64,000 bases of DNA, taken from NCBI GenBank assembly GCA_015062545.1, contig SUUL01000004.1, positions 1-64,000 of the forward strand, read 5' to 3'. Each line of letters starts with the position of its first letter. Positions within the stretch are counted from its first letter, which is position 1. Shown here one piece after another: positions 1 through 64,000 of this stretch. A program made the translations under genes and the position numbers. This stretch comes from Alphaproteobacteria bacterium (GTDB lineage: Bacteria; Pseudomonadota; Alphaproteobacteria; Rs-D84). Under the pieces are notes generated by a model. That model was not told the origin of the DNA. It saw only the letters and a list, made by a program, of their open reading frames with translations, and did no database searches.

Positions 1-906
1 GTATAAACCTTGGCTTGCAGGTTTTGTTTGTTGGCAGGATAAACCTTGATGGATTTGAGAAAGTTCGGTTTTCTTAATACAAACGCGTCTTGGATGTGTT
101 CCTTGATTTTTTGCTGTGCCTGTTGCGATTGTTGCATCTTTGCCGCTTATCATCAAATCCACTTCTTCTTTAAGCCGTTTGCCATGTATATCAAGGTGGA
201 TTACTTCGCCATTGACGGCGACTGCATAGTAATGTGTCCCTGAACGTGATAGCTGGTATTCTGCTGACAGTACGCATTTTTTCATACAACCACGACAGAT
301 TGTTGGCTTGGTTTCTTTTTTAACAATTGCTGTGATTTTTTCTTTGGGGTATTTTTGTTCCAGAACCTCCCTTGCCGCATTCAAAATCATTGATACGTCA
401 CCATGATTATGATTGCCATTATAAGCATCCTCAAACTGTGTTTGCTTGGCATAATTCATTGCCCAGCCGACAATCATTTCTATTTGTTTCAAATTCAGTA
501 CAGACAACAGGTGCAATAAATCTTGTTTTGTTGGAAAAGATTCTGTAAGCGATGCACTGCGCAATTTTCCATTTAATGAAAAGTTCATATAATCACCTAC
601 TGGTTTGTTCCAAGGTTCCCGAGTCTGGGTGTATGTGCACAAATCTGGATAATCTGGATTCGATATCATATTAACCCCGAACAGAGAATTATCATAAACC
701 ACACCAGTTAGAACTTTGTGTTTCCATATTGGGCCAGCATAATCGGGGCAGATGATTGTTGTTTCTGGGTCTGGTATATATAGATTGTTATTTGGAACTC
801 GTTTGATTGCGTTTTGTATTGCGCCTGCAATCAAATCATCTGGTGTTTCTGTCCAGTATGGTTTAAAGAAATTTATAACTTCTTGTATTTTATTGCTTTG
901 TGTCAT
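1..906 (-). CDS. Unknown protein, 3' end cut off by the window edge
   Basis: An open frame runs without a stop for 302 codons from an ATG at 904-906 to the first base of the window, so the C-terminus is missing. I do not recognise a family. The N-terminal half is hydrophilic with no signal peptide or membrane segment, so the protein is probably cytoplasmic. At about residues 221-227 there is a CRGCMKKC motif, which could bind a metal or form part of a small zinc knuckle. A histidine-rich NGNHNHGD stretch lies near residue 181. The neighbouring gene at 1118-1999 has the same strand and is equally unfamiliar, so the two may form one accessory unit. The frame is consistent through fifteen consecutive 60-base lines, which makes a chance ORF unlikely. 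Confidence 0.7.
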   Translation of the reverse strand, partial: MTQSNKIQEVINFFKPYWTETPDDLIAGAIQNAIKRVPNNNLYIPDPETTIICPDYAGPIWKHKVLTGVVYDNSLFGVNMISNPDYPDLCTYTQTREPWNKPVGDYMNFSLNGKLRSASLTESFPTKQDLLHLLSVLNLKQIEMIVGWAMNYAKQTQFEDAYNGNHNHGDVSMILNAAREVLEQKYPKEKITAIVKKETKPTICRGCMKKCVLSAEYQLSRSGTHYYAVAVNGEVIHLDIHGKRLKEEVDLMISGKDATIATGTAKNQGTHPRRVCIKKTELSQIHQGLSCQQTKPASQGLY

Positions 907-1094
907 TTTTTTTGCACCGTTTTTTCTGAATTTTAGATTTTTTTATTTTTTGAACATGCGTAATGCTCTTCTTTTAGTAAAAAAATATCACAAATGTTAT
1001 ATTTGTCAATGCTTTTTCGCAAAATATGGTGTTTGTGTATTTAATATGACCTGGGTCCCGCGGTCGGGTCGCTGGATGACAAAGGAAATAAAAA

Positions 1095-1114
1095 CACCGC
1101 CAGATTTGGCGGTG
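1095..1114 (-). terminator. Intrinsic terminator of the 1118-1999 gene
   Basis: A perfect 8-bp stem (CACCGCCA/TGGCGGTG) with a 4-nt loop lies just past the stop codon at 1118-1120. Read on the minus strand it is followed by a T-rich run (TTTTTATTT). The rest of the 907-1117 spacer shows nothing I can identify. Confidence 0.75.
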
Positions 1115-1117
1115 GGA

Positions 1118-1999
1118 TTATCGTGTGTTTTGCTTTTCTTTGTTAAATGCAGACAGGATTTCTGTGGCATTGCGATGCAGATGTTGATAGATGGCGCGAG
1201 ACAATGAGTTTTCTCCTATTTGAATCCAGCCACGGGGGTATTTTTCAAACTGTTTGGTTTTTGGATTGTATGAAATAAACGTGCTGTAATATATTGCTAT
1301 TAAATCATACGGATCGTCATCTTCATCAATCTGGGACGAATGAATAGGTTGGTGGGTGTATGTTCCCCCAGTGTATACTGTGGACATGCCGGCGATAAAT
1401 GCCAATTTACGACCATTGAAATCTGGGTGTGATTCTAATAAGTGTTTTATGTTGGATAGTGCTTCTACTCCGCTATCTTCTTGGTAGTCTGGATTGTGGT
1501 AAAAATGGCATAAGTACAAATGTCCCCAACGCACATTTAACATTTGTTGAACCATTTGTGGTGTTAGATCTGTGATTTCATAAGATTTAGTTGTTGTTTC
1601 AACTGGTATTGCAGTTTTATTTACAGTAGGCGTTGTTGTCTGTGGATTGTTTTGAACATTTTTCAACTGCCAATTTTTTACAGATTCCAATATGTTCAAA
1701 ATCTGTTCTGCCCTTTGTGGGGATGGTTTGTTGTCGGGGGGTAGATAGTTCCAATGAATTTTTTGCCGCCAAAGTTCTATTTGTTTTATAACATCATACA
1801 TCTGGGGTGTGTTTTTAATGTGTGTTGATATCATCAATGGATGCCGATAACGAAATCTGTCATGGCATGCTTTGTGGCTGTATTTTATGTTTGATATGGT
1901 CAGTTGTCTAAATAAATCATCAGGGCATTTTGAACGAAATTCTTGGTAGGTATCTCGGCCCATATAAATATGTACATAACGCTTGTTCTGTTTTGACAT
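1118..1999 (-). CDS. Unknown soluble protein, 293 aa
   Basis: No family is recognised. The protein is hydrophilic, has no signal peptide or membrane helix, and is rich in His, Tyr, Gln and Asn. A low-complexity Thr/Pro/Asn linker at about residues 115-140 separates an N-terminal part from a C-terminal part containing an acidic DEDDDPYD stretch near residue 226. The start ATG is at 1997-1999, and a hairpin terminator follows the stop. It lies behind another unknown minus-strand gene (1-906), and both look unlike the housekeeping genes to the right, so this edge may be accessory DNA. The ORF is long and ends in a proper terminator, which supports it as a real gene. Confidence 0.65.
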   Translation of the reverse strand: MSKQNKRYVHIYMGRDTYQEFRSKCPDDLFRQLTISNIKYSHKACHDRFRYRHPLMISTHIKNTPQMYDVIKQIELWRQKIHWNYLPPDNKPSPQRAEQILNILESVKNWQLKNVQNNPQTTTPTVNKTAIPVETTTKSYEITDLTPQMVQQMLNVRWGHLYLCHFYHNPDYQEDSGVEALSNIKHLLESHPDFNGRKLAFIAGMSTVYTGGTYTHQPIHSSQIDEDDDPYDLIAIYYSTFISYNPKTKQFEKYPRGWIQIGENSLSRAIYQHLHRNATEILSAFNKEKQNTR

Positions 2000-2171
2000 G
2001 TTTGACTCTTTTAATATTTTACATAAGTTTTATAGCATAAAATTGCAGATTTGCAAGCGGCGAGGCGGTGCAGTTTGGGAATTTATAAATATATTGTATT
2101 TTTTAGCCTGTTGACTTTTTTTGTTATATTCAGAATAATATACGCAGATTATGTAAATAAAGGAAAGGATT

Positions 2172-2669
2172 ATGCGTAAGTTTGTTGCTGCGTTGTTGAT
2201 GTTGTTGCCGATGAAAGTTATGGCAAATCCGGCATGTCCTGTGTGTACCATCGCAATCGGGGCGGGGTTGGATATAGCGCGCCGCTTGGGTGTTCCAGAC
2301 AGTGTTGTTGGTCTGTGGGCCGGGGCGTTACTGACGTTGATTGGGTATTGGACATTGAAATTTATGGACAAGAAAAACTGGCATTTCCGTGGGCGCGATA
2401 CAATGGTAATTGTGTTGTCTGTGGCGATGATTGGATTTATATATATGGGTATGGTGGATTATAACCCTGTTGAAATTTGTGGTGCGCTGGTTATGGATCC
2501 GGTCTTGTTCGGTGCGATGTGTGGTGCGTTGATTTTTATCCTGACATCCAAGTTATATCAATGGATGAAGGCAAAAAATGGCGGTCATGCACATTTCCCA
2601 TTTGAAAAAGTTGTGTTGCCGGTTGTTGCGTTGGCATTGGCCAGTTGGGCGATGATGTTATGTTTCTAA
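2172..2669 (+). CDS. Membrane protein with an exported CPVC motif
   Basis: 165 aa. The first 18-20 residues are a hydrophobic leader (MRKFVAALLMLLPMKVMA) followed directly by NPACPVCTIAIGAGL. A thioredoxin-like CxxC pair therefore sits at the start of the mature protein or at the periplasmic face. Four further hydrophobic segments follow at about residues 45-60, 78-95, 108-125 and 143-162, giving a small polytopic inner-membrane protein. I recall similar CPVC/GAGL proteins in other bacteria without assigned function, but cannot verify this here. A good ribosome site (AAAGGAAAGG) precedes the ATG. The gene is followed after 19 bases by 2689-3243 and the two share a terminator, so they are probably one operon and may act together. 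A redox or metal role is only a guess. Confidence 0.75.
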   Translation: MRKFVAALLMLLPMKVMANPACPVCTIAIGAGLDIARRLGVPDSVVGLWAGALLTLIGYWTLKFMDKKNWHFRGRDTMVIVLSVAMIGFIYMGMVDYNPVEICGALVMDPVLFGAMCGALIFILTSKLYQWMKAKNGGHAHFPFEKVVLPVVALALASWAMMLCF

Positions 2670-2688
2670 ATAAAAATAGGGTGATAAA

Positions 2689-3243
2689 ATGAAAAAAATA
2701 GAATCTGTTCAAGAATTTGTTGAAAAATTGGATGCAGCAAAAAAGGTTAATCCAAAAGATTTGTCTTCTGACCAAGATTTGACAATTGGTATTATGAATT
2801 TGATTTCTATTGAAGAACACTTGATGTTTTCTGGTGCGAAAACAGGCAAAACGCAATTCTATGATTTGATTAACGAAGTGCGTGAAATGCGCAAGCAGGC
2901 GATGTTGAAAATTATTCCTGCGTATGAAGGCGAAGTATGGTGTATTTCTAAACACTTGTTGGCGGCATCTATGCGCGTGTTTGAAGTTGGTACCAAGGCA
3001 TTGGCGGCAGGTGACAGCAAAACTGCATACGAATTGTTTGATCAATCTTATGGTTTGTATTCCATGTTTTGGGGGTTGAATATGGGTTTGCTGACGGGTG
3101 ACAAGAAGGATGCCAAGCCAGCCAAGAAAACAACAAAACAGGTTAAAGCGGTTGTCGCAGAAGCGCCAGAAATAAAGGGTGGTAGTAAGGTATCCAAACT
3201 GAAGAGTTGGGTTAAGAATGCTGTAAATTGTTGTATTGAATAA
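2689..3243 (+). CDS. Unknown helical protein, partner of the CPVC membrane protein
   Basis: 184 aa, soluble and predicted mainly helical, with no signal peptide. The body (residues 1-145) is rich in Glu, Lys and Met. The tail (about 146-184) is Lys-rich, low in complexity and ends in a Cys pair (NCCIE). I do not know a function. It follows the CPVC membrane protein by 19 bases and precedes a strong terminator at 3242-3269, so both genes are probably one transcript. My recollection is that this pairing also occurs in other bacterial groups, but that is memory and not something the sequence shows. The ATG at 2689 follows a purine-rich site (AGGGTGATAAA). Confidence 0.7.
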   Translation: MKKIESVQEFVEKLDAAKKVNPKDLSSDQDLTIGIMNLISIEEHLMFSGAKTGKTQFYDLINEVREMRKQAMLKIIPAYEGEVWCISKHLLAASMRVFEVGTKALAAGDSKTAYELFDQSYGLYSMFWGLNMGLLTGDKKDAKPAKKTTKQVKAVVAEAPEIKGGSKVSKLKSWVKNAVNCCIE

Positions 3244-3269
3244 AAATACCGGCATTGCCGGTATTTTTA
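3242..3269 (+). terminator. Intrinsic terminator after 2689-3243
   Basis: The hairpin TACCGGC/GCCGGTA with a short ATT loop is flanked by an A-run on the left and a T-run on the right, and begins at the stop codon of the preceding gene. Confidence 0.85.
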
Positions 3270-3291
3270 TTCTGTACCGGACACTTTGTTC

Positions 3292-3319
3292 TTGATTTTT
3301 AGTGTATGGTATTTATAAT
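3292..3319 (+). promoter_or_regulatory. Promoter of tRNA-Thr
   Basis: TTGATT (3292-3297), a 16-bp spacer and TATAAT (3314-3319) place the start about 8 bases before the mature tRNA. The tRNA-Gly promoter at 24326 has the same two hexamers and spacer, which supports both. Confidence 0.7.
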
Positions 3320-3333
3320 TGAGCGTAATCGTT

Positions 3334-3407
3334 GCCCTAATAGTCTAGTGGTAAAACACGTCCTTGGTAAGGACGAGTCGCAAGTCCGATTCTTGCTTAG
3401 GGCACCA
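3334..3407 (+). tRNA. tRNA-Thr(GGT)
   Basis: The cloverleaf is complete: acceptor GCCCTAA/TTAGGGC, anticodon stem CGTCC/GGACG around the loop TTGGTAA (anticodon GGT, reading ACC and ACU), T arm GCAAG/CTTGC with loop TCCGATT, discriminator A and an encoded CCA at 3405-3407. No clear terminator follows, so the transcript may continue into the GIY-YIG gene at 3525. Confidence 0.95.
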
Positions 3408-3524
3408 TCCGCTTTCGCTTGCGCTACAGCGAGATTGATTTTGAATAAAATCAAGCGAAGGTGTGGGGTTAGAGAAACGGATGTCGCGCTGTAATGAACA
3501 TGGTGAATGAAAGCGGACTGTTTG

Positions 3525-3764
3525 ATGTTTTATGTTTATCTTTTACGAAGTATAAATTTCCCAGAACGTTTTTATGTTGGTTGTACAAGTGATTTAAAAA
3601 GACGCTTAAAAGAACATAATGATGGAAAATCGATATATACTAATAGATTTAAACCATGGATTCTGCATGGATATGTGGCGTTTGATAGTGAAGAGAAAGC
3701 ACAAAAATTTGAAAATTTTCTTAAAACAGGTAATGGCAGAATATTTCAAAAGAAATTCTTTTGA
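3525..3764 (+). CDS. Small GIY-YIG domain protein
   Basis: 79 aa from the ATG at 3525. The protein is almost entirely one GIY-YIG nuclease fold: FYVYLLRS at the start supplies the YVY half, FYVGCTSDLKRRLKEH the YVG half with the conserved Arg, and an acidic E follows (KAQKFENFL). This matches the stand-alone YhbQ/UPF0213-type proteins, which are about 80-95 aa; their cellular job is not firmly established. An upstream in-frame ATG at 3507 would add six residues, but the family normally begins right at the YVY strand, so I prefer 3525. The gene lies about 120 bases after tRNA-Thr with no obvious promoter of its own. A weak hairpin with a T8 run overlaps its 3' end. Confidence 0.8.
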   Translation: MFYVYLLRSINFPERFYVGCTSDLKRRLKEHNDGKSIYTNRFKPWILHGYVAFDSEEKAQKFENFLKTGNGRIFQKKFF

Positions 3765-3778
3765 TTGTATTTTTTTTC
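3750..3778 (+). terminator. Possible weak terminator after the GIY-YIG gene
   Basis: CAAAAG/CTTTTG forms a short A/T-rich hairpin overlapping the stop codon. It is followed by TTTTTTTT at 3770-3777. The stem is weak, so read-through is likely. Confidence 0.35.
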
Positions 3779-3787
3779 ATAAATTGC

Positions 3788-3816
3788 TTGCTATTGAGTA
3801 AAAAGGTAGATATACT
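3788..3816 (+). promoter_or_regulatory. Promoter of the aspS leader
   Basis: TTGCTA (3788-3793), a 17-bp spacer and TATACT (3811-3816) predict a transcript start near 3823. That is just before stem I of the T-box-like leader and about 190 bases before the aspS start codon. Confidence 0.65.
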
Positions 3817-3822
3817 CTGGTC

Positions 3823-3986
3823 TGTGTGATTCATCTGCTTTGCGTTGTGATGATATGACTGACAACCATGGAATAACGCAGCAGATATAAAGTTATAAAT
3901 CAGGGTGGCACCGCGCAGCCAAGATGACTTGCGCCCCTGAAAATTAACAGTTGAATGGGTGCCGAAAATCTAATCTTTTTTCTGTG
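3823..3986 (+). promoter_or_regulatory. T-box-like leader of aspS
   Basis: At 3902-3915 the leader reads AGGGTGGCACCGCG, an exact match to the T-box core (AGGGTGGNACCGCG). The tRNA-binding bulge TGGC would pair with GCCA, that is, discriminator G73 plus CCA, as in tRNA-Asp. Upstream, ATCTGC/GCAGAT (3833-3838 with 3881-3886) and TGCGTT/AACGCA (3841-3846 with 3875-3880) form a short stem I. Its large loop contains GACA (3861-3864), a possible Asp specifier followed by a purine; GATGAT at 3849-3854 is an alternative. A small hairpin (about 3887-3898) stands where stem III is expected. The antiterminator would pair CAGGG and GCGC with GCGC and CCCTG (3931-3939). A competing GCGCCC/GGGTGC pairing precedes TTTTTT at 3976. 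Stem I is much shorter than in most Firmicutes T-boxes. Confidence 0.75.
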
Positions 3987-4011
3987 CCCGAAAATAAAAA
4001 AAGGGACCAAA

Positions 4012-5781
4012 ATGTTATCTTTGAAATCAAAGTATAGAACCCATACATGTGGTGAATTGAATACATCAAATGTTGGCGAAACAGTTACACTGTCAGGGTG
4101 GGTACACCGTAAGCGCGATCATGGGGCGTTGTTGTTTGTGGATTTGCGCGATAATTATGGCATCACACAGGTTGTGTTTGATGGTGGTAATGAAGTCTTG
4201 GAAAAAGTAAGACCAGAATCTGTTATCAAGGTTGTGGGAACGGTTGTTGCGCGTGACGCGTCCGCGGTTAATGATAAAATCCCAACAGGTGGTATTGAAA
4301 TTCAAGCAACTTCTTTCGAGGTGCTGACGAATTCAGATGTGTTGCCATTCCAGGTGTTTGGTGATGATGATTCTGTGGCAGAAGATTTACGTTTGAAATA
4401 TCGCTATATTGACTTGCGCCGTGAAAGTTTACACAAGAACATTTTGTTCCGTAATCGTGTAATGAAATTTATTCGTGACAGAATGTGGGAAATGGGATTC
4501 TCGGAATTCCAGACACCAATTCTGACCGCGTCCAGTCCAGAAGGTGCGCGTGACTTTATCGTCCCCAGTCGTTATCATCATGGAATGTTCTATGCATTGC
4601 CACAAGCACCACAGCAGTTCAAGCAATTTATTCAGATTTCTGGGTTTGACCGCTATTTCCAAATTGCGCCATGTTTTCGCGATGAAGACCTGCGCGCAGA
4701 CAGATTGTTGGAATTCTATCAGTTGGACTTGGAAATGTCGTTCGTTGATTTACCAGATATTCAGGCGGTGGGTAATACTTTGATGCCTGCGATGATTCGC
4801 GAATTTGTTCCAGATGCAAAAATCTGTGAAGATATTCCACATATTCCATTTGATGAAGCAATGTTGAAATATGGTTCGGATAAACCTGATTTACGTAACC
4901 CTATTATCATACATGATGTGACGGAAATATTCCGTGGGTCTGATTTTGGTATCTTTGCAAGTGCCGTTGAAAATGGCAGCGTTGTACGTGCAATTCCTGC
5001 GCCAAATTCTGCAGACAAGCCACGTTCTTGGTTTGACAAGTTGGGTGATTATGCAGTCAAAGAATTGGGCCTGGGTGGATTGGGATACATTGTATTTGCC
5101 GATGAAGCCAAAGGACCTGTTGCAAAGAAGTTAGATGAAGCGCGTATTGCAAAACTGCGTGAAATTGCAGGGGATAATTCTTCGCTGTTCTTTGTGTGCG
5201 ACAAGGTTGATGTTGCCGCCAAGGCTGCAGGTAAACTGCGTAATAAACTGGGGGATGATTTGGGCTTGATTGATCCAAAAGAATTCCGTCTGTGTTGGAT
5301 AGAAGAATTCCCATTCTTTGAGGCAGATGAAGAATCACCAACAGGTATCGCGTTTACGCATAATCCTTTCTCGTTCCCGATGGCAACATTGGAAGAGTTG
5401 AATACAAAGAATCCATTGGAAATCAAGGCGGCACAATTTGATATGGTGTTGAATGGCGCAGAAATTTGCAGTGGCGGTTTGCGTAACTATAACCCAGAGG
5501 TTATGTTGAAGTGTTTTGATATCACAGGTTATTCCGAAGAAATTGTTAAGGAAAAATTTGGTGGTATGTATAACGCATTCCAATATGGCGCGCCACCACA
5601 CGGCGGATGTGCGTTCGGTCTGGACAGATTGGTTCAGATTATGTTGGACGAACCAAACTTGCGTCAGGTTGTAATATTCCCAACAAATCAACGTGGGCAA
5701 GACTTGATGATGGGCGCACCAACAACTGTTACAGAAAAGCAGTTGCGTGAAGTGCATATTCAAGTGCGCAAGAAAAACTAA
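4012..5781 (+). CDS. aspS: Aspartyl-tRNA synthetase
   Basis: 589 aa, the normal length of bacterial-type AspRS. It charges tRNA-Asp with aspartate in the cytoplasm, and non-discriminating forms also make Asp-tRNA-Asn. Seen in order: an N-terminal OB-fold anticodon-binding domain beginning YRTHTCGEL, class II motif 2 around residues 222-231 (FRDEDLRADR), a GAD-type insertion in the middle, and motif 3 near residue 535 (GLDRLVQI). An in-frame ATG at 3955 would add 19 residues, but family members begin just before YRTHTCGEL, and AAAGGGACC sits correctly before 4012. The 3955 region is also part of the leader. The gene is monocistronic, with its own promoter, a T-box-like leader and a terminator at 5789. 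Confidence 0.97.
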   Translation: MLSLKSKYRTHTCGELNTSNVGETVTLSGWVHRKRDHGALLFVDLRDNYGITQVVFDGGNEVLEKVRPESVIKVVGTVVARDASAVNDKIPTGGIEIQATSFEVLTNSDVLPFQVFGDDDSVAEDLRLKYRYIDLRRESLHKNILFRNRVMKFIRDRMWEMGFSEFQTPILTASSPEGARDFIVPSRYHHGMFYALPQAPQQFKQFIQISGFDRYFQIAPCFRDEDLRADRLLEFYQLDLEMSFVDLPDIQAVGNTLMPAMIREFVPDAKICEDIPHIPFDEAMLKYGSDKPDLRNPIIIHDVTEIFRGSDFGIFASAVENGSVVRAIPAPNSADKPRSWFDKLGDYAVKELGLGGLGYIVFADEAKGPVAKKLDEARIAKLREIAGDNSSLFFVCDKVDVAAKAAGKLRNKLGDDLGLIDPKEFRLCWIEEFPFFEADEESPTGIAFTHNPFSFPMATLEELNTKNPLEIKAAQFDMVLNGAEICSGGLRNYNPEVMLKCFDITGYSEEIVKEKFGGMYNAFQYGAPPHGGCAFGLDRLVQIMLDEPNLRQVVIFPTNQRGQDLMMGAPTTVTEKQLREVHIQVRKKN

Positions 5782-5788
5782 AATAATA

Positions 5789-5816
5789 AAAATGCCCGTT
5801 CTGGGCATTTTTATTT
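5789..5816 (+). terminator. Terminator of aspS
   Basis: AATGCCC/GGGCATT with a short GTTCT loop, A-rich on the left and TTTATTTT on the right. Confidence 0.85.
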
Positions 5817-5891
5817 TGTTGTGATTTCATACCTGTGGTTAAAGATTTTTTTCCATATATAATTTATCGCAATTATATGGGAGAGAATTTT

Positions 5892-6242
5892 ATGACAGAT
5901 TATGTTAATAACTTGATAGATGTCTTGCAACTGAGCCAATATCAAGCCAGTAAATTGCGTGCGCATTATGATAGGTATAATATTGCGCGCCTGGAAAAGC
6001 GGGGCGGGGTATTGTATGCCCCGTATGCCAACCATAATGTTTGGGAATATTTTTCGCGTATGATTTTTGGTTCGCCTGCAGATTTAATAGGACAAAACAA
6101 GACTTTGTTGCGTGCGCAAAGAAATATCAAGTTCTGCGAAAATGGTTATCATTGTGTCAAAGTTGGAAGATATACTTACTATGCCGATGCAACAGGAAAT
6201 ATAATTTCAAAAAGCGAATTCTTGAGAAATACAAACCGTTAA
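5892..6242 (+). CDS. Unknown small protein, 116 aa
   Basis: No family is recognised. The protein is soluble, rich in Tyr and Asn, and has no signal peptide or membrane segment. The start at 5892 is chosen because GGGAGAG lies 6-12 bases upstream. Two in-frame upstream ATGs (5835 and 5877) lack a site, and the second lies inside the ribosome-binding region. A TATAAT at 5858-5863 is a plausible promoter element for this gene alone. Its stop codon overlaps that of the convergent AsmA-like gene (6239), so the two genes run into each other with no space for a terminator. The gene stands between two housekeeping units, and nothing in its context hints at its job. Confidence 0.6.
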   Translation: MTDYVNNLIDVLQLSQYQASKLRAHYDRYNIARLEKRGGVLYAPYANHNVWEYFSRMIFGSPADLIGQNKTLLRAQRNIKFCENGYHCVKVGRYTYYADATGNIISKSEFLRNTNR

Positions 6243-8713
6243 AACATTGTATGATTTTTTACAAATGCACGCATAAAGCCAATATCAAAATCTTGCATGA
6301 TTTCAGATAAAGAATATTTGCGTCCACCATCCGGCATAACACTTAGTTGTATTGTTGCAGGTGTTGGTGCGGTTCCGCGCATGGTTATGTCAAATTCAGC
6401 CGTCATCATGCCGTTTGTAATGGCCAGCCCGCCAACTGCATCTGTGTGACGCATGGATAATTTTATTGGTGATGTTGTTATAAAGTTGTCTTGGTTATAT
6501 TCGCCAACAATATGCATGTGTTTTAATTTTGTTTCGCCACCGCCCAATGCATTCGCCAGTGCGTATTCTGCATTTAAGATACTGATGTTTTCTGCAGATG
6601 CATAGAATTTATCAAATGACATGCCGATAATATAGCCACCGTCAAAAGATAAATCCATTGTTCCGTTCAGGTTGTAATATATGTCGTGCGCAATTTGACC
6701 GTGTGTGTTCAAGGATATTTCAGCCGTTATCATTGTATCACGAACGTTTAATGGCATTTGTGATGATAATAACTTGTTGTTGATTACAAATCTGTTTAAT
6801 TGAATTGATATATCATAATTTGTTTTGTCGCGCTCGATCGTTGCTAATAAATTGCCACGCGCAGAATCTGATATTGAAAAAGTCTGTGAATTTTCTTTTA
6901 GTGCATAAACAAAATTGCTGAATTCGTTATTTTTATAAATCAACTTGTTCGCAGACAGTGAGATTTGTACAGGCAAATCAAATGGTATCAGAATAGGTGC
7001 ATTGGTTAAAAATTCTTGTTCAGAATAATTTTTAACAAAGTTGGGATTTAATATTTCGTCAATATTTAATGTGTCTGTGTGTAATGTGATGTTTTTACCA
7101 GATGCGTTTCCATAAAATTCATGATTCTTGATTTTTATGTTCAAGTTAGAAATCTTGTTGCCTGAATAAAAACCAGATATTGTATAAGTGCCATCTTGGA
7201 TTGAACGCAAGTCCAGTTTTGGCAACCAGGATTTGAAACTGTGGCCGGATAAATTAAAGTAATTGTCGTATGTTGATAATTGCCATTTCTGGTTGTGTGG
7301 GGTAAATGTCATTATGTCGTTTTGCCATATAAAATTACCGATGTCTTGCATCATATAGGGCGGCAAGAACGGAATGTTTGTTTTTATCCATCCTAATGTT
7401 TTGTTTGTTGCGTAATCGTATGATGCGGTTGTTTTGCCGTTAGAGATATGATATGTGCCACCAATGTCTGCAAATTTGAATTTGACAGTGCCGCTTGAGC
7501 CGATTTTGTCCAGCATTTGGTTTAGTGTTTTTGTATCTGGTAGCGGTGTGTTAGATTCTGCGAAGATGTTATATTTGCCATCGGATACAGATATTCTGCC
7601 AGATATGTCGCCATAAGAAAATTTACTGCATTGCCAATTTTGGGGCGTGCCAGAAAACAAGCACATGGTGTTTTTGCCATCAATAATTGTTGTTATCATT
7701 ATGTCGTGTGCGCCGTCTTTGGTGATGGTGCCACCAGTAATGGCAATTTCATCGGCAACGATATGAGTGATTTGGAATTTGTTTTTATTACTGATGGCGT
7801 TGATTTTTAGATGCTTGAAATTACGGTCGCCTAATTTCAAGTCGCCATATAAATCAAGATTATAATTTGTTTGATGTTGAATGTGTGAAGGTTTTAATAA
7901 AAACGAAAAGTCAAATATTGCATCGTTGGAAACCAACTGAATCGTGCGGTCACCGTTTGGTGAAACTTCTACGTTGCCAGAAAAATTGTCAGCAATAATG
8001 TTAGTGAATTTGTACCCTGTGCCACCGTCCCATTCAAAGTCGGCAGTTAAACCGATGTGTTGTTTTATTTTTGGTTCTGAAAACCCCAGCCATTCATTTA
8101 CGTTGTCTGTTTCCAAAGACATTTGGCCGCGGGTAGAGCCGTCCGAATATATTTGACCCGTTATATTTAGGTTATTGTTCTTGTTTTTGATATGAAATGT
8201 GTCGCCGATAAATTCTACGTCATATTTGTGATCATCTGTGCGAATTGTGCCGTGGAATTCGCCATTGGTAAAATCTGCACGAACAATGTAATATTCGCGT
8301 CCCAGAAAGTTTATTGTGCTGTTATATATTTCAATGTCATGGTTGAACATTGCAGGGGCAAGTTTATCAATAGTAATGTTGGCATCATACACAACAACCG
8401 CATCGTTTAATTTGGCATTTTTTATGTCAAAGAAACTGCCAAATGGAATAGAAAACATTACTGCACCAATTTTGGCAGTCGGAACAGCAACATCGTGGGC
8501 AACAATTGTTGCACCACCAATTAAACTGAAGTGAATGTTGCCATTTAATTTAGCAGGGACGTTTGTTTGTTCATAAACAGACTTTTCCACAATGGGTTTA
8601 AGCCCATTTAATGTAATCATCGGAGGAATAACAATCAGCGCAAAAACAAGCGCGCCAATCAAACTTAGCGTAGCCCAAAAAATTCTGCGTTTATATCTAG
8701 GTTTTAATGCCAT
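6239..8713 (-). CDS. AsmA-family envelope protein
   Basis: 824 aa. The first 12 residues are basic and are followed by one hydrophobic helix (about 13-35); the rest is a long periplasmic part made of many short beta strands. This fits the AsmA/TamB superfamily, whose members form long grooved beta structures that help move phospholipids between the membranes or assist outer-membrane biogenesis. The sequence after the helix (LNGLKPIVEKSVYEQTNVPA) resembles the AsmA N-terminal domain, and the C-terminal third (LNGTMDLSFDGGYIIGM) is like the AsmA_2 C-terminal region. CAAGGACAGAGAGA precedes the ATG. The gene stands alone, divergent from uvrB by 40 bases and convergent with 5892-6242. Which AsmA paralogue it represents cannot be decided. 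Confidence 0.75.
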   Translation of the reverse strand: MALKPRYKRRIFWATLSLIGALVFALIVIPPMITLNGLKPIVEKSVYEQTNVPAKLNGNIHFSLIGGATIVAHDVAVPTAKIGAVMFSIPFGSFFDIKNAKLNDAVVVYDANITIDKLAPAMFNHDIEIYNSTINFLGREYYIVRADFTNGEFHGTIRTDDHKYDVEFIGDTFHIKNKNNNLNITGQIYSDGSTRGQMSLETDNVNEWLGFSEPKIKQHIGLTADFEWDGGTGYKFTNIIADNFSGNVEVSPNGDRTIQLVSNDAIFDFSFLLKPSHIQHQTNYNLDLYGDLKLGDRNFKHLKINAISNKNKFQITHIVADEIAITGGTITKDGAHDIMITTIIDGKNTMCLFSGTPQNWQCSKFSYGDISGRISVSDGKYNIFAESNTPLPDTKTLNQMLDKIGSSGTVKFKFADIGGTYHISNGKTTASYDYATNKTLGWIKTNIPFLPPYMMQDIGNFIWQNDIMTFTPHNQKWQLSTYDNYFNLSGHSFKSWLPKLDLRSIQDGTYTISGFYSGNKISNLNIKIKNHEFYGNASGKNITLHTDTLNIDEILNPNFVKNYSEQEFLTNAPILIPFDLPVQISLSANKLIYKNNEFSNFVYALKENSQTFSISDSARGNLLATIERDKTNYDISIQLNRFVINNKLLSSQMPLNVRDTMITAEISLNTHGQIAHDIYYNLNGTMDLSFDGGYIIGMSFDKFYASAENISILNAEYALANALGGGETKLKHMHIVGEYNQDNFITTSPIKLSMRHTDAVGGLAITNGMMTAEFDITMRGTAPTPATIQLSVMPDGGRKYSLSEIMQDFDIGFMRAFVKNHTMF

Positions 8714-8736
8714 TCTCTCTGTCCTTGTAATTTGAT

Positions 8737-8742
8737 TATAAT
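8737..8742 (+). promoter_or_regulatory. -10 element of uvrB
   Basis: A perfect TATAAT lies 12 bases before the first possible uvrB start codon; no good -35 is visible. Transcription would begin near 8749, so a start at 8754 would be practically leaderless, while the in-frame ATG at 8772 would leave a leader of about 22 nt without a clear ribosome site. No alphaproteobacterial SOS box (GTTC-N7-GTTC) was seen. Confidence 0.5.
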
Positions 8743-8753
8743 GGATTACAATA

Positions 8754-10763
8754 ATGGTTGTGAATAAAAAAATGAAAAAAGCAGAATTTTATCTTGAAAG
8801 CGATTATCAGCCGATGGGGGACCAGCCAACGGCAATTTCTGAATTGGTTGCAGGGGTAAACGAAGGACGGCAAAGTCAGGTGTTGTTGGGGGTTACAGGG
8901 TCTGGAAAAACATTTACAATGGCAAATGTTATTGCGAATCTGGGACGACCAGCATTGATTATGGCACCTAATAAAATCTTGGCGGCGCAATTATATACAG
9001 AAATGAAATCGTTCTTTCCGCGTAATCATGTGGAATATTTTGTGTCATACTATGATTATTATCAACCCGAAGCATATATGCCAACCACGGACACTTATAT
9101 TGATAAAGATGCATCTATAAATGAACAGTTGGATCGTATGCGACACAGTGCAACACGTGCGATGTTGGAAGAAAGGGATGTTGTTGTGGTGTCAAGTGTG
9201 TCTTCTATTTATGGTATGGGGTCGCCAGAACAATATGCGGGTATGAAAGTGGTCTTGAATGTGGGCGATTTGTTATCTATGCGTGATGTTATGCGCGCCT
9301 TGGTTGATATTCAATACAAGCGTAATGATACCGCGTTTGAACGTGGTGATTTTCGTGTGCGCGGCGATACGCTGGATATATTTCCATCACATTCACAGGA
9401 TAGGGGGTGGAAACTGTCTTTCTGGGGGGATGAAATAGAAGAAATTTGGGAATTTGATACGTTAACAGGGGCAAAGTTGCAAAAATTAGATAGGATTGCA
9501 GTTTATCCAAATACTCACTATGCGACCCCAATGCCCAGTGTGTTACAGGCCTTGACACAAATTCGTGCAGATTTGAAAGAACGATTGGAATACTTTCATG
9601 AAAATATGAAGTATATAGAAGAACAACGTTTGCGCGAAAGGGTGAATTTTGATATTGAAATGATGGAAAGTACGGGAACTTGTCGCGGGGTGGAAAATTA
9701 TTCGCGTTATTTGTCAGGGCGTTTGCCTGGACAACCACCACCAACATTGTTTGAATATCTGCCAAAAGACGCAATTTTATTTATTGATGAAAGTCATGTG
9801 ACTGTGCCGCAAATTAGTGCAATGAGTCGTGGTGACAGGGCGCGAAAAGAAACCTTGTCGCAATATGGATTCAGATTGCCGGCATGTATAGATAACAGAC
9901 CGTTGACGTTTGATGAATGGGATAATTTGCGCCCACAGACAATATTTGTTTCTGCAACACCCGCAGATTGGGAATTGGCACAGGCAAACGGTATTGTGTC
10001 AGAACAGGTTATTCGCCCAACTGGATTACTGGACCCGGTTTGTGAAGTGCGCCCAACACATAATCAAGTTGATGATTTGTTAGGTGCTGTAAAAAATGTT
10101 TCTGGGCGCGTGTTGGTGACAACCTTGACCAAGAAAATGGCAGAACAATTAACTGATTATTTGAATGAAAATGGTGTGCGCGCCAAGTATTTGCACAGCG
10201 ATATTGAAACCTTGGAACGTATTGAGTTGTTACGTGAATTAAGATTGGGAAAGTTTGATGTTCTGGTAGGTATCAACTTGTTGCGCGAAGGTTTGGATGT
10301 GCCAGAATGTGAATTGGTTGCGATTATGGATGCGGATAAAGAGGGGTTCTTGCGTTCAACACGCAGCTTGATTCAGACAATCGGTCGCGCCGCGCGTAAT
10401 GCAAATGGACGTGTGATTTTATATGCAGATAAAATTACAGATTCTATGCAGTATGCGCTGGGTGAAACCGCGCGCAGACGTGAAAAGCAAATGGCGTATA
10501 ATACAGAACACGGTATTGTACCAAGGACTGTGACCAAGGCGGTCTTTGCCGAAGTGGGTGATGCGCAAGAAAAAACTGACAAGGCGCGCAGATTTGTGTA
10601 TGATAAATCTGGTGGGGTAATGGATGCGGAATCAATCCGCCGCGAAATAAAGAAATTAACCGCACAAATGAAACGTGCCGCAGAAGATTTGGAATTTGAA
10701 AAGGCTGCGGAAATTCGTGACACGTTGCATAAACTGGAAGACGATTTGTTATTGGTGGAGTAG
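8754..10763 (+). CDS. uvrB: Excinuclease ABC subunit B
   Basis: 669 aa. UvrB is the helicase-like subunit that verifies damage in nucleotide excision repair, loaded by UvrA and then bound by UvrC. Visible: the Q-motif region with GDQP near residue 25, Walker A GVTGSGKT at about residue 46, the beta-hairpin region rich in Tyr ([10 protein letters not shown], near 102-111), the late helicase motif around [20 protein letters not shown] (about 525-545), and a C-terminal UVR domain (about 630-665) for contact with UvrC. Family members usually start a few residues before FxLxSDY, so the ATG at 8772 is an alternative start. tsaE follows after 3 bases, so the two are co-transcribed. Confidence 0.97.
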
Positions 10764-10766
10764 GTT

Positions 10767-11165
10767 ATGAAAGAATATGTGTTGGCAAATATAGATGAAA
10801 CGCGTAATTGGGCGCGAAATTTTGCACAAAACTTAAGTGCGCCTTGTGTTGTTGCGTTGCACGGTGACTTGGGGATGGGAAAATCAGAAATCGCAAGAAC
10901 TGTTATTCAGACCTTGCGTGGGGCAGATACTGTTGTGCCAAGCCCGACATTTACAATCGTACAGAATTATGATGGAATTTCTCATTTTGATTTATATCGT
11001 ATTGATGATGCATCTGAACTAACCGAAGTGGGGTTAGAACATGCAATCGCAAATGATATTACATTAATTGAATGGCCAGAAATTGCCGCAGATGTTCTGC
11101 CGTCAGATACAATACATGTGTATATTACAGCGTATGAAGATGGACGAAAAATCATGATAAAATAA
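10767..11165 (+). CDS. tsaE: tRNA threonylcarbamoyladenosine biosynthesis ATPase TsaE
   Basis: 132 aa, slightly shorter than typical TsaE (about 150). TsaE is the P-loop ATPase that works with TsaB and TsaD to make t6A at position 37 of ANN-decoding tRNAs. The Walker A motif GDLGMGKSE is at about residues 33-41, followed by the characteristic SPTF (near 59-62), HFDLYR (about 72-77) and IEWPE (about 106-110) signatures. The start follows GGAGTAGGTT, inside the tail of uvrB, with only 3 bases between the genes. The 11166-11307 spacer after it contains no gene that I can support. Confidence 0.95.
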   Translation: MKEYVLANIDETRNWARNFAQNLSAPCVVALHGDLGMGKSEIARTVIQTLRGADTVVPSPTFTIVQNYDGISHFDLYRIDDASELTEVGLEHAIANDITLIEWPEIAADVLPSDTIHVYITAYEDGRKIMIK

Positions 11166-11307
11166 CAGCTGGGAAAAGGTACCAATGGATTTATTAGTGG
11201 ATTATATGTAATATTTATATCGTGCGAAAGCATAAAGCAGGCATTGCACGAAACATGGACTTGCGACAAGCCCTGAACCCACATCCCTATATGCATTGCG
11301 TGCAAAA

Positions 11308-11337
11308 TAAATACCGGCATTTGCCGGTGTTTTTTTA
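11308..11337. terminator. Bidirectional terminator between tsaE and ftsA-rpe
   Basis: ACCGGC/GCCGGT with an ATTT loop, a T7 run to the right (plus-strand use) and an A-rich tract to the left (minus-strand use). It serves two convergent genes. Confidence 0.8.
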
Positions 11338-13113
11338 TTCGTGTGATTTCTTTAATAAACTTTGTACCGCCAGTGGAAAATCATGGGCGCGTGCCAGGTA
11401 TGAACCAGATACCAACATGTTTGCGCCCGCATCCCAACATGGTTGGGCGGTTTTGTCATTGATGCCACCATCAACAGAAATGGTATATTTAAGGCCGTAC
11501 TTTTTACGCGTTGCCGCCAGTATAGATATTTTGTGTAATGCCCCAGGGTCAAAACTTTGACCCGCCGCCCCAGGCATAACAGACATTATCATAACTTCAT
11601 CAATTTCACGTAAGATGGGTTTAAGCAAAGATACAGATGAATCCGGGTGCAGGGCAATCCCCACACGGCGACCAGATGCACGAACCGTGCGAACCGCCGC
11701 ACGCAAGCCAGATGTGTTTGTGGATAATATAATCGTGTCCGCCCCCGCCGCAATGGCATCTGCCGCCCAGACCGTTGGGCTTTCTGTCATCAGATGTACG
11801 TGCAAGTGGGCGTTTGTGTGTGCGCGTATGGTGCGTAATTCTTCAATGCCGCCGGCAATTCTGTCAACGTAAAAGCCGTCCATTATATCAACGTGTATCA
11901 TGGATATTCCGCCAGATGCAAACAGGTTGTATGTATCGGTTTTGCGCATGTCAAAACACAGGGTGCTGGGCAAAATGGGAATAAATTGATTTTTCTTTTT
12001 TTGTTTGCGATGGAACAGGCGTGTAAACAAATTGGCGCGTTTTTGCCAACGGTTATGGCGTGCAATATAATTGTTGCGATGTGGTTCTTCGATGCGCCAA
12101 ATGTATTCGGATAATGCGCGTACAGTTGCGTCAATAGGCATCGTTTCGGTTGGGGTGGCAAAGGCATTTTCAATGAAATCACGCAAGCCTTCGATTTCTG
12201 AACCGCCGCCAGTCAGAACAATTCTGGTTGGTTTGTATTTGGTAAATGCGGGCAGACATTTGTCTTTGATTTGTCTGATAATATCAACCAAAATTGGTAA
12301 AATTACTTCGTTAACATCGCTGCGCGAAAAGTCATAAGATGTATCCGCAGGGGTAAATCTGTCCATTTCTTTGGATATCAAAGATGCAACACTGTGTTTG
12401 ATAATGTCAGATGATTCTGGGGACAGGTTAAATTTTTCAGCAATCGCATTGGATATGTTTGTGCCGCCCAATGGGATTTTTGTGTGTAATACAGGACCAC
12501 GGTCTGTCCAGATAGATGCACTGGTAAATTCGGCACCAAAATCAATAAACATGGTCGTTTGTTTTGACTGGCGATATATGGAGTTTTGAACAAATTGTGG
12601 GTCAAAAAATGCGTTTGGTTGAATGTGGGCACCACGCATGTGTTCATATATCTTGTCCAAGGATGCGTTGGAATAAAATATGGCACCAAATGCAGATATT
12701 AACTGACGATCAATGTGACCGATGGGGGACAGCATGTTTCGTGCAGTTGGCGTGTCATAGCGCATCGGTATGATATGTATTGGTATAAAACCGTCAGGTG
12801 GGGTAATCTGGGAAATTTGATTGCGGATATCTGTGGATGTGATTTTGTGTTCGCCACCCCATACTGTGTTCTTGGCCAATATGTCAAAATAATTTGGACC
12901 AAAATTACCCGTAATATACGCAGAATCAAACAGTACACCCAGTTGTTTTTCTAATTCGCCAATAACAGATTTTATTGCAGATACTGTATCACAACTGTCA
13001 ACGGTGAAAAATGCAGAACGTTCAATGTGGGCGTTGTGTACACGATGTGCAATACCGCGTACACCGTGGGTGCCAATATCCAGACACAAAAAAGATGAAT
13101 CAAACAAGTTCAT
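11335..13113 (-). CDS. FtsA-ribulose-phosphate 3-epimerase fusion protein
   Basis: 592 aa, one uninterrupted frame. Residues 1-375 are FtsA, the actin-like protein that anchors FtsZ to the membrane: phosphate-1 CLDIGTHGVRG (10-20), phosphate-2 FIDFGAEFTSASIW (189-202), adenosine motif VLTGGGSEIEGL (299-310), and at 355-374 a basic amphipathic segment like the usual C-terminal membrane-targeting helix. Residues 376-592 are a complete pentose-phosphate epimerase (Rpe) barrel: PSTL (382-385), IHVDIMDG (406-413) with the catalytic Asp/His set, HLM (440-442), MSVMPGAAGQ (510-519) and VDGGIN (547-552) with the second catalytic Asp. The two metals-and-acid positions look intact. ftsQ lies directly upstream (2-base gap); ftsZ is not downstream. 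The fusion would tether a metabolic enzyme to the division site. Confidence 0.85.
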   Translation of the reverse strand: MNLFDSSFLCLDIGTHGVRGIAHRVHNAHIERSAFFTVDSCDTVSAIKSVIGELEKQLGVLFDSAYITGNFGPNYFDILAKNTVWGGEHKITSTDIRNQISQITPPDGFIPIHIIPMRYDTPTARNMLSPIGHIDRQLISAFGAIFYSNASLDKIYEHMRGAHIQPNAFFDPQFVQNSIYRQSKQTTMFIDFGAEFTSASIWTDRGPVLHTKIPLGGTNISNAIAEKFNLSPESSDIIKHSVASLISKEMDRFTPADTSYDFSRSDVNEVILPILVDIIRQIKDKCLPAFTKYKPTRIVLTGGGSEIEGLRDFIENAFATPTETMPIDATVRALSEYIWRIEEPHRNNYIARHNRWQKRANLFTRLFHRKQKKKNQFIPILPSTLCFDMRKTDTYNLFASGGISMIHVDIMDGFYVDRIAGGIEELRTIRAHTNAHLHVHLMTESPTVWAADAIAAGADTIILSTNTSGLRAAVRTVRASGRRVGIALHPDSSVSLLKPILREIDEVMIMSVMPGAAGQSFDPGALHKISILAATRKKYGLKYTISVDGGINDKTAQPCWDAGANMLVSGSYLARAHDFPLAVQSLLKKSHE

Positions 13114-13115
13114 AT

Positions 13116-13796
13116 TTATTTAACCAATATACGTGCATTGTCACGCATGTCTATAACATGAATGTCTTTGTGCAATATCTTGTTGTTTTTATTCAATGTT
13201 ATAAGTGTGCCAATCGCAGATATGGGGTCGTTTTCAGGTAACATGACCATTATGCCACCATTTGTGTATAAATTCCAACGGCGGTTTTCAATCCATTCCA
13301 GATAATCCAATTCCCCAATCAAATTGTGGGCGGCGTTTGTGATTTTTGTTATGTCTGATGGCAGGGGGCCACGAAAAACAACATTGCCTGTGTCGCGTGT
13401 GTCGCGGGGGGTGTTGACGATTGTGCCGTCTGCTGATAATGGGAAAAAGCTTTCGCCATCTGTCCATAATGCAACCGCACGATATAAAGATGCGCGAACC
13501 GATATGTTGCCGTTTGGCATACGGCGTACCGCAGATTTGTGAACGCCGGGAACAGAACCAATGCGCGCATTTAGATTGCGCAAGTTTATAGAATAAGAAT
13601 TTGTGCCAGGCGCAACAGATGCCGCCGCCGCCAATGCCGTCAAGTCGGTATCTTTGGTGTCTGCAGATATGGAAATGTTGCGGACGTGTGATATGGATGT
13701 GCGACCAGTTGTTGTCATAATTGTGCGTACAGAAAAATATATTGCCAGAATTACAGCAATAACAAAAGACAGCCAAAACCAAATTGAACGTTTCAT
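13116..13796 (-). CDS. ftsQ: Cell division protein FtsQ
   Basis: 226 aa from the ATG at 13794-13796. FtsQ is a bitopic inner-membrane protein that recruits FtsB/FtsL and the septal synthase. Visible: a short basic N-terminus, one membrane helix (about residues 4-24, WFWLSFVIAVILAIYF), a POTRA-like domain (about 35-110) including the VPGVHKSAVRR segment expected after its second helix, and a beta domain with ALWTDGESFFPLSADGTIV matching FtsQ. Identity is weak by eye, but the position directly before ftsA supports it. An upstream in-frame ATG at 13832 would add 12 residues in front of the membrane helix and has no better ribosome site. Together with the FtsA fusion it forms a ftsQ-ftsA segment detached from ftsZ. 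Confidence 0.8.
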   Translation of the reverse strand: MKRSIWFWLSFVIAVILAIYFSVRTIMTTTGRTSISHVRNISISADTKDTDLTALAAAASVAPGTNSYSINLRNLNARIGSVPGVHKSAVRRMPNGNISVRASLYRAVALWTDGESFFPLSADGTIVNTPRDTRDTGNVVFRGPLPSDITKITNAAHNLIGELDYLEWIENRRWNLYTNGGIMVMLPENDPISAIGTLITLNKNNKILHKDIHVIDMRDNARILVK

Positions 13797-13835
13797 GACA
13801 GTGATTATATCATAAAAAAAGGGAATGAGCAATTT

Positions 13836-14216
13836 TTACATCGCGCGCAGTAAATATCCGCGCCGGAACATGCATCTGCGGTATGCGCCAACAGATTTTG
13901 ATGTGGTGTTGCGTGGAACAGACATCAAACTGCGTTGGGCAACGTCTTTGTATTCGTTAGATTGAAATGTGACCCACAGACCATCCCAATCGGGCATGAT
14001 GGCCGATTGATTCGGTGCAATCAAGTTTGCAATTCTGGAACGTGGCTGATGTGCAGGGCGGTTTATGCCCAGACATGCCTTGTGATCACGAACAAACTGT
14101 TCTGTGGTGACGGCTTCGTTTTCCCAATTTAGTACGGTGGCATTGTCAATACTGCCGCTGTTGACGGAGGCACATGCGGTTAAAGCTAAAAATAATGCAA
14201 GGATTTTTATTCTCAT
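13836..14216 (-). CDS. Small lipoprotein of unknown function
   Basis: 126 aa. The N-terminus MRIKILALFLALTAC is a typical lipoprotein signal with lipobox ALTAC (Cys at 15), so the mature protein of about 112 residues should be lipid-anchored, probably at the outer membrane because no Asp follows the Cys (ASVN follows). The rest has two further cysteines (near residues 48 and 115) that might form a disulfide, several Arg residues and a GAYRRCMFRRGY segment near the end. I do not recognise a family. It lies upstream of ftsQ on the same strand with 39 bases between, so it may lead the same transcript. It is divergent from the gene at 14293. Confidence 0.65.
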   Translation of the reverse strand: MRIKILALFLALTACASVNSGSIDNATVLNWENEAVTTEQFVRDHKACLGINRPAHQPRSRIANLIAPNQSAIMPDWDGLWVTFQSNEYKDVAQRSLMSVPRNTTSKSVGAYRRCMFRRGYLLRAM

Positions 14217-14292
14217 GTTTATTATTATAATTTAATTGCCTTTTTGTGGCAATAGTTTTTATAATGTAAAAAAAGAGAGAAGGGACAAGGAT

Positions 14293-14616
14293 ATGGCAAT
14301 TAATGTTCAACAGTTTATAAAATTGGCAAATTATTATAATCAGACAGCAATGCTGATGTCTGCAATTTGTGTGCAAAAGGGCGGAATTGCAATGGAAAAT
14401 TATGTGGGAAGATTTTTTGCTGCAGATGTTCTGGAATATATTGTAGAATACGGCAGGCGGTTGATGGTGCAAGATAAAAATTTGTCGGCAGAAATAGTTG
14501 CTGTGATTAATCGGTTCGCCGCACAGTTTGAAAGGGTTAAAGATTTAATAACACCAACGCAAAAGCCTATTCATGAAATGACGTTGGCAGAATTTGAAAA
14601 GCTGATGAATATATAA
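14293..14616 (+). CDS. Unknown small helical protein, first gene of the lol operon
   Basis: 107 aa, soluble and helical by composition, with no export signal and no recognised family. The start at 14293 is preceded by AGGGACAAGG. An upstream in-frame ATG (14236) lies in the promoter region and has no site. It is 21 bases upstream of the secretin-like lipoprotein gene and opens a run of seven genes on the same strand (14293-19738) with gaps of at most 22 bases, so it is probably co-transcribed with lolC and lolD. It could be a regulator or adaptor, but nothing in the sequence decides this. Confidence 0.6.
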   Translation: MAINVQQFIKLANYYNQTAMLMSAICVQKGGIAMENYVGRFFAADVLEYIVEYGRRLMVQDKNLSAEIVAVINRFAAQFERVKDLITPTQKPIHEMTLAEFEKLMNI

Positions 14617-14637
14617 AAAAAAGAAAAGGGGAAAGGG

Positions 14638-15960
14638 ATGATGGCGTTTAGATTATGTTTGATTGTGGGGATGGGCTTGTTGGGGGCATGTGTTCGGCAA
14701 CAACAGCAACCACAATATGATACTGTGACTGTGGTTGATCAGTTGGTCATAGATGATAATTCTGTGCCAATCTTTCCAAAGAAAGCAGCCTTGACCACTG
14801 ATACGGCGCGGCGGTTTTCAATAGAGCTGCCAAAGCGGTGTGAAGTGGATTGGGATAATCAAAATGTTGTTTCTGTGGTGCCGTATGAAAAAGTTGAGAT
14901 TGTGCGTCTGGGGGTGGGGGATGCGTTACCAGATGATTTGAATGTGTCTGATTACGAATTCAAGGAGTTAACTGTTAAACAGGCTTTGGACAAGTTGTTG
15001 GATGGTACAGATATTTCTGTCGTGGAAGACGAAGCGTTATATGACAAAGTATCTGGGACAATCAGTGCAGGCAGTTTGATTGACGCGGTTGAACTGATTA
15101 CCAAGATGGGGCGTGTGTATTATTCGTATGATGCACAAATGGGGGAATTGCATTTGACGCATCGTGGTAAATGGCTGATTAAAATGCCACAAAATGAAAC
15201 AATAATCATGGCACTGCTGGATGCGATGCATGGTGCAGATATGCGAAATTTGTTGGTGGATTGGAAAGATAAAACGGTTGTGTTCGAAGGAAATTATCAG
15301 ACAGAACGTGAAGTGTCAAAAATAATCGCAGATATCGCAGGTAAAAAATATATGTTGGCATGGGATATTGATGTGTATCGTGTGTATCCGCGAACGGATA
15401 ATCCGATTGTATGGATGAATATGTTGCCGGCGTTTGGTGAAAAAAATATTCGTATGTCTATTCCTGGGGTGGTCGGGCGCGCCTTGGTTGTGGGGCCAGA
15501 AATTAACACAAAAACATTACAGGAATTCTTGGGAATGCAGGCAAATGTTGTTTTGATTTCCCAGGGAACATTTGCGATTCCAAATGGGTGGCAGTCGCGT
15601 TTTGATATTGGGCAATGCAGCAAAGAAGAAAGACTGGAAACAGATTTGATTGTTGGGGCCACGGGTACATACGGGGATTTCGCAGGACGTGAAAAAATAG
15701 ATGCAAAAATTGTTTTGCGAACCAGTAATGGTGAATTGTCTTCGTTTAATATCCCATCAACGATTGGGGATAACTATGTAATTGTGGGTATTCCAACACA
15801 TTCATTTGTAACAACACCAGAAACATTGGTGTCGCCGTTTGCGGAACTGGTGGTGTTTATGTCGCCGCGGGTTATTTCTGTGGTGGATGTTAAATCAGGG
15901 GATTTTGGTGGGGCGAATGAACTGATTGGTGATGCGTTGCGTGATTTCTTGAACGATTAA
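14638..15960 (+). CDS. Secretin-like outer-membrane lipoprotein
   Basis: 440 aa. MMAFRLCLIVGMGLLGAC is a lipoprotein signal with lipobox LLGAC (Cys at 18). The segment at about 100-230 resembles the periplasmic N-domains of secretins, with a KQALDKLL/IDAVELITKMGRVYYSY pattern like the STN fold. The C-terminal part (about 260-425) ends in ELVVFMSPRVI, closely similar to the closing strand of secretin pore domains (E-L-V-I-x-L-T-P-R). At 440 aa it is short for a full secretin, and I see no pilus or type II secretion genes nearby. It may be a stand-alone PilN/BfpB-like lipoprotein secretin. Its place before lolC, a lipoprotein exporter subunit, suggests that its own lipid anchor is sorted by the neighbouring products. 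Confidence 0.6.
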   Translation: MMAFRLCLIVGMGLLGACVRQQQQPQYDTVTVVDQLVIDDNSVPIFPKKAALTTDTARRFSIELPKRCEVDWDNQNVVSVVPYEKVEIVRLGVGDALPDDLNVSDYEFKELTVKQALDKLLDGTDISVVEDEALYDKVSGTISAGSLIDAVELITKMGRVYYSYDAQMGELHLTHRGKWLIKMPQNETIIMALLDAMHGADMRNLLVDWKDKTVVFEGNYQTEREVSKIIADIAGKKYMLAWDIDVYRVYPRTDNPIVWMNMLPAFGEKNIRMSIPGVVGRALVVGPEINTKTLQEFLGMQANVVLISQGTFAIPNGWQSRFDIGQCSKEERLETDLIVGATGTYGDFAGREKIDAKIVLRTSNGELSSFNIPSTIGDNYVIVGIPTHSFVTTPETLVSPFAELVVFMSPRVISVVDVKSGDFGGANELIGDALRDFLND

Positions 15961-15970
15961 GGATAAATGG

Positions 15971-17224
15971 ATGTTTTCAAAACTGGAACGAAAAGTTGCT
16001 TTTAGATATTTGGGGGCCAAAAAGCGTGGTTTTGGTTCGGTGATTTCTTGGGTGTCACTGATTGGTATTATGTTGGGGGTGGCAACACTGATTGTGGTTA
16101 TGTCCGTGATGGGCGGCTTTCACGATACGTTGTTGGGACGTATTGTGGGAATGAATGGACATGTTGTTGTTTATCATCAAGATGGTGCAATTTCTGACTT
16201 TGATTTCTTGATTGATAAGATGAAGCAGAACAAGGTGGTTGCAGCACACGCAAATGCAATCGTGCCAATCGCCGAAGGGCAGGTTATGGCAACTGCCAAG
16301 GGGAATAATACAGGTGCGATGATACGCGGAATTCGTATGTCTGATTTGGTGGAAAAAACACAAACGGGTACGCGAATTTATGGCAAGGCATTATCTGAAA
16401 TCAAGGATGGCGAATTGATTGGCGGTGCGTCATTGACGCGTGCGCTGAAGGTTACAATGGGTGATATGGTGTCATTGGTGTCGGCAAATAATGCAACACC
16501 AACACCGTTTGGTTCAATGCCACGTATTATGTCTTATCCGGTGATGAGTTCGTTCTTTATGGGAATGTATGAATATGATTCTGGGTATATCTTTATGCCA
16601 TTGGAAACGGCGCAGAAGTATCTGAATATCGGTAATGGTGTTACACATATTGATTTGTTCTTGGATGACCCAGAAGATACAACAGATGTGGTGGAAAGTT
16701 TGGTGGAATTGTTGCCAGATGGATTTGTGGTGCGCGATTGGCGGGATTTGAATCGTGGATTTGTTGGTGCATTACAAGTTGAATCAAACGTTATGTTTTT
16801 GATATTAATGCTGATTGTGATTGTGGCGGCGTTTAATATCGTGTCGTCTTTGGTTATGTTGGTCAAAGATAAAAACAAGGATATTGCGGTATTGCGTACA
16901 TTTGGTGTGTCGCGTAAATCAATGATGAAAATTTTCGTGTTGTCTGGAACGTCTATTGGAATAATTGGCGCGTTCTTTGGAACAATATTGGGTGTGTTGG
17001 TTGCGGTTTATATTGAACCAATTAGACAATTCTTTCAATGGTTAACAGGGCGCGATTTGTTCCCTGCGGAATTATATTATCTGTCTGAATTGCCGTCCAA
17101 GTTGGTCGTGACAGATGTTGTTGGAATCGCGTTAATTGCGATTTTGTTGGCGTTCTTGGCAACGTTGTACCCCGCATGGAAGGCGGCAAACACAGATCCT
17201 GTAGAGGTGTTGCGAAATGAATAA
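15971..17224 (+). CDS. lolC: Lipoprotein-releasing system permease LolC/LolE
   Basis: 417 aa. It is the membrane subunit of the LolCDE ABC transporter, which extracts outer-membrane lipoproteins from the inner membrane and passes them to LolA. The first helix (about residues 22-48, SVISWVSLIGIMLGVATLIVVMSVM) is preceded by the typical FRYLGAKKRGF. A periplasmic MacB-like domain spans about 50-270, and three more helices lie near 275-300, 320-350 and 378-402. The end TLYPAWKAANTDPVEVLRNE is the diagnostic FtsX-family tail (P-x-x-x-A). Alphaproteobacteria often have one LolC/E-type protein acting as a homodimer, and no second permease gene is present here. AAGGAT precedes the ATG. The last 8 bases overlap the unknown gene at 17217. 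Confidence 0.92.
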   Translation: MFSKLERKVAFRYLGAKKRGFGSVISWVSLIGIMLGVATLIVVMSVMGGFHDTLLGRIVGMNGHVVVYHQDGAISDFDFLIDKMKQNKVVAAHANAIVPIAEGQVMATAKGNNTGAMIRGIRMSDLVEKTQTGTRIYGKALSEIKDGELIGGASLTRALKVTMGDMVSLVSANNATPTPFGSMPRIMSYPVMSSFFMGMYEYDSGYIFMPLETAQKYLNIGNGVTHIDLFLDDPEDTTDVVESLVELLPDGFVVRDWRDLNRGFVGALQVESNVMFLILMLIVIVAAFNIVSSLVMLVKDKNKDIAVLRTFGVSRKSMMKIFVLSGTSIGIIGAFFGTILGVLVAVYIEPIRQFFQWLTGRDLFPAELYYLSELPSKLVVTDVVGIALIAILLAFLATLYPAWKAANTDPVEVLRNE

Positions 17225-17915
17225 GCGCGAGCAGTTTAATAAATCAAATGTGCAAATGCTGGTTAAAAGTTTTTTGCATGATTGGTCTGCAATAGAGTAT
17301 GAAGATAACCCTCCTTCTGCGTTGCAAAATGAACAACGTTATGCGCAGTACGGTATAAAATTACCGTTCAAGTTGCATTATAATTACAAAATTCCATTCG
17401 GACTGGAATCATCGTATGATTTGTTATTTTGGTATTACATGGCAAGAGTACCTGATGTTGCATCGTTTGATGACTTGCCGGATGTTTGGCGTATGAATAT
17501 GGATAATTTGTCACCAATGGAAAAAAAACGTTTAGATTTTTATAAATCGTTTTCAGACGAACAAATCAAAGCAATTTATGAGTATCTTGCACAGTGGACC
17601 GTGGACGATATGATTGAAGAAATAAAACGATTAAATCCAGAATTGGCGAATATAAAAATGGATGGCAAGGAAAGTGGTGTCTCCAGACCTGTGCAAGATT
17701 TTATTTGTGGGGTTGCGTATGGATTTCCACCAGAAGATATTAAATTGTGTTTGGAATCAAAACATGGGGAACTGCAAAAGGTTGCAGACAGTCCGCGGTA
17801 TCAAAAGTTGAAATATGGACACTTTACAACGCCCGAACATTATGAGATATTGTTACAGGCAGAACAGCAAATTCAACAAATACAGCAAGCTAAACAAAAC
17901 AACGGAAAAGAATAA
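17217..17915 (+). CDS. Unknown protein encoded between lolC and lolD
   Basis: 232 aa, soluble, with no signal or membrane segment. The middle is aromatic-rich with acidic patches (PDVASFDDLPDVWRMNMDNL near 80-98), and the last 25 residues are Gln-rich (QAEQQIQQIQQAKQNN). I do not recognise it. The gene overlaps the end of lolC by 8 bases and its stop codon is followed immediately by the lolD start (17916), so translation is probably coupled to both. In most Gram-negative bacteria lolC and lolD are direct neighbours; an extra gene wedged between them in coupled arrangement suggests a role with the LolCD complex or its lipoprotein clients. This is inference from context only. Confidence 0.75.
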   Translation: MNKREQFNKSNVQMLVKSFLHDWSAIEYEDNPPSALQNEQRYAQYGIKLPFKLHYNYKIPFGLESSYDLLFWYYMARVPDVASFDDLPDVWRMNMDNLSPMEKKRLDFYKSFSDEQIKAIYEYLAQWTVDDMIEEIKRLNPELANIKMDGKESGVSRPVQDFICGVAYGFPPEDIKLCLESKHGELQKVADSPRYQKLKYGHFTTPEHYEILLQAEQQIQQIQQAKQNNGKE

Positions 17916-18626
17916 ATGGCGAATATTTTGAATTCTTTGTCAAAGGTAAATGCAGGCGATGTAGTTATGTCTGTGCGGGATATTAAGCGTACCTTTATAG
18001 AAGGGGGGCAACCATTACATATCTTGCGTGGGGGTGGGTTTGATTTACATCGTGGGGAAATTATCGCGCTGGTTGGACAATCGGGGTCCGGAAAATCTAC
18101 TTTGTTACAATGCGTGGGCTTGTTGGACAGACCAAGTGGTGGCAGTATTATGATAAATGGTACGCCTGTGCATAAAATGGATGAAGATACGCGTACCCAA
18201 ATTCGCCGAAAAAAAATAGGTTTTGTTTATCAAAAGCATAATCTGTTATCAGACTTTACCGCAGTGGAAAATGTTGTGTTGCCAATGTTGGCAAATGGTG
18301 TGGATGAAGATGTGGCGTATGCGCGTGCAATCAAACTGTTAAAGGCGGCAAATGTTGCGCATCGTGCATCGCATCTGCCCGGTGAAATGAGTGGTGGCGA
18401 ACAACAACGTACCGCTGTTGCACGCGCGTTGGCAAATAATCCAGATATTCTGTTGGCAGACGAACCAACCGGCAGTCTGGATCCGCAACATGCAGGTGCG
18501 GTGTTTGATTTATTGATGGATTTGGTGCGTAAAAATAAAATGGCGATGTTGTTTGTTACGCATGATATGAATTTGGCGGCACGTGCAGACAGGACAATCA
18601 CCATTGATAATGGGATAGTAAAATAA
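17916..18626 (+). CDS. lolD: Lipoprotein-releasing system ATPase LolD
   Basis: 236 aa, an ABC ATPase of the MacB/LolD group. It supplies the energy for lipoprotein release by LolC/E at the cytoplasmic side of the inner membrane. Walker A GQSGSGKST is at about residues 52-60, the Q-loop YQKHNLL near 106-112, signature MSGGEQQR at about 157-164, Walker B ILLADEPTGSLD at about 178-189, and the H-loop VTHDM near 212-216. The start codon directly follows the stop of the unknown gene 17217-17915, which argues for translational coupling. The assignment to LolD rather than another MacB-like ATPase rests on linkage to lolC two genes upstream. Confidence 0.92.
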   Translation: MANILNSLSKVNAGDVVMSVRDIKRTFIEGGQPLHILRGGGFDLHRGEIIALVGQSGSGKSTLLQCVGLLDRPSGGSIMINGTPVHKMDEDTRTQIRRKKIGFVYQKHNLLSDFTAVENVVLPMLANGVDEDVAYARAIKLLKAANVAHRASHLPGEMSGGEQQRTAVARALANNPDILLADEPTGSLDPQHAGAVFDLLMDLVRKNKMAMLFVTHDMNLAARADRTITIDNGIVK

Positions 18627-18648
18627 ATAAAACCAAAGGGAGAGAAAA

Positions 18649-19164
18649 ATGAAAAATCAAAAAACAGTAAAAATTGTACACAGTCCAAAACAACGTTTTT
18701 GGGGAATTATGGCTTTGGTGGCTTTGTTCGGTTGTGGTGTGATGGTTGGGGTCGGAATGAATTCTGACAAGGTGGAATCTGTAAATAATGTTGAGACGCA
18801 AGAAGTTGCCCAACCACAAAAAACATGTGTGCAAATTGAAGAATTGTTAGCAGAACGTTTGCCGGAACCAGATGGTCAGGGTGAATTGCGCATTATACGT
18901 GCAAAAATATTTGCACAGATGTCTGAACGTGGGTGTCCGGAAAATTCTGAAAAATATGTTGCGTTGGCAAAACAGGAATTAGAGATTGCACGTGCGTTGG
19001 AAGATGATGAATTCGACCAATATGAAACAATAGAAGTCGTTGAAACGTACAAGCGTCTTGATATGCAGGCGGCTGCAGAAGAAATTTTGGAAACAGCAAA
19101 AAAATTAACAAATCCCGCGATAGATTTTATTTTGGAAGTTGAAAAAATAATCAATGAACAATAG
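18649..19164 (+). CDS. Unknown inner-membrane-anchored protein
   Basis: 171 aa. A basic N-terminus (residues 1-16) precedes one hydrophobic segment (about 17-37, FWGIMALVALFGCGVMVGVGM), so the protein is a single-pass membrane protein or an uncleaved exported one with a periplasmic helical domain of about 130 residues. The domain is rich in Glu, Ala and Leu and may form helical hairpins; two Cys residues (near 60 and 97) might pair. I do not know a family. AAAGGGAGAG gives a strong ribosome site. The gene overlaps the next (19175) and follows lolD after 22 bases, so it belongs to the same operon. Confidence 0.7.
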   Translation: MKNQKTVKIVHSPKQRFWGIMALVALFGCGVMVGVGMNSDKVESVNNVETQEVAQPQKTCVQIEELLAERLPEPDGQGELRIIRAKIFAQMSERGCPENSEKYVALAKQELEIARALEDDEFDQYETIEVVETYKRLDMQAAAEEILETAKKLTNPAIDFILEVEKIINEQ

Positions 19165-19174
19165 GTTTGAAACA

Positions 19175-19738
19175 ATGAAAAAAATTATGTTCTTATTTGG
19201 TTTGTGTGTCTGCATGCCTGCTGTGGCCGAAGAAGGGGCGGCAGAAAATACAAAAACTGAAACAGTGGTTGTAGAGCGTATGTCCTGTTCAGATATGCAG
19301 GCACGTATCAAGGAATTAAGTGATGTAGAAGATGAAACCGGTGATGTTGCAGCAGAAATTGCCAGTTTAACCCAGGATTATCGCCGCAGTTGTATGCGAT
19401 CTGCAGCAGGGAGGCGGGCATCTACCACCACACGTGCGCCTGTGATTGTGGCAGAACCAGAACAGGTGGAAGAGGTTGAACCAGAACAGGCAACAGAAGA
19501 GGTCCCTGTTGAAACAGAAACTGTTGTGGAAGAGGTGTCTGTCGCAGAAGAAGTTGTGTCAGAAATTACACCAGAGCAAGAATTGGCAAATTTGGATGCG
19601 GGTTTATGTGCAGACGGCAGCAAGCCAAATCAATTTGGTTGTTGTGGGGATGAAATATTCAAGGATTTGGGTGATGCAATATTTGCGTGTTGCCCAAGGG
19701 GTGACGACACAACTGAATGTTTTCCGCCAATAAATTAA
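19175..19738 (+). CDS. Exported acidic Cys-rich protein
   Basis: 187 aa from the ATG at 19175. The N-terminus MKKIMFLFGLCVCMPAVAEE is a clear Sec signal with a cleavage site after AVA. The mature protein has a helical part, a low-complexity acidic region (about 95-140, repeats of VEE/EPEQ/ETE) and a C-terminal Cys cluster in a GLCADGSKPNQFGCCGD to CCPRGDDTTECFPP pattern, with seven Cys in about 45 residues that should be disulfide-bonded. An upstream ATG at 19154 in the same frame would place charged residues in front of the signal, so I prefer 19175. The start overlaps the end of the preceding gene. The stop codon lies inside the left arm of the 104-bp repeat that follows. Confidence 0.7.
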   Translation: MKKIMFLFGLCVCMPAVAEEGAAENTKTETVVVERMSCSDMQARIKELSDVEDETGDVAAEIASLTQDYRRSCMRSAAGRRASTTTRAPVIVAEPEQVEEVEPEQATEEVPVETETVVEEVSVAEEVVSEITPEQELANLDAGLCADGSKPNQFGCCGDEIFKDLGDAIFACCPRGDDTTECFPPIN

Positions 19739-19835
19739 ATCTAATGACTTATCTAAAAGGAAAAACGATGGCTCATGTAACTTTTGTACACTACGCCATC
19801 GTTTTCCCTTTTATCTAAATCATTATCTTTAATTT
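19732..19835. repeat. 104-bp hairpin repeat, copy A
   Basis: The element is bounded by the inverted termini AAATTAAA and TTTAATTT. Further inward pairings are TAATGA/TCATTA and AAAAGG/CCTTTT. A central 11-bp stem, AAAACGATGGC (19762-19772) with GCCATCGTTTT (19795-19805), carries the 22-nt loop 19773-19794 (TCATGTA, 7 variable bases ending in TG, TACACTAC). It differs from copy B (63685-63788) at about one position. It begins inside the stop region of the preceding gene. Confidence 0.85.
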
Positions 19836-19837
19836 CT

Positions 19838-19866
19838 ACCACCGCAAGGGGGGTGGCGTTTTTATC
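19838..19866 (+). terminator. Possible terminator behind repeat copy A
   Basis: CCACC/GGTGG separated by a G-rich loop and followed by CGTTTTTAT. A similar ACCATCGCAAGG sequence follows repeat copy D at 63885, so this may be part of the repeat's flank rather than an independent terminator. Confidence 0.45.
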
Positions 19867-19876
19867 ATTTTTATGA

Positions 19877-19882
19877 TATAAT
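19877..19882 (+). promoter_or_regulatory. -10 element of the MFS gene
   Basis: TATAAT lies only 8 bases before the ATG at 19891, so the predicted start of transcription (about 19889) practically coincides with the start codon. This would make the mRNA leaderless. Confidence 0.5.
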
Positions 19883-19890
19883 TAACTGCT

Positions 19891-21075
19891 ATGGCGAGAG
19901 ATACTTATATTTCAGTTGGTAAAAAAATAAATGGATTTTCGTTTGCGAACTTGGGGTTGTTCACAGGATTTGCAGACGGTATTTATAATGCTGTATATTC
20001 GTTGGTGATTTTGGAAATTTTTCGCAGCAGTGCCATTGTCGGTGTTTATGTTACCTTGTATTCTGTGTTTTGTTTTGTGGTTGGGTTGTTTGTAAATGAA
20101 ATTTTGCGCCAGTTTTCCAAGGTACGTGTGTTTTATTTTGCATTATTGATGCTGGCGGTTTGCTATGCGATGATGAGTTTTTCAATCTTGCCACGTACGT
20201 TTATTATACTTGATTGGACGACCGGTATTGCGATTACGCTGTCTTCGGCATTGATACCATTGTTTATGTCGGATTTTTCAAAAAATATTGGGATGGCGCG
20301 GTTAAATTCGCGTTATCATTTGTGGTTAAATGTGGGTGCGCTGTTTGCACCAACGGTTGCAGTGTTTATAGCAAACAGGTTTGATAATCGTGCCGCGTTC
20401 TTTGGGTCGGCGATGATATATCTGATTGCGTGGGGTGTGTTTAAATACTTTAAAATTGTTCAGCAAGACAAAAAAATCAAAGCGGTTAATCCACGCCGTA
20501 CGTTTCGCGCGTTGTGGAAAAATACAGTTGCCTTTTTCCGGTTGCCAAATATGGCGCGTGCGTATGCGATAAATTTTGCGTATTATTCTTTGCGTGCGTT
20601 ACGTGTGTTGTATGTGCCAATTATTGTTATTGAAAATGGATTCTCTAAAGATACGTTGGGTTGGGTATTGACGTTGGGAATTATACCGTATTTGTTGTTA
20701 AGTGATTTGATGGGGCGGCTGGTAAAAAGATATGGTAAAACCATTTGGCTGATGTTGGGCTTTGGTTCTTTTGCGGTATTGTCAATGTTGGCAACGTTTG
20801 TGACGGGTATCCCATTGTTGGCGATATTTGTTGCATGGCAGATTTCAGGTGCATTGATGGAATCTGTGCATGATTTGTTATTCTTTGATAATGTGACGCG
20901 GGCACAACAAACAAAGTATTATGGTGTTTTCCGCACCAGTGTTAATTTGCCCAGTGTTATTGTGCCAACGTTGGGTGCTGCGATGATTGCGGTATATGGC
21001 GTAACCGCTGCGGTCTGGGCGATTACTGCAACGATTGGTGCGTTGGCGGTTGGGGTGCTGATAAAAAGAAAGTGA
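19891..21075 (+). CDS. Major facilitator superfamily transporter
   Basis: 394 aa with about ten to twelve hydrophobic helices, in the size range of 12-helix MFS carriers. Helices are visible at about 18-40, 45-65, 77-97, 100-120, 140-160, 168-185, 225-245, 255-270, 282-305, 308-330 and 350-390. A basic loop (VQQDKKIKAVNPRRTF, near 189-204) separates the two halves. Substrate motifs are not clear; the first half contains FTGFADGIYNAVYSL, but no antiporter motif C. The direction and substrate of transport therefore remain unknown. The only visible promoter element lies directly at the start codon. The gene is flanked by the 104-bp repeat on the left and recA on the right. Confidence 0.8.
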   Translation: MARDTYISVGKKINGFSFANLGLFTGFADGIYNAVYSLVILEIFRSSAIVGVYVTLYSVFCFVVGLFVNEILRQFSKVRVFYFALLMLAVCYAMMSFSILPRTFIILDWTTGIAITLSSALIPLFMSDFSKNIGMARLNSRYHLWLNVGALFAPTVAVFIANRFDNRAAFFGSAMIYLIAWGVFKYFKIVQQDKKIKAVNPRRTFRALWKNTVAFFRLPNMARAYAINFAYYSLRALRVLYVPIIVIENGFSKDTLGWVLTLGIIPYLLLSDLMGRLVKRYGKTIWLMLGFGSFAVLSMLATFVTGIPLLAIFVAWQISGALMESVHDLLFFDNVTRAQQTKYYGVFRTSVNLPSVIVPTLGAAMIAVYGVTAAVWAITATIGALAVGVLIKRK

Positions 21076-21078
21076 TAC

Positions 21079-21107
21079 TTGCAATTCCAAGAATTTCTTT
21101 GTATGAT
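21079..21107 (+). promoter_or_regulatory. Promoter of recA
   Basis: TTGCAA (21079-21084), a 17-bp spacer and TATGAT (21102-21107), about 27 bases before the recA start. No GTTC-N7-GTTC SOS box is seen around it. Confidence 0.6.
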
Positions 21108-21133
21108 TTTCTTAAGAAAAAAGGGGAAAGTTT

Positions 21134-22219
21134 ATGGCAAAGAAAGAAGTTGTAAAAGAGGCAGGTGCGCCTGCAAAAAATCCAGCATTGGAATCTGCGT
21201 TGGCACAAATTCAAAAACAATTCGGTAAAGAAGCCATCATGAAAATGGGCGATGGTTCACAACAGAATATAGAAGCGATATCGTCTGGGTCGCTGGGGTT
21301 AGATATTGCATTGGGTGTTGGTGGTTATCCAAAGGGACGTATTGTTGAAATTTATGGCCCAGAATCTTCGGGTAAAACAACATTGGCGTTGCATGCGGTG
21401 GCTGAATCGCAGAAGAAGGGTGGAACATGTGCGTATATTGATGCAGAAAATGCCTTGGACCCATCTTATGCAAAAAAGTTGGGCGTTGATGTTTCTAATT
21501 TAATTATTTCACAGCCTGATTCTGGGGAACAAGCATTGGAAATTGCAGATACTTTGATTAAATCTGGGGCGGTTGATGTTGTTGTGATTGACTCGGTCGC
21601 GGCATTGGTGCCAAAGGCAGAACTGGAAGGAAATATTGGTGATTCTTTTGTTGGTACAACTGCGCGTTTGATGTCACAATCGTTAAAGAAATTGGCAGGC
21701 TCTGTATCGCGCAGCAATACATTGCTTATCTTTATCAATCAAATTCGTATGAAGATTGGTGTTATGTTTGGTAATCCAGAAACAACATCTGGTGGTAATG
21801 CATTAAAATTCTATGCATCTGTGCGCCTTGATATTCGCCGTACAGGACAAATTAAGGACAAGGAAGCCATTATTGGAAATGAAACGCGTGTCAAGGTTGT
21901 AAAGAACAAGGTTGCACCACCTTTCCGTACGGTTGACTTTAAGATTATGTATGGCGAAGGTATTAGTCGCATCAGTGAAATTTTGGATATGGGTGTGAAA
22001 TATGACCTGATTGAAAAGGCGGGCAGTTTCTATTCGTACAACAGTGAACGCATGGGCCAGGGCGAGGCCAATGCGCGTCAGTGGTTGAAAGATCATCCGG
22101 ATGTTCAAGAAGAATTGCTGAAAAAGATTATGGCGCGTTCTTCGGGTATTGCAGAAGAAATGACAACAGGGCCGGTTGATGATGATGAGGGAACAATGGT
22201 TGGTGAAGTTGAAGAATAA
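21134..22219 (+). CDS. recA: Recombinase RecA
   Basis: 361 aa, normal length. RecA forms filaments on single-stranded DNA, drives strand exchange and activates the SOS coprotease function. Visible: polymerisation helix ([20 protein letters not shown], about 16-35), Walker [10 protein letters not shown] at about 75-83, the MAW-like region, [18 protein letters not shown] (about 153-170), the DNA-binding L1/L2 region with [10 protein letters not shown] and [20 protein letters not shown] (about 200-219), and an acidic C-terminal tail ([13 protein letters not shown]). AAAAAGGGGAAAG precedes the ATG. Two very short ORFs with ribosome sites follow before the terminator at 22307. Confidence 0.98.
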
Positions 22220-22306
22220 AGCAAAGGGCATAATATGACCGATTTATCAGAAGGATAAACAAAGGAGTTGATGATGAAACCGGAAATAGATGAATGGTAA
22301 AGATTT

Positions 22307-22344
22307 AACCCCGACCGGGAAAACCTGGTTGGGGTAATTTGTCA
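22307..22344 (+). terminator. Terminator of the recA transcript
   Basis: ACCCCGACC/GGTTGGGGT (with one G-T pair) closes an inner CCGGG-AAAA-CCTGG helix. The following T-run is weak (AATTTGTC), so termination may be partial. Confidence 0.6.
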
Positions 22345-22371
22345 TAATAAAACAAACCAAAGGGATGAAAT

Positions 22372-23268
22372 ATGAATATAGATAGGGCGTGGGCATTAAC
22401 AAAAATCTTTTTTCAATCACATGTTTTTAATTGGCCTTGGCGGTCGCGTGAACATAGACGCGATGTCAGAACAAATGTTTTATCCCGCGTTGCACCTGCG
22501 TACTTCAAACGTTATCTGCCAGCAGCGATGGCGGTAAAAGAAACCGAAGTTATCAAAGATGATAAAAACGAAAAGATTTTTACAATCTGGCAACAGGGCG
22601 AAGAAAACGCGCCTGAATTGGTAAAGTCTTGTTTTCGCAGTATCAGAAAACACTGTAAACAAGAATTGGTTGTTTTGGATGACAGTAATATTTTTGATTA
22701 TATAACCTTGCCAGATGTTATTGTGCAAAAGTACAAGGCTGGAAAAATTCGCCGTGCACATTTTGCGGATATTTGTCGTGTGGAACTGCTGTACCAATAT
22801 GGTGGTATTTGGTTGGATTCAACAGACTTTGTAGTAAGCCCAATTCCAAAATGGATTATCGATCAAGATTTCTTTATGTACCTGGTTGGTGATAAAGTAG
22901 GGCAGAAATATATGTTCTGTCAGAACTGTTTTATTCGTGGACGCAAAGGCTCTTTCTTGTTGGGGGCATGGCGGGCAATGATTTTAGATTATTGGATGCA
23001 TGAAGAAAAATCATTTGATTATTTTATGCATCAGATGTTATTCCAGACACTGGTGCAAAATGAGCCGCGCGCAATGAAATATTTTGCCGAAATGCCACAT
23101 GTTGATCAATATCCAACACATACACTGTGGCATGAATATAAGTTCCAACCTTATGATGAAAAGTTGTTCAAAGAACTGACCAAAGATGCGTTCTTCCAAA
23201 AGACGGCGTATGCAGATGCACCGCGGCCGGGGACTTTCTCGCAGGCGATTTGTGATATGAATAAATAA
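22372..23268 (+). CDS. Glycosyltransferase of the GT32/capsular type
   Basis: 298 aa. It matches the sugar-transferase family with a DXD motif (Gly_transf_sug, GT32-like, as in capsular and OCH1-type enzymes): IFTIWQQGEENAPELVKSCF (about 65-84) opens the nucleotide-sugar-binding fold, ADICRVELLYQYGGIWLDST (about 131-150) is the family's signature with the DST/DXD metal site, and HTLWHEYKF near the C-terminus is typical. It transfers a sugar from a nucleotide donor, probably onto a surface glycan on the cytoplasmic side. It is followed after about 10 bases by a GT2 enzyme, so the pair forms a small operon. Donor and acceptor cannot be told. Confidence 0.8.
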   Translation: MNIDRAWALTKIFFQSHVFNWPWRSREHRRDVRTNVLSRVAPAYFKRYLPAAMAVKETEVIKDDKNEKIFTIWQQGEENAPELVKSCFRSIRKHCKQELVVLDDSNIFDYITLPDVIVQKYKAGKIRRAHFADICRVELLYQYGGIWLDSTDFVVSPIPKWIIDQDFFMYLVGDKVGQKYMFCQNCFIRGRKGSFLLGAWRAMILDYWMHEEKSFDYFMHQMLFQTLVQNEPRAMKYFAEMPHVDQYPTHTLWHEYKFQPYDEKLFKELTKDAFFQKTAYADAPRPGTFSQAICDMNK

Positions 23269-23278
23269 GGGGATGTGT

Positions 23279-24292
23279 ATGCCAAAGATTTCTGTAATTA
23301 TTCCAATTTACAATGTAGAAAAATATTTGCGCAGATGTTTGGATAGTGTGTTAAATCAGACTTTTGCTGACTGGGAAGCAATTTGTGTAAACGATGGCAG
23401 CCCTGATAATAGTGATATTATCTTGGCGGAATATGCCGCAAAAGATGCGCGTTTCAAAATCGTAAATAAAAAAAATGGCGGTTTGTCTGATGCGCGTAAT
23501 GCCGGGATGCAGGTTGCAACTGGGGATTATATTTTGTATCTGGACAGTGATGACTTTATTCATCCGCAAACCATGGAAATTGCATATTCATTGGCTGTGC
23601 GTGATGGGGCTGACATCGTATCGTTTACGTATGACAGAATTTATCGACCACAATTAATGGTGCGACATGTTTTGAAAATGGATACTGATAATGTAATTCC
23701 AAAACGTATGAATAAAAAGTATGATGTTGCAAAAATAAAAACACTTGTAACAGATGATGTGTATGAATACGCAACGGAACGTACGCATAATAAACCTGGT
23801 AAGAAAAAGAAATGGCTGATTAAGCATTGCCAGGTGTGGAAGAATTTGTATCGGCGTGAACTGATTGCAGATATTCCTTTTATCAAGGGCTTGCTGTTTG
23901 AAGATTTCCCGTGGTGGAGTGAAGTTATGTTGCGTAATCCGCGTGTGACGATTGCACCATTACCATTGTATTTCTATATTCCAAATTTTGGTGGAATTGT
24001 TTTAAGTGCAAAACAATTACGTATTATGCAGAGTTTGTGTACCGGAATAAAAACCGCCTTTTTGAAATATCAACAGGAGGCAACACCATATCAAATGGAA
24101 CAATGGTCAAAAAATTTTCAGTGGTATTTTATTAACTGGGCATTTCGTAAAATAAAATATATGGCTGGCGCAGAAGATATGTCTGCAGCACGTGCGTGCT
24201 TCCAAGAACTGCAACAGGTTGGGGCGTTGGATAATCCGCCGTATAGATGGGCGCGAAAATTACGCCAAGATATATTGAATTTTATAAAATAA
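23279..24292 (+). CDS. Family 2 glycosyltransferase
   Basis: 337 aa. The N-terminal 100 residues are a textbook GT2 (GT-A) domain: ISVIIPIYNVEKYLRRCLDS (3-22), CVNDGSPDNS (about 38-47), NGGLSDARNAGM (about 66-77) and the metal-binding LDSDD (about 90-94). The remaining 240 residues contain the accessory region of the enzyme, with a conserved FEDFPWWSEVM (about 203-213) that is common in capsule or LPS GT2 proteins. The start at 23279 is chosen because AAGGGG lies at correct distance; an in-frame ATG at 23273 is too close to it. The enzyme is probably cytoplasmic and acts in surface polysaccharide assembly together with the gene at 22372. Confidence 0.9.
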   Translation: MPKISVIIPIYNVEKYLRRCLDSVLNQTFADWEAICVNDGSPDNSDIILAEYAAKDARFKIVNKKNGGLSDARNAGMQVATGDYILYLDSDDFIHPQTMEIAYSLAVRDGADIVSFTYDRIYRPQLMVRHVLKMDTDNVIPKRMNKKYDVAKIKTLVTDDVYEYATERTHNKPGKKKKWLIKHCQVWKNLYRRELIADIPFIKGLLFEDFPWWSEVMLRNPRVTIAPLPLYFYIPNFGGIVLSAKQLRIMQSLCTGIKTAFLKYQQEATPYQMEQWSKNFQWYFINWAFRKIKYMAGAEDMSAARACFQELQQVGALDNPPYRWARKLRQDILNFIK

Positions 24293-24294
24293 TG

Positions 24295-24322
24295 AATGAC
24301 CCGTGTTATGCGGGTCATTTAT
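24295..24322 (+). terminator. Terminator of the glycosyltransferase pair
   Basis: AATGACCCG/CGGGTCATT with a 7-nt loop, starting 3 bases after the stop codon and followed by TTATTGCTTG. Confidence 0.75.
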
Positions 24323-24325
24323 TGC

Positions 24326-24353
24326 TTGATTTTGTTTTCATTTAGTATATAAT
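24326..24353 (+). promoter_or_regulatory. Promoter of tRNA-Gly and tRNA-Tyr
   Basis: TTGATT (24326-24331), a 16-bp spacer and TATAAT (24348-24353), about 20 bases before tRNA-Gly. It has the same hexamers and spacing as the tRNA-Thr promoter. Confidence 0.7.
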
Positions 24354-24373
24354 CACAAGGCTTTGAATTTGTT

Positions 24374-24448
24374 GCGGGCATAGTACAAAGGCTAGTATGC
24401 AAGCCTTCCAAGCTTGAAATGCGGGTTCGATTCCCGCTGCCCGCACCA
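24374..24448 (+). tRNA. tRNA-Gly(TCC)
   Basis: Acceptor GCGGGCA/TGCCCGC, anticodon stem CAAGC/GCTTG with loop CTTCCAA (anticodon TCC, reading GGA/GGG), T arm GCGGG/CCCGC with loop TTCGATT, discriminator A and encoded CCA. It is co-transcribed with tRNA-Tyr 56 bases downstream. Confidence 0.95.
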
Positions 24449-24504
24449 CACTTCGCCCAGGCTTCGTGTGGCAAGCCACAAGAAAAGATGTGGCGAATAA
24501 GTTC

Positions 24505-24591
24505 GGGCGTGCGCCGGAGTTGGAGAGCCGGGGCAGACTGTAAATCTGTTGGCTTAAGCCTGAGCTGGTTCGAATCCAGCCACTCCCACCA
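24505..24591 (+). tRNA. tRNA-Tyr(GTA)
   Basis: A class II tRNA: anticodon stem GCAGA/TCTGT with loop CTGTAAA (anticodon GTA), a long variable arm (TGGCTTAAGCCTGA), T arm GCTGG/CCAGC with loop TTCGAAT, discriminator A and encoded CCA. In the acceptor I read GGGCGTG/CACTCCC, which has one C-T mismatch at the fourth pair, and C instead of T at position 8. Both are unusual but the rest of the fold is clear. Confidence 0.88.
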
Positions 24592-24598
24592 TTAAAAC

Positions 24599-24622
24599 GA
24601 CCCACCTTGTGTGGGTCTTTTT
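24599..24622 (+). terminator. Terminator of the tRNA-Gly/tRNA-Tyr transcript
   Basis: GACCCAC/GTGGGTC with a 5-nt loop and a T5 run. The following 24623-24734 stretch holds nothing I can identify. Confidence 0.85.
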
Positions 24623-24734
24623 AATGGTCTGGGCAGTCTGAGATGAGAACCAGCGGTTCGACAATGAGTAATTTTTGCAAACATAGTGCAGCTAAATTGT
24701 TAGGAATGTTTTGCGGCGCACGTTTTTTATAAAT

Positions 24735-24762
24735 TTGCATTTTATGATAAAAGGAGTATAAT
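24735..24762 (+). promoter_or_regulatory. Strong promoter of the 24769-24998 RNA
   Basis: TTGCAT (24735-24740), a 16-bp spacer and a perfect TATAAT (24757-24762) predict a start near 24769. Confidence 0.7.
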
Positions 24763-24768
24763 GCTCGT

Positions 24769-24998
24769 TGAATCTGAGAGATTGGATTCGGGGCTGTAGC
24801 AAGCCTTATCAGTTCGGTGCGAAAGCATCGTTAGTTTTGTTGATGTTTCGGTGCTTTTTGCACCGCAATAACCCTGACGCTCGTTTCTTGTGGTCGGGGA
24901 GTCGTGTGTTATACAACAGGGAATAACCTAAAGACCACGAAGTCATTTAACTGATATGATTGCTAACTCCCCGACCGCCAATTTCGGCGGTTTTCTTT
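24769..24998 (+). ncRNA. Structured RNA of unknown type, about 230 nt
   Basis: A strong promoter and a strong terminator frame a non-coding stretch rich in helices: GAATC/GATTC (24770-24789), CGGTGC-GAAA-GCATCG near 24815-24830, CGGTGC-TTTTT-GCACCG near 24849-24865, GTGGTC/GACCAC, and a perfect 11-bp long-range helix GGTCGGGGAGT (24892-24902) with ACTCCCCGACC (24966-24976). The terminator is ACCGCC/GGCGGT (24974-24991) with TTTTCTTTT. I could not match it to tmRNA, RNase P, SRP RNA, 6S or a known riboswitch from memory. It may be a free RNA or the leader of the gene at 25019. Confidence 0.5.
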
Positions 24999-24999
24999 T
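24974..24999 (+). terminator. Terminator of the unknown RNA, or attenuator of the gene at 25019
   Basis: A 6-bp G/C-rich stem with AATTTC loop and a T-rich tail, 20 bases before the next start codon. It shares three bases (ACC) with the long-range helix of the RNA, so the two pairings may compete slightly. Confidence 0.75.
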
Positions 25000-25018
25000 A
25001 GCAAAAAAGGGGGAAGAA

Positions 25019-26599
25019 ATGAATTTTTTTTCGCATAATAAGTTGGATTATGATGTTATCAAAAGATCAAAGTATTTTAATAAAAAGTGGTATTTAGAGA
25101 CGTATCCTGATGTTTTGAAATCTGGAATGAATCCGATAGATCATTATTTGAAGAAAGGCTGGAAAGAAAAACATAATCCATCAGAAAGTTTTGATGGAAA
25201 TGCGTATTTGAAAGAAAATATGGATGTAAAAAATGCGAAGATGAATCCGTTGTTGCACTATGAAAGATATGGTCGCTATGAAGGACGCAGAGGTGGTATA
25301 AAAATAAAACAAAAAGTGACTTATAATGTGAATGTAATAAAAAAAATTGCGCATTATTTTAATAAAAATTTTGCTAAGTTGCTTTATCGTAATGTTATTA
25401 AACAGAACAAAAATAAACGTGTTTTAGTGGTTTTGCATTTGTTTTATATGGAATCTTGGAACGCAATAAAATTGTATTTGGATAATCTAAAAGCTTATGA
25501 TTATGATTTGGTTGTGACCTATGTTAGGGGATGTTATGATAAGAGGGTTTTGTCAAAAATAAAAGAATTTAATAAAAATGTGAAGATGTATATGTATCCG
25601 AACAGAGGGTTCGATATAGGGCCTTTTTTAGATGTGTTACAGAAAATCAATCTTGCTGATTATGATATAGTCTTTAAACTGCATAGTAAGGGGATTTATA
25701 GAAAACAAATATATATTTATAACCAAATTTTTAAAAATAAAGATTGGTTCTATAACTTATACAATGGTATTTTGGGTGAATTTTCTGTCCATAAAGTGAT
25801 GAAAGCTTTTTCAAACAATAAAAATATTGGCGTGGTGGCAAGTAAAAATTTAATTGTTTGTGATCCAAAGCATAAACAGAATCTGACACAAGAAATTGCA
25901 GAGAAATATAAAATCAAGCTACATAAGAATTATAGATATGTCGCAGGTAGTTGTTTTGCGATAAGGGCAGAGGGGTTGGAAAAAATAAAAAAACAAAATT
26001 TAACAATAAAGAATTTTTCATGTACGAAGCGTGGTATTTTTTCATTGGCGCATGCTATGGAAAGAATAATTTGTGCTATGATAGAAAAACAAGGAAATAT
26101 AATTTACGGCCTTAAAGTACCTCATCCAATATATAAAAGCGAGCTTGAAATAGCACAAAAAACATCATCGTTGCGATTGTTGGATGATAGAAGATTTGTA
26201 TTGGATGATGAATTTTTTTATCGAGGTTTGGAGGGGAAAAAAATTCGAAATTATTATGTGAAGAGAATAGCGCTTGGGGATATAAATCGTAGCTGGAAAG
26301 GAAAGATATTTAAATTGCATGAATGTGCACCATATATTTATTTGAAGGGTAATTCGCAGGCTTACAATAGATATTGTAAAGAAAATAAAAGAATGTTTAA
26401 TATTGAAATGTCACAGCATCGTTTTGATTGTTTGGTGTCTTGTATAGAATCCAAAGGATTTAATGCCAAAAGCATGCCGGTTATCAACGCAGCAGATAAT
26501 GTTATTATGGATGGACAACACCGAAGCTGTTATTTGTTAAGTAAGTTTGGCACAGAGCATAAAGTACGGGCTTTGTTTATTGAGTTTGTAAAAGGTTAA
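25019..26599 (+). CDS. RgpF-like surface-glycan protein with a ParB-like tail
   Basis: 526 aa. Residues about 16-90 hold two copies of the Y-x-N-P-D-V/N-P-L-x-H-Y-x-x-x-G-x-x-E-x-R motif often found next to glycosyltransferases. Residues about 125-350 match the rhamnan-synthesis RgpF domain: VLVVLHLFYMESWNAIKLYL, VRGCYDKRVL, YPNRGFDIGPFL, DYDIVFKLHSKG. Residues about 410-520 form a different domain ending in INAADNVIMDGQHRSCYLL, where DGQHR resembles the catalytic D-G-x-H-R of ParB/sulfiredoxin-type domains. GGGGGAAG precedes the chosen start; an in-frame ATG at 24956 lies in the upstream RNA. Codon use is richer in AAA, ATA and AGA than in its neighbours, which suggests transfer. It has its own terminator at 26600. 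Confidence 0.75.
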   Translation: MNFFSHNKLDYDVIKRSKYFNKKWYLETYPDVLKSGMNPIDHYLKKGWKEKHNPSESFDGNAYLKENMDVKNAKMNPLLHYERYGRYEGRRGGIKIKQKVTYNVNVIKKIAHYFNKNFAKLLYRNVIKQNKNKRVLVVLHLFYMESWNAIKLYLDNLKAYDYDLVVTYVRGCYDKRVLSKIKEFNKNVKMYMYPNRGFDIGPFLDVLQKINLADYDIVFKLHSKGIYRKQIYIYNQIFKNKDWFYNLYNGILGEFSVHKVMKAFSNNKNIGVVASKNLIVCDPKHKQNLTQEIAEKYKIKLHKNYRYVAGSCFAIRAEGLEKIKKQNLTIKNFSCTKRGIFSLAHAMERIICAMIEKQGNIIYGLKVPHPIYKSELEIAQKTSSLRLLDDRRFVLDDEFFYRGLEGKKIRNYYVKRIALGDINRSWKGKIFKLHECAPYIYLKGNSQAYNRYCKENKRMFNIEMSQHRFDCLVSCIESKGFNAKSMPVINAADNVIMDGQHRSCYLLSKFGTEHKVRALFIEFVKG

Positions 26600-26624
26600 A
26601 ACACCCCGCAAGGGGTGTTTTTTT
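26600..26624 (+). terminator. Terminator of the RgpF-like gene
   Basis: ACACCCC/GGGGTGT with a GCAA-type loop and a T7 run, directly after the stop codon. It may also serve the convergent lpoA-like gene. Confidence 0.85.
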
Positions 26625-26628
26625 ATGA

Positions 26629-28245
26629 TTACTCTTCAACTTCGTATTCTTCAATTAAAGAACGTTTGACTGTTTCCAGTTTTGTTGGTTGATATTCTGT
26701 ACTGGTTATCGTGGTGGTGTCGTCTGTTGATATAATCGCAACAACTTGGGATGGGGTGGCATTAGATTTCTTGGTTATGTGTGCCCCAATGGTTTTACTG
26801 CGATATTTATCAGATAAATGTTCCGGAATACGTATGTAATCATCTGGGTCTATGCCGGGTGTTTCCAGACCAAACGCATCCGCGCTTTCAATATTGTCTG
26901 GGGTCAGGCCGTATATTGGTTTGATAAAGTTTGTTTGGGCAGATTTTATTTCGCGCGGTGTGCCAGACCCGTCCAGTTGTACAATGCGTAATGAACGTTC
27001 GGATGTGCCGTTGGGCTTTAATCTGAACAGACCGTCTGTGCCCATATAACCACTGGGGTCCAGTAAATAAGCAGCGTTAGACTTGTTGGAATATATCATC
27101 CCAATCGCCATGTTTGCCGCATCGTATCCAAATGTGGCCAGCCTGTTTGGTTGGGTGCCAGATACTTGTTCGTACAGTGATGCAAAATTTTGATTTATAT
27201 TTGGCAGGGTTGCAAATTTTGCACCAGACATTGTAAAGTCACCAGTAATATCAGAACCATCCCACATTGTTGTACCATAAAAACGTGCATCGCGTGCGCT
27301 GACATCATAATAACGCAAAAATGATGCCAACGATTTTGTGTCATCGCCATTACCCAAGAATAATACTGCGTCGTACGGTACGTGACCCAATGTTTCGGTT
27401 TTTTCCAGTTTTTCCAGTTGCAGATTCAGACTGGTTTCTTCGGCAGGGGTTAATGTTTCGTTCGTTAATATATCGGACAGTACTTGGCGTGCGCGCGTGT
27501 GTGCCGCCGTGCGCGCAGTATTCATGGCCGCCGTGCGTGCAGCGTCCTTGATAGATTCAGAATCATGTTCTGTATAATAGAATATACCAACCAATGGTAA
27601 TTCATAATTTTCGGCAACTTGTTTGGCGGCACCGCTCATCATACGGCCAGAAGGTGTGTTTGGAGCCAATATAATAAATTGTTTTACTTCATCAGATGTC
27701 ATTTCACGAATAATTGCTTCGATACTGTTTGTGGGCATCAGGGCCATTGTCATTATGCCGTTACCAACAGCAGATGCATCAGATGTAAATGATATAACAG
27801 GTAATTCTGTTGGCTTGGATTCGCGAAGGGTGCGAACGTTGTCCGAAAATACAGGGCCAATAATAATGTCGCTGTCTGTGGCTAGAATTGATTTTATTGT
27901 GTCAGGTAAATTCACACTGGAATCATAAAAAGATACGGATAGATTTTGTGGTGCGCTTTGTAAGACCGCTGTCTCAATAGATGTGCGGATTGTTTGCCCA
28001 ATCGTGGCATTGTCGCCAGACAGGGGTAACAGTACCGCCATATTATGCGCGTCACCAGATGCATCAGACGTGCCATATCCATCAGATGGGCGGCCGTATT
28101 GCATGTGGCGTGGGGTTCCTGTAATCATTGTGTCGTAATCTGCAAACCAATCGGTGCCTGTGTCTGTAATGCCAGAACATCCCGCCAAGGTAAGTATTGC
28201 TGTGATATATCCAAAAATTCTGTTTATATACATTGAAAAATCCAT
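26629..28245 (-). CDS. Penicillin-binding protein activator, LpoA-like lipoprotein
   Basis: 538 aa from the ATG at 28243-28245. The N-terminus carries a lipoprotein signal with lipobox TLAGC (Cys about residue 23); a start at 28233 would give the same lipobox at Cys 19. The mature protein is a periplasmic-binding-protein-type fold: MAVLLPLSGDNATIGQTIRT (about 70-89) opens the first lobe, IIIGPVFSDNVRTL and LATFGYDAANMAIGMIY belong to the LpoA/YraM family. LpoA activates PBP1a from the outer membrane in gammaproteobacteria; alphaproteobacterial relatives are annotated as PBP activators by similarity. The divergent arrangement with rsmI mirrors E. coli yraM-yraL. A longer frame to 28419 would overlap rsmI and is unlikely. 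Confidence 0.8.
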   Translation of the reverse strand: MDFSMYINRIFGYITAILTLAGCSGITDTGTDWFADYDTMITGTPRHMQYGRPSDGYGTSDASGDAHNMAVLLPLSGDNATIGQTIRTSIETAVLQSAPQNLSVSFYDSSVNLPDTIKSILATDSDIIIGPVFSDNVRTLRESKPTELPVISFTSDASAVGNGIMTMALMPTNSIEAIIREMTSDEVKQFIILAPNTPSGRMMSGAAKQVAENYELPLVGIFYYTEHDSESIKDAARTAAMNTARTAAHTRARQVLSDILTNETLTPAEETSLNLQLEKLEKTETLGHVPYDAVLFLGNGDDTKSLASFLRYYDVSARDARFYGTTMWDGSDITGDFTMSGAKFATLPNINQNFASLYEQVSGTQPNRLATFGYDAANMAIGMIYSNKSNAAYLLDPSGYMGTDGLFRLKPNGTSERSLRIVQLDGSGTPREIKSAQTNFIKPIYGLTPDNIESADAFGLETPGIDPDDYIRIPEHLSDKYRSKTIGAHITKKSNATPSQVVAIISTDDTTTITSTEYQPTKLETVKRSLIEEYEVEE

Positions 28246-28281
28246 TTTATTTTGTATCATTTTACTATAAAAGGATTCTAA

Positions 28282-29082
28282 ATGCAAACAGGCTTGTATA
28301 TTGTTGGAACACCAATCGGAAATTTGGCTGATATGTCGCCACGCGCGATAGAGGTTTTGCAAAATGTTGACTTGATTGCGGCGGAAGATACGCGTGTGTT
28401 TGGCAAGTTGGCATCGCATTTTAATATTAAAACAAAGCGTATTTCATGTCATGAGCATAATGAACGTGAGGTTGTCCCAAGTATAATTGAAAAAATTCAA
28501 TCCGGTATGGCGATTGCGTGTGTCAGTGATGCAGGTATGCCGGGGGTGTCTGACCCGGGGTTTCGTTTGGTACGCGCTGCGCGCAGTGCAGGGGTGCCGG
28601 TATTTGTTGTGCCAGGGCCAGTGGCGGCAATAAGTGCGCTGGTGTTATCTGGCTTTCCAACAGACAGGTTTACATTCTGTGGGTTCTTTGATGAAAAGAA
28701 ATTGCGTGATGACAATAAAATTCCACATACGATTATTTATTATGAAAGTCCAAATCGTATTATGGCGACAGTCGCAGCAATGGCGCGTGTCATGCCAGAA
28801 AGAAAAATTGCCATTGTGCGTGAAATTACAAAAATTCATGAAGAAGCAATTATTGGTTATCCTGCAGAATTATTATCTATGACACCACCACGTGGGGAAA
28901 TCGTTATTGTCGTTGCACCACGACCAGAGATAAAAATGTCCGATGCAGAAATTAGTTCTATTGTAAATGAAATTGCGGCAACTTCGATGAAGGGGGCTGC
29001 GGCAGAATTGGCGGCACGCAGTGGTATTTCCAAGAAAGAAGCATATAAACGCTTGTTGGAACAAGGGGGCGGAAATGATTAA
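28282..29082 (+). CDS. rsmI: 16S rRNA (cytidine-1402-2'-O)-methyltransferase
   Basis: 266 aa, slightly short of the usual 280. RsmI uses S-adenosylmethionine to methylate the ribose of C1402 in the decoding centre of 16S rRNA. The tetrapyrrole-methylase-type fold is clear: LYIVGTPIGNLADMSPRAIE (5-24), IAAEDTRVFGKL (about 31-42), SDAGMPGVSDPGFRLVRAA (about 82-100), VPGPVAAISALVLSGFP (about 111-127), FCGFF (about 132-136) and IIYYESPNRI (about 151-160). ATAAAAGGATT precedes the start. engB begins inside its last codons (ATGATTAA overlap), so the two are translationally coupled. Confidence 0.95.
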   Translation: MQTGLYIVGTPIGNLADMSPRAIEVLQNVDLIAAEDTRVFGKLASHFNIKTKRISCHEHNEREVVPSIIEKIQSGMAIACVSDAGMPGVSDPGFRLVRAARSAGVPVFVVPGPVAAISALVLSGFPTDRFTFCGFFDEKKLRDDNKIPHTIIYYESPNRIMATVAAMARVMPERKIAIVREITKIHEEAIIGYPAELLSMTPPRGEIVIVVAPRPEIKMSDAEISSIVNEIAATSMKGAAAELAARSGISKKEAYKRLLEQGGGND

Positions 29083-29629
29083 ATTTGTGGGCAGTTTTGA
29101 GACGGTAAAATCTTTGCCAAATTCTCATTTCGCAGAGTATGCCTTTATTGGGCGCAGTAATGTAGGAAAATCATCGTTGATAAATGCGATTGTCGGGCAA
29201 CCGATTGCGCGTACTTCTAATACTCCAGGACGTACGCAAAGTCTGAATCTGTTTAATTTAGATGACAGGGTGATGATTGTTGATTTGCCAGGTTATGGTT
29301 ATGCAAAAGTTTCCAAGGTGGATGCAATGCGGTGGCTGAAACGATTAGAGGAATACTTGTTGTCGAGGCAGCAATTAAAAAGGTTATTTATTTTGATTGA
29401 TTCGCGCATAGGTGCCAAGGATGCGGACTTGGATTTGATGGATTTTTGCGATGCAAATGCAATCCCTTATCAGATTGTTTATACCAAAAAAGATAAAAAA
29501 GTGCGCGAAGCAAAACAGTTGGAAATACTGCATACAGACCATGGCGCAATGGTGCCAGAAATACTGCAGACATCCGCAGAAAAGAAAACTGGATTGGAAT
29601 CAATAAGGACAACCCTTGGTATCAAATAA
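29075..29629 (+). CDS. engB: Ribosome biogenesis GTPase EngB/YsxC
   Basis: 184 aa. The protein is an essential GTPase for 50S ribosome assembly in many bacteria. G1 GRSNVGKSS (about 25-33), G2 region TSNTPGRTQ (about 49-57), G3 DLPGYGYAK (about 69-77), G4 TKKD (about 137-140) and the SAEK G5 (about 168-171) are visible. The start at 29075 overlaps the rsmI stop; a longer in-frame reading to 29021 would run into rsmI coding sequence. The TTG start of addB lies inside its last 14 bases. The operon order rsmI-engB-addB is unusual, as engB is often alone. Confidence 0.95.
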   Translation: MIKFVGSFETVKSLPNSHFAEYAFIGRSNVGKSSLINAIVGQPIARTSNTPGRTQSLNLFNLDDRVMIVDLPGYGYAKVSKVDAMRWLKRLEEYLLSRQQLKRLFILIDSRIGAKDADLDLMDFCDANAIPYQIVYTKKDKKVREAKQLEILHTDHGAMVPEILQTSAEKKTGLESIRTTLGIK

Positions 29630-32111
29630 AAATATTTTTTGTGCAACAAATCCTGCCAAGATGGGAGAGGCTTTGTGGCAATTATTGTCAAAAAGCGGTG
29701 TTGACTTGCGCGATATGTTGATTTTCTTGCCCAGCAGACGTGCCGTCAGAACAGTTGAAAAAATGATTGCAGACAAGTCTGGTGGTGTGGTGATTTTGCC
29801 AACATTGGTTGCATTGGGCGAAGGGGTAGAAGATATAGAAGAAATTGCAGATGAGCCGGATATAATTTCCAATGTAGAACGTGTGGTTGTCTTGGCCAAG
29901 TTGTTGGCAGCAGACAGTAGTATTGGGAATTTAACAACCGCATTGTCTGTGGCGCATGATTTAGTGCGTATGCAGGACTATTTGGAAAACGAAGGAATAG
30001 ATGCGGCGGATATAGATTGGGAATCTGTTGTTGATGAAAAATATGCCGCGCATTTTCAATCCAAGGCAAAAATATTAAATATATTGTCTTCTTTTATGCC
30101 GATGTATGCAAATGGGCGCATTACACAGACTGCGGCACGCAATCGCGATATTCGTGCGTGGATTAATAAATTACATGAATATAAATTAGTTGTGGTTTGT
30201 GGTTCAACAGCCAGTGTGCCTGCAACATCAGATTTAATGGTGGCGGTGGCGGGTATTGCGCATGGACGAATAATATTGTCTGGTAAAATTGCAGGACGGC
30301 AAGATGATTTTGGATTAAATACAAATCCGTATAATGCGGAATATAAATTCTTGGGACGTTTGAATTTGTCCGCGGACGATGTGCAACAAATTGATGTTGG
30401 TGGGTCGGTAATTGATTTTATGAATGTTGCGTTTGGAAATGGTATAACACCAGATGATTTTGATAATGATTTATCAAATTGCCATTTAGTTGTTGCACCA
30501 AATGAAGCGGTCGAGGCGGCTGCGGTTGCAGAAATTGCAGCGCAATCGGTTGCACAAAATAAGTCAGTATTGGTAATAACACCAGATGCGGCGGGTAACC
30601 AACGTATTGCATCTGCGTTTGCGGCGCGTGGATTGATGGCGGACTTTTCGGGCGGAATGTCTGGCGGTATGACAAGTGCAGGGCGCGCAATATTGAATTT
30701 ATTTGATGCGTGGATAGAAAAGGGGGCAGGAGAATTTGATAAATTATATACAGAATCTGAATTTGATTTGTTTGATACTGTGGCACAAATGGTTGAAAAA
30801 TATTTGCCACAATTTACACCACAATTTATACCTGACGAATATACACAAATTTGGATAGCAATAAAGGAAATGTCTGATGCGTGTCGTGTGGCAGATGTCA
30901 GATTAAATTTGGCAGATGCGCGCGCATTTATTGCAGATGCTTTTGCCGGTGTCAGTGTGCGTGGTGTAATGCCAGAAGGGGCAAAGATAGTTGTGCTGGG
31001 AACAATAGAATCACGTATGCAGACTGCAGATGTTGTAATATTGACCGGTTTGAACGAAGGGATGTTTCCGGCGCGTGGGTATGAAAACGCATGGTTGCCA
31101 AGAAAAGTTGCAGAAAAAATCGGTTTGCCGTCAGGGGATAGGAAGGTGTCTTTGCAGGCATTGGACTTTATGAATTTGTCGTGTGGCACAGATGTTTATT
31201 GGGTACGGTCCGCTGTGTCCGGTGGGGTGCAGACAACTGAATCCAGATTCTTGTCGCGTGTGATTGTGCGTGGTGCAAGGTTTGATGAAAATACAGATGT
31301 GGTAAAGTTGGTTGCACAGCAAGATGATGTGCCTTTTGCACCACTTGATTATTCCGCGCCAATGCCGCCCGCAGATTGGAGTGATGTGTATGTTACAGAA
31401 TTGGAACATTTGATTCATAATCCGTATTCTTTTTATGTAAAACATATTTTGCGATTGAAGGTTTTGGATGATTATTGGGCGATGCCAGATGCGCGTACGT
31501 TTGGAAATTTGGTACATGATGTAATTGAACATGCAACAGACTTGCGCGAAGATGTGCTGGTGGCGCAGATGGATGCCAAGGCGTTAGAGGTTTTAGGACG
31601 TGGTAATATCATATTCCATTTTTGGCATAAAAGATTTTGTGAAATCGCACCTGTAATTGTGAAAGAGTTATCAGGGGCAGGGCAGGCATATTTAGAAATT
31701 GCAGGCAAGGTAAAAATCGCAGGGCGTAATGTGCGTGCGCGCGCAGACAGAATTTGGGACGGGGGGGTGATGGATTTTAAGACAGGGGCTGCGCCGACCA
31801 GGTCACAGTTGGAACAGGGAAATATGCCACAATTACCGTTAGAGGCGTTCATTTTGCAACAGGGTGGTTTCCCAATTCGTATCAGTTCATTATCAAAAAC
31901 ACCGATTATGAAGTTTTTGCAACTGAAGAATAATGATGTTCGTGTGATTGAATATGATGCAAATACGACCCAAGATTTAATACGTGTTGCCGTGGACAAA
32001 GTGACAGAGTTATTTAATATTTATTCCGCGGGTGGGGCGGCATACGAATATCATGAAACAGGTGATCAGAAATATAAGCAGTATGATGATTTAGCCAGAA
32101 TTAAAGATTGA
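29616..32111 (+). CDS. addB: Double-strand break repair protein AddB
   Basis: 831 aa, shorter than typical alphaproteobacterial AddB (about 1,000). AddB pairs with AddA as a helicase-nuclease that resects double-strand breaks and loads RecA. The N-terminal half resembles the inactive UvrD-like helicase domain of the family (LIFLPSRRAVRTVEKMI near 28-44, ILTGLNEGMFPAR near 478-490 is the diagnostic motif). The C-terminus is the PD-(D/E)XK nuclease: HDVIEHA near 635, ADRIWDGGVMDFKTGA (about 710-725, with the D-x-K triad) and PQLPLEAFIL. The start is TTG, preceded by AAGGAC at right distance and overlapping engB by 14 bases. addA is not in the window. Confidence 0.88.
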   Translation: MVSNKNIFCATNPAKMGEALWQLLSKSGVDLRDMLIFLPSRRAVRTVEKMIADKSGGVVILPTLVALGEGVEDIEEIADEPDIISNVERVVVLAKLLAADSSIGNLTTALSVAHDLVRMQDYLENEGIDAADIDWESVVDEKYAAHFQSKAKILNILSSFMPMYANGRITQTAARNRDIRAWINKLHEYKLVVVCGSTASVPATSDLMVAVAGIAHGRIILSGKIAGRQDDFGLNTNPYNAEYKFLGRLNLSADDVQQIDVGGSVIDFMNVAFGNGITPDDFDNDLSNCHLVVAPNEAVEAAAVAEIAAQSVAQNKSVLVITPDAAGNQRIASAFAARGLMADFSGGMSGGMTSAGRAILNLFDAWIEKGAGEFDKLYTESEFDLFDTVAQMVEKYLPQFTPQFIPDEYTQIWIAIKEMSDACRVADVRLNLADARAFIADAFAGVSVRGVMPEGAKIVVLGTIESRMQTADVVILTGLNEGMFPARGYENAWLPRKVAEKIGLPSGDRKVSLQALDFMNLSCGTDVYWVRSAVSGGVQTTESRFLSRVIVRGARFDENTDVVKLVAQQDDVPFAPLDYSAPMPPADWSDVYVTELEHLIHNPYSFYVKHILRLKVLDDYWAMPDARTFGNLVHDVIEHATDLREDVLVAQMDAKALEVLGRGNIIFHFWHKRFCEIAPVIVKELSGAGQAYLEIAGKVKIAGRNVRARADRIWDGGVMDFKTGAAPTRSQLEQGNMPQLPLEAFILQQGGFPIRISSLSKTPIMKFLQLKNNDVRVIEYDANTTQDLIRVAVDKVTELFNIYSAGGAAYEYHETGDQKYKQYDDLARIKD

Positions 32112-32115
32112 TAAA

Positions 32116-32142
32116 AATCCCACCGTTTGGTGGGATTTTTTT
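32116..32142. terminator. Bidirectional terminator between addB and the acyl-CoA ligase gene
   Basis: ATCCCACC/GGTGGGAT with a GTTT loop, T-run on the right and A-run on the left, between two convergent genes. Confidence 0.85.
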
Positions 32143-33721
32143 ATTCGTGACGATCTGGGTATTTGCCATCAATCAAGTTTTTACGCACAACGTGATGTTT
32201 AACCTTTTGTGTGCTGGTTAATGGCAAGTCTTCTGTTGTCATTGCATAGTGGGTTACCCATTTATAACTGGCAACCTTTTTGTTGGCCGCGGCAATGTGT
32301 TCGCCCAGTTTTTCAAGGGTCATGCCGTCTTCTACGCTGAATACACCGTATGTAACAGTTTTGCCTTTGACCGTGTGTTCAAATACTGCAACGTTTTTAA
32401 CACCGGGGATTGTGATAAACATGCCTTCCAATTCGTCTGGATAAACGTTTTTACCACTGTCTAAAACGATAACTTGTTTTTTACGGCCTGCAAAATGCAA
32501 TTCACCGTTTTTATCCATGGATACCATGTCACCAGTATTAAAGAAACCGCGTTCGTCAAAGATTTCTTTGTTGGCTTCTTCGTTGTTCAAGTAACCACCA
32601 AATACCTGATGACCGCGCAACCATAATACGCCAACACCGTCTTCGTTTTTATCACGAATTTCACATTCGTTATTCAATGTTGGACCGCCAAATGCAAATG
32701 GAAAACGTTTCTTGGTTGGTTTGGAAATACAGATTGGGCCAACCGTTTCTGTTAAACCGTATCCTTGGATAAATGTCAGCCCCAGACGTTCATAGAATGT
32801 TTCAACTTCTGGTTTGGTTGCTGCGCCACCTGCGATTAACAAGCGGGCGCGACCGCCAAATACATCCAAGATTGGTTTTTGTACCTTGCGTACCAATGCG
32901 CCAAGGCCGATTTTTTGTAACAATTTACCGCGTCTTAATATGAAAGATACCAACCACCATTTCTTTTGTGCCTTGACGTTATCAATGATTTTGTTGCGGA
33001 ATACTTCCCATAAACGTGGCACAGCAGGTATAACCTGTGGACGGTATTTCTTGAAGTCTGCCATGATTTCTTTTGGGTTGACTGTTGGTTGTAACAACAC
33101 GCCCGCACCAAAGTGGGTGGTTGCCAAAATTTCAACCGCAAATCCAAATACGTGGTACATTGGCAAGAAACCGTATAAGATGTCGCCGGCACGAATCCAT
33201 TCTGCCATTGAATCTAATGAGTTTGTACATTCAACAATGTTAAAGTGGGTCAATGGCACAACCTTTGGTATACCTGTTGAACCAGATGTAAATGACATTG
33301 TCGCAACATCCAAAGAACCAACAGGTGCAGGTTTCAAGTCTGGGTTAACCTTGCCGTCTTTTTTTGTAATGTCATAGAATTTGAATTTATCTGTCTTATA
33401 TACAAATGACTTTTCTGCACAGACCAATTTACAGTTTGTGGTGGTTGTCATATTGTCGTATTCAAATGGTGTCAGATTTGTGTCCAGTAATAATACTGTA
33501 CCGCCCAAGTACCAAATCGCAAATAATGTAATTGGGAATTCTGGAATGTTATGGGATAAAATACCAACAACATCGCCCTTGGTAACGCCAGCCTTGTCTA
33601 ATGACGTGGCACGCGCCTTGACCAAGTTTATAAAATCTTTGTATGTAACGCCTTCGCGCACCAAATATAAATTATCTGGCCATGTTTGCGCAGAGCGTTC
33701 AAGTAACTGATACATATTCAT
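32141..33721 (-). CDS. Acyl-CoA synthetase (AMP-forming ligase)
   Basis: 526 aa from the ATG at 33719-33721. It belongs to the ANL superfamily and would activate a carboxylic acid, most likely a fatty acid, through an acyl-adenylate to its CoA thioester. Visible: P-loop MSFTSGSTGIPKVVPLTH (about residues 157-174), A5 motif GYGLTETVGP near 321, the A7 region GFFNTGDMV near 393, and the A8 hinge FAGRKKQVIVLDSGKNVYP near 410-428. The C-terminal Lys (STQKVKHHVV) of motif A10 is present. An upstream in-frame ATG (33772) lies too close to the divergent xthA and lacks a ribosome site, while AAGGAA precedes 33721. Substrate chain length cannot be told. Confidence 0.85.
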   Translation of the reverse strand: MNMYQLLERSAQTWPDNLYLVREGVTYKDFINLVKARATSLDKAGVTKGDVVGILSHNIPEFPITLFAIWYLGGTVLLLDTNLTPFEYDNMTTTTNCKLVCAEKSFVYKTDKFKFYDITKKDGKVNPDLKPAPVGSLDVATMSFTSGSTGIPKVVPLTHFNIVECTNSLDSMAEWIRAGDILYGFLPMYHVFGFAVEILATTHFGAGVLLQPTVNPKEIMADFKKYRPQVIPAVPRLWEVFRNKIIDNVKAQKKWWLVSFILRRGKLLQKIGLGALVRKVQKPILDVFGGRARLLIAGGAATKPEVETFYERLGLTFIQGYGLTETVGPICISKPTKKRFPFAFGGPTLNNECEIRDKNEDGVGVLWLRGHQVFGGYLNNEEANKEIFDERGFFNTGDMVSMDKNGELHFAGRKKQVIVLDSGKNVYPDELEGMFITIPGVKNVAVFEHTVKGKTVTYGVFSVEDGMTLEKLGEHIAAANKKVASYKWVTHYAMTTEDLPLTSTQKVKHHVVRKNLIDGKYPDRHE

Positions 33722-33791
33722 GTTATAAAATTCCTTGTTGTTTTTATATTGGACAATGGATATTATACTCATGAATTAAAGGAAAGCAAAC

Positions 33792-34562
33792 ATGAAAATT
33801 TTGACGTTAAATATCAATTCAATTCGTGCACATATTGAAAGTTTCTTGGAAATACTGCGTAAGGGGGAATATGACACTATAATGGTTCAGGAACTGAAAG
33901 TGGAAAATGCAAATTTTCCACACATGTTGTTTGATGAGTTTGGATATAACGTCAAAGTGTTCGGACAAAAGTCGTGGAATGGTGTTGCGACTTTTTCCAA
34001 ATATTCAATAGAAGATACAACATTGGGAATACCAAATTATGCCGATGCAAATGCGCGTTTCTTGGAGTGTGTGGTAGATGGGCGCGTGCGATTGATTAAT
34101 GTGTATATGCCAAATGGCGATACAGTTACATCACCAAAATTCCCATATAAATTGGAATGGATGCAGGCCTTTACACAACATATTGCACAATATCTTAATT
34201 CGCCAGAACCTGTGGTTATTGCAGGGGACTTTAATGTCGCGATTGAAGATAGGGATATTTGGAAACCTAAAAATTATGAAGGTATTGCAATTTCTGCGCC
34301 GGCGGCACGTGATATTATGAACGAATGGTTAAATGCTGGGTGGGTTGATGCGTGGCGCATGTTACATCCAGATGATGTGGACTATACGTGGTACGGATAT
34401 CGCGGACGTGATACGGTGGGTAATAAACAAGGATTGCGCTTGGATTATTTTTTGTGCAATAAGGTTGCCGCCCAAATGATAAAAAACTGCGAGATTGATT
34501 TAGGACCGCGTTTGGCAGATAAACCAACAGACCATTGTGGTTTGATGCTAGAGTTGAAATAA
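33792..34562 (+). CDS. xthA: Exodeoxyribonuclease III
   Basis: 256 aa. A Mg-dependent AP endonuclease and 3'-5' exonuclease of the EEP superfamily in base excision repair. Visible: KILTLNINSIRA at the N-terminus (metal Asn), VQELKVEN (about 35-42, catalytic Glu), INVYMPNGDTVTSPKF (about 101-116, Tyr of the active site), GDFNVAIEDRDIW (about 145-157, the Asp/Asn pair), RLDYFLCN (about 217-224) and TDHCGLML (about 246-253, catalytic Asp-His). AAAGGAAAG lies before the ATG. The gene stands alone between a divergent ligase and a convergent Stealth gene. Confidence 0.95.
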   Translation: MKILTLNINSIRAHIESFLEILRKGEYDTIMVQELKVENANFPHMLFDEFGYNVKVFGQKSWNGVATFSKYSIEDTTLGIPNYADANARFLECVVDGRVRLINVYMPNGDTVTSPKFPYKLEWMQAFTQHIAQYLNSPEPVVIAGDFNVAIEDRDIWKPKNYEGIAISAPAARDIMNEWLNAGWVDAWRMLHPDDVDYTWYGYRGRDTVGNKQGLRLDYFLCNKVAAQMIKNCEIDLGPRLADKPTDHCGLMLELK

Positions 34563-34571
34563 TTCGCATTT

Positions 34572-35585
34572 TTATTTTTCAAATGATGATTTGTCCGGAA
34601 AACGTTCCGCCAAAAATTTTGCATTGTTGCGCAGGATGTTTTCGTCCGTATCGCGTGAGTCGTTTATGCAAAATGTGGGCGCGTTAATAAGTGCGTTATA
34701 TGACGTTGATACATCTGTACAACATACAGGCGAATTACGAATCCATGGCGCAAATATACAGTTGTAAATAAAATCTGTTAGTTTATGACGAGATGATTTC
34801 CGTGCGCGTGAATGAATATATTTTGCGCGATTGTTTATCAAATCGTACAGGTTAAACATTTGGCGTTGTACTTCGTTGTTTGTGCGGAACTTGTTGCGAA
34901 TTTGTTTGTCAATCATACCGGTTATCATTGGGTGATTGCGACATTCAATCCAAGATGACTTTATGTACGGATCAATGCCATGTGATGGACGGTATTTATA
35001 TACGTTTTTGTTGAAGATTTTTTGTATCATGCCTGCGGATAAAATAAGTGTTTGGGTGTATTCATCAACGCGTGCCATCCATTGTCCGATGTTTTTTGAA
35101 CGCTTGGAATGAGTGCTGTACCTGACCAGGGCGCGACCGTGTTTATCATAAAAATAATCTGGGTTCAGGGGACGATTGAAAAACATGTCGTCATTCATTA
35201 ACAGAAAGTGTTCGGATAATTCGGCGATGTTTGGTATGCACATTTCAATAGCCGTTGCGTTAAAAGTAGGCAACGCATCAGATGGTATAATTTGTTCGTG
35301 TGGAATAATTGTAATTTTTGGATGTGCGGTATTCAGCCAACGTGGTACCTGGTTAAATCCGGTGATTATATAAATATGATTAACCCAAGGGGCAAATTTT
35401 TCCACACTGCGCAAGGAATATAAAAATTCGCCATTGTCACGCCAGCGTGCATCAATCGCCGCATCGGCGTACACAGGCTTTTCACCGCGAATGATTTTTA
35501 ACCATTTGTCTTTTTGTGCGCGCCATTTCTGGTCGGTGTCGTCAACCCATAAATATACAATGTCTATTTTATCAATCGGTTTCAT
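34572..35585 (-). CDS. Stealth-family glycan phosphotransferase
   Basis: 337 aa. The Stealth family (as in capsule enzymes that transfer sugar 1-phosphates, related to GlcNAc-phosphotransferase) is recognised from its conserved regions: CR1 IDIVYLWVDDTDQKW (about 7-21), CR2 DARWRDNGEFLYSLRSVEKFAPW (45-67, here cited only by its ends DARWRDNGEF and SVEKFAPW), IYIITGFNQVPRWL (about 71-84), LSEHFLLMNDDMFFNRPL (about 122-139, with the DD pair), and CR3/CR4-like NHPMITGM further on. It would act at the cytoplasmic face in making a phosphate-linked surface polymer. It is the last gene of a three-gene minus-strand cluster (37278 to 34572) with gaps of 1-6 bases. Confidence 0.85.
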   Translation of the reverse strand: MKPIDKIDIVYLWVDDTDQKWRAQKDKWLKIIRGEKPVYADAAIDARWRDNGEFLYSLRSVEKFAPWVNHIYIITGFNQVPRWLNTAHPKITIIPHEQIIPSDALPTFNATAIEMCIPNIAELSEHFLLMNDDMFFNRPLNPDYFYDKHGRALVRYSTHSKRSKNIGQWMARVDEYTQTLILSAGMIQKIFNKNVYKYRPSHGIDPYIKSSWIECRNHPMITGMIDKQIRNKFRTNNEVQRQMFNLYDLINNRAKYIHSRARKSSRHKLTDFIYNCIFAPWIRNSPVCCTDVSTSYNALINAPTFCINDSRDTDENILRNNAKFLAERFPDKSSFEK

Positions 35586-35591
35586 GTGATA

Positions 35592-36428
35592 TTATACCCC
35601 TGATTTTTCAAAACGTTGTGGTATTTTTACAACTCGTTTAAGACCAAGCATGCCGGGTTTGTCCCATGCATAAATTGGTCTGAATATGCGTTGCATAATG
35701 CGCGCAATTCGTAACCAGTCTTCGCCATGTGCTGTGCGATTTGATACATCGTTAATTGTGCCGTTGCCACGTCTTTTAAGATGGTTGACCCAATCTGGAC
35801 CACGGGCGGCCGCCTTGGTAATTAACATATTCATATCAACCGCGCCAAAGTGCAACAAGTACAGATTTGGGTCAATGTGAAAGTTGTGTCCGTGGACACT
35901 GTGAAAGCCGCTGCCCCAACGGACAGGACGGTTTAATACAACAGGTTTGGTGTATCGTGTTGATAGCAGGGCATATCTGCGTTGGGATAAAAATGATTGC
36001 GTTTTATCCAGTTCTGATTCATGTATCAGATTTTGACCAACGTCCAGTCCCAGTCCAGATAATGTGGTGTTGATTTTCTTTGATGACAGGTATTCAGACA
36101 GTGATACCCCCAGGGCAGGGTCAACAATTAAAAATTCGTCACAATCACAACCAATAATAATATCGTATTCTTGTAACAATTTATTTGCAAGATTTGATAT
36201 TAAATTAATGCGATATTTGTCGCCCGCGCTGCGCGACATGTCGGTGTGTGGCAATTTAGTTATATGTGCATTACCCGCATTTTCGGGGATTTCTTGGTCG
36301 GTGCCATCCAGATATATGTACAGATTTTCTGTTCCAATTTCGCCGCCGTAATATTTTATCCAACGAGACAAAAAGAACGTGTCATTACGTGCCATAGTTA
36401 TTGCTGCAATGCGTTTTTGTGTTGTCAT
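35592..36428 (-). CDS. Glycosyltransferase, family 2/92 type
   Basis: 278 aa. ITMARNDTFFLSRWIKYYGG (about 10-29) matches the opening of the Glyco_tranf_2_4/GT92 group (V-x-x-x-R-N-E-x-x-x-L-x-x-W-x-x-Y-Y), and IIIGCDCDEFLIVDP (about 89-103) gives the DXD-like metal site. The C-terminal half has VHGHNFHI and basic residues, and likely binds the acceptor. It is cytoplasmic, with no membrane helix. It sits between the RgpF-like gene (1-base gap) and the Stealth gene, so the three probably build one surface glycan. Confidence 0.75.
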   Translation of the reverse strand: MTTQKRIAAITMARNDTFFLSRWIKYYGGEIGTENLYIYLDGTDQEIPENAGNAHITKLPHTDMSRSAGDKYRINLISNLANKLLQEYDIIIGCDCDEFLIVDPALGVSLSEYLSSKKINTTLSGLGLDVGQNLIHESELDKTQSFLSQRRYALLSTRYTKPVVLNRPVRWGSGFHSVHGHNFHIDPNLYLLHFGAVDMNMLITKAAARGPDWVNHLKRRGNGTINDVSNRTAHGEDWLRIARIMQRIFRPIYAWDKPGMLGLKRVVKIPQRFEKSGV

Positions 36429-36429
36429 G

Positions 36430-37278
36430 TTATATCCCTTCGATGAATAATTTATAGATTACGTGGTGTATGTTTCTGAATAGAATTTTTATCGGGTTAT
36501 TTGTTAATAACCAATCGATATGTTGTGTGCCGTATGTCGCCCGGGCCGCCGATAAAATGCAGTTGCGGATGTCGGGTGATGTGCGATTTAATATATATTT
36601 TATCTGTTTGCCCAATGCGCCGTGATTGCGCGTAAAGGCGACTTTTTTAATAAATGGCATGCCTGCACAATAGAACTTTTTTATTTTATTATAAATACTG
36701 CGTCCAGGGGCAATATATAAACAGCCCCATGAAAGTTTGTTTGCTGTGACCAATGCGGATAAACCTTGTTCGTATAGTTGTGTAATTTCGCCCTTGGATT
36801 CCAGTTTCGTTATATCGCGCATAAATTTATCAAACCATGTGGATGTAAATACGTTTGGCTTTAAGCCAACAAACCATGATTGAATGTGTGGGTGTGAATG
36901 ATGGGGGTTGGCAACCATACCAAAAGCATCGTGTCCCAAATTTTCCATTTTTGTCAGATAAGGTTCCAGGTCTTGGAATGGGCCATACACAGAATCGTTG
37001 ACCAGATAGAGGTATTCATAATCTGCCAGATTCAGATTTTCGGTTGCCCAGATGTATGCGCGCTTGTAAGAACCAAAATCATATTCGCCATGACGTGTGG
37101 CAGATGTGTGCACGCACTGTTTCTGAATTTTCGCAAGTTCTGAATCCGGACAATCAGAATCCATTACCAAAACAATATCGCCCAAATCGGTCAATGCGTT
37201 TACATAGTGTTCCAAGGCCGCATCAATGCATCCGTTCTTGTTATAACCTGCAAACAAAAATAATCGCTTGGTCTTCAT
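36430..37278 (-). CDS. RgpF-like rhamnan-synthesis family protein
   Basis: 282 aa. RLFLFAGYNKNGCIDAALEH (about 5-24), DFGSYKRAYIWA (about 66-77), YEYLYLVNDSVYGPFQDLEP (about 87-106) and the following DAFGMVANPHHSHPHIQSWF (about 116-135) correspond to the RgpF domain, in which Y-x-N-x-G-x-D-x-x and F-x-N-D-S are characteristic. It is the first gene of the cluster and lies 1 base from the glycosyltransferase gene. It resembles the middle domain of the 25019-26599 protein but lacks its flanking repeat and ParB-like parts. The precise reaction of RgpF proteins is not certain; they are needed for side-chain assembly of rhamnose-glucose polymers. Confidence 0.75.
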   Translation of the reverse strand: MKTKRLFLFAGYNKNGCIDAALEHYVNALTDLGDIVLVMDSDCPDSELAKIQKQCVHTSATRHGEYDFGSYKRAYIWATENLNLADYEYLYLVNDSVYGPFQDLEPYLTKMENLGHDAFGMVANPHHSHPHIQSWFVGLKPNVFTSTWFDKFMRDITKLESKGEITQLYEQGLSALVTANKLSWGCLYIAPGRSIYNKIKKFYCAGMPFIKKVAFTRNHGALGKQIKYILNRTSPDIRNCILSAARATYGTQHIDWLLTNNPIKILFRNIHHVIYKLFIEGI

Positions 37279-37329
37279 ATAATATAATGTACATGTTTTT
37301 TTTGACTATTGCAACAAAGGCTTTATAAC

Positions 37330-37360
37330 TAAAAATAACACCCCGTGGTGGGGTGTTGTT
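37330..37360 (-). terminator. Terminator of typA
   Basis: ACACCCC/GGGGTGT with a 5-nt loop, immediately after the typA stop codon. On the minus strand it is followed by TTATTTTT. The other side also has a TTGTTTT tract. Confidence 0.8.
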
Positions 37361-39193
37361 TTATTCTTCGATATGCTTCTTTAATTTTTTACGTGTGTTA
37401 CTGTCCAGTTCTTTCTTGCGCAGGCGAATTGTGTCTGGTGTGATTTCAACCAACTCGTCATCCAAAATATATGACAGGGCTTCTTCCAAAGAAATACGGC
37501 GTGGGGGCGCAAGGAATAACTTTTCGTCTGCTGTAACAGAACGCATGTTTGTTAATTCTTTGCCTTTGATTGGGTTGACTTCCAAATCGTTTTCTTTGCT
37601 GTGTTCGCCGATAATCATACCGGAATATACTTCTGTTTGTGGATCAATAAACAATGTGCCACGTGGTTGCAGGTTGAATAATGCGTATGTTGCGGCTGCG
37701 CCTTTTTCCATGGATACCAATACGCCTGGGCGGTATTGTTGGATTGCACCGCGGTATGTGTCATATTTATCAAATACGCGGTTCATGATACCTGTGCCAC
37801 GTGTGTCTGTGCGGAATTCAGATAGGTAACCAATCAAACCACGGGATGGGGCAGAAAATACAATACGTGTTTTGCCACCACCGGACGCTTTCATTTCTGT
37901 AATTGTTGCCTTGCGTTTAGTCATTTTTTCAATAACAACACCAGAAAATTCATCATCAACGTCAATTACAACGTCTTCGATTGGTTCAAGTTTTTCACCG
38001 TTTTCGCCATCTTGCATAACAACGCGTGGACGTGATACAGATAACTCAAACCCTTCGCGGCGCATCGTTTCAATTAATATCCCCAGTTGTAATTCGCCAC
38101 GACCAGATACCTCGAACGCTTCGTTGTTTTCGCTTTGTTCAACCTTTAGCGCAATGTTTGTTTCGGCTTCCTTGAATAATCTTTCGCCAATCATGCGGGA
38201 TGTTAATTTCTTGCCCGATTTGCCCGCCAATGGTGATGTGTTTACAAAGAATGTCATTGTCAGGGTTGGTGGGTCAATGGGCATTGCGGGAATTGGTTCT
38301 GTAACCTCGGGCGCACACAAGGTGTCTGCCACGGTTGCCTTGGAAAAGCCCGCAACAACAACAATGTCGCCGGCAGATGCGGTGTCGCGGGAAATCTTTT
38401 CAATGCCGCGATGTTCAATGATTTTTGTTATCTTGGCATTTTCAATAAATTCACCATTACGGTTAATTGCCTTGACCGATTGGCCAACACGAACTGTGCC
38501 AGATTCAATTTTACCTGTTAAAATACGACCAACGTATGGGTCTGCCTCTAGTGTTGTGGCCAACATTGTGAATGGGGCATCCAGTTGGCAGCGACTGCCG
38601 TTGCAATCTGGGGCAGGTACATGGTCAACTATTAACTGGAATAATGGGGTCAGGTCTTTGCGTTCATCATTCAAATCGCGCACCGCCCAACCATCACGAC
38701 CAACAGAATATAAATATGGGAAGTCCAACTGGGAATCTGTTGCACCCAGTTTATCAAACAGGTCAAACGTTTCTGTTAAAACTTCGTCAGGGCGTGCATC
38801 TGCGCGGTCAACTTTGTTGATGCAAACGATTGGGCGCAATCCCAATTTTAATGCCTTGGATAATACAAACTTGGTTTGGGGCAGTGGACCTTCGGCACTG
38901 TCAACCAACAATACAACACCATCAACCATGGATAATATACGTTCAACTTCGCCACCAAAGTCTGCGTGGCCAGGTGTGTCAACGATGTTAATCTTGTATT
39001 CGCCCCACTGAATAGATGTGGGTTTTGCGGAAATTGTAATGCCACGCTCGCGTTCAATGTCGCCGCTGTCCATAACGCGGTCGTCAATGCGTTCGTTGTC
39101 GCGGAATGTTCCTGCCTGTTTTAACATATTGTCAACCAATGTGGTTTTGCCGTGGTCAACGTGTGCAATAATTGCGATATTGCGAATTTTCAT
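37361..39193 (-). CDS. typA: Translational GTPase TypA/BipA
   Basis: 610 aa, full length. BipA binds the ribosome like EF-G and helps 50S assembly and growth under stress or cold. G1 AHVDHGKTTLVD (about 10-21), G3 DTPGHADFGGEV (about 73-84), G4 NKVDR (about 127-131), then the beta-barrel domain II, EF-G domain III/V-like parts, and the BipA-specific C-terminal domain with SRGLIGYLSEFRTDTRGTGI (about 426-445). The basic tail (RKKELDSNTRKKLKKHIEE) is typical. The gene is alone, with a divergent promoter region shared with 39347-39907. Confidence 0.97.
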   Translation of the reverse strand: MKIRNIAIIAHVDHGKTTLVDNMLKQAGTFRDNERIDDRVMDSGDIERERGITISAKPTSIQWGEYKINIVDTPGHADFGGEVERILSMVDGVVLLVDSAEGPLPQTKFVLSKALKLGLRPIVCINKVDRADARPDEVLTETFDLFDKLGATDSQLDFPYLYSVGRDGWAVRDLNDERKDLTPLFQLIVDHVPAPDCNGSRCQLDAPFTMLATTLEADPYVGRILTGKIESGTVRVGQSVKAINRNGEFIENAKITKIIEHRGIEKISRDTASAGDIVVVAGFSKATVADTLCAPEVTEPIPAMPIDPPTLTMTFFVNTSPLAGKSGKKLTSRMIGERLFKEAETNIALKVEQSENNEAFEVSGRGELQLGILIETMRREGFELSVSRPRVVMQDGENGEKLEPIEDVVIDVDDEFSGVVIEKMTKRKATITEMKASGGGKTRIVFSAPSRGLIGYLSEFRTDTRGTGIMNRVFDKYDTYRGAIQQYRPGVLVSMEKGAAATYALFNLQPRGTLFIDPQTEVYSGMIIGEHSKENDLEVNPIKGKELTNMRSVTADEKLFLAPPRRISLEEALSYILDDELVEITPDTIRLRKKELDSNTRKKLKKHIEE

Positions 39194-39274
39194 GTTTTTG
39201 CCCCATATTTGTGTTTAATCGGGTACAGGGTATACCTAAAAATTCTTATTTTCAATATTTTTTATGTTCTGGGA

Positions 39275-39302
39275 TTGACATTTGGCCGAATTTGTCTATA
39301 TT
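39275..39302 (+). promoter_or_regulatory. Promoter of the 39347 gene
   Basis: TTGACA (39275-39280), a 16-bp spacer and TATATT (39297-39302) predict a start near 39309, after the possible upstream ATG at 39308 and before the well-placed GTG at 39347. Confidence 0.65.
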
Positions 39303-39346
39303 TAGATATGTGTGTTGAGTGTAATGATGAACCAAAGGAGGTTATA

Positions 39347-39907
39347 GTGACACCAGTGATATTGGATAGAGATGCTATTTATGGCGCGATTAAAAGCGCG
39401 TTTAGTGAATTTTATAATTTGGCGCGTATCGGATTGAGAAAGCGTTGGAAATCTTTGACACCGGTTGAACGTGCGCAGGCGGCGCGCAGTTTGGTCTTTA
39501 TGAAAGAATTGGCGACAAATCCTGCAAAATATTTTTCGCGCGCGAATACTGGGGCGGCATGGGTAAAACGTGCAAATGATTTTGCAGAGCAGCATAATAT
39601 TGTGCCTGCGAATATGCATCATGCATATTACATCGTTCATGGTCCAAAAGAAATTGTTGCAGAAAAAGCACGTGCAGCCTGGATTTATAATGCAGATATT
39701 GCCAATATGTTTTACAGATTTTGTAAGATGGTTCAGGATTGGGAATATAAGCGCACATCCCCAGAAGATAAAGAGTTTTTTGAGGCAAAGCGGGTTGCAG
39801 AAGATATTGTTAATGCATCAAAAAGATATACGGCATTCCGCAAAACAGAAGAACCAAGTAAAGTGCAGACATGGTTGCAAAAAAATATGAAATGCTTGGT
39901 AAAATAA
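39347..39907 (+). CDS. Unknown helical protein with GTG start
   Basis: 186 aa from the GTG at 39347. The start is fixed by AAAGGAGG at 39334-39341, the best Shine-Dalgarno sequence in the window, and by a promoter whose start site lies at about 39309. An in-frame ATG at 39308 would be leaderless. The protein is soluble, rich in Ala, Lys and aromatic residues, and probably all-helical; no export signal is present. Residues near 25-60 (RKRWKSLTPVERAQAARSLV) look basic and could bind nucleic acid, but I do not recognise a family. It ends at a terminator shared with the convergent trxB. Confidence 0.65.
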   Translation: MTPVILDRDAIYGAIKSAFSEFYNLARIGLRKRWKSLTPVERAQAARSLVFMKELATNPAKYFSRANTGAAWVKRANDFAEQHNIVPANMHHAYYIVHGPKEIVAEKARAAWIYNADIANMFYRFCKMVQDWEYKRTSPEDKEFFEAKRVAEDIVNASKRYTAFRKTEEPSKVQTWLQKNMKCLVK

Positions 39908-39910
39908 AGA

Positions 39911-39939
39911 AAGACCGCCATTTGGCGGTTCTTTTTTTA
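39911..39939. terminator. Terminator between 39347-39907 and trxB
   Basis: GACCGCC/GGCGGTT with an ATTT loop and a T7 run on the right; the left flank is A-rich, so it can also serve the convergent trxB. Confidence 0.85.
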
Positions 39940-40839
39940 AGCCCTGGAATTTAAGAATGCAATCGCATCCATTCCCGCAGTGCATCCTGTGCCGACCGCG
40001 GTTGCAATTTGCATCTTTAGTTCGCTGTGAACGTCACCTGCAACAAACATTCCGGCGGGCAGGGCAGTTGGTGCCAGACGACCCATGCCGTCACGTTTTA
40101 TGTTTTCGGTTAAGTAATCTGTGTTGGCTTCGTGGCCGATTGCAACAAATACGCCATCTGCAACTATTTCGTTTCCGTCAGTTGTTGTGACAATTAATTC
40201 GCCGTCTGCGGAATCTGGTTTTGGTGCGATTTTTGCCAGGTCTGTGTTGAATAAACATTCAATGTTTTTACGCGCTGCAACGCGTTCGCGCAGGATCGCT
40301 TCGGCGCGGAAAAATTCGGATTTACGATATATGATTTTTACAGTTTTTGCCAAGTCTGCCAAATATAATGCATCGTTTAATGCGCTGTTGCCACCGCCCA
40401 TAACGATAACTGTTTTGCCGCTGTAGAAAAAGCCATCGCAGGTTGCGCAATATGAAACGCCACGCCCCATTAATTCACGCGCCCCTTCGATGTCCAGTTT
40501 GCGTGGGGATGCACCCGTTGCAATAATAAGTGTTTTTCCGGTATATTCTTGGCCATTGTCGCAATTTACGGTAAAACCATTATCTGCATCGCCAGATATG
40601 TTTTTTGCAGATGTAAATTTTACGATTGCACCAAATGTTTCACATTGTTTCTTCATAAATTCGGCCAGTTCCATGCCGCTGCCCGCCCAACCAGGATAGT
40701 TTTCAAGGACGGCAATACCCGCCATTTGACCGCCCAAACGGTCGCCACCCAAGACCAATGTTTTCTTGTTCGCGCGTGCCGCATACAATGCCGCCGTTAG
40801 ACCTGCGGGGCCAGAACCTAAAATAATAACGTCATACAT
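39937..40839 (-). CDS. trxB: Thioredoxin reductase
   Basis: 300 aa. The flavoenzyme reduces thioredoxin with NADPH in the cytoplasm. FAD-binding GSGPAGLTAALYAARA (8-23), the redox-active CATC in GVSYCATCDGFF (about 128-139), the nucleotide-binding GGGNSALNDALYLA (about 153-166) and the C-terminal FAD motif AGDVHSELKMQIATAVGTGC (about 267-286) are all present. The usual HRR-type NADPH motif is replaced by YRKSEF (about 178-183), which keeps one basic pair. AAGGAAGG precedes the ATG. The gene is alone; its promoter must lie in the 40840-40922 interval shared with the serS leader. Confidence 0.95.
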   Translation of the reverse strand: MYDVIILGSGPAGLTAALYAARANKKTLVLGGDRLGGQMAGIAVLENYPGWAGSGMELAEFMKKQCETFGAIVKFTSAKNISGDADNGFTVNCDNGQEYTGKTLIIATGASPRKLDIEGARELMGRGVSYCATCDGFFYSGKTVIVMGGGNSALNDALYLADLAKTVKIIYRKSEFFRAEAILRERVAARKNIECLFNTDLAKIAPKPDSADGELIVTTTDGNEIVADGVFVAIGHEANTDYLTENIKRDGMGRLAPTALPAGMFVAGDVHSELKMQIATAVGTGCTAGMDAIAFLNSRA

Positions 40840-40922
40840 AATAGTAATACCTTCCTTGATAGACTTTGTTCTGGCATACCATACACAAAACGATATGATT
40901 ATGCAAATGAAATCGGAATTTA

Positions 40923-40951
40923 TTGCATTGTCATAAAAATTGTTTTATAAT
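40923..40951 (+). promoter_or_regulatory. Distal promoter of the serS leader
   Basis: TTGCAT (40923-40928), exactly 17 bp, then TATAAT (40946-40951): the most canonical promoter in the window. Predicted start about 40958, 137 bases before serS. A second TATAAT at 41063-41068 without a matched -35 may provide a shorter transcript. Confidence 0.7.
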
Positions 40952-40957
40952 CAAGTT

Positions 40958-41025
40958 GATATGTGTAATCAAATTGTATTTTTTAGTCGCAGTTCATCCC
41001 CGTTTGGGGTGTAGTTTTTCGTATA
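40958..41025 (+). promoter_or_regulatory. serS leader with internal terminator-like hairpin
   Basis: The leader contains TTGAT/ATCAA (about 40954-40970) and CATCCCC/GGGGTG (40995-41011) with a GTTT loop, followed by TAGTTTTT. The second hairpin looks like an intrinsic terminator 84 bases before the serS start codon. This would make either an attenuator of serS or a short free RNA. No T-box core is present here. Confidence 0.5.
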
Positions 41026-41094
41026 TTCATTTTCTTTACAAGAAATCTAAACTGTTATAAGATATAATCCAAATAAATCAAAAAGGTATATATT

Positions 41095-42372
41095 ATGTTG
41101 GATATGAAATTTATTCGTGAAAATCCAGATGTTGTTAAAAAGGCTTGTGAATTAAAAGGCTATGAAAACAGGGTGGATGAAATATTGGCGTTGGATATGC
41201 GTGTTCGTGAATTGAAGACAATCACACAATCTAAGACTGCTGAAAAAAATAAAATTACACGTGAAATACCAACTGCAACAGACAAAGCACCCTTGATTGC
41301 ACGCAGCAAGGAAATTAATGCAGAGATTGCGGCGGATATGGCAGAACTGGCGGAAAAAGAAGACATGTTGCATGACTTGCTGTTGCGTACACCCCAGATT
41401 CCATCCGCGGATGCGCCAGTTGGCAAAGATGATACGGAAAATGTAGAGGTTAGACGTGTCGGTGTCCCGCGTGAATTTGACTTTACACCACGGCCACAAT
41501 GGGAATTGTTGGAAATGAATGGTTGGTGGAAAAATGATAAAATTGCATCAATTTGTGGCGCACGTACGTATGCCTTGTTTGGCGAAGCCGCAGAATTAGA
41601 ATTGGCAATTCAGACATACGTGTTACAGAAATTAATGGCCAAAGGATTTACATTTGTAAACTGTCCGTCTATTACAAAACCACAGACTATATTTAATGCG
41701 GGACATTTTATGGGGGCAGATTTGTCGGTTATGAATAATGATGTGTTTATGCTGACAGATACAGACAGATGTTTGGCAGGTACGGCGGAAATTGTATTGA
41801 ATTCATTACACGCAGACGAAGTTTTGAATGAAAAAGATTTGCCAATTAAGTATGCGGGTTATTCGCCATGTTTCCGTAAAGAAGCAGGGGCGGCAGGGCG
41901 CGACACCCGCGGAATCGTGCGCATACATCAATTTAACAAGGTGGAACAATATATCTTTTGTACGCCAGAACAGTCTGATGAAATGCATGAACATTTGTTG
42001 AATAATCTGTGTGAAGTGATGGAAGATTTGGAACTGCCGTATCGTGTTATTGCGGCATGCACAGGCGATATGGGATTTAACAAAGTGAAGATGCATGACG
42101 TGGAAGCGTGGTTCCCCAGTGAAAATACATATCGTGAATTGGGGTCTTGTTCGTCAATTGGACAATTCCAAGCGCGCCGTACAAACACGCGTTTCCGCGA
42201 CAAAGATGGAAATATGCAATTTTGTGCAACATTGAATAACACAGGGATTGCGTTGCCACGCGCCATCGTTCCTGTAATTGAAAATCATCAAAACCCAGAT
42301 GGTTCTGTGAATATTCCTAAGAAATTACAGGCGTTAATGGGTGGGCGTACAAAAATTGGTGGCAAGCACTAA
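41095..42372 (+). CDS. serS: Seryl-tRNA synthetase
   Basis: 425 aa, normal length. It charges tRNA-Ser and tRNA-Sec with serine. The N-terminal antiparallel coiled coil spans about residues 25-105 and contacts the long variable arm of tRNA-Ser. The class II core includes FRKEAGAAGRDTRGIVRIHQ (about 261-280, motif 2), DVEAWFPSENTYRELGSCSS (about 333-352) and the motif 3 region with NTGIALPRAIVPVIENHQ (about 382-399). AAAAAGG precedes the ATG. The gene is alone, with its own leader and a terminator at 42376. Confidence 0.97.
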   Translation: MLDMKFIRENPDVVKKACELKGYENRVDEILALDMRVRELKTITQSKTAEKNKITREIPTATDKAPLIARSKEINAEIAADMAELAEKEDMLHDLLLRTPQIPSADAPVGKDDTENVEVRRVGVPREFDFTPRPQWELLEMNGWWKNDKIASICGARTYALFGEAAELELAIQTYVLQKLMAKGFTFVNCPSITKPQTIFNAGHFMGADLSVMNNDVFMLTDTDRCLAGTAEIVLNSLHADEVLNEKDLPIKYAGYSPCFRKEAGAAGRDTRGIVRIHQFNKVEQYIFCTPEQSDEMHEHLLNNLCEVMEDLELPYRVIAACTGDMGFNKVKMHDVEAWFPSENTYRELGSCSSIGQFQARRTNTRFRDKDGNMQFCATLNNTGIALPRAIVPVIENHQNPDGSVNIPKKLQALMGGRTKIGGKH

Positions 42373-42375
42373 AAT

Positions 42376-42408
42376 ATAAACCGGCATTTGCCGGTTTCTA
42401 TTTTTTTC
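42376..42408. terminator. Terminator between serS and the dnaJ-like gene
   Basis: AAACCGGC/GCCGGTTT with an ATTT loop, then TCTATTTTTTT. It overlaps the last codons of the convergent gene at 42398. Confidence 0.85.
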
Positions 42409-42901
42409 CAAAATGTTTTTTTAATATTTCGTATGCAGCAGAAATTCTTGCAAATTGGGTTGCTGCATTTTTCTTGTCGGTTGCGGTGTCGGGGTGGTAT
42501 TGTTTTGCCAATGCGCGGTATTTTGCGCCAACTTCGCGCCATGTGGCAGATATCCCCAGGCCAAATACTTTCAAAGAAGACACAACATTTGTTGGTAATT
42601 TGCTTTTTGCTGGAATTCGGTCAAATTTACTGCGGCCAGTGATAAAATCGTTGATGAATTTTGCGTAATCTGTTGCATCGGCATTGGCATCGTCTTTGTC
42701 TTTTAATGGCGCACCAAATGTTTGGCGTTCCCAATCTGCTTCGATTTCTTCTGGGGTCATGTCAGCATAGAAATTCCAGTTCTTGTTATATTCTGCGGCA
42801 TGTTCCTGACAGAAAAACCAATAATCACGCAAATCACGTGATTTCGGGGCGCGGCATGTGCCGGCCTTGGTGCAACCTGGTTTGTCACATTTTTTTATCA
42901 T
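42398..42901 (-). CDS. J-domain protein with N-terminal Cys/His motif
   Basis: 167 aa. The C-terminal 65 residues are a J domain with the obligatory HPD (YHPDTA, about 139-144), so it should stimulate a DnaK ATPase. The N-terminal part has Cys residues at CDKPGCTKAGTCRAP (5-19) and FCQEHAAEYNKNW (about 30-42), which could bind zinc. This combination is one that I associate with alphaproteobacterial DnaJ-like proteins, and it supports the taxonomic reading of the window. No G/F or classical DnaJ zinc domain is present, so it is a specialised co-chaperone rather than DnaJ itself. It follows xerD after 4 bases and ends the lptG operon. Confidence 0.85.
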   Translation of the reverse strand: MIKKCDKPGCTKAGTCRAPKSRDLRDYWFFCQEHAAEYNKNWNFYADMTPEEIEADWERQTFGAPLKDKDDANADATDYAKFINDFITGRSKFDRIPAKSKLPTNVVSSLKVFGLGISATWREVGAKYRALAKQYHPDTATDKKNAATQFARISAAYEILKKHFGKK

Positions 42902-42905
42902 TTTT

Positions 42906-43766
42906 TTATATACCTTTCTTGTTCGATAATGGATGATGATTTGTTATCGTTTCTTTTAATTTTTCTGGCATTACATGGGTGTAGATTTGTGTTGTTGATA
43001 TATCTTCGTGTCCCAACATCGTTTGTATTGCACGCAGGTTTGCGCCGCCCGCCAATAAGTGTGATGCAAAGGAATGACGCAAGACGTGGGGCGATACGCG
43101 TTTTGGGTCAATGCCAGATAAAACTGCACATTTTTTTATTAGTTTGAAAAATGCGTCACGTGTTATGTGACCGGTTTTGCCACGGGATGGAAATACGTAC
43201 TTTGAATCAATGTCGCCACGTGCATCCAACCATTTATTTAATGCATGAATTGCAGCATCGTGCATCGGCACCAGGCGTTCTTTTGCGCCCTTGCCATGAA
43301 TTAATAATTTGTTCCCCAGTATGCCTGTCATGGGTAATTCGCACAATTCTGATATGCGCAAGCCCGATGCGTAAAGTAATTCAATCATGGCACGCAGACG
43401 GGTTGCAGTTTTTATGTCGCCAGCACTGGATATTAATAATTCAATTTCGTGTGGTGACAAGAATTTAGGTAAATTGTGTTCGCGTTTGGGTAATTCCAGA
43501 TTAGTTGTTGGATTTTGTGTAATAATTTTCTCTAGCATCAAAAATTTATAAAATCCACGCAGTGCAGATGCTTTGCGCGCAATAGATGATGGTTTGTCCG
43601 GCAGGTTGGACAGATAATTTTGTATGTCTGTGGCGGTTGCGTTCATTAACCCGACAGGTATGGCTTCGTTCGCCAAGCGCAAGTCTGATTCATAGCTGGT
43701 TAATGTTTTGTTGCTGCATCCTTTTTCCGCGACAAGTGCTTCAAGAAATATGTCTATATAGTTCAT
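42906..43766 (-). CDS. xerD: Tyrosine recombinase XerC/XerD
   Basis: 286 aa from the ATG at 43764-43766. Xer recombinases resolve chromosome dimers at dif together with FtsK. The SAM-like core-binding domain covers about 1-90; in the catalytic domain the residues are visible in ASGLRISELCELP (Arg), HGKGAKERLVP (Lys), HVLRHSFASHLL (His and Arg), LGHEDISTTQIYTHV (His and the nucleophile Tyr). A longer frame to 43850 would overlap the small membrane-protein gene. The start overlaps the stop codon of that gene (ATGA). Whether it is XerC or XerD is not certain, although TTQIYTHV is the XerD-like form. ftsK is at 52481. Confidence 0.9.
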   Translation of the reverse strand: MNYIDIFLEALVAEKGCSNKTLTSYESDLRLANEAIPVGLMNATATDIQNYLSNLPDKPSSIARKASALRGFYKFLMLEKIITQNPTTNLELPKREHNLPKFLSPHEIELLISSAGDIKTATRLRAMIELLYASGLRISELCELPMTGILGNKLLIHGKGAKERLVPMHDAAIHALNKWLDARGDIDSKYVFPSRGKTGHITRDAFFKLIKKCAVLSGIDPKRVSPHVLRHSFASHLLAGGANLRAIQTMLGHEDISTTQIYTHVMPEKLKETITNHHPLSNKKGI

Positions 43767-43897
43767 GGGTACACCACAATTTCTGTCATGTGTTGGGCAG
43801 GCGGAAATGATATAATCATTAATATGATGATGGCAATGCATAAGGCCCATAATAAAAATTTGCGGAATGTTGGATTTTTCTTCTTTTTAATAGGCAT
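43763..43897 (-). CDS. Small single-pass membrane protein, 44 aa
   Basis: The frame reads MPIKKKKNPTFRKFLLWALC, then a hydrophobic run (IAIIILMIISF) and the tail PPAQHMTEIVVYP before TGA. A Lys-rich N-terminus and one membrane helix (about 14-32) predict an N-in, single-pass topology. AAAGGTGA is well placed 8 bases before the ATG, and the stop codon overlaps the xerD start as ATGA, a typical coupling signature. It sits between lptG and xerD in a tight operon. These features together argue for a real gene although it is too short for most gene finders. Function unknown; a role with LptG or the envelope is possible from context. Confidence 0.7.
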   Translation of the reverse strand: MPIKKKKNPTFRKFLLWALCIAIIILMIISFPPAQHMTEIVVYP

Positions 43898-43923
43898 AAT
43901 GTTCACCTTTGGCTGTTGTGGTG

Positions 43924-44982
43924 TTAAATCGTGTCAAAACTGGTGATAAATGTGCCGGCAGCCGCAATGATAATCAGTGGCGGTGCAATAATGGCCAATA
44001 TTGGTGGCAGTGTACCCGTTGCGCCCAATGCGTTGAACATGTTTACAATAAAGTACAATGCAAAGCATGTTATAATACCCAGACTAAATTTTGTGCCAAA
44101 ATTGTAGTTGCGCCGTTGTTTCGTTTGAGAAAACGCAACACCCAACATGGCCATGGCAATCATGGTTAATGGTAAAAACAGCAGGGTCCAAAACTGTACC
44201 AAATGACCGCGTACAGGGGCACCAATAGATTCCATTTTGCGGATAAATTGTGGTAATTGCCAAAATGATATTTGATCTGGTTGAAGATATCTGTCCAAAA
44301 TCGTTTGTGGGGTCAACAGGGTGTCTGTGGACCAGTCGGATTTTTTCATCGTGCCATCAGCCAACCAGATGTTCGCATCTGTGGCGGTTATTTTTTTGTC
44401 GGACAATATAACGTTTTGTGCGTTGACACGTTCTTTTAATCTGAACTGTGTATCTTGGGTGTATATGGATACATTTTCAAATATCAATGTGTCAGGAGTG
44501 TTATGAACGTCAGATGCCTGCATGGTGATAAACCCGCTGTCCGAAGATTCACGCAACCATATCTTGTTATCAATTAATTGTAAATTGTCCGATGTAATTG
44601 CCTGGGTGCTGATGCTGACCGAATATGGATTAATAACCGTTGTGGCAAATGCGCCAATCAAAAATGCACCAATCAAAAATGGACGTGTGGCTTGAAAGGG
44701 AGATAGGCCCGCACCCGATATAATAATATTCTCGCTGGATTTGGTAAGATTATAAGATGTTAATAATGTTCCCATAAATACCGCCAATGGTAAAAACAAG
44801 GGAACATATTCCAATAATCTGATCCAGGAATCACGCAATGCTGCAACCGCATGTGAATTAGACGGCAGACGTTCTACGAATGTAACCGCCAAAATAATTC
44901 CACATACAATCAACATAACAAGACCAACGCCGGAAAAAAATCGGCGTAATAGGAATTTGTTCAAGATACGTGACCTGGACAT
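43924..44982 (-). CDS. lptG: LPS export permease LptG (YjgP/YjgQ family)
   Basis: 352 aa. One of the two permeases of the LptB2FG exporter, which moves lipopolysaccharide from the inner membrane to the periplasmic bridge. The first helices (about 17-40 and 55-80) include the family signature GVGLVMLIVCGIILAVTFVE region and FLPLAVFMGTLLTSYNL; a periplasmic beta-jellyroll covers about 130-255; and the last helices lie at about 270-290, 300-320 and 328-348. The stretch SSENIIISGAGLSPFQATRP (about 80-99) is typical. LptG is preferred over LptF on the basis of the family's usual length and the lone gene, but this is not certain. It leads the operon lptG-small ORF-xerD-dnaJ-like. Confidence 0.85.
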   Translation of the reverse strand: MSRSRILNKFLLRRFFSGVGLVMLIVCGIILAVTFVERLPSNSHAVAALRDSWIRLLEYVPLFLPLAVFMGTLLTSYNLTKSSENIIISGAGLSPFQATRPFLIGAFLIGAFATTVINPYSVSISTQAITSDNLQLIDNKIWLRESSDSGFITMQASDVHNTPDTLIFENVSIYTQDTQFRLKERVNAQNVILSDKKITATDANIWLADGTMKKSDWSTDTLLTPQTILDRYLQPDQISFWQLPQFIRKMESIGAPVRGHLVQFWTLLFLPLTMIAMAMLGVAFSQTKQRRNYNFGTKFSLGIITCFALYFIVNMFNALGATGTLPPILAIIAPPLIIIAAAGTFITSFDTI

Positions 44983-45072
44983 ATTAAATAAGTATAACTT
45001 GTTTATTTGATATTTGCAAAATTAAAATGAATGCGTATAATTTCCACAGATAAATATAACAGGATGACAAAA

Positions 45073-45543
45073 ATGGAAAAGAAACCAATTTCCCGTGATG
45101 GGTTTGATAAGTTGCTGAAAGAACTGAAAGATTTGAAAGAAAATCAGCGACCGGAAATTTTGAAAACTGTCCAGTGGGCGCGTTCTTTGGGGGATTTGTC
45201 CGAAAACGCAGATTACAGTGCTGCACGTGAAAAACAACGTCAGATTGATAATCGTATTCGTTTTATCGAAGGAATTATTGAAAATGCAGCGGTTATTGAT
45301 ATTGATTCCTTGTCTGGGAATAGGGTGGTTTTTGGCGCGCGTGTGGTCGCAGAAGATGAAGATGGTAATAAAATGCAATGCAGAATTTTGTCTGATATAG
45401 AATCGGACGGACGGACGGTTATTTCGTGTACGTCACCTGTTGGGCGCGCAATGATTGGCAGATGTGTCGGGGATACTTGTATCGTCAAATTGCCCGGTGG
45501 TGAAAAAGAATATGAAATATTGGAAGTAAAATTCAAAGAGTAA
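45073..45543 (+). CDS. greA: Transcription elongation factor GreA
   Basis: 156 aa, the usual size. GreA enters the secondary channel of RNA polymerase and stimulates cleavage of backtracked RNA. The N-terminal coiled coil contains the acidic tip GDLSENADYSAAREKQ (about 37-52), with the catalytic Asp/Glu pair in DLSENADY, and the C-terminal FKBP-like domain carries SPVGRAMIGRCVGD (about 124-137). The start at 45073 has AGGATGAC upstream at correct distance; ATGs at 45064 and 45031 lack a site. mutL follows after 3 bases, so the two are co-transcribed. Confidence 0.95.
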   Translation: MEKKPISRDGFDKLLKELKDLKENQRPEILKTVQWARSLGDLSENADYSAAREKQRQIDNRIRFIEGIIENAAVIDIDSLSGNRVVFGARVVAEDEDGNKMQCRILSDIESDGRTVISCTSPVGRAMIGRCVGDTCIVKLPGGEKEYEILEVKFKE

Positions 45544-45546
45544 TTT

Positions 45547-47289
45547 ATGTCGGTCAGGGTCTTGCCAGATTTTTTGATAAATCAAATCGCTGCGGGCGAA
45601 GTGGTGGAACGTCCCGCCAGTGTGGTCAAAGAATTGGTGGAAAATGCGCTGGATGCGGGGGCAGACCAGATAATAATAGATGTGGTTGATGGCGGACGTA
45701 CGGCAATAACAATTATTGATAATGGCGGGGGAATGGTGCGCGATGATTTGGTGCGCGCAATTACCAGGCATGCGACTTCTAAATTACCAACAGATGATTT
45801 GTTAAATATTAATTTTATGGGTTTTCGTGGCGAAGCGTTGCCGTCTATTGCATCTGTGTCAGATATGTATATTGATACTTTTAATGTGGCAGAAGAACAT
45901 GGTTGGCAAATTGATGCAAATTCTGGTGATGTAAAGCCGTCTGACTGGGAAAGCGGTACGCGTATTCGTGTGCAGAACTTGTTCGCCAAAACGCCTGCAC
46001 GATTAAAGTTTTTGCGTGGCGACAAGGCTGAATTAATTTCAGTGTTAGAAGTGGTAAAACGTTTGGCCATGGCGCGACCTGATGTTGGGTTTGTGCTGAA
46101 TAACAAATGGCGGTTTCCAAAAAATCAAGATTTGGCAGAACGTATCGTGGCGGTTATGGGTGATGATGTGCGGGGGCGGATGCTGGAAATCAATGCCGTA
46201 TCGCGTAGTAATACGGAAATGAAGTTAACAGGATTTGTGTCAGAGCCAACATTGCGGCGCGCATCATCTGTGGATCAATATTTGTTTGTAAATAATCGTC
46301 CTGTCAAAGACAAGGTTTTGGTAGGTGCGTTGCGCGGGGCATATATGGATGTTATGCATGCGCGTGAATTTCCATTGTGTGCGCTGTATTTAACACTGCC
46401 ACCACAATTTGTTGATGTTAATGTGTCGCCCGCCAAGACCGAAGTACATTTCTTGGAACCATCGCACGTTCGTTCATTTATCATAAAAACAATTCGTGAC
46501 AGGTTGGCGCAGACCATGATGGAATCTGTGGAGAATGTCGAACAAAGTAGTGTTAGTGCAATTTCAAATAATGTTGTTCGGGCGGAACCTGTTAAATTTG
46601 ATTTTGGTATCAAGGCCGATTCTTTCAAGGTCAGAGATTTTGTCGCACCAATTCAAACCGGATATGTGCCACCTGTGGAAAGTTTGAAAATATTGGCAGA
46701 ACCGATACGGGAAGAAGAAGTTGAATTGCCGTTGGGACGGGTTGTCGGACAGGTGGCCAATAAATACATCGTGGCGCAACGTGGGGATGATATGATAATT
46801 GTTGATCAGCATGCGGCGCATGAACGTATAACCTATGAAAAGTTGCGTACAAATAAAATTAAAACTCAACCATTGTTGACACCGATTGTTGTGAATCTGC
46901 GTACAGAAGATGTTATGGCGGTTGTGTCAATCGCAGATGAATTAAAACAGTCTGGTTTGCATGTTGGTGAATTTGGTGAAGATGCAGTTGCGATATTTGA
47001 AAAACCATCTGATTGGGATATGGATTGGCCGGATGTGTTGCGTCAAATTGCAGACGAAGTGCGCGCCAATGGACATTCGTCTGGACTGAATGAAAAATTG
47101 CATCTGAAATTGGCAAATTACGCATGTCATCATTCTGTGCGGGCGGGGCAAAAGTTAGATATGTTGCAGATGGATACACTGTTGCGTGATATAGAAAAAA
47201 CAGAACGCGCGGGGCAGTGTAATCATGGACGACCCGTGTATAAAATTATACCAATATCTGAAATAGATACATGGTTTGAACGGTTGTAA
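45547..47289 (+). CDS. mutL: DNA mismatch repair protein MutL
   Basis: 580 aa. MutL links mismatch recognition by MutS to strand incision. The GHKL ATPase is clear: IAAGEVVERPASVVKELVEN (about 14-33), DNGGGM (about 59-64), HATSKL (about 77-82), GFRGEALPSIASV (about 94-106), followed by the transducer domain. The C-terminal dimerisation domain (about 390-580) starts with GRVVGQVANKYIVA and contains DQHAAHERITYEKL (about 419-432), ACHHSVRAGQ and CNHGRPV (about 557-563). Motifs DQHA and ACHHS correspond to the endonuclease motif region (DQHAxxER and SC/ACHxS), so an endonuclease activity is possible, as in bacteria without MutH. Confidence 0.95.
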   Translation: MSVRVLPDFLINQIAAGEVVERPASVVKELVENALDAGADQIIIDVVDGGRTAITIIDNGGGMVRDDLVRAITRHATSKLPTDDLLNINFMGFRGEALPSIASVSDMYIDTFNVAEEHGWQIDANSGDVKPSDWESGTRIRVQNLFAKTPARLKFLRGDKAELISVLEVVKRLAMARPDVGFVLNNKWRFPKNQDLAERIVAVMGDDVRGRMLEINAVSRSNTEMKLTGFVSEPTLRRASSVDQYLFVNNRPVKDKVLVGALRGAYMDVMHAREFPLCALYLTLPPQFVDVNVSPAKTEVHFLEPSHVRSFIIKTIRDRLAQTMMESVENVEQSSVSAISNNVVRAEPVKFDFGIKADSFKVRDFVAPIQTGYVPPVESLKILAEPIREEEVELPLGRVVGQVANKYIVAQRGDDMIIVDQHAAHERITYEKLRTNKIKTQPLLTPIVVNLRTEDVMAVVSIADELKQSGLHVGEFGEDAVAIFEKPSDWDMDWPDVLRQIADEVRANGHSSGLNEKLHLKLANYACHHSVRAGQKLDMLQMDTLLRDIEKTERAGQCNHGRPVYKIIPISEIDTWFERL

Positions 47290-47340
47290 AAAGCCTTGGG
47301 TGGGGCGTTTTTTATAAATGGTTTTTTTCTTTATTTTCCC

Positions 47341-47369
47341 TTTACAATACTGGGTTTTTTTACTATTGT
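47341..47369 (+). promoter_or_regulatory. Promoter of the yajC-secDF operon
   Basis: TTTACA (47341-47346), a 17-bp spacer and TATTGT (47364-47369), about 27 bases before yajC. A weak GCC/GGC hairpin with T6 (about 47290-47316) may end the mutL transcript just upstream. Confidence 0.5.
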
Positions 47370-47395
47370 TCTTGTATTAAGACAAGGAGAAATAC

Positions 47396-47707
47396 ATGGA
47401 ACAGACAGCACAAGTTGTAGATACGGTTGTACAAACGACCCCAATGCCTGCGCAGAATGGATTTTGGGGAATGGTTTTGTATTGCGTTATTGCATTTGGA
47501 ATAATTTACTTTTTTATGGTGCGCCCAAATAAAAAACGTATGGCGGAATATCAAAAAATGCTGGATTCCCTGCAGGTTGGTAATCGGGTAATGGCCGCAG
47601 GTATTTATGGTGTTGTTAAAAAAGTAAATGAAAAAACGATAGATTTGGAAGTTGCCAAAGGCGTTGTTATAGAAGTTAATAAAAACGCCGTGGCGTTGGT
47701 AGAATAA
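47396..47707 (+). CDS. yajC: Sec translocon accessory subunit YajC
   Basis: 103 aa. YajC is a small single-pass protein that associates with SecDF. One membrane helix (about 20-42, FWGMVLYCVIAFGIIYFFMV) is followed by the hallmark RPNKKRMAEYQKMLDSLQVG (about 43-62), then NRVMAAGIYGVVKKV, the conserved beta part. ACAAGGAGAAA gives a good ribosome site. It is followed after 16 bases by secD, the standard order yajC-secD-secF. Confidence 0.95.
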   Translation: MEQTAQVVDTVVQTTPMPAQNGFWGMVLYCVIAFGIIYFFMVRPNKKRMAEYQKMLDSLQVGNRVMAAGIYGVVKKVNEKTIDLEVAKGVVIEVNKNAVALVE

Positions 47708-47723
47708 GTAAGGGGTTTTGATT

Positions 47724-49277
47724 ATGTTTAAGAAATTGGCGATAATTTTTGTTGCGGTATTTTGTGTGTTGTTGGCTGTGCCAACGATGTCGCCAAAGTT
47801 GGCACCGTATTTTCCGTCTTGGGTGCATCCTGTGTCTTTGGGATTAGACTTGAAGGGCGGGGCGCAGTTGTTGTTAGAAGTTGATACAACAACTATGTTT
47901 CAAGAAAAAACAGAACAGTTATATGATGAAACGCGTAGCGCATTGATTGATAGAAACAAGGGGGTTATTCGTTTTTCTAATCTGCGTAATCATGATGGTG
48001 TTGTGTCGCTGGTGGTGCGTGATGAAAACGAGGTTGGTGATGCCAAGGGCCGCTTGAAAAGCGTGTTTGGAAATACGGTTGATATTAAATCAGATGGAAA
48101 AACAATAGAATTATCTTATTCTGAAAAACAGCGTGCGGAAATGATTAATGATGCCTTGGCGCGCAGTATTGAAATCGTGCGCCGCCGTATTGATGCGCTG
48201 GGGACAAAAGAACCTGCAATCCAAAGCCAGGGGGGTAAGTATATCATGGTACAGTTGCCTGGTGTTGATAATCCAGAACGTATCAAGGACTTAATCGGTC
48301 AGACTGCAAAAATGACTTTCCATTTGGTGAATGAGAATGTGTCGCCAGAACAGATTGCGTCTGGACGTGCACCAAGTGGTACGGAATTTTTGCCTTATAT
48401 TGATGCGCCAGGGCAGGTGATTCCTGTGTATTCCCATGTGGAAGTTTCAGGGGAATCTTTGAAAGATTCACAGGCGGATTTTGACCAGAATAATATGCCT
48501 GTTGTGTCAACTGTGTTTGATGCATCTGGGGCGCGTAGATTTGCAAAATTGACCACGGAACATGTCAATGAAAGATTTGCGATTGTTTTGGACGGCAAGG
48601 TATTGTCTGCGCCAGTTATTCGCGAGCCAATCCCAGGTGGTCGTGGACAGATTTCTGGGGGCTTTACATTGCAGGGCGCAAAAGATTTGGCTGTGTTGTT
48701 GCGCAGTGGCGCATTGCCGGCACCTTTGCAGGTTATTGAAGAACGCGTTGTTGGCGCGGGTTTGGGTGCTGATACCATCGCACAAGGCAAGGTGGGTGCT
48801 GTGGCTGGGGTAATCTTTATCTTCTTGTTCTTGTTTATGGTTTATCGCCTCTTTGGTGTTCTGGCAGGGGTTGCGTTGGTTGTAAACTTGGGCATGATTG
48901 TTGGGTTGACAGCATTGTTTGGTGCAACACTGACATTGCCAGGTATTGCGGGTATTGTGCTGACCTTGGGGATGGCGGTGGACGCAAATGTGTTGCCGTT
49001 TGAACGTATCCGAGATGAAGTCAAGGCGGGTGTTCCAACGTTACGTGCGGTTAATATCGGGTTTGATCGTGCAATGAAGACAGTTTTGGACGGAAACTTG
49101 ACTACGTTGATTGCGGCATTGGTGTTGTTCCAATTTGGTGCAGGTCCAATTCGTGGTTTTGCGGTTACGTTATCAATCGGTATCTTAACAACGTTGTTTA
49201 CCTGTGTATGGTTTTCTAGGTTGTTGATAGATTGGTATATGGGTGGCAAAAATAAAAAGATTGGTTTTATTAAATAA
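47724..49277 (+). CDS. secD: Protein translocase subunit SecD
   Basis: 517 aa from the ATG at 47724. SecD with SecF uses the proton gradient to pull exported proteins across the inner membrane. Helix 1 is at about 5-25; the large periplasmic domain (P1) begins LGLDLKGGAQLLLEVDT (about 44-60, the conserved D-L-x-G-G); helices 2-6 begin near 365 with the family's AGVALVVNLGMIVGLTALFG and LTLGMAVDANVLPFERIRDE (about 408-427). A TTG at 47718 in the same frame is also possible, but AAGGGG lies right for the ATG. The gene is followed by secF after 24 bases. Confidence 0.97.
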   Translation: MFKKLAIIFVAVFCVLLAVPTMSPKLAPYFPSWVHPVSLGLDLKGGAQLLLEVDTTTMFQEKTEQLYDETRSALIDRNKGVIRFSNLRNHDGVVSLVVRDENEVGDAKGRLKSVFGNTVDIKSDGKTIELSYSEKQRAEMINDALARSIEIVRRRIDALGTKEPAIQSQGGKYIMVQLPGVDNPERIKDLIGQTAKMTFHLVNENVSPEQIASGRAPSGTEFLPYIDAPGQVIPVYSHVEVSGESLKDSQADFDQNNMPVVSTVFDASGARRFAKLTTEHVNERFAIVLDGKVLSAPVIREPIPGGRGQISGGFTLQGAKDLAVLLRSGALPAPLQVIEERVVGAGLGADTIAQGKVGAVAGVIFIFLFLFMVYRLFGVLAGVALVVNLGMIVGLTALFGATLTLPGIAGIVLTLGMAVDANVLPFERIRDEVKAGVPTLRAVNIGFDRAMKTVLDGNLTTLIAALVLFQFGAGPIRGFAVTLSIGILTTLFTCVWFSRLLIDWYMGGKNKKIGFIK

Positions 49278-49301
49278 GAATGCAAAAAAAGGGGTAGTGT
49301 T

Positions 49302-50165
49302 ATGAAACTGCATTTTATGAAATATCGCAAAATTGCATATGTGATTTCTGCAGCGTTGGTATTATTGTCTGTATTGTCGTTGGTTTTCCGTGGGTTGAAT
49401 TATGGTATTGATTTTGCAGGCGGTATTTCAATGGAGGTAAAACCCATTGTTGAAAATTATGGAATTGAACAAATGCGTGATGCGTTAAGTGAATTCAATC
49501 CAGAATTGCAAGAGGTTGATGGTAATGCAATCTTGTTGCGCGTGGGACTGCCCAAGGGATCAACAGATGCACAACAAAATGAACGTGTCGGCGAAATTAA
49601 AAATATTTTGGGTGACAATGTTCAATATTCACAAGTCCAGATTGTTGGACCAAAAATCGGTGGCGAATTAATTCGTGGTGGTATTTTGGCGATATTGTTC
49701 GCGTTTATAATGATGGCGGTCTATGTTTGGATTCGGTACAAGGGCGGATATGCCATTGGTGCGTTTGGTTCGTTGTTCTTGGACTTTGTGTTGATGTTTG
49801 GTTTTTATTCCTGGACAGGTTTGGAATTTAATCAGACATCTATTGCAGTTATCTTGACCGCCATTGGGTATTCTATTAATGACAAGGTTGTAAACTATGA
49901 CCGAATTGAAGAGAATATTAAAAAGTATCATAAAATGCCAATGGCAGATTTGATTGATTTGTCCGTAAATGAAATGTTGCGCAGAACAATGTTAACCAGT
50001 GTTTCAACCCTGTTGGCAATGGTTGGTTTGTTCTTGTTCGGTGGGCAGATGTTGCGTGAATTTGCAATCGCAATGGGCTTCTCTATTATAATGGGAACAT
50101 TCACCAGTATCTATATCTCGAATATGATTCTGTATAACTTTAATTTGCGTGATTCAGATAAATAG
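49302..50165 (+). CDS. secF: Protein translocase subunit SecF
   Basis: 287 aa. Partner of SecD. Helix 1 is at about 10-30, followed by GLNYGIDFAGGISMEV (about 30-45, the SecF version of the D-F-x-G-G motif), a short periplasmic domain, and five helices from about 128 with TSIAVILTAIGYSINDKVVNYDRIEEN (about 185-211, in pieces TSIAVILTAIGYSIND and KVVNYDRIEEN) holding the family's conserved Asp. Length is slightly below the usual 300. The ATG is preceded by AAAAAAGGGGTAGTG. It is followed closely by the S41-like gene. Confidence 0.97.
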   Translation: MKLHFMKYRKIAYVISAALVLLSVLSLVFRGLNYGIDFAGGISMEVKPIVENYGIEQMRDALSEFNPELQEVDGNAILLRVGLPKGSTDAQQNERVGEIKNILGDNVQYSQVQIVGPKIGGELIRGGILAILFAFIMMAVYVWIRYKGGYAIGAFGSLFLDFVLMFGFYSWTGLEFNQTSIAVILTAIGYSINDKVVNYDRIEENIKKYHKMPMADLIDLSVNEMLRRTMLTSVSTLLAMVGLFLFGGQMLREFAIAMGFSIIMGTFTSIYISNMILYNFNLRDSDK

Positions 50166-50204
50166 TTGAACGACAGGCATCGCAAGAAACGGGGGGAAAG
50201 GCAT

Positions 50205-51710
50205 ATGAAGATAAATAAATTCTTGGTATGGTTAATGTTGGCCGTGGGGGCGATGCCTGCAAGTGCAAACAGTTTGTTCTTTGAAGAAGAACCGGTGCAA
50301 GGTGGGCTGCATGTGTTTGATATGTCAAATACATTTGCAGAGATTTATCAGAAGTTAAATGGAATAAACTGGGCTGGAAAAAATCTTAATATTGCTGTGG
50401 AAAGTTTGGAAAATTTACATAAATCTGCCCATGTGGCGGCCACAGACGAGCGTGTGGTTTTGGTATGGGATGATACGATTGTTGCAAATTTTCCGCGTCC
50501 CAGTGATGGTGACTGGTATGGTTTTGGTGAAATTACCACTGCGTTAGTGTTGAAAATGCGCGAACAAGATGCCGCTTTGCGTTCTTTGTCAGAAAGCGGT
50601 GTGTATCAAGCCGTTGTGGATGGTTTGGTGCGGGGAATTGATGAAAATGGGCGGTATATTTATTCACAGGCTGCAGAAGTTGCGGAAGATGGGCGCTTGC
50701 TGACCAGTGTTGGTTTGGAAGGCGCGCGTGATGAACGCGGAAATTTTCGCGTGTCTGCTATTTATAAAGGCGCGCCAGCAGATATTGCAGGGGTCAGCGC
50801 AGGGGACTTGATTGTGCAAATTAATGGACGTGCCGTTGCGGATATGTCTGATGTGGAATTAGCACAGGTTATGCGTGGGTTTAATTCGGGAACATCAAAA
50901 GTAAAATTGTTGACACCGGCGGGGGGTAAAGATGTGGTGCTGCGGCGTGCGTCAGTTGTGTTGGCAGATGCGGATATTATTCATCGCAGTAACCCAAAGT
51001 CGGGTGGATTGATTGAGATAGTTGTTCATAAAATATCTGATGGTGCGGTTAATATTATTAACGAGGCTTTGGCGCGTTATTCAGATGCAGATGGTGTAAT
51101 ATTGGATTTGCGTGCCGCGGTTGGTGATGATGAAAGGGCGGCTGCAAAGTTGGGTGGTTTGTTTATGGGGCAGGTGCCGTTGATGCGTATTGTTGAAACA
51201 GCGCGTGATGAAGTGGAAATTGTTCCTGGTGGTAATGCGGTGACGGATGTGCCTGTGGTGGTTTTGATGTCTAATATGACACGTGGTACAGCCGAAGCGT
51301 TGGCGGCGGCGTTTTATGAAAATGCGCGTGGTGTGTTGGTTGGAACACCGACCGCGGGCAGTGCGCGCACCGCAACGCGTATTGATTTAGATAATGGTGG
51401 CGCATTGGTGTTGTTGAATAAATCTATTAAAACGGGGTTGGGAAATAAATTAGACGGTCGCGGAATTTTCCCAATCGTCTGTCTGTCTAATATTCGTTCG
51501 CAACAACAGCAAGATGTATTCTTTTTGAATGTTATCAACAGTAATTTTAATGCGCGTGATTTTAATCGTGAACCGGATATTGATGTGGCGGCTGTGCGCC
51601 GTGGGTGTCCAGTAATTACCAGTGGAACAGATGAAGATGCGGTTGCGATGGCTGTGTCTGCCAAGATTTTAACTGATAAAAAAGTCTATAATAATCTGCT
51701 GGCAGAATAA
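50205..51710 (+). CDS. S41 (C-terminal processing peptidase)-like protein without the catalytic dyad
   Basis: 501 aa from the ATG at 50205, which follows GGGGGGAAAGG. The N-terminus (MKINKFLVWLMLAVGAMPASANS) is a Sec signal. A PDZ domain spans about 165-245 (APADIAGVSAGDLIVQINGR), and the peptidase-like domain covers about 265-450. In CtpA-type enzymes the nucleophile Ser lies in an N-x-x-T/S-A-S-A-S-E block and the base Lys in G-x-x-T-x-G-K-G. Here the blocks read NMTRGTAEALA and GTPTAGSARTAT, so Gly stands in place of Ser and Ser in place of Lys as I align them. The protein is therefore probably not an active protease, and could be a scaffold or adaptor. It follows secF after 39 bases. Confidence 0.75.
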   Translation: MKINKFLVWLMLAVGAMPASANSLFFEEEPVQGGLHVFDMSNTFAEIYQKLNGINWAGKNLNIAVESLENLHKSAHVAATDERVVLVWDDTIVANFPRPSDGDWYGFGEITTALVLKMREQDAALRSLSESGVYQAVVDGLVRGIDENGRYIYSQAAEVAEDGRLLTSVGLEGARDERGNFRVSAIYKGAPADIAGVSAGDLIVQINGRAVADMSDVELAQVMRGFNSGTSKVKLLTPAGGKDVVLRRASVVLADADIIHRSNPKSGGLIEIVVHKISDGAVNIINEALARYSDADGVILDLRAAVGDDERAAAKLGGLFMGQVPLMRIVETARDEVEIVPGGNAVTDVPVVVLMSNMTRGTAEALAAAFYENARGVLVGTPTAGSARTATRIDLDNGGALVLLNKSIKTGLGNKLDGRGIFPIVCLSNIRSQQQQDVFFLNVINSNFNARDFNREPDIDVAAVRRGCPVITSGTDEDAVAMAVSAKILTDKKVYNNLLAE

Positions 51711-51729
51711 ATAATTTTGGGGGTGTGAC

Positions 51730-52419
51730 ATGTTTTTGACATCGGACAATAAAATTCAATGGCGTAAAATGGGGTGGGGCGCGATTGTTACTTGTGCGCT
51801 GGTGCTGATGGGGATTTTCTGGTTTGATAAACCTGTGTTTATGTTTTTGCGCAATTTTGATTGTGGCGCGTTTCATGTTCTTGCAAAAATCTTTGCACCA
51901 AAATTGTGGATTTTAGCATCTTTTGTGGTGGCAGTGGTTTTTTGTACAAAAAAGTGCGTAAAAACAGATTGTAGTTTCTTGGATTTTAGAAACAAGGGCA
52001 GCTTGAAAACGTATCTGTTGAATTTCTTTGTAAAAACAAAGGGTAGTAATGCATTTTTGATATTTTATAGCGTTTTGTCTGCAGGGGTTTTAGTGAAGTT
52101 GTTAAAAGTGTTTATTGGGCGTGCCCGTCCGATATTTTATGAGGCCTTGGATATGACCGGGTTCTTTCCGCCATCGTTTGATTGGGCATTTAATTCGATG
52201 CCGTCTGGACATACCGCGGTCAGTTTTGCAGGTCTGGTAATGATTGGCATGTTGGCACCAAAATTCAAGCCACTGACATGGACGTTGGCAATCTTGATAG
52301 GGGTGTCGCGTGTGGCAGTTGGCGCGCATTGGCCCAGTGATGTTATTTTTGGTGCATTTTTGGGTATGGTCGTGGCAGATATTATTAAATGGTATATGTT
52401 GCGAAAAAGTGAAAAATAA
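51730..52419 (+). CDS. PAP2-family membrane phosphatase
   Basis: 229 aa with about five to six membrane helices. The three phosphatase signatures are complete: KVFIGRARP (about 118-126, K-x6-R-P), MPSGHTAVSFAG (about 156-167, P-S-G-H) and GVSRVAVGAHWPSDVIFG (about 196-213, S-R-x5-H-x3-D). Such enzymes dephosphorylate lipid pyrophosphates, undecaprenyl pyrophosphate, phosphatidic acid, or lipid A (LpxE/LpxF); which applies cannot be told. The ATG follows GGGGGTGTGAC. It lies 19 bases after the S41-like gene, so it may be the last gene of the secDF transcript. Confidence 0.85.
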   Translation: MFLTSDNKIQWRKMGWGAIVTCALVLMGIFWFDKPVFMFLRNFDCGAFHVLAKIFAPKLWILASFVVAVVFCTKKCVKTDCSFLDFRNKGSLKTYLLNFFVKTKGSNAFLIFYSVLSAGVLVKLLKVFIGRARPIFYEALDMTGFFPPSFDWAFNSMPSGHTAVSFAGLVMIGMLAPKFKPLTWTLAILIGVSRVAVGAHWPSDVIFGAFLGMVVADIIKWYMLRKSEK

Positions 52420-52480
52420 ACCATGGGCGATGAAATATCGCCTGTTTTTTTTGCTAAAATTGTGATAAAATACATCTGTT

Positions 52481-54763
52481 ATGGCAAAGAAATCAACTTT
52501 TTTACCGGGCAGTATATCAGATGCTTTGCGGTCAATGTCCAGCCGATTGGTGGGGGTGTTGATTTTTCTGATTGGTGGATGGGCGACATGTGCGTTGTTG
52601 TTTTATAATCCGTATTTAGATGGATTTGGTGTGGCCAGTACGTTGGGTGGTCAGTCTGTGATGGGATGGATTGTTGGATGTATCCGTTATGGTGTTGGTG
52701 CGGTGCCGGCATTGTTTCTGTTTTTGTGTGTGATGCGATTCGGTTTTGTGAAGTTGGTTGGATTGCATGGTGATTATGCGCCAGAATATGATTTCTTGCG
52801 TGGGTTTATTGCATTGTGTTTGGGGGCGGTTGGATTGGGCTTGATGTCGCCAAATGCATCTTATGGCGGGCTGTTTGGTGCGATTGCGGCGGCGGATTTG
52901 ATGGCGCTGATGGGTAATGTTGCAATTATTGTTGGAATTTTTTCTTTTGTTGGTTTTTTGTGGATGGCGGGCAGCTTGTTGCATGTGCGTTTGTCGCATT
53001 TGCGGTGGGCAATGCGCTTGATGTACAAGTGGTTGCGCGTTATTGCCGCGGCGTTCAGATTGACAGATATGACCCCTGCCCAAGTGTTGGCAGAATCTGA
53101 TGATGAAGAAGATATAGAAGAAGACGAAGAGATTGGGGAAGATGAAGAAGAGGCTTCAGAAGAAAAGCCAAAGCGCAGTTTGCTGGGACGTAAAAACCAA
53201 AAGAAAGTGGCGGGTGCTGTGGCCGCGGTTGCCACGCCAAAGCGTGCGCGCGCGGGAACGCAATTCAAATTGCCAGATCCGAAAATGTTGGAAAAGTCAA
53301 ATTTCAGTAAATATTCTGTAACACCAGAATTAAAGCAAAATGCCCGCAGTATGGAAGTGAAATTTGCGCAATATGGTGTGCGTGGCAAGGTGGTTGGAAT
53401 CAAGCCTGGGCCAATCGTTACTTTGTATGAATTTATGCCAGATGATGGTACGCGTATGGCGGATGTTAATAAAACTGTAACAGATATGACGCGCGCGATG
53501 GCAACAGAAAGTATTCGTATCGCACATATTCCACGTACACAATTAATTGGTGTAGAAATGGTGAACTTAACCCGTCAAACTGTGCGTTATCGTGGTCTGA
53601 TGGAAAATCCGCTGTTTGTGGAATCTAAATATAAAATACCATTGGCGTTGGGGGTTGATATTGGTGGCAATCCAATGTTCTTTGATTTGGCGAAAATGCC
53701 GCACATGCTGGTTGCAGGGCGTACAGGGTCTGGTAAGTCTGTGTTTGTACAATCAATTATTACGTCTATTGTGTATCACTTTACACCAGACAAGTGTAAA
53801 CTGATTATTATTGACCCAAAGGGTGTTGACTTTGGTTTTTGGGATGATATTCCACATTTAATCACACCGATTGTTAAGTTAGAACCAGAGCCGGCTGTAA
53901 ATGCTTTGAAATGGGCGGTGCGTGAAATGGAAGAACGTTATAAACAATTACAGGTTCTGAATGCGCGCAATATTGAAAGTTATAATGAAATTGCAGCGCA
54001 GAAACGCGAGGCTGGTGAAAAAATTACTAAACAAGTCGCAGTTGGTACAGACGAAGAAACCGGGGAATTATTATTTGAAACCCAAGAAGTAGATTTGTCA
54101 GATATGCCATATATGGTCATTATTATTGACGAGGTTGCGGATTTGATGAGTTTGGCGCGTAAAGACGTAGAAGCCTGTGTGCAACGTATTGCACAAAAGG
54201 CACGTGCGGCGGGTATTCACTTGGTTATGGCGACCCAGCGTCCAGACGCAACAACAATTACAGGTGTTATCAAGGCAAATTTCCCAACGCGTATTTCTTT
54301 CCAGGCGCGCAGCCGTATTGATAGTGTGACATGTCTGGGTGAAGGCGGGGCAGAGCAGTTATTGGCAATGGGTGACATGTTATTCAGCGAGGCCGGCCGC
54401 GTTCCTGTGCGTATCCATGGTGCGTTTATCGATGACAATGAATTGAAACGTATTGGTGATTTCTTGCGCAGTCAAGGCGCGCCAGAATATGCCGAAGGCG
54501 TTACGGATTCTGCCGATGGTGGCATGGGGGGTGGCGATATTGCCGGCATCCCAGGGGCGATTGGTGGTGCGTCTGGGGATAAAGATGCGGATTTATATGC
54601 GCGCGCCAAAGAATGTGTTTTGCGTGATAAAAAACCGACAATTTCTTATATTCAGCGCCGTTTACAAATTGGCTATAACAAGGCTGCAGGCTTTATGGAA
54701 CGCATGGAAGAAGATGGTATTGTGTCTGCGCCTGATGCAAATAACAAACGTCACATCCTGTAA
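52481..54763 (+). CDS. ftsK: DNA translocase FtsK
   Basis: 760 aa. FtsK pumps the chromosome through the closing septum and activates XerCD recombination at dif. Four N-terminal helices (about 20-40, 65-90, 105-125, 138-160) anchor it; an acidic/Lys linker (about 205-260, DEEDIEEDEEIGEDEEEASE) follows; the motor has Walker A GRTGSGKSV (about 413-421), Walker B MVIIIDEVADLM (about 545-556), and the RAAGIHLVMATQRPDATTIT region. A winged-helix gamma domain (about 700-760, PTISYIQRRLQIGYNKAAGF) reads KOPS. The stop codon is immediately followed by repeat copy C. xerD is at 42906 on the other strand. Confidence 0.97.
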   Translation: MAKKSTFLPGSISDALRSMSSRLVGVLIFLIGGWATCALLFYNPYLDGFGVASTLGGQSVMGWIVGCIRYGVGAVPALFLFLCVMRFGFVKLVGLHGDYAPEYDFLRGFIALCLGAVGLGLMSPNASYGGLFGAIAAADLMALMGNVAIIVGIFSFVGFLWMAGSLLHVRLSHLRWAMRLMYKWLRVIAAAFRLTDMTPAQVLAESDDEEDIEEDEEIGEDEEEASEEKPKRSLLGRKNQKKVAGAVAAVATPKRARAGTQFKLPDPKMLEKSNFSKYSVTPELKQNARSMEVKFAQYGVRGKVVGIKPGPIVTLYEFMPDDGTRMADVNKTVTDMTRAMATESIRIAHIPRTQLIGVEMVNLTRQTVRYRGLMENPLFVESKYKIPLALGVDIGGNPMFFDLAKMPHMLVAGRTGSGKSVFVQSIITSIVYHFTPDKCKLIIIDPKGVDFGFWDDIPHLITPIVKLEPEPAVNALKWAVREMEERYKQLQVLNARNIESYNEIAAQKREAGEKITKQVAVGTDEETGELLFETQEVDLSDMPYMVIIIDEVADLMSLARKDVEACVQRIAQKARAAGIHLVMATQRPDATTITGVIKANFPTRISFQARSRIDSVTCLGEGGAEQLLAMGDMLFSEAGRVPVRIHGAFIDDNELKRIGDFLRSQGAPEYAEGVTDSADGGMGGGDIAGIPGAIGGASGDKDADLYARAKECVLRDKKPTISYIQRRLQIGYNKAAGFMERMEEDGIVSAPDANNKRHIL

Positions 54764-54865
54764 ATTAAATATAATAATTCATCTACAAGCGGTGCCGGCA
54801 ATTCATGTAGCGTCTGTACACTACATTGCCGGCACTACTTGTATCTAAATCATTATCTTTAATTT
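54762..54865. repeat. 104-bp hairpin repeat, copy C
   Basis: Same length and termini as copy A (AAATTAAA at 54762, TTTAATTT ending at 54865) but different stems: TACAAG/CTTGTA in place of AAAAGG/CCTTTT, and GTGCCGGCAAT (54792-54802) with ATTGCCGGCAC (54825-54835) in place of AAAACGATGGC/GCCATCGTTTT. The 22-nt loop (54803-54824) keeps TCATGTA, TG and TACACTAC. It starts in the stop codon of ftsK. Confidence 0.85.
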
Positions 54866-54945
54866 ACTGCATTTCTGGGTGTGGGTATAATTTTTACTTT
54901 TATATAAATCTTTTTTATGTTAGAATAAGTTACATTAGAGAGAGT

Positions 54946-57051
54946 ATGAAGTTTATCAAAAGATTTTTTATAATGATGCTGTGCGTCATGCCGACATTGG
55001 CAGGCGCTCAGATTGCGACCACTGCGGGGGATAATTTAACGGCATGGAATGGAAACAGTGGTGCAACCAATAATAATAATTGGAATACAATGATGAACAG
55101 TCGTACGTTGGCAACGGCAAATATGCCAACGGCTGATTTTGGGAATTGTAATTCTTTGATTTTGCGTTGTGCGCAACCAAAATGCGCGGGGTGCACAACG
55201 GTTGATTTGGCGCGCTCTATTGTTGCGGGGTGTGTGAACAGTAATGCATCTTGCAAACAGTATGGTAATGAATTGATTGAATATATTTCTGCACAGATTG
55301 TTGCAAGCGCAAATTCAAAAATGCAAGAACAGCAAATGATGGCGCAACAGGCGGCCGCACAGCAGGCGGCTGCGCAGAGCAGTGCGCAGATGCAGCAAAT
55401 GCAACAACAAATGATGCAAATGCAACAGCAGATGCAGGAACAAAATGCGGCACAGATGGCACAAATGCAGGCGGCATTAGAAGAACAAAAGGCATTGGCC
55501 GCCCAAGCGCAGAGCGAGGCATTGGCCGCCCAGCAGGCACAATATGATGCTGCCGCTGCGCAATCTGCGGCCAGTGATGCTGCGGCAAATCAAACGGTTT
55601 CGGGACGTGAATTGACAACGGCACAACGTGTGGCAGCAGAATCGGGAATATCCGAAGATTTGTTGGCGCGTCAGACAATTTCTGGGGAAATTTTAACGGC
55701 GGTTGAAAATGCAGAATTGCAATTAAAAAACCTGAATGCCACCATGCAAGAGGCGTTTACTTATGCCGGCTGTGATAAACGTGGTAATAATTGCAAGGGG
55801 CCAAAACGTGTCAAGATGTTCAAGGAAAAAGCGCAGCGGTTCTTTCAGCCTTATGATGATATAGTTGATGAATTGTATGATGCCTTGGAATTGTCTTTGG
55901 CGGTTGGTGTTGATATTACAGATGTTATCATGATGTTAAATGGTGCGTGTAATCGTTGGGGTAAATATATGTGTCGTCCAGACAAAGGTGCGGATAATAG
56001 CAGTAACTTTGCCAAAGAATATCCAACATACAGCACGAAAGATTGTGTAAATGAAAAGTCTGTTGCGGGTGCGGAAGATTCTGTTGTTCGTGGCGGTCAA
56101 TCGTGTCGTATCGGGATGGTGGTTCCGCCCCAAGATGATGTCAGATGTGTTTTGACCAGTGTAATTACTGAAAATAACAGCAAAGATATTGAACGTCAGT
56201 GGGTTATGGAAAATGAAGATGATGATGGCTTGGTTCGGTTAGGGTGTGCAACATCTGCGTTGGATACGTTGGCGATATTTGGTCGCCGCAGTAATAAGAA
56301 GGCATCAACAGTATCGATGGAGATTTTAGAACGTATTTTATTACAAGATGCGCCAGAATATTCGTCAAACAATCGTTTTTCGCGTGGAAATTCGGAATCG
56401 GCACAGGTGGCCAAAACCAAATATTGCGCCGTTACCGAAGATGGGTATAATAATTTGGTTTCTGCATTGAATACGCAGAAATTGCCAAAGACGGTTTGTA
56501 TTAGTGATAAGAAGTTAACTAATATCGCCATGAAGGGTGCAATTATGGCATCTGGATTCAAGGGCAGTGGATTAAGTGACAGTGGTGTTGTTCCGGGGGT
56601 TGATGAAGAAGAATTGTGTGATTGGTGGGGGCTAAGAGCAAAAAGTATTGATGACAGTTGTGGTACAACATGGGATGATGCGTCCAAGCGTTGTGGTTAT
56701 TATGGACTGTGCAAGTTTGAAAATAGTGATTTTGTTAAGAGTGATATTGCAATGATAGATGCTGTTGGGTTGGAAAGAGAGTTAAATTATATGGAGAGTA
56801 AATTAGATAATTATGTTGAAGGTGTACAAAATAAAATGTGGTCAACTGCGGGGGGGGGGGGTAAAGTTGCTGAGCTGAAAGATGATGTGTATTGGCAAAG
56901 TCTTGCCCAGGTGGAGGATGAAGTTATAGAAGATGATCCGGCGTGGAAGTTAATTACACCAAAGGATACCTGTGAAGCAAAAGGAAAAAAGTGGGTGCCA
57001 AACGATTTTTATAAGGATAATGGTAAGTATGGAACATGTGTAGATAAATAA
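54946..57051 (+). CDS. Large exported Gln-rich protein with a G12 tract
   Basis: 701 aa from the ATG at 54946 (AGAGAGAG upstream). The signal peptide is MKFIKRFFIMMLCVMPTLAG (cleavage near AGA-Q). After a Cys-containing part (CAQPKCAGC near 67-75), a Gln/Ala/Met-rich coiled-coil region spans about 122-205. A middle domain with conserved-looking DDIVDELYDALELS (about 303-316) and many Cys follows. At codons 636-639 four Gly are encoded by part of a G12 run (56850-56861); beyond it lies a C-terminal module of about 62 residues with a C-x-A-x-G-x-x-W pattern. The protein is probably periplasmic or surface-exposed. A reading back to 54826 would pass through the promoter and repeat region. No family known to me. 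Confidence 0.75.
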   Translation: MKFIKRFFIMMLCVMPTLAGAQIATTAGDNLTAWNGNSGATNNNNWNTMMNSRTLATANMPTADFGNCNSLILRCAQPKCAGCTTVDLARSIVAGCVNSNASCKQYGNELIEYISAQIVASANSKMQEQQMMAQQAAAQQAAAQSSAQMQQMQQQMMQMQQQMQEQNAAQMAQMQAALEEQKALAAQAQSEALAAQQAQYDAAAAQSAASDAAANQTVSGRELTTAQRVAAESGISEDLLARQTISGEILTAVENAELQLKNLNATMQEAFTYAGCDKRGNNCKGPKRVKMFKEKAQRFFQPYDDIVDELYDALELSLAVGVDITDVIMMLNGACNRWGKYMCRPDKGADNSSNFAKEYPTYSTKDCVNEKSVAGAEDSVVRGGQSCRIGMVVPPQDDVRCVLTSVITENNSKDIERQWVMENEDDDGLVRLGCATSALDTLAIFGRRSNKKASTVSMEILERILLQDAPEYSSNNRFSRGNSESAQVAKTKYCAVTEDGYNNLVSALNTQKLPKTVCISDKKLTNIAMKGAIMASGFKGSGLSDSGVVPGVDEEELCDWWGLRAKSIDDSCGTTWDDASKRCGYYGLCKFENSDFVKSDIAMIDAVGLERELNYMESKLDNYVEGVQNKMWSTAGGGGKVAELKDDVYWQSLAQVEDEVIEDDPAWKLITPKDTCEAKGKKWVPNDFYKDNGKYGTCVDK
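56850..56861 (+). repeat. G12 homopolymer inside the 54946 gene
   Basis: Twelve consecutive G in a coding frame. With 12 G the frame continues as Ala-Gly4-Lys; with 13 G the next codon is TAA; with 11 G a TGA follows within about six codons. Such a tract should slip during replication. Confidence 0.85.
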
Positions 57052-57057
57052 TATAAA

Positions 57058-57807
57058 ATGAAAAACTGGAAAAATATTTTGTTCAAAGTTTTATCTGTGG
57101 CAATCGTAACGATGGTCGTGGTGCCGGTGTGGGCGGCGGATGACGGTTGTGATAATGATGATAATAATATGATTACACCAGAATTGGCACTGTGTTCAAC
57201 GCATGCATATAATGTAGGGGTGATTGAAAACCCCAGTGATTCTGGCGATCGGGCTTTTATGCAAGAAATTATCGCAATGAAAACAACACTGATAACGCAG
57301 CAAATGTTTCGGCAATATGAACAAATGGAATCTATGTTGAATCGTCTGAAGACCCAGTTGGAAAAAGCAGTTTTGACCAATGACTTGAAGGTCGCCAGTG
57401 GTAATACAGATGATGAGGAGGATATTAAGTCCAGTGGTTACAGGGCGACCGATGGAACTTATGTGGTTTGTGCGCAAAATTGTTTGAATAAGTATCAGAT
57501 GGCAGAAGCGTTGGATTGTTATGAAAAAAATCTGGCATGTGTGCAACAGCAGTCCGCAAATGGTGAAAATATAACATCGGAATTGAAAAAACAATTATGG
57601 GCAGATTGGAAACAATTAAGCAACTTGAAAGTAGCTGATGGGTCTGGGCCTTGTGGTCTTTCTAAGGATGTAGAAGAGGTTAAAGATGCCAAAGAGCTGA
57701 AATCTAAAAAGTTCAAGGCCCTGTTAAATGATATGCGCGGATGTTTGCGGAATAAGTATTCTGATTACCAGAACGGTCAATTGAAGTTAAAGGCTGGAAT
57801 AAAATAA
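57058..57807 (+). CDS. Exported protein, second gene of the pair
   Basis: 249 aa. MKNWKNILFKVLSVAIVTMV is the start of a signal peptide with cleavage likely after VWA (about residue 26). The mature protein is acidic and helical, with Cys in an isolated N-terminal part (DDGCDNDDNN, LALCSTHAY), a coiled-coil-like segment (about 80-110, QQMFRQYEQMESMLNRLKTQ) and a CAQNCLNKYQMAEALDCYEK stretch with regularly placed Cys (about 139-158). The family is not known to me, but the composition resembles that of the flanking exported proteins. It begins 6 bases after the 54946 gene, so the two are co-transcribed, and any frameshift in the G12 tract could affect its translation. A terminator follows at 57808. 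Confidence 0.7.
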   Translation: MKNWKNILFKVLSVAIVTMVVVPVWAADDGCDNDDNNMITPELALCSTHAYNVGVIENPSDSGDRAFMQEIIAMKTTLITQQMFRQYEQMESMLNRLKTQLEKAVLTNDLKVASGNTDDEEDIKSSGYRATDGTYVVCAQNCLNKYQMAEALDCYEKNLACVQQQSANGENITSELKKQLWADWKQLSNLKVADGSGPCGLSKDVEEVKDAKELKSKKFKALLNDMRGCLRNKYSDYQNGQLKLKAGIK

Positions 57808-57834
57808 ATATCCCGCGGGTGCGGGATTTTTATT
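57808..57834 (+). terminator. Terminator of the 54946-57807 operon
   Basis: ATCCCGC/GCGGGAT with a GGGT loop and TTTTATTT behind it, starting right after the stop codon. Confidence 0.85.
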
Positions 57835-57902
57835 TGTTGAAATTTTGTCGTCCTGATATGGGAATATAAAAAAAGAATTGTGAATTGCATGCTTAATAAG
57901 TG

Positions 57903-57931
57903 TTTACATAATGGCAAAAAATTGATATAAT
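57903..57931 (+). promoter_or_regulatory. Promoter of the 58018 gene
   Basis: TTTACA (57903-57908), a 17-bp spacer and TATAAT (57926-57931). The predicted leader is about 80 nt and contains GGTTGGATTTCTGGGTAAAACC-like inverted sequence before the ribosome site AAGGAGAG. Confidence 0.65.
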
Positions 57932-58017
57932 CAAGTATAGTAAACGTGCATTGTGCGCGGTGAAATCTTATAGAAAGGTTGGATTTCTGGGTAAAACCAG
58001 AATACAAGGAGAGCTGA

Positions 58018-60933
58018 ATGAAAGGGCAGAAATTTTTAAGTTCATTGAAAAATGCAATGGGAACGGTCATGTTGCTGGCGGGCGCGTTTTTCGTGTGTTC
58101 AACTGTGCTGTCTATCCGTACGGTGTTTGCAGACCCAATCGCACCGGTAAATATGGATGTTTATGGTGTGCAGTCTGGACGTGCAAGTGCACGTACATCT
58201 GGTCGTGCCAGTCCACGTGGTGCAAATTCTGCCACGTCACGCGCGACTGTTGCGCGCACGGCGGTTGCAAATGGACGTGTAAATGCAACGCCTGTACGTA
58301 ATGTGAATTCACGCACAGTTGCCAGTCGTACAACATCACCACGTGCAAATGCCACATCATCCAGAAATGTCGTATCGCGCGAGGCGAATGTTATAAATCG
58401 TGCAAATCAGGCGCGTAATGTTCGTGCACGTACGGCGGTCGCAAATGGTGTATCTACGGCCGCGGGGGCGCGTGTGTCCTTGGCAGGCAGTGCGGTTCGC
58501 GGTAACAAAGGTACAACATCCACCAATTATTCTTATCTGACAAATAAATTATATACGGGGAATTATTCCAATATTATTGATTCAACAACCGGATTGATTT
58601 CCGATGATGCGTATCAGGTATGTATGGAATCTTATTATACATGTATGGACGAAATTTGTACTGCGCGTAATGCCGCGCAACGCAGATGTGCGTGTGCGGG
58701 CCGTGTCAAGGCATTTGCAGATGCCGAAGCGCAACTGGAAACAGCAAATGAAGAACTTATCAAAGTGTCAGGTGAATTGGCGTTGTTGATTGCAAACAAG
58801 GGTAAAGATGTTTCGGTTGCTTTCCAATTAACAGATGCAGAAAAGGTTATGAACTGTGTTTCTTGGAAGGATACAACCAATCAATATGGTGTTAATTCGC
58901 AAGAAGCAATAGATTGGTGTTCAAATCATGGTATCTTTAATAATGGCAAAACGGTTACCAGTTGTGCGAAACCAGAATATTGTTCCGAAGCCGGAAATGA
59001 CTTTGGTTTTGATGTTTCCACGTTGGATGGAACGGGGTCTGATATTTTGGCAACACTGAAATCGTGGGCAGATGCCAAAGATAATACAATCACAATCTTG
59101 CAAGACGACAAAGAAGGTTTGTTGGGGGCGTTCGAAGGAATTTCAAATGTTGTTGGCAGTGTGTCCGGTATCAGTGGGGCATTTGCAGATGCCGAAGATT
59201 TAGAAGATACATTGGCGGAAACATGGGGATATGATTTGTTTGCACATGCACATAACGAAGTTTGTAGCCGCGTTTTGGATTCTTGCTTTAATGGTATTTA
59301 CGAAGCATGTGGTTCGCCATCTTCGTTTGGAGGCAAGTGCGCAAATGGTCAATCGTCAAATTGTCCGTTTAACTATAATTCCAAGATAGAAGTTTCCAAA
59401 GCAGGGGATATTACATTGAATGAACGTGGTGCAACAGTTACAACAAATTCCAGTGCAACATGCTTTGGTTATACATCTGCATCGGGCGACCCATATTCCA
59501 GTTTGCGTGGGCCGGTCGCAGATGCACGCCGCAGCATTATGAATAAATATCTGTTGGATGCAAATGCGGACTGTGATGCGTATGGTGAACAGTTGCGCAT
59601 AACCGCACAAAATATCGGTTATCAAAAGGTTGCCGCACAACAAGCGTTGCAACAGAAACGTTTGGAATTTGATAACGAAGAAAAAGAAACTGTCTTGGCC
59701 CAGGCAATAGAGGCAATGGGTAACTTTGATGAATGTATCAGTGAAATTATGGATTGCTATGAAACACAGGCACGTTCAAATGATAACTGGACAGATGCAC
59801 GTATCAAGACATACTGTGCACAGATTGCAAATGTTCCACATTGTTATGAAGAAATGATTTGTAATCCATCAATGGCACAATTCCGTGCGGTTATTGATGT
59901 CGCGGATAGTGGCAGCTGTAAAAACAGCCAAGACTATACCCAGAATACATGCCGCAATGTCGTGACATTGAATGAAATTATCAATGGATTTGGCAACAGT
60001 GTAGAGGCAGATTATATCGCAGCAGAAGGCACGGGTTCTTCAATCGCAATGCGTGAACAGTGCTTGATGGATGCGGGTATAGATGCCGTCAGAAATTGGT
60101 CTGCATTTGAAGAAGCAGCGGACAGGGTTAGATGTTCTGTTGCAGAATTGAATAATGTCAATGCAAAGCAAGGTTGGAAGAGAAGTGCAGATAAAGAATG
60201 TACAGAAATTACAGTATGTAAGGATGGTTATGAACTGAAGGGTGGTAAGTGTGAGGTGTCCGACTCTTCTGCTGATGACGATGATAATACGCCAGGTAAC
60301 GATGATAACCCATCTGGTTCCACCGGGGGGGGGGGGAATAAGGTTACTTGTTCTGCAAATCAGGTAGAATATAATAACCAATGTTATTACAAGACCCGGT
60401 CATGTGCGCCAATGCCCGCGAATGCCAAGTCGGGAACACAGACTTTTGAGAATGGCGCGTATAGTGATTGCGTAATTTCGGAATGTAACAATGGTTATAC
60501 TCTGGATAGTAATTTATGCCATGCGTCTAAAAAGGATTGTGATACGAAGGGAGAAGGCGTAAGCAAAGGGTATCAGGAATATAATAAAAACACTGGTTAT
60601 TATGGTGCCTGTATTATTACAGAATGCGTAGATGGCTATGAATTGCAGAATAATAGTTGCGTAAAGCAACAATCTGAGAGAGAAGCATGTGTCGATGCTG
60701 GCGGAGAATGGGAGGCGGATTCTTCAACATGTATTTGTTATGAGCCGGACGGTGATATATATGGGTTTAAGCCAGCTGAATGGAATCCAAAGACATTGAA
60801 ATGTGAGTGTGATAGCGGATTTGATAAACTCGGTAATGAATGTCACCCAGCTACAGAAGACGCATGCACAGATCTGGGTGGTAGCTGGATAGAAGATGAA
60901 GAAGGTGGAGATAGTCATTATTGTGAGATTTAA
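58018..60933 (+). CDS. Large exported Cys-rich protein with a G12 tract
   Basis: 971 aa. The signal segment lies at about 14-38 with cleavage near VFA-D. Residues about 50-165 form an Arg/Ala/Asn/Thr/Ser-rich, strongly basic low-complexity region in which RTAVANG occurs twice. The central 600 residues contain many Cys (for example YQVCMESYYTCMDEIC near 201-216, CACAG) likely in disulfides. Codons 770-773 are GGG four times, encoded by a G12 run (60325-60336). Behind it lie three or four repeats of a C-x-x-G-Y-E/T-L-x-x-x-x-C pattern, like EGF-type modules, and a last C-x-x-x-G-G-x-W module similar to the end of the 54946 protein. I do not know a family. The protein is probably at the cell surface. 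Confidence 0.75.
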   Translation: MKGQKFLSSLKNAMGTVMLLAGAFFVCSTVLSIRTVFADPIAPVNMDVYGVQSGRASARTSGRASPRGANSATSRATVARTAVANGRVNATPVRNVNSRTVASRTTSPRANATSSRNVVSREANVINRANQARNVRARTAVANGVSTAAGARVSLAGSAVRGNKGTTSTNYSYLTNKLYTGNYSNIIDSTTGLISDDAYQVCMESYYTCMDEICTARNAAQRRCACAGRVKAFADAEAQLETANEELIKVSGELALLIANKGKDVSVAFQLTDAEKVMNCVSWKDTTNQYGVNSQEAIDWCSNHGIFNNGKTVTSCAKPEYCSEAGNDFGFDVSTLDGTGSDILATLKSWADAKDNTITILQDDKEGLLGAFEGISNVVGSVSGISGAFADAEDLEDTLAETWGYDLFAHAHNEVCSRVLDSCFNGIYEACGSPSSFGGKCANGQSSNCPFNYNSKIEVSKAGDITLNERGATVTTNSSATCFGYTSASGDPYSSLRGPVADARRSIMNKYLLDANADCDAYGEQLRITAQNIGYQKVAAQQALQQKRLEFDNEEKETVLAQAIEAMGNFDECISEIMDCYETQARSNDNWTDARIKTYCAQIANVPHCYEEMICNPSMAQFRAVIDVADSGSCKNSQDYTQNTCRNVVTLNEIINGFGNSVEADYIAAEGTGSSIAMREQCLMDAGIDAVRNWSAFEEAADRVRCSVAELNNVNAKQGWKRSADKECTEITVCKDGYELKGGKCEVSDSSADDDDNTPGNDDNPSGSTGGGGNKVTCSANQVEYNNQCYYKTRSCAPMPANAKSGTQTFENGAYSDCVISECNNGYTLDSNLCHASKKDCDTKGEGVSKGYQEYNKNTGYYGACIITECVDGYELQNNSCVKQQSEREACVDAGGEWEADSSTCICYEPDGDIYGFKPAEWNPKTLKCECDSGFDKLGNECHPATEDACTDLGGSWIEDEEGGDSHYCEI
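60325..60336 (+). repeat. G12 homopolymer inside the 58018 gene
   Basis: Twelve G in frame (Ser-Thr-Gly4-Asn-Lys). With 13 G the frame reads GAA then TAA; with 11 G it stops at a TAG after about 9 codons. It lies directly before the C-terminal repeat region. Confidence 0.85.
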
Positions 60934-60935
60934 TA

Positions 60936-60964
60936 AAAATCCCGCTGTTTGGCGGGATTTTTTG
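60936..60964. terminator. Terminator between the 58018 gene and mnmE
   Basis: AATCCCGC/GCGGGATT with a 6-nt loop, T-run to the right and A-run to the left, between convergent genes. Confidence 0.85.
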
Positions 60965-60992
60965 TGTCAGATATCTTGAACGTGAATTGATA

Positions 60993-62318
60993 TTATTTTC
61001 CCAGACACAGTTGACCAAATGTTTTATCCAAAACTTCGGACGTGGTGATTGTGCCAAGAATCTTGCCAATCGTGTCCGTGGCGCGGCGGGTGTGTTCCGC
61101 AAATATGTCGTAATTATCACCAGCCTGTAACGCCATGTGCAAATCTGCGCGGGCGGTTTCCAATAATGCTTTTGTGCGGGCGTTGATTACCAAATTGTTT
61201 TCAGATCCATCCATAAGTGTGTGAATCTTGTCGCGCAGGGCGGTCAATAAGTCAGGCATCCCATCGCCAGTATGTGCAGATACGTACAAGTAATTTTCAA
61301 TATCCAAAATGTGATTCCCAGATTTTGGTAACAAATCCGATTTGTTTATAACAATGATTTCATTGTCAGAATCTTTGGGGGTGAATTTTGCTGGCAGTTG
61401 TTCCGGTGTGTACACGTGAACAACAATATCTGCATTTTCTATTTCTGTCTTGGTGCGTTCAATACCAATGCTTTCAATTTTGTCATCTGTTTCACGCAGG
61501 CCCGCGGTGTCAGATAAATTTACCATAAAACCATCAATGTCCAGATTAACCGATACAACATCACGTGTTGTGCCGGCAATATCTGATACAATCGCACGGT
61601 TCGAACCCGCCAAATAATTAAATATGGATGATTTTCCAACATTCGTTTCGCCAACCAATGCAATATTTATACCACCACGAATCGCACGGGATGTGTTGTA
61701 TCCATTTAATGCATTGTTAATTTCTTTATATAACTTTTCTGTGCGCGTGTAAATCGTTTCGCCAATGTTTGCGGGTAAATCATCCGCGTTGTAGTCCAAT
61801 ATTGCCGCCGCATACGCGGATATCTCAACCATCTGGTTGCGCCACGTGTTGTAAATTTCGCTGTCGCGTCCCAGCATGGATTTTAAGGCGTGTTTTCTTT
61901 GTTGGTCGGTTTGTGCATCCAGTAATGCCGCCAGACCATCAACGTCCGCCAAGTCCATCTTGTTGTTGTAAAATGCGCGTCTGGAAAATTCCCCAGGGGT
62001 TGCCATGCGCATGCCCAATGTTTTCAGGTATTCAAATGTCGCGTTAATTGTTGCCGGCGCGCCGTGCGTGTGTAATTCAATAACGTCCGTGCCGGTAAAA
62101 CTGTGTGGGGCGGGAAAATATATCGCCAGACATTGGTCGATTAAATCGTCCGTGGTATCGGTCAAATTACAAAAATATGCGTGGCGGGGGACAAATTCCG
62201 ATTTGTTTATGAATTTGGAAAAAATGTCTGACAGATGGTCGCCAGATATACGAATAACCGCAACGCCGGATTTGCCGTGCCCGCTGGATAATGCAAAAAT
62301 TGTGTCGTTTGTATTCAT
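60993..62318 (-). CDS. mnmE: tRNA modification GTPase MnmE
   Basis: 441 aa, normal length. With MnmG it makes 5-carboxymethylaminomethyl groups at the wobble U of several tRNAs. The N-terminal tetrahydrofolate-binding domain begins TIFALSSGHGKSGVAVIRIS (5-24). The helical domain holds an inserted G domain: GETNVGKSSIFNYLAG (about 223-238), DIAGTTRD (about 247-254), DTAGLRETDD (about 267-276), NKSD (about 325-328). The C-terminus is CLGK, where the family has C-[IL]-G-K with the catalytic Cys. The start codon overlaps the end of ruvA by one base, so the two are coupled. Confidence 0.96.
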   Translation of the reverse strand: MNTNDTIFALSSGHGKSGVAVIRISGDHLSDIFSKFINKSEFVPRHAYFCNLTDTTDDLIDQCLAIYFPAPHSFTGTDVIELHTHGAPATINATFEYLKTLGMRMATPGEFSRRAFYNNKMDLADVDGLAALLDAQTDQQRKHALKSMLGRDSEIYNTWRNQMVEISAYAAAILDYNADDLPANIGETIYTRTEKLYKEINNALNGYNTSRAIRGGINIALVGETNVGKSSIFNYLAGSNRAIVSDIAGTTRDVVSVNLDIDGFMVNLSDTAGLRETDDKIESIGIERTKTEIENADIVVHVYTPEQLPAKFTPKDSDNEIIVINKSDLLPKSGNHILDIENYLYVSAHTGDGMPDLLTALRDKIHTLMDGSENNLVINARTKALLETARADLHMALQAGDNYDIFAEHTRRATDTIGKILGTITTSEVLDKTFGQLCLGK

Positions 62319-62911
62319 TATTTATTACCACTTATTTCTTTCAATGCCAATGGAACCAGTTTAGATACGTCTGCCGTTGGATTTTGATTTACCAATTTTT
62401 GTGCCATTTCAATTATGTCTAATCTGCGATAGCCCAATGCTTCCAGCGCCATCAATAAATCAGGCAGGGCAGAACCTGCGCTGGATGTGCCGCCGGTGTC
62501 TGGGGCAAATAATGTTGCAGATGCGCCACCGACTTTGTTTTTCAATTCAACAATGATTTTTTCTGCCATCTTTTTGCCAACGCCTGGGGCGGTTGCAATC
62601 GTTTTGGCATCGCCGGTCGCGATTGCAGACATTAAGGTGTCAGAATTTATTGTGCCCAAAATCGCCAAGGCAACCTTTGGACCCACACCAGATACGCCTG
62701 TTAACATATTAAACAGGTTTTGCCCGTTTAGCGTTGTGAAACCAAACAGACGAATTGAATCTTCGCGCACAACCGTTTCAATCCACAGTTCAACAGTACT
62801 TTTATGTGTCAGGTATTCTGCTGTATAGACCTTGTATCCGACACCGCCTGTTAATAAAATAACAAAACCATCGCCGATATAGTCAACTATGCCTTGCAAT
62901 TTTCCAATCAT
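62318..62911 (-). CDS. ruvA: Holliday junction helicase subunit RuvA
   Basis: 197 aa. RuvA binds Holliday junctions as a tetramer and loads the RuvB motor. The N-terminal OB-fold begins MIGKLQGIVDYIGDGFVILL, followed by two helix-hairpin-helix motifs (VSGVGPKVALAIL near 73-85 and APGVGKKMAEKIIVELK near 108-124), a flexible linker (about 135-148) and the C-terminal domain III (about 150-197) that binds RuvB. ruvB and ruvC are not seen in the window; mnmE is coupled downstream instead. The ATG at 62909-62911 follows AAAAGGATAAC. Confidence 0.96.
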   Translation of the reverse strand: MIGKLQGIVDYIGDGFVILLTGGVGYKVYTAEYLTHKSTVELWIETVVREDSIRLFGFTTLNGQNLFNMLTGVSGVGPKVALAILGTINSDTLMSAIATGDAKTIATAPGVGKKMAEKIIVELKNKVGGASATLFAPDTGGTSSAGSALPDLLMALEALGYRRLDIIEMAQKLVNQNPTADVSKLVPLALKEISGNK

Positions 62912-62961
62912 TTGTTATCCTTTTGGGGTAATTTTAATCTAAATAAATAAAAAGGTCAAAT

Positions 62962-63678
62962 ATGAGTGGACACAGTAAATGGCATAATATTCAACATAAA
63001 AAGGGCGCGGCAGACGCTGCACGCAGTGGCTTGTTTACCAAGTTGGCACGTGAAATTACAATGGCGGCAAAGTTGGGCGATAAAAATCCTGATAATAACC
63101 CACGCCTTCGCTTGGCGATTTTGACAGCCCGCAAAAATTCTATGCCAAATGATAACATCAAGCGCGCGATTGACAAGGCATCTGGCGCGAACACAGAAAG
63201 CTATGAAGCGGTACGTTACGAAGGGTATGGACCGGGGGCTGTACCTGTTATCGTAGAAGCCTTGACCGATAACCCACGCCGTACAGTGCCAGAAATCCGT
63301 AATATCTTTGCCAAAAATGGTGGTAATATGGGCGAAGAAGGTTCTGTTGTATTTATGTTTACACGCGCGGGTCAAATCATGTACCCGGCATCAATCGGTA
63401 AAACCGAAGATGAAATGATGGAAATTATTATGGAAGCAAATGCGGATAATTTGGAAACATCAGAAGAGGGCTTTATCATCACAACAAAACCCGAAGATTT
63501 TATCAACGCACAAAAATACTTGGCGGATATTTTGGGTGAACCAGAACAGGCAGAATTAACCTGGTTACCAAACATGCCAATGGATTTGGATGATGAAGCG
63601 TATGCCAAAATTGAAAAATTGGTAGATGCGCTGGATGCAAATGATGATGTGCAGAAGGTGTTTACAGCGGCTGCCTAA
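62962..63678 (+). CDS. yebC: YebC/PmpR-family protein
   Basis: 238 aa, the usual length. Members bind DNA as transcription regulators in some bacteria, and recent work links them to ribosomal elongation through difficult peptide stretches; the role here is open. The N-terminus MSGHSKWHNIQHKKGAADAA is the family's hallmark, followed by FTKLAREITMAAKLG (about 27-41), NPRLRLAI, ARKNSMPNDNIKRAI (about 55-69) and YEGYGPGAVPVIVEALTDNP (about 89-108). AAAAAGG precedes the ATG. It is divergent from ruvA by 50 bases, a common neighbourhood for yebC. A cluster of three repeat units begins a few bases after its stop codon. Confidence 0.95.
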   Translation: MSGHSKWHNIQHKKGAADAARSGLFTKLAREITMAAKLGDKNPDNNPRLRLAILTARKNSMPNDNIKRAIDKASGANTESYEAVRYEGYGPGAVPVIVEALTDNPRRTVPEIRNIFAKNGGNMGEEGSVVFMFTRAGQIMYPASIGKTEDEMMEIIMEANADNLETSEEGFIITTKPEDFINAQKYLADILGEPEQAELTWLPNMPMDLDDEAYAKIEKLVDALDANDDVQKVFTAAA

Positions 63679-63684
63679 AAAAAT

Positions 63685-63788
63685 AAATTAAATCTAATGA
63701 CTTATCTAAAAGGAAAAACGATGGCTCATGTAACTTTTGTACACTACGCCATCGTTTTTCCTTTTATCTAAATCATTATCTTTAATTT
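63685..63788. repeat. 104-bp hairpin repeat, copy B
   Basis: Practically identical to copy A (about one difference over 104 bases, in the T/C run at the right stem) although 44 kb away. It begins 7 bases after the yebC stop codon and is the first of three units in tandem. Confidence 0.85.
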
Positions 63789-63881
63789 CTTTCGCTAATC
63801 TTGGGGTTGGGTGGAATCTCATGTATCGCATGTACACTACGATTCCCGATTTGTTTTTATCTAAATCATTATCTTTAATTT
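63789..63881. repeat. Hairpin repeat, copy D (left arm divergent)
   Basis: The right half (TTTTTATCTAAATCATTATC then TTTAATTT, 63856-63881) equals copy B. The central stem is GGAATC (63813-63818) with GATTCC (63841-63846) around the conserved loop 63819-63840 (TCATGTA, TCGCATG, TACACTAC). The left outer arm is not recognisable. Confidence 0.75.
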
Positions 63882-63960
63882 CTTACCATCGCAAGGAGTT
63901 GTTGGGCGATGGCTTATGTAACTTGGTGTACACTACGCCATCGTTTTTGGTTTTTTTATC
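63882..63960. repeat. Hairpin repeat, copy E (terminator-like)
   Basis: CGATGGC (63907-63913) pairs with GCCATCG (63937-63943) around a 23-nt loop (TTATGTA, ACTTGGTG, TACACTAC). A third segment, CCATCGC (63886-63892), can pair with GCGATGG (63906-63912) instead, so two hairpins compete. A T-rich stretch follows (TTTTTGGTTTTTTT). The outer arms TTTAATTT are missing on the right. Confidence 0.7.
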
Positions 63961-63984
63961 CTTTTTTATATACGTATTTTATGC

Positions 63985-63990
63985 TATAAT
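63985..63990 (+). promoter_or_regulatory. -10 element near the right edge
   Basis: A perfect TATAAT ten bases before the window end, with an A/T-rich region where a -35 would be. It probably starts a gene beyond the window. Confidence 0.4.
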
Positions 63991-64000
63991 TTATCAAAAG

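Follow-up and report, generated by a model that had tools for sequence, protein, structure and literature searches.

A family of nested 104-nt hairpins with variable stems and fixed unpaired bases behind stop codons in gut Alphaproteobacteria and Clostridia

Integron attC sites lie in sense orientation behind stop codons, with variable stems and fixed unpaired bases that are recognized in the folded strand. TnpA-REP recognizes single-stranded hairpins by their mismatches and loop bases, requires both, and cuts at CT (PMC8266576), and IS608 and ISDra2 choose their targets on the lagging-strand template (PMC6006769). In E. coli, ribosomes stall at REPs that lie no more than 15 nt from a stop codon (PMC12306157). 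Here we describe hairpins found in the window, the 64-kb stretch of DNA analysed here (contig SUUL01000004.1, positions 1-64,000, forward strand; assembly GCA_015062545.1, Alphaproteobacteria bacterium).

The window contains five units, three of them full (104 nt) and two of them half units, and the full ones score 105-108 bits with covariance model R1 (E 1e-28 or better). Unit 1 (19732..19835, + strand; 105.8 bits) consists, from the foot upwards, of P1 (AAATTAAA/TTTAATTT), an ATCT/ATCT mismatch, P2, a second ATCT/ATCT mismatch, P3 (AAAAGGAAAAACGATGGC/GCCATCGTTTTCCCTTTT) and the apex (19773-19794, TCATGTA-ACTTTTG-TACACTAC). The gene 5' of this unit (19154..19738, +) encodes 194 aa with no NCBIfam match, and its stop codon (19736-19738) and the preceding codon sit within P1. 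Unit 2 (54762..54865, +; 104.8 bits) has P3 arms ACAAGCGGTGCCGGCAAT/ATTGCCGGCACTACTTGT and an apex at 54803-54824 with GCGTCTG as its seven variable bases (N7). It overlaps the stop codon (54761-54763) of an ftsK-like gene (52481..54763, +) that matches PRK10263 below its curated cut-off. Unit 3 (63685..63788, +; 108.1 bits), with a stem close to that of unit 1, begins 6 nt past the stop codon (63676-63678) of yebC (62962..63678, +; PRK00110, above its cut-off) and is followed by the two half units in tandem. The first half unit (63789..63881, +) has the spacer CTTTCGCTAATCTTGGGGTTGGG, a short inner stem GGAATC/GATTCC, an apex at 63819-63840 and a complete right arm; the second (63882..63960, +) has a spacer with GCAAGGAG, the inner stem GCGATGGC/GCCATCG, an apex at 63914-63936 with 8 variable bases instead of 7, and a right arm decayed into T-rich sequence. 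Both keep the apex and inner stem without a left outer arm, and they match R1 only in part (63813-63846 and 63907-63943, at 25 and 23 bits). An earlier note on this DNA had counted at least five hairpin units with stems that differ between copies yet pair. The pairing is as it described, but two of its five units are the half units and two others, at 19732 and 63685, have nearly the same stem, leaving three distinct stems plus minor variants. A 24-mer of the right arm occurs four times at up to 3 mismatches, against none in 100 shuffles, and a scan of the bacterial family for the apex pattern gave hundreds of matches against about 2 for the reversed control. These two controls exclude chance.

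A full unit is one long hairpin, a 104-nt nested palindrome in which P1, P2 and P3 vary freely yet pair. P1 is AT-rich and 8-12 bp long and is separated from P2 by a mismatch zone. Between P2 and P3 lies the fixed ATCT/ATCT mismatch. The arms of P3 measure about 18 bp, with an irregularity 13-15 bp below the apex, and the apex itself has the consensus T[YA]TGTA-N7-TACA-C[TR]C with one bulged C. The lengths of the unit and of P3 (mostly 18/18, 17/18 or 18/19) are near constant despite the variable sequence. All 48 aligned units carry ATCT/ATCT without variation, in a set chosen for ATCT on both sides; among 187 unfiltered apex hits it is present on both sides in 125 and on the right in 171, and many hits that lack the left ATCT are half units or belong to a second type. 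At the apical Y/R position of these 187 hits we counted 98 C.A, 74 T.G, 12 T.A and 3 C.G, so that wobble is preferred over Watson-Crick pairing, which accounts for only 15. The loop itself is less fixed than the earlier note had it: the TCATGTA/TACACTAC frame, taken there as invariant, exists in co-varying C..A (98/187) and T..G (74/187) versions, and the TG said to end the seven variable bases gives way in other copies to AC, AA or AG, in which case the first and last of the seven can pair.

Units of the second type lie behind rpoA (L054 3761, L036, L042, L046, L048) and carry TTGTC / TTCCAA in place of ATCT/ATCT; several species have retained this type at the end of rpoA, where its changes are compensatory. 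Tandem arrays with a period of about 80-105 were seen in the window (63789-63960), after the first unit of L222 and at L143 5885-6200. Their second and later units retain the apex and right arm, while the place of the left outer arm is taken by a spacer that often contains GCAAGGGGTTGGG or the variant of it particular to that genome.

Compensatory change was examined in 25 indel-free units aligned with plain MAFFT: 91.0% of cells are paired, and both partners have changed in 30 of 42 pairs. The alignment has a covariation score of 0.498. Shuffles, which do not preserve relatedness, score 0.157, and slid controls, which preserve it but are biased towards a structure derived from these very sequences, score 0.07-0.13; double-change cells number 202, against 67 shuffled and 31-63 slid. 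RNAalifold, run on 48 units, gave 35 pairs, 27 of them with double changes. The proposal that the folded form is under selection is thereby supported, with the reservation that palindrome arms may also stay alike by template switching, and pairing alone need not mean selection.

The stem changes go directly from one Watson-Crick pair to another with little G.U: P1 has 1 G.T and 2 A.C in 200 cells, and P3 has 12 G.T and 19 A.C in 475 cells. The resulting G.T:A.C ratio of 13:21 differs from 14:4 in tRNA acceptor and terminator stems (Fisher p = 0.009), a control set drawn from the same loci that is small (18 mismatches); terminators taken as an RNA control yielded only 21 mismatched stems. Single mismatch events in a larger P3 set, outside the irregular positions, came to 34 G.T and 19 A.C. 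The asymmetry thus depends on the set, and no count shows the G.U enrichment of an ordinary RNA helix. Watson-Crick swaps without a G.U preference suggest DNA rather than RNA, and the direction of the counts speaks against selection on an RNA fold.

The position of the units relative to genes is regular. The apex lies 20-60 nt past a sense stop codon in 92 of 108 unit clusters, antisense stops show no such peak, and units share the sense orientation of the host gene. The host stop is TAA in nearly all units and often falls within P1, otherwise a few bases before it. At some genes the coding end itself doubles as the left P1 arm, with pairing intact; coding bases are paired in 98% of 121 cases inside P1 and in 29% outside. 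In all, 39 gene families host 132 unit clusters, operon interiors included (after S13, S11 and RpoA), and the host gene's own terminator is often found 3' of the unit. Named from their C-termini, the host families include EF-P (21), YebC (9), FtsK (7), RpoA (6), S11, S13, S18, DnaA and FabF.

In the 24 contigs with at least two clusters, all 75 clusters lie on one strand per contig, for which the chance is 2e-11 if 69% of genes are on the leading strand, 4e-4 at 90% and 0.02 at 95%. By local GC skew, 108 of 111 units are on the G-rich (leading) strand, compared with 64-69% of ORFs. This leading-strand rule is strong but partly confounded, because local skew is shaped in part by the sense of the genes and because core genes tend to lie on the leading strand. 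Together, the near-absence of G.U and the single strand per contig favour DNA over RNA, without proving it. The GC skew of the window is positive in every 8-kb step (0.07-0.28), which is large for a bacterial chromosome arm.

Further copies, sought with the covariance model as the earlier note had suggested, are numerous. The window's own 0.94-Mb genome holds about 16 full copies and additional partial ones, many of them in tandem. The apex motif is present in 74 of 142 genomes of the family, at 0-28 copies per genome. A stricter, exact pattern found none in about 330 genomes of other Alphaproteobacteria families. Searched with the exact apex pattern, many complete genomes of the same genus gave no match either, including one that is 100% and several that are 99% complete. 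Viral contigs gave no match to the unit. Among the matches listed in a scan of GTDB genomes, gut Alphaproteobacteria (Ca. Enterousia and relatives) were joined by a single MAG of the Clostridia (G491), which has 4 model hits on 4 contigs; with G515, G517, G629 and G654, five of at most 234 clostridial genomes searched have model hits. The clostridial copies keep the apex, the right ATCT and the same layout, with stems unrelated to those of Alphaproteobacteria, and are diverged relatives. Several of them (L235, L236 and others) have a short open frame running through the hairpin, and the peptides it would encode are similar (MYTEYTALVQTHDLNDF). A coding reading was rejected since the 8-nt variable part of the pcrA copy in G515 shifts the frame and L238 has a stop; the open frame is probably an accident of the palindrome.

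Stem sequences follow the genome rather than the gene. Stem identity between units at different genes of the same genome is 0.517 (permutation maximum 0.460), and that between units at the same gene in different genomes is 0.410, no better than chance (permutation mean 0.396). The 3' ends of yebC in related species carry unrelated units or a plain terminator only. Moreover, some units (L092, L097, L103, L141) are chimeric, with arms of different subfamilies meeting at the apex, and the helical layers assort in part. We take these observations to mean that units disperse and are exchanged within genomes. Units kept vertically are seen as well: the second type behind rpoA and the clostridial pcrA units at orthologous genes of G491 and G515. 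Classical MITEs are defined by a target-site duplication and by terminal repeats that match an IS of the genome; by eye, the flanks of the units show no constant duplication, and no two close strains were seen of which one has a unit at a site that is empty in the other.

At yebC of G065 (L061 / L035), the right arm contains 18 bases that repeat the left side in inverted form and take in 9 bases of the yebC end, stop codon included, an apparent hairpin-templated copy of host sequence. General copying of host flanks into the right arm was rejected: pairing extends past P1 by a mean of 1.37 bp where 0.76 is expected, and outside P1 the pairing of coding bases stays at chance level, so such copying is only occasional.

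We also searched for a protein that could move the units. The Y1_Tnp domain (PF01797) is absent from the window's own genome and from the unit-bearing genomes G049, G059, G076, G116, G629 and G654; it was found in 5 of 142 family genomes, none of them among the unit-rich ones tested, and in the unit-bearing clostridia G491 and G515. Across the relatives and the unit-bearing clostridia, a RAYT/REP mover of this type showed no link to the units and was rejected. An origin as a retroelement or group II intron product was discarded because the window's own genome has no RVT_1 match, and an extra integrase because tyrosine recombinase counts do not follow unit number (12 units and 2 recombinases in G083). 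The window itself contains a tyrosine recombinase gene (42906-43850, - strand), the genome's best PF00589 match and probably XerC or XerD.

Our best explanation, to which we assign about an even chance, is that the units are non-autonomous DNA hairpin elements, a REP-like family dispersed over the genome that spreads as folded single-stranded DNA. In its favour stand the covariation, the Watson-Crick swaps with little G.U, the fixed ATCT/ATCT and apical wobble, stems that follow the genome, the differing yebC 3' ends, the single G-rich strand per contig, the 39 host gene families and the clostridial copies of like layout. The element would act on the lagging-strand template, which is single-stranded at the fork and carries exactly the strand with the unit's fixed bases. 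There, a putative protein might read the mismatches and apex, by analogy with the way TnpA-REP, IS200/IS605 TnpA or IntI read hairpins, and copy or exchange the element into other gene ends, with insertions elsewhere mostly lost. A TnpA-REP-like enzyme would be well served by the unpaired ATCT on either side of the foot of P3, and arm complementarity could be kept partly by selection and partly by hairpin-templated copying. Several observations count against mobile DNA hairpins: the searches above found no mover, neither a target-site duplication nor a filled site with an empty counterpart in a close strain was seen, insertion alone does not explain the tight placement at sense stop codons, and the pcrA units at orthologous clostridial genes look vertical. 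A broader claim would make the units a class of mobile DNA that spans phyla, is defined not by sequence but by its fold and fixed mismatches, and moves as single-stranded hairpins at forks into gene 3' ends through a kind of enzyme not yet described; we consider it rather doubtful.

The main rival is a structured 3'-UTR RNA at the stop codon that changes the termination, translation or decay of the upstream message, with a protein binding the AUCU/AUCU internal loop and the apex. We judge it rather unlikely. In its favour, the units of both phyla invariably follow the sense of the host gene and sit at its stop codon, they lie inside operons (after S13, S11 and RpoA), and REPs at most 15 nt from the stop offer a precedent (PMC12306157); moreover, the strand rule may partly reflect leading-strand core genes (chance 0.02 if 95% of genes lie there). 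Such an RNA would fit poorly with copy numbers of 0-28 per genome, with stems that track the genome and not the gene, and with the variation in presence and stem type at one gene between related species; the G.U preference of RNA helices is also missing, judged against controls that are small (18 mismatches). The same strand and position rules, together with the fixed mismatch motif, would be expected of a host DNA element, no longer mobile, whose hairpin is extruded on the lagging-strand template at gene ends and binds a replication or transcription-coupling protein. Given the many complete genomes of the genus without the exact apex pattern and the lack of a fixed set of loci, we regard this as quite improbable.

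Least probable, in our assessment, is that the fold is under no selection at all, with replication template switching keeping the palindromes perfect and ordinary gene conversion spreading them. Changes between Watson-Crick pairs only, the chimeras and tandem half units, and the right arm of L061/L035 that copies 9 bases of the yebC 3' end with its stop codon would all be accounted for. However, the ATCT/ATCT mismatch and the apical C.A or T.G wobble persist although such copying alone would heal both, and the never-healed mismatch points to selection.

With paired positions nearly all free and unpaired ones frozen, the units offer a clean test, set up by nature, of how nucleic acid can be recognized by structure alone. 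If they move, small-genome gut bacteria and clostridia contain a single-strand enzyme still to be discovered; if they work at the RNA level, a regulator tied to the stop codon has been overlooked in core genes (efp, rpoA, rpsK, ftsK, dnaA). Either way, a repeat that determines the final codons and the stop of some proteins is added to the annotation of these genomes.

The earlier note recognized no described repeat of this kind, and our searches agree: Rfam gave no match over the curated threshold (sub-threshold hits were mostly microRNA hairpins), and the literature searched included REP papers but nothing that describes this family. Intrinsic terminators share the hairpin behind the stop codon; that the units also lie mid-operon, and often have a separate terminator after them, argues against their being terminators. 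The units do not look like a compact GC-rich hairpin with a T-run, and their T-rich right foot is part of P1. Integron attC sites are alike in their sense placement behind stop codons, variable stems and fixed unpaired bases, whereas R/L boxes (GTTRRRY/RYYYAAC) were not seen by eye at the foot of the unit consensus and the hosts are housekeeping genes instead of cassettes. The end hairpins of IS200/IS605 have mismatched bases and a lagging-strand-template bias (PMC6006769); unlike them, the units have no transposase gene and form a single hairpin instead of two ends. CGTC-type REPs of Alphaproteobacteria are likewise palindromes with no known dedicated transposase (PMC3733652), but their 8-9 bp stems, 4-5 nt loops and CGTC tag are all missing from the units. 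The REP/BIME/REPIN systems with RAYT come closest, as dispersed extragenic palindromes in many copies, mostly 3' of genes, in stem-differing families with conserved mismatches and loop bases, and with a single strand recognized in REPs (PMC3733652, PMC8266576). Unlike REPs of 20-40 nt, the units have 104 nt in nested layers, occur in one orientation only with no head-to-head pairs seen, and have an AT-rich P1 as foot in place of a GTAG or CGTC tag (in the alignment, GTAG appears only where the apical N7 begins with G); the Y1 transposase is missing from the unit-rich genomes tested. The units thus work like REPs but lack two of three tested defining features, the foot tag and the RAYT gene, and are best read as a new family of the dispersed-palindrome kind.

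Follow-up and report, generated by a model that had tools for sequence, protein, structure and literature searches.

A poly-G tract in an exported-protein gene of a reduced gut alphaproteobacterium as a probable phase-variable contingency locus

The window analysed here, a stretch of 64,000 nucleotides, belongs to a genome of 939 kb from a relative of Candidatus Enterousia, reduced gut Alphaproteobacteria of the order Rs-D84. Three genes for predicted exported proteins, which we call A, B and C, lie in it side by side on the forward strand. The features used below are as follows, with positions given in the window and related genomes given by L numbers.

54946-57051, + strand: gene A, predicted 701-aa exported protein; homologues in 103 of 115 genomes of the genus
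56850-56861, + strand: G12 tract, proposed slippage switch, GCG GGG GGG GGG GGT; counterparts in L025, L053, L054 and L175
56862-57048, + strand: putatively switchable C-terminal segment of 62 residues, made up of a flexible linker and, at about 670-700, a small Cys module
57058-57807, + strand: gene B, predicted 249-aa exported partner, starting 6 nt after A
57810-57827, + strand: terminator-like hairpin and T-run closing the A-B unit, a consensus match only
57903-57931, + strand: promoter-like site for gene C, TTTACA-17-TATAAT with TG before the -10, a consensus match only
58018-60933, + strand: gene C, predicted 971-aa exported protein with a core of ~690 aa followed by a Cys-repeat extension
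60325-60336, + strand: second G12 tract, ACC GGG GGG GGG GGG AAT, in frame in gene C
19755-19835, 54785-54865, 63715-63788, 63795-63881 and 63890-63955: repeated intergenic hairpin element with the conserved loop CATGTAnC..TGTACACTAC

A preliminary description had singled out a run of 12 G in the exported-protein gene starting at 54946 and proposed that it acts as a phase switch. The run at 56850-56861 contains exactly 12 G and is read in frame as GCG GGG GGG GGG GGT AAA. Reading gene A in silico with 12 G gives the product of 701 aa, with G13 a product of 639 aa ended by a TAA abutting the tract, and with G11 one of 643 aa ended by a TGA after six codons (GVKLLS, then stop), so that 62 (G13) or 58 (G11) residues are lost. 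The immediate stop on gain of a G, the TGA within a few codons on loss of one and the removal of about 62 C-terminal residues were thus all described correctly. A change in the length of the tract alters both the reading frame and the product, as in an SSR-mediated contingency gene.

Protein A consists of a putative signal peptide, a Gln/Met-rich helical region, a conserved Cys-containing core and a hypervariable Cys-rich tail. Its N terminus is signal-peptide-like (MKFIKRFFIMMLCVMPTLAGA) and its Cys residues are conserved, features of a putative exported or surface-related protein. The first ~520 residues are conserved among homologues and the tail is hypervariable save for Cys and GG motifs. 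Searches for known families with A, B and C as queries (Pfam, NCBIfam, PDB profile) returned nothing usable, with no family found for A in Pfam, NCBIfam or PDB, and a search of IMG/VR gave no copy of the flank of the gene A tract. The AlphaFold model of A is of low confidence (mean pLDDT 62, pTM 0.33) and Foldseek found nothing for it in the PDB at E values under 1; we therefore make no claim about the fold. Within the model, pLDDT lies below 50 at residues 621-669 and at about 70-80 at 670-700, and the region round the tract (621-669) is predicted to be disordered and to be followed by a small Cys-containing element at 670-700. The most economical reading is that of a flexible Gly linker, with its codons kept as GGG, so that an exposed Cys module can be gained or lost by slippage. 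The hypervariability of the tail and the predicted export point to an outward-facing contact.

The start codon of gene B at 57058 confirms that the next gene begins 6 bases past the stop of A. Across the genus, 55 of 72 gaps between the stop of A and the start of B fall within -20 to 30 nt (median 0), often as ATGA overlaps, and this placement of the B start at or over the A stop in relatives is the spacing of translationally coupled genes. In 10 of 73 species (L070, L072, L074, L076, L080, L081, L082, L207, L208 and L209) A and B are fused into one open reading frame that is devoid of the variable Cys tail. Fusion and tight spacing together support a joint action of A and B and make it likely that the switch affects B. 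The uncoupling of the next gene raised in the preliminary description is plausible in the light of both, and would presumably lower the translation of B.

A second G12 tract, at 60325-60336 in gene C, was overlooked in the preliminary description. The ~690-aa core of C is present in nearly all genomes of the genus and the Cys-repeat extension in a minority, and the tract sits where the Cys-repeat tail begins; a shift of +1 or -1 G would shorten C, of 971 aa, to 774 or 782. As consensus matches, the hairpin at 57810-57827 and the promoter-like site at 57903-57931 point to one unit for A-B and another for C.

One copy of the repeated intergenic hairpin element is located directly upstream of gene A. 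The stems differ in sequence and yet are complementary in most copies, the one at 63795-63881 folding no better than shuffles. All copies but the last (63890-63955) share a tail (TATCTAAATCATTATCTTTAAT); the tail has ten copies in the genome, including two pairs about 95 bp apart. No Rfam match was obtained within 54000-64000.

The two G12 tracts are the sole G/C runs of at least 10 in the 938,825-bp genome, all others being 9 or shorter (one G9, seven G8). A G12 is expected between 0.01 (independent bases) and 0.03 (first-order Markov) times per genome, as against the two seen, and the shorter runs agree with the first-order model, which predicts about 10 runs of at least 8. Shuffles give an expectation of 0.19 G9 runs per 64 kb, and no run of A or T within the window is longer than 8. 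The tract of gene A, which lies inside the gene, exceeds its chance length, as is characteristic of contingency genes.

One alternative is that a Gly-linker tract grew neutrally in a hypervariable tail under weak constraint and may slip occasionally, its switching being unselected and the out-of-frame relatives representing recent damaging frameshifts. The tail is indeed the least conserved part of A, the tract is present in only some relatives, and the 97 tracts of G10 or longer that occur genus-wide (in 60 of 156 genomes) are near the Markov expectation of about 0.6 per genome. When synonymous codons are re-drawn, however, a run of at least 12 G turns up in only about 0.4% (A) and 0.3% (C) of trials, yet such a run has arisen twice. 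The position of the tracts in relatives and the state of one hidden tail, described below, also speak against neutral growth, which we consider improbable.

Given this near-Markov count, an unusually large phasome is not claimed for the genus; the idea was tempered further as most out-of-frame cases beyond A and a GT92 glycosyltransferase gene come without proof by homology. By simple ORF criteria, about 21 of the 97 genus tracts are read in frame within a long ORF and about 12 interrupt one. The GT92 gene is the only case in the genus besides A that is proven by homology: L237 carries its 5' G11 tract in frame and L288 out of frame, the two species also differing by one A just past the tract. 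Further tracts were seen early in an ORF at L232:1502 (G20, apparently out of frame) and midway along a carbon-nitrogen hydrolase gene at L244:2002 (G11, in frame), the latter possibly encoding an apolipoprotein N-acyltransferase.

The homologues of gene A belong to uncultured Alphaproteobacteria from animal guts; two carry the title Candidatus Enterousia, and the placement of the window's genome is drawn from such relatives within the genus. The genomes compared are assemblies, mostly metagenomic and one per species, in which homopolymer lengths can be miscalled. Among 73 homologues, six have a tract of G8 or longer in the tail and one has it in the core, a placement (6/7) with a probability of about 4e-4 by length share. 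In a tree built on the core of A (73 rows), five of the six tail-tract homologues fall in one 12-member clade with support of 100/100, and their tracts (G8-G12) share the same position, the boundary of core and tail; five of the 12 clade members thus carry a tract, or six counting the G7 of L055. The tract is in frame in the window (G12), L025 (G9) and L054 (G8), and out of frame in L175 (G10) and L053 (G8), so that one locus shows varied lengths and both phases, in each case between species, as a contingency gene would. The stop straight after the tract (GGTAA when shifted) is also present in L175 and L025.

Long homopolymers are error-prone in metagenome assemblies, and poly-G occurs at contig ends in a few genomes of the genus, which raises the prospect that the G12 length is a sequencing or assembly artefact and that the true tract is shorter or interrupted. 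The tract nevertheless lies 16 kb from the contig end, its open frame stops 6 nt before B as is typical of the family, and same-position tracts are present in independently assembled genomes; we regard an artefact as very unlikely.

The out-of-frame genes retain their tails. In L175 the 73 residues read in the frame one base off are homologous to the tail that L054 has in frame (SCGDYTTPFTCNLNDGCKWNGSICILD versus TCADYTTGVTCNNAPGISCKWDGSNCILD), and in L053 the alternative frame encodes a Cys module of 60 residues. Matched against the in-frame tails of relatives, the hidden tail of L175 reaches a score of 105, equalled by 0 of 300 shuffles, and that of L053 a score of 73, reached by 1 of 300. 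Both hidden tails stop 4 nt ahead of the ATG of gene B, like the tails of in-frame relatives with their gaps close to 0, whereas the genes as assembled out of frame leave A-B gaps of 224 and 159 nt, well beyond the genus pattern (median of 0). With hidden tails that are homologous and end 4 nt before B, the two loci therefore have the look of intact genes caught in the off phase rather than decayed ones. Over 35 codons the L175 hidden tail differs from L054 with pN of 0.33 and pS of 0.74, a low pN/pS at synonymous saturation, and on this comparison of sequences it is under purifying selection, the one tail that could be tested. This conservation, and the occurrence of the tracts at one boundary in five species, are the observations that neutral growth accommodates poorly.

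In L174, gene A stops 121 nt before B and a Cys-rich stretch goes on in another frame, with no G tract present, possibly as the result of another frameshift.

Hidden tails that stay conserved would also fit slippage of RNA synthesis or of the ribosome on the G run, by which one genotype would yield both protein forms and out-of-frame genes would be partly rescued. Transcriptional slippage on homopolymers rescues frameshifts in some reduced genomes, but the best-known natural cases involve A/T runs. Since such slippage also leaves the G7-G12 length differences between species unexplained, we give it little credence.

Same-place tracts in five species, of which two are out of frame yet keep their tails intact, uphold the phase-switch reading of the preliminary description, and from these comparisons we conclude that the G12 tract of gene A is probably a genuine phase-variable contingency locus, a reversible frameshift switch. 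The presence of both phases across species with the hidden tail kept is the expected signature of phase variation, and the in-frame position of both G12 tracts in adjacent exported genes also counts for a switch, as does the GT92 gene seen elsewhere in the genus in both frame states. The restriction of the tract to part of the clade and the near-Markov genus count weigh against it, as does the retention of mutS and mutL in the genome, which should lower slippage rates. Loss of mismatch repair was considered as the cause of the tracts and dropped, as MutS and MutL are present.

In the proposed switch, replication slippage would add or remove a G, presumably at high frequency and reversibly in vivo. 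A population would then be a mixture of cells with the full 701-aa protein (G12, or three G more or fewer) and others with a form of 639-643 aa that is devoid of the C-terminal linker and Cys module. As B starts a few bases past the stop of A and is probably coupled to it, a stop ~190 nt early would be likely to lower B. The G12 of gene C, by its look in a transcription unit of its own, would switch the Cys-repeat tail independently. A may also be surface-exposed and have a role in interaction with a partner, the host, phage or the immune system. More tentatively, two separate poly-G switches in adjoining units might turn the Cys-rich C-terminal modules of two exported proteins on and off in combination, with the amount of B also under control of the first switch. 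Such a display would have four states and might serve evasion or adhesion to partner cells; we think this possible but lean against it.

Poly-G slippage phase variation typifies the mucosal members of the beta-, gamma- and epsilonproteobacteria. The host matches the Candidatus Enterousia of PMC12306168 in genus, genome size and gut habitat; the genomes described there, of order Rs-D84, are near 0.9 Mb and without TCA cycle or respiratory chain, and are reported to encode numerous hypothetical proteins bound to membranes, with a possible part in cell-cell interaction. Nowhere does that paper use the term 'phase variation', and a limited search of the literature on phase variation and homopolymer tracts (Alphaproteobacteria, gut, symbiont) returned none for this genus. 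The locus is thus a contingency locus of known kind, in a lineage without reported phase variation within that search. That both phases occur across species in an uncultured, metabolically dependent genus of the gut suggests that its exported proteins face an opponent or partner that changes, and the two loci lend themselves to direct reading in gut metagenomes already at hand.

As coding homopolymers that serve as sites of reversible inactivation, the tracts of Orsi et al. 2010 (PMC2831843) resemble the one in gene A; poly-A/T tracts were found there to be biased to gene 5' ends and poly-G/C tracts to be without such bias, and, unlike the 5'-biased poly-A/T, the tract of gene A is a 3'-proximal poly-G. 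The closest likeness in design is to the surface genes of Campylobacter jejuni and to nalP and other SSR genes of Neisseria meningitidis, in which a long G (or C) tract lies within a gene coding for an exported or surface-modifying protein, as the tract here does in the gene of the predicted exported protein A, +1 or -1 truncates at once, and both frame states occur among genomes. Unlike those loci, gene A, known here from assemblies, belongs to an alphaproteobacterial host that has only two long tracts in its genome and retains mutS and mutL, and its tract lies near the 3' end, where a shift would trim a C-terminal module rather than silence the whole protein.

Follow-up and report, generated by a model that had tools for sequence, protein, structure and literature searches.

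Contingency loci are known mostly from cultured pathogens. In Campylobacter, where MutSL-type repair is missing, it is mostly whole genes that are switched on and off. A single poly-G tract of Campylobacter jejuni switches at about 2-3 x 10^-2 (PMC8437040). In Helicobacter canadensis, C-terminal phase variation is brought about by late poly-G tracts of G10 or more (Snyder et al. 2010, PMC2823697), and in Neisseria gonorrhoeae C-terminal phase variation is described as a third class, in addition to the transcriptional and translational ones (PMC5320596). Streptococcus agalactiae is summarized in the same source as a case in which repeats add or remove C-terminal cell-wall anchor motifs (Janulczyk et al. 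2010, cited in PMC5320596).

The window, the whole stretch of 64,000 nucleotides analysed here, contains a gene for a 971-aa exported protein (58018-60933, + strand), named P0001 in the following. A sequence-only reading of this DNA had pointed to a G12 tract of four in-frame Gly codons in this gene, which we find at 60325-60336 (+ strand), where codons 770-773 are four GGG codons. The predicted outcome of a length change was exact as well: in the frame-shifted translation, one additional G gives ...GGGGE and an immediate stop (GAA-TAA), resulting in 774 aa, and one G less gives GGGG-IRLLVLQIR, nine further codons before a TAG, resulting in 782 aa. The short forms end in GSTGGGGE or GGGGIRLLVLQIR. 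Either product keeps the full core, the C-terminus being altered and the main protein spared, and the part that is lost if the tract shifts by 1 or 2 G is the Cys-rich C-terminal tail (residues 774-971; 60337-60930, + strand). The tract had been placed just before the Cys-rich series, and this holds for the tail that follows, but one Cys module (about residues 705-744) already precedes it. The out-of-frame stops had also been taken to point to selection, which is not borne out: both shifted frames stop within 10 codons at 23-30% of the codons in the P0001 and P0002 genes, so we rejected the stops as a sign of selection and give them no evidential weight.

P0001 starts with a putative hydrophobic N-terminal export signal (residues 1-39, ending FAD; 58018-58134, + strand), which was recognized by sequence inspection, is by the same means judged strongly conserved in 64 orthologues, and appears as one long helix in the structure model. 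The conserved core extends to about residue 697 (58018-60108, + strand). Orthologues at E<=1e-100 are present in 145 of the 156 genomes of the genus, and in 100 of the 103 high-quality ones. In most species the matches stop at residues 686-699 and the proteins end there plus a few residues, and roughly one in eight orthologues has a longer Cys-rich C-terminal extension. One orthologue (G044:C1:46183-47985) lies within a 24,690-aa open frame, which is probably a masked-base artefact.

Pfam, NCBIfam and PDB sequence searches gave no useful match for the P0001 family. The AlphaFold2 model, built on a 64-sequence alignment, has a mean pLDDT of 65.6. For the core it yields only weak helical-bundle matches, with Z up to 5.6, such matches being common by chance. 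The G12 tract lies inside a predicted disordered acidic/Gly linker (residues 744-785; 60247-60372, + strand) with a pLDDT below 50 and better-predicted parts on either side. Tail residues of about 790-890 reach a block pLDDT of mostly 77-94, and the tail (about 786-971) is predicted to be a separately folded Cys-rich unit. Since the tract sits in the low-confidence linker, a length change would remove the tail and leave a complete core. Residues of about 792-885 align weakly to R-spondin, the EphA2 CRD and a NELL2 EGF domain (Z 2.1-3.4), a faint likeness to disulfide-rich extracellular modules of the EGF-, furin- or TNFR-like kind, and Foldseek returned no hit at E<=0.001. Similar Cys-rich modules recur in giant proteins found in the genus, three of the places lying elsewhere in the source genome, and two of the giant proteins carrying them have additional Pfam matches, to the Listeria-Bacteroides repeat or to a TNF-receptor-like family.

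The sequence-only reading had further named a second tract of equal length in the gene of a neighbouring exported protein, and this tract is present at 56850-56861 (+ strand; codons 635-639) in P0002, a 701-aa exported coiled-coil protein (54946-57051, + strand; ATG at 54946). The first roughly 540 residues of P0002 are conserved and its C-terminus is variable and Cys-rich. One G more shortens it to 639 aa and one G less to 643 aa, in both cases with loss of a tail of about 62 aa with a terminal Cys motif (56862-57048, + strand). As had been claimed, both tracts precede a C-terminal Cys-rich module, and the two outlier tracts behave like C-terminal contingency loci. The Pfam, NCBIfam and PDB sequence searches likewise failed to name the P0002 family, its matches to PF03153 and PRK13328 being below the cut-off, probably due to low complexity, and rejected; the fold comparison, on a poor model (pLDDT 60), gave no match.

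The next gene after P0002 encodes a 249-aa exported protein (57058-57807, + strand), and because it starts just after the P0002 stop, phase changes of P0002 may also disturb its translation. The order ftsK, P0002, 249-aa exported protein and P0001 is kept in two relatives (G031 and G016), where a protein with a beta-barrel-like terminal Phe comes after P0001. These neighbours and the conserved order suggest that the cluster belongs to the cell envelope. Between the two tract-bearing units lie a terminator-like hairpin (57810-57827, + strand) and, upstream of P0001, a promoter-like site (57903-57931, + strand; TTTACA-17-TATAAT, 11/12), both consensus matches only, which make separate switching of the two tracts plausible. 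The window also holds five copies of a dispersed intergenic hairpin element (19770-19834, 54790-54864, 63720-63787, 63810-63880 and 63905-63950), in which a shared core ending in TGTACACTAC is framed by a palindromic stem whose sequence varies from copy to copy. In four of the five, TCTAAATCATTATCTTTAATT comes next; the numbers expected by chance are 0.05 and 0.01.

The relatives compared here are Alphaproteobacteria represented by metagenome-assembled genomes from the guts of deer, sheep, goat, cattle, yak and other animals; the comparison covered 156 species of the genus, each with one genome of about 0.6-1.1 Mb. This picture agrees with Candidatus Enterousia of the order Rs-D84 (PMC12306168), a putative assignment. 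Among the 35 nearest P0002 orthologues, the window species counted, eight have a G run of at least 7 near the C-terminus. The frame is ON in six of them (G12 in the window, G9 in G032, G8 in G013 and G100, G7 in G115 and G016) and OFF in two (G10 in G092 and G8 in G031). All tract-bearing orthologues except that of G100 fall inside the clade of the window species. With the window species left out, five runs of at least G8 occur in 34 x 300 nt of C-terminal sequence, compared with 0.07 expected from 681 kb of neighbouring DNA (Poisson P about 1e-8). The OFF tail of G092, read in its other frame, matches the in-frame tail of G013 (z=12), and that of G031 matches the in-frame tails of G057 and G010 (z=7.5-7.7), so the off-frame tails have escaped decay. 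The core tree places G092 and G013 as sisters, yet their tracts differ in length and phase, and the differences between their tails by codon position are 8, 6 and 13, most at the third. Decay would be expected of a dead frame, not of a switch that often reverts.

Both phases with an intact off-frame part are thus seen between species for the P0002 tract; the 60325 tract is known from one sequence. A further OFF state in L211 (G049) was left uncounted, the other frame being unlike a protein tail. Species-level OFF states could partly reflect homopolymer assembly errors. Some contigs stop at a G run or close to one, as if the assembly broke there; in contig G140:C35 (L240) the end directly follows a G6 in the part encoding the P0002 tail.

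None of 15 tailed P0001 orthologues has a long G run in the tail, their runs being 2-7 long, and in G140, which the P0002 tree places as sister to the window species, the P0001 tail is present and carries no G run above 5. The 60325 tract is private to the source species and is therefore a recent gain. Tracts of this kind do occur in P0001-like proteins elsewhere, with a G10 ON in G020 and a G9 OFF in G022. A P0001 paralogue of G140 carries a G20 (L169:2020-2039), which is placed before the core in an N-terminal low-complexity part with the frame OFF, making it a candidate classical on/off locus.

In a survey of 132 G tracts across the genus, many of the longest coding tracts are in exported proteins and others are in GT92 glycosyltransferases, with in-frame runs of G11, G9 and C10 in the GT92-type genes at L136, L118 and L206. 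Two exported-protein genes of G092 (L151, - strand, 2006 and 4677) carry a G9 and a G13 about 2.7 kb apart, and both genes continue in another frame. In G073 (L215:1957, - strand), a G12 in the OFF state splits a short-chain dehydrogenase (FabG-like) gene, the remainder of which lies in another frame. Many other runs of G9-G10, and runs of up to 11, are found in housekeeping genes or between genes. The preference of long tracts for exported proteins is a tendency, and with so many long runs at housekeeping and intergenic sites, a G run by itself is no proof of selection.

The sequence-only reading had called both tracts selected contingency loci. For the 56850 tract this gains strong support from the relatives; for the 60325 tract the support is indirect, coming from its length, its place, the neighbouring tract and, among the relatives, paralogues only. 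We consider it likely that the 60325 tract serves C-terminal phase variation as a simple-sequence contingency locus; judged from the sequence and the structure model, it probably works as a slippery switch adding or removing a folded Cys-rich end piece. Polymerase would slip on the poly-G at replication (slipped-strand mispairing), changing the tract length by one. At 12 (or 9, 15) G, P0001 would carry the separately folded Cys-rich tail of about 190 aa, and at other lengths modulo 3 it would stop a few residues past the tract, retaining the core and the first Cys module. The tail is absent by nature from most orthologues, so slippage would move P0001 back and forth between the short form typical of the genus and a tailed one. 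The 56850 tract would do likewise to the tail of P0002, and with two loci each switching a tail, up to four forms of the P0001/P0002 pair could exist per population. The P0001 tail may face the cell exterior and serve there as a variable module for binding or antigenicity. In the source species, slippage would take place with both mismatch-repair proteins present, MutL being encoded in the window and MutS outside it, unlike in Campylobacter, which is without MutSL-type repair. We counted this against the slippage explanation, and missing mismatch repair as a cause was rejected since both proteins were found. For this genome-reduced genus as a whole, we lean slightly towards a poly-G contingency system of exported Cys-rich proteins, in which linker slippage would toggle folded C-terminal modules on otherwise conserved cores and one population would show short and tailed forms in various combinations.

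Instead of being a selected switch, the 60325 tract could have arisen when GGG codons expanded by chance in a Gly-rich linker; it may slip and still be unselected, neutral or mildly harmful. Its presence in one species only and its absence from all tailed orthologues examined fit such an origin, and so do the tolerance of Gly linkers for extra Gly and the runs of 9-11 at housekeeping and intergenic sites of the genus. The distribution of run lengths argues otherwise. On the + strand of the window there are 44 G5, nine G6 and one G7 runs, none at 8-11 and then two G12 runs, and G8 words number 10, compared with 0.78 in the shuffled window. The whole 938,825-bp assembly contains three runs of at least G9, namely, the two G12 tracts and one G9 outside any clear gene, and two of these three share one gene cluster, in neighbouring transcription units. 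By a geometric tail, a genome should hold about 0.1 runs of at least 12. Codon choice also speaks against expansion by chance, as GGG makes up only 18% of Gly codon usage and poly-Gly is encoded by mixed codons wherever else it occurs in the window. Together with the evolutionarily recurrent tract of the same kind in the neighbouring gene, this leaves chance expansion an unlikely explanation.

Two further explanations are much less probable still. An assembly or sequencing error, by which the true tract would not have 12 G or the off-frame relatives would be miscounted, is suggested by the error-prone nature of homopolymers in metagenome assemblies, which all the relatives are, and by the G140 contig that stops just behind a G6 of the P0002 tail. 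However, a length of exactly 12 keeps both window genes in frame, lengths of 7, 8 and 9 do so in several relatives, and an artefact would not recur at the same gene region across several species, so we find such an error hard to credit. Slippage at the level of expression, where RNA polymerase or the ribosome yields both protein lengths from a single DNA sequence, is within the capacity of slippery homopolymers, as transcriptional slippage in Buchnera poly-A genes illustrates (PMC2831843). It would lead us to expect a fixed length across relatives, whereas the P0002 tracts vary between 7 and 12 G and change frame, and we judge it very improbable. The reading as a C-terminal contingency locus is the one we retain.

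These tracts are strong candidate contingency loci in gut commensals with genomes of about 1 Mb, uncultured as far as records show. A literature search combining the order Rs-D84 with phase variation found no report. With the tract in the linker, switching would drop a whole module and spare a core found in nearly every species of the genus. Existing metagenome reads could show whether the lineage phase-varies its envelope within one animal, and also whether the two neighbouring loci switch independently.

Among the closest known systems is that of H. canadensis, where a poly-G late in the reading frame changes length and alters the C-terminus without abolishing the protein; there the change mostly concerns a few residues and the variation was seen in reads, whereas in P0001 it concerns about 198 residues forming a predicted separate domain of an exported protein and the variation is one we infer (PMC2823697). 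The gonococcus likewise has membrane and secreted proteins among its C-terminal phase-variable genes, but it belongs to another lineage and its variation between strains has been shown (PMC5320596). S. agalactiae, as summarized in PMC5320596, shares the gain or loss by slippage of a functional C-terminal part of a surface protein, the switched part there being an anchor and in P0001 a Cys-rich module without a recognized anchor. C. jejuni resembles the present case in its long G tracts in surface-related genes (PMC8437040). The class of C-terminal phase variation is therefore already known, and the present case differs in its lineage, in how large the switched part is and in having a folded module set on a core that most relatives have tail-less.
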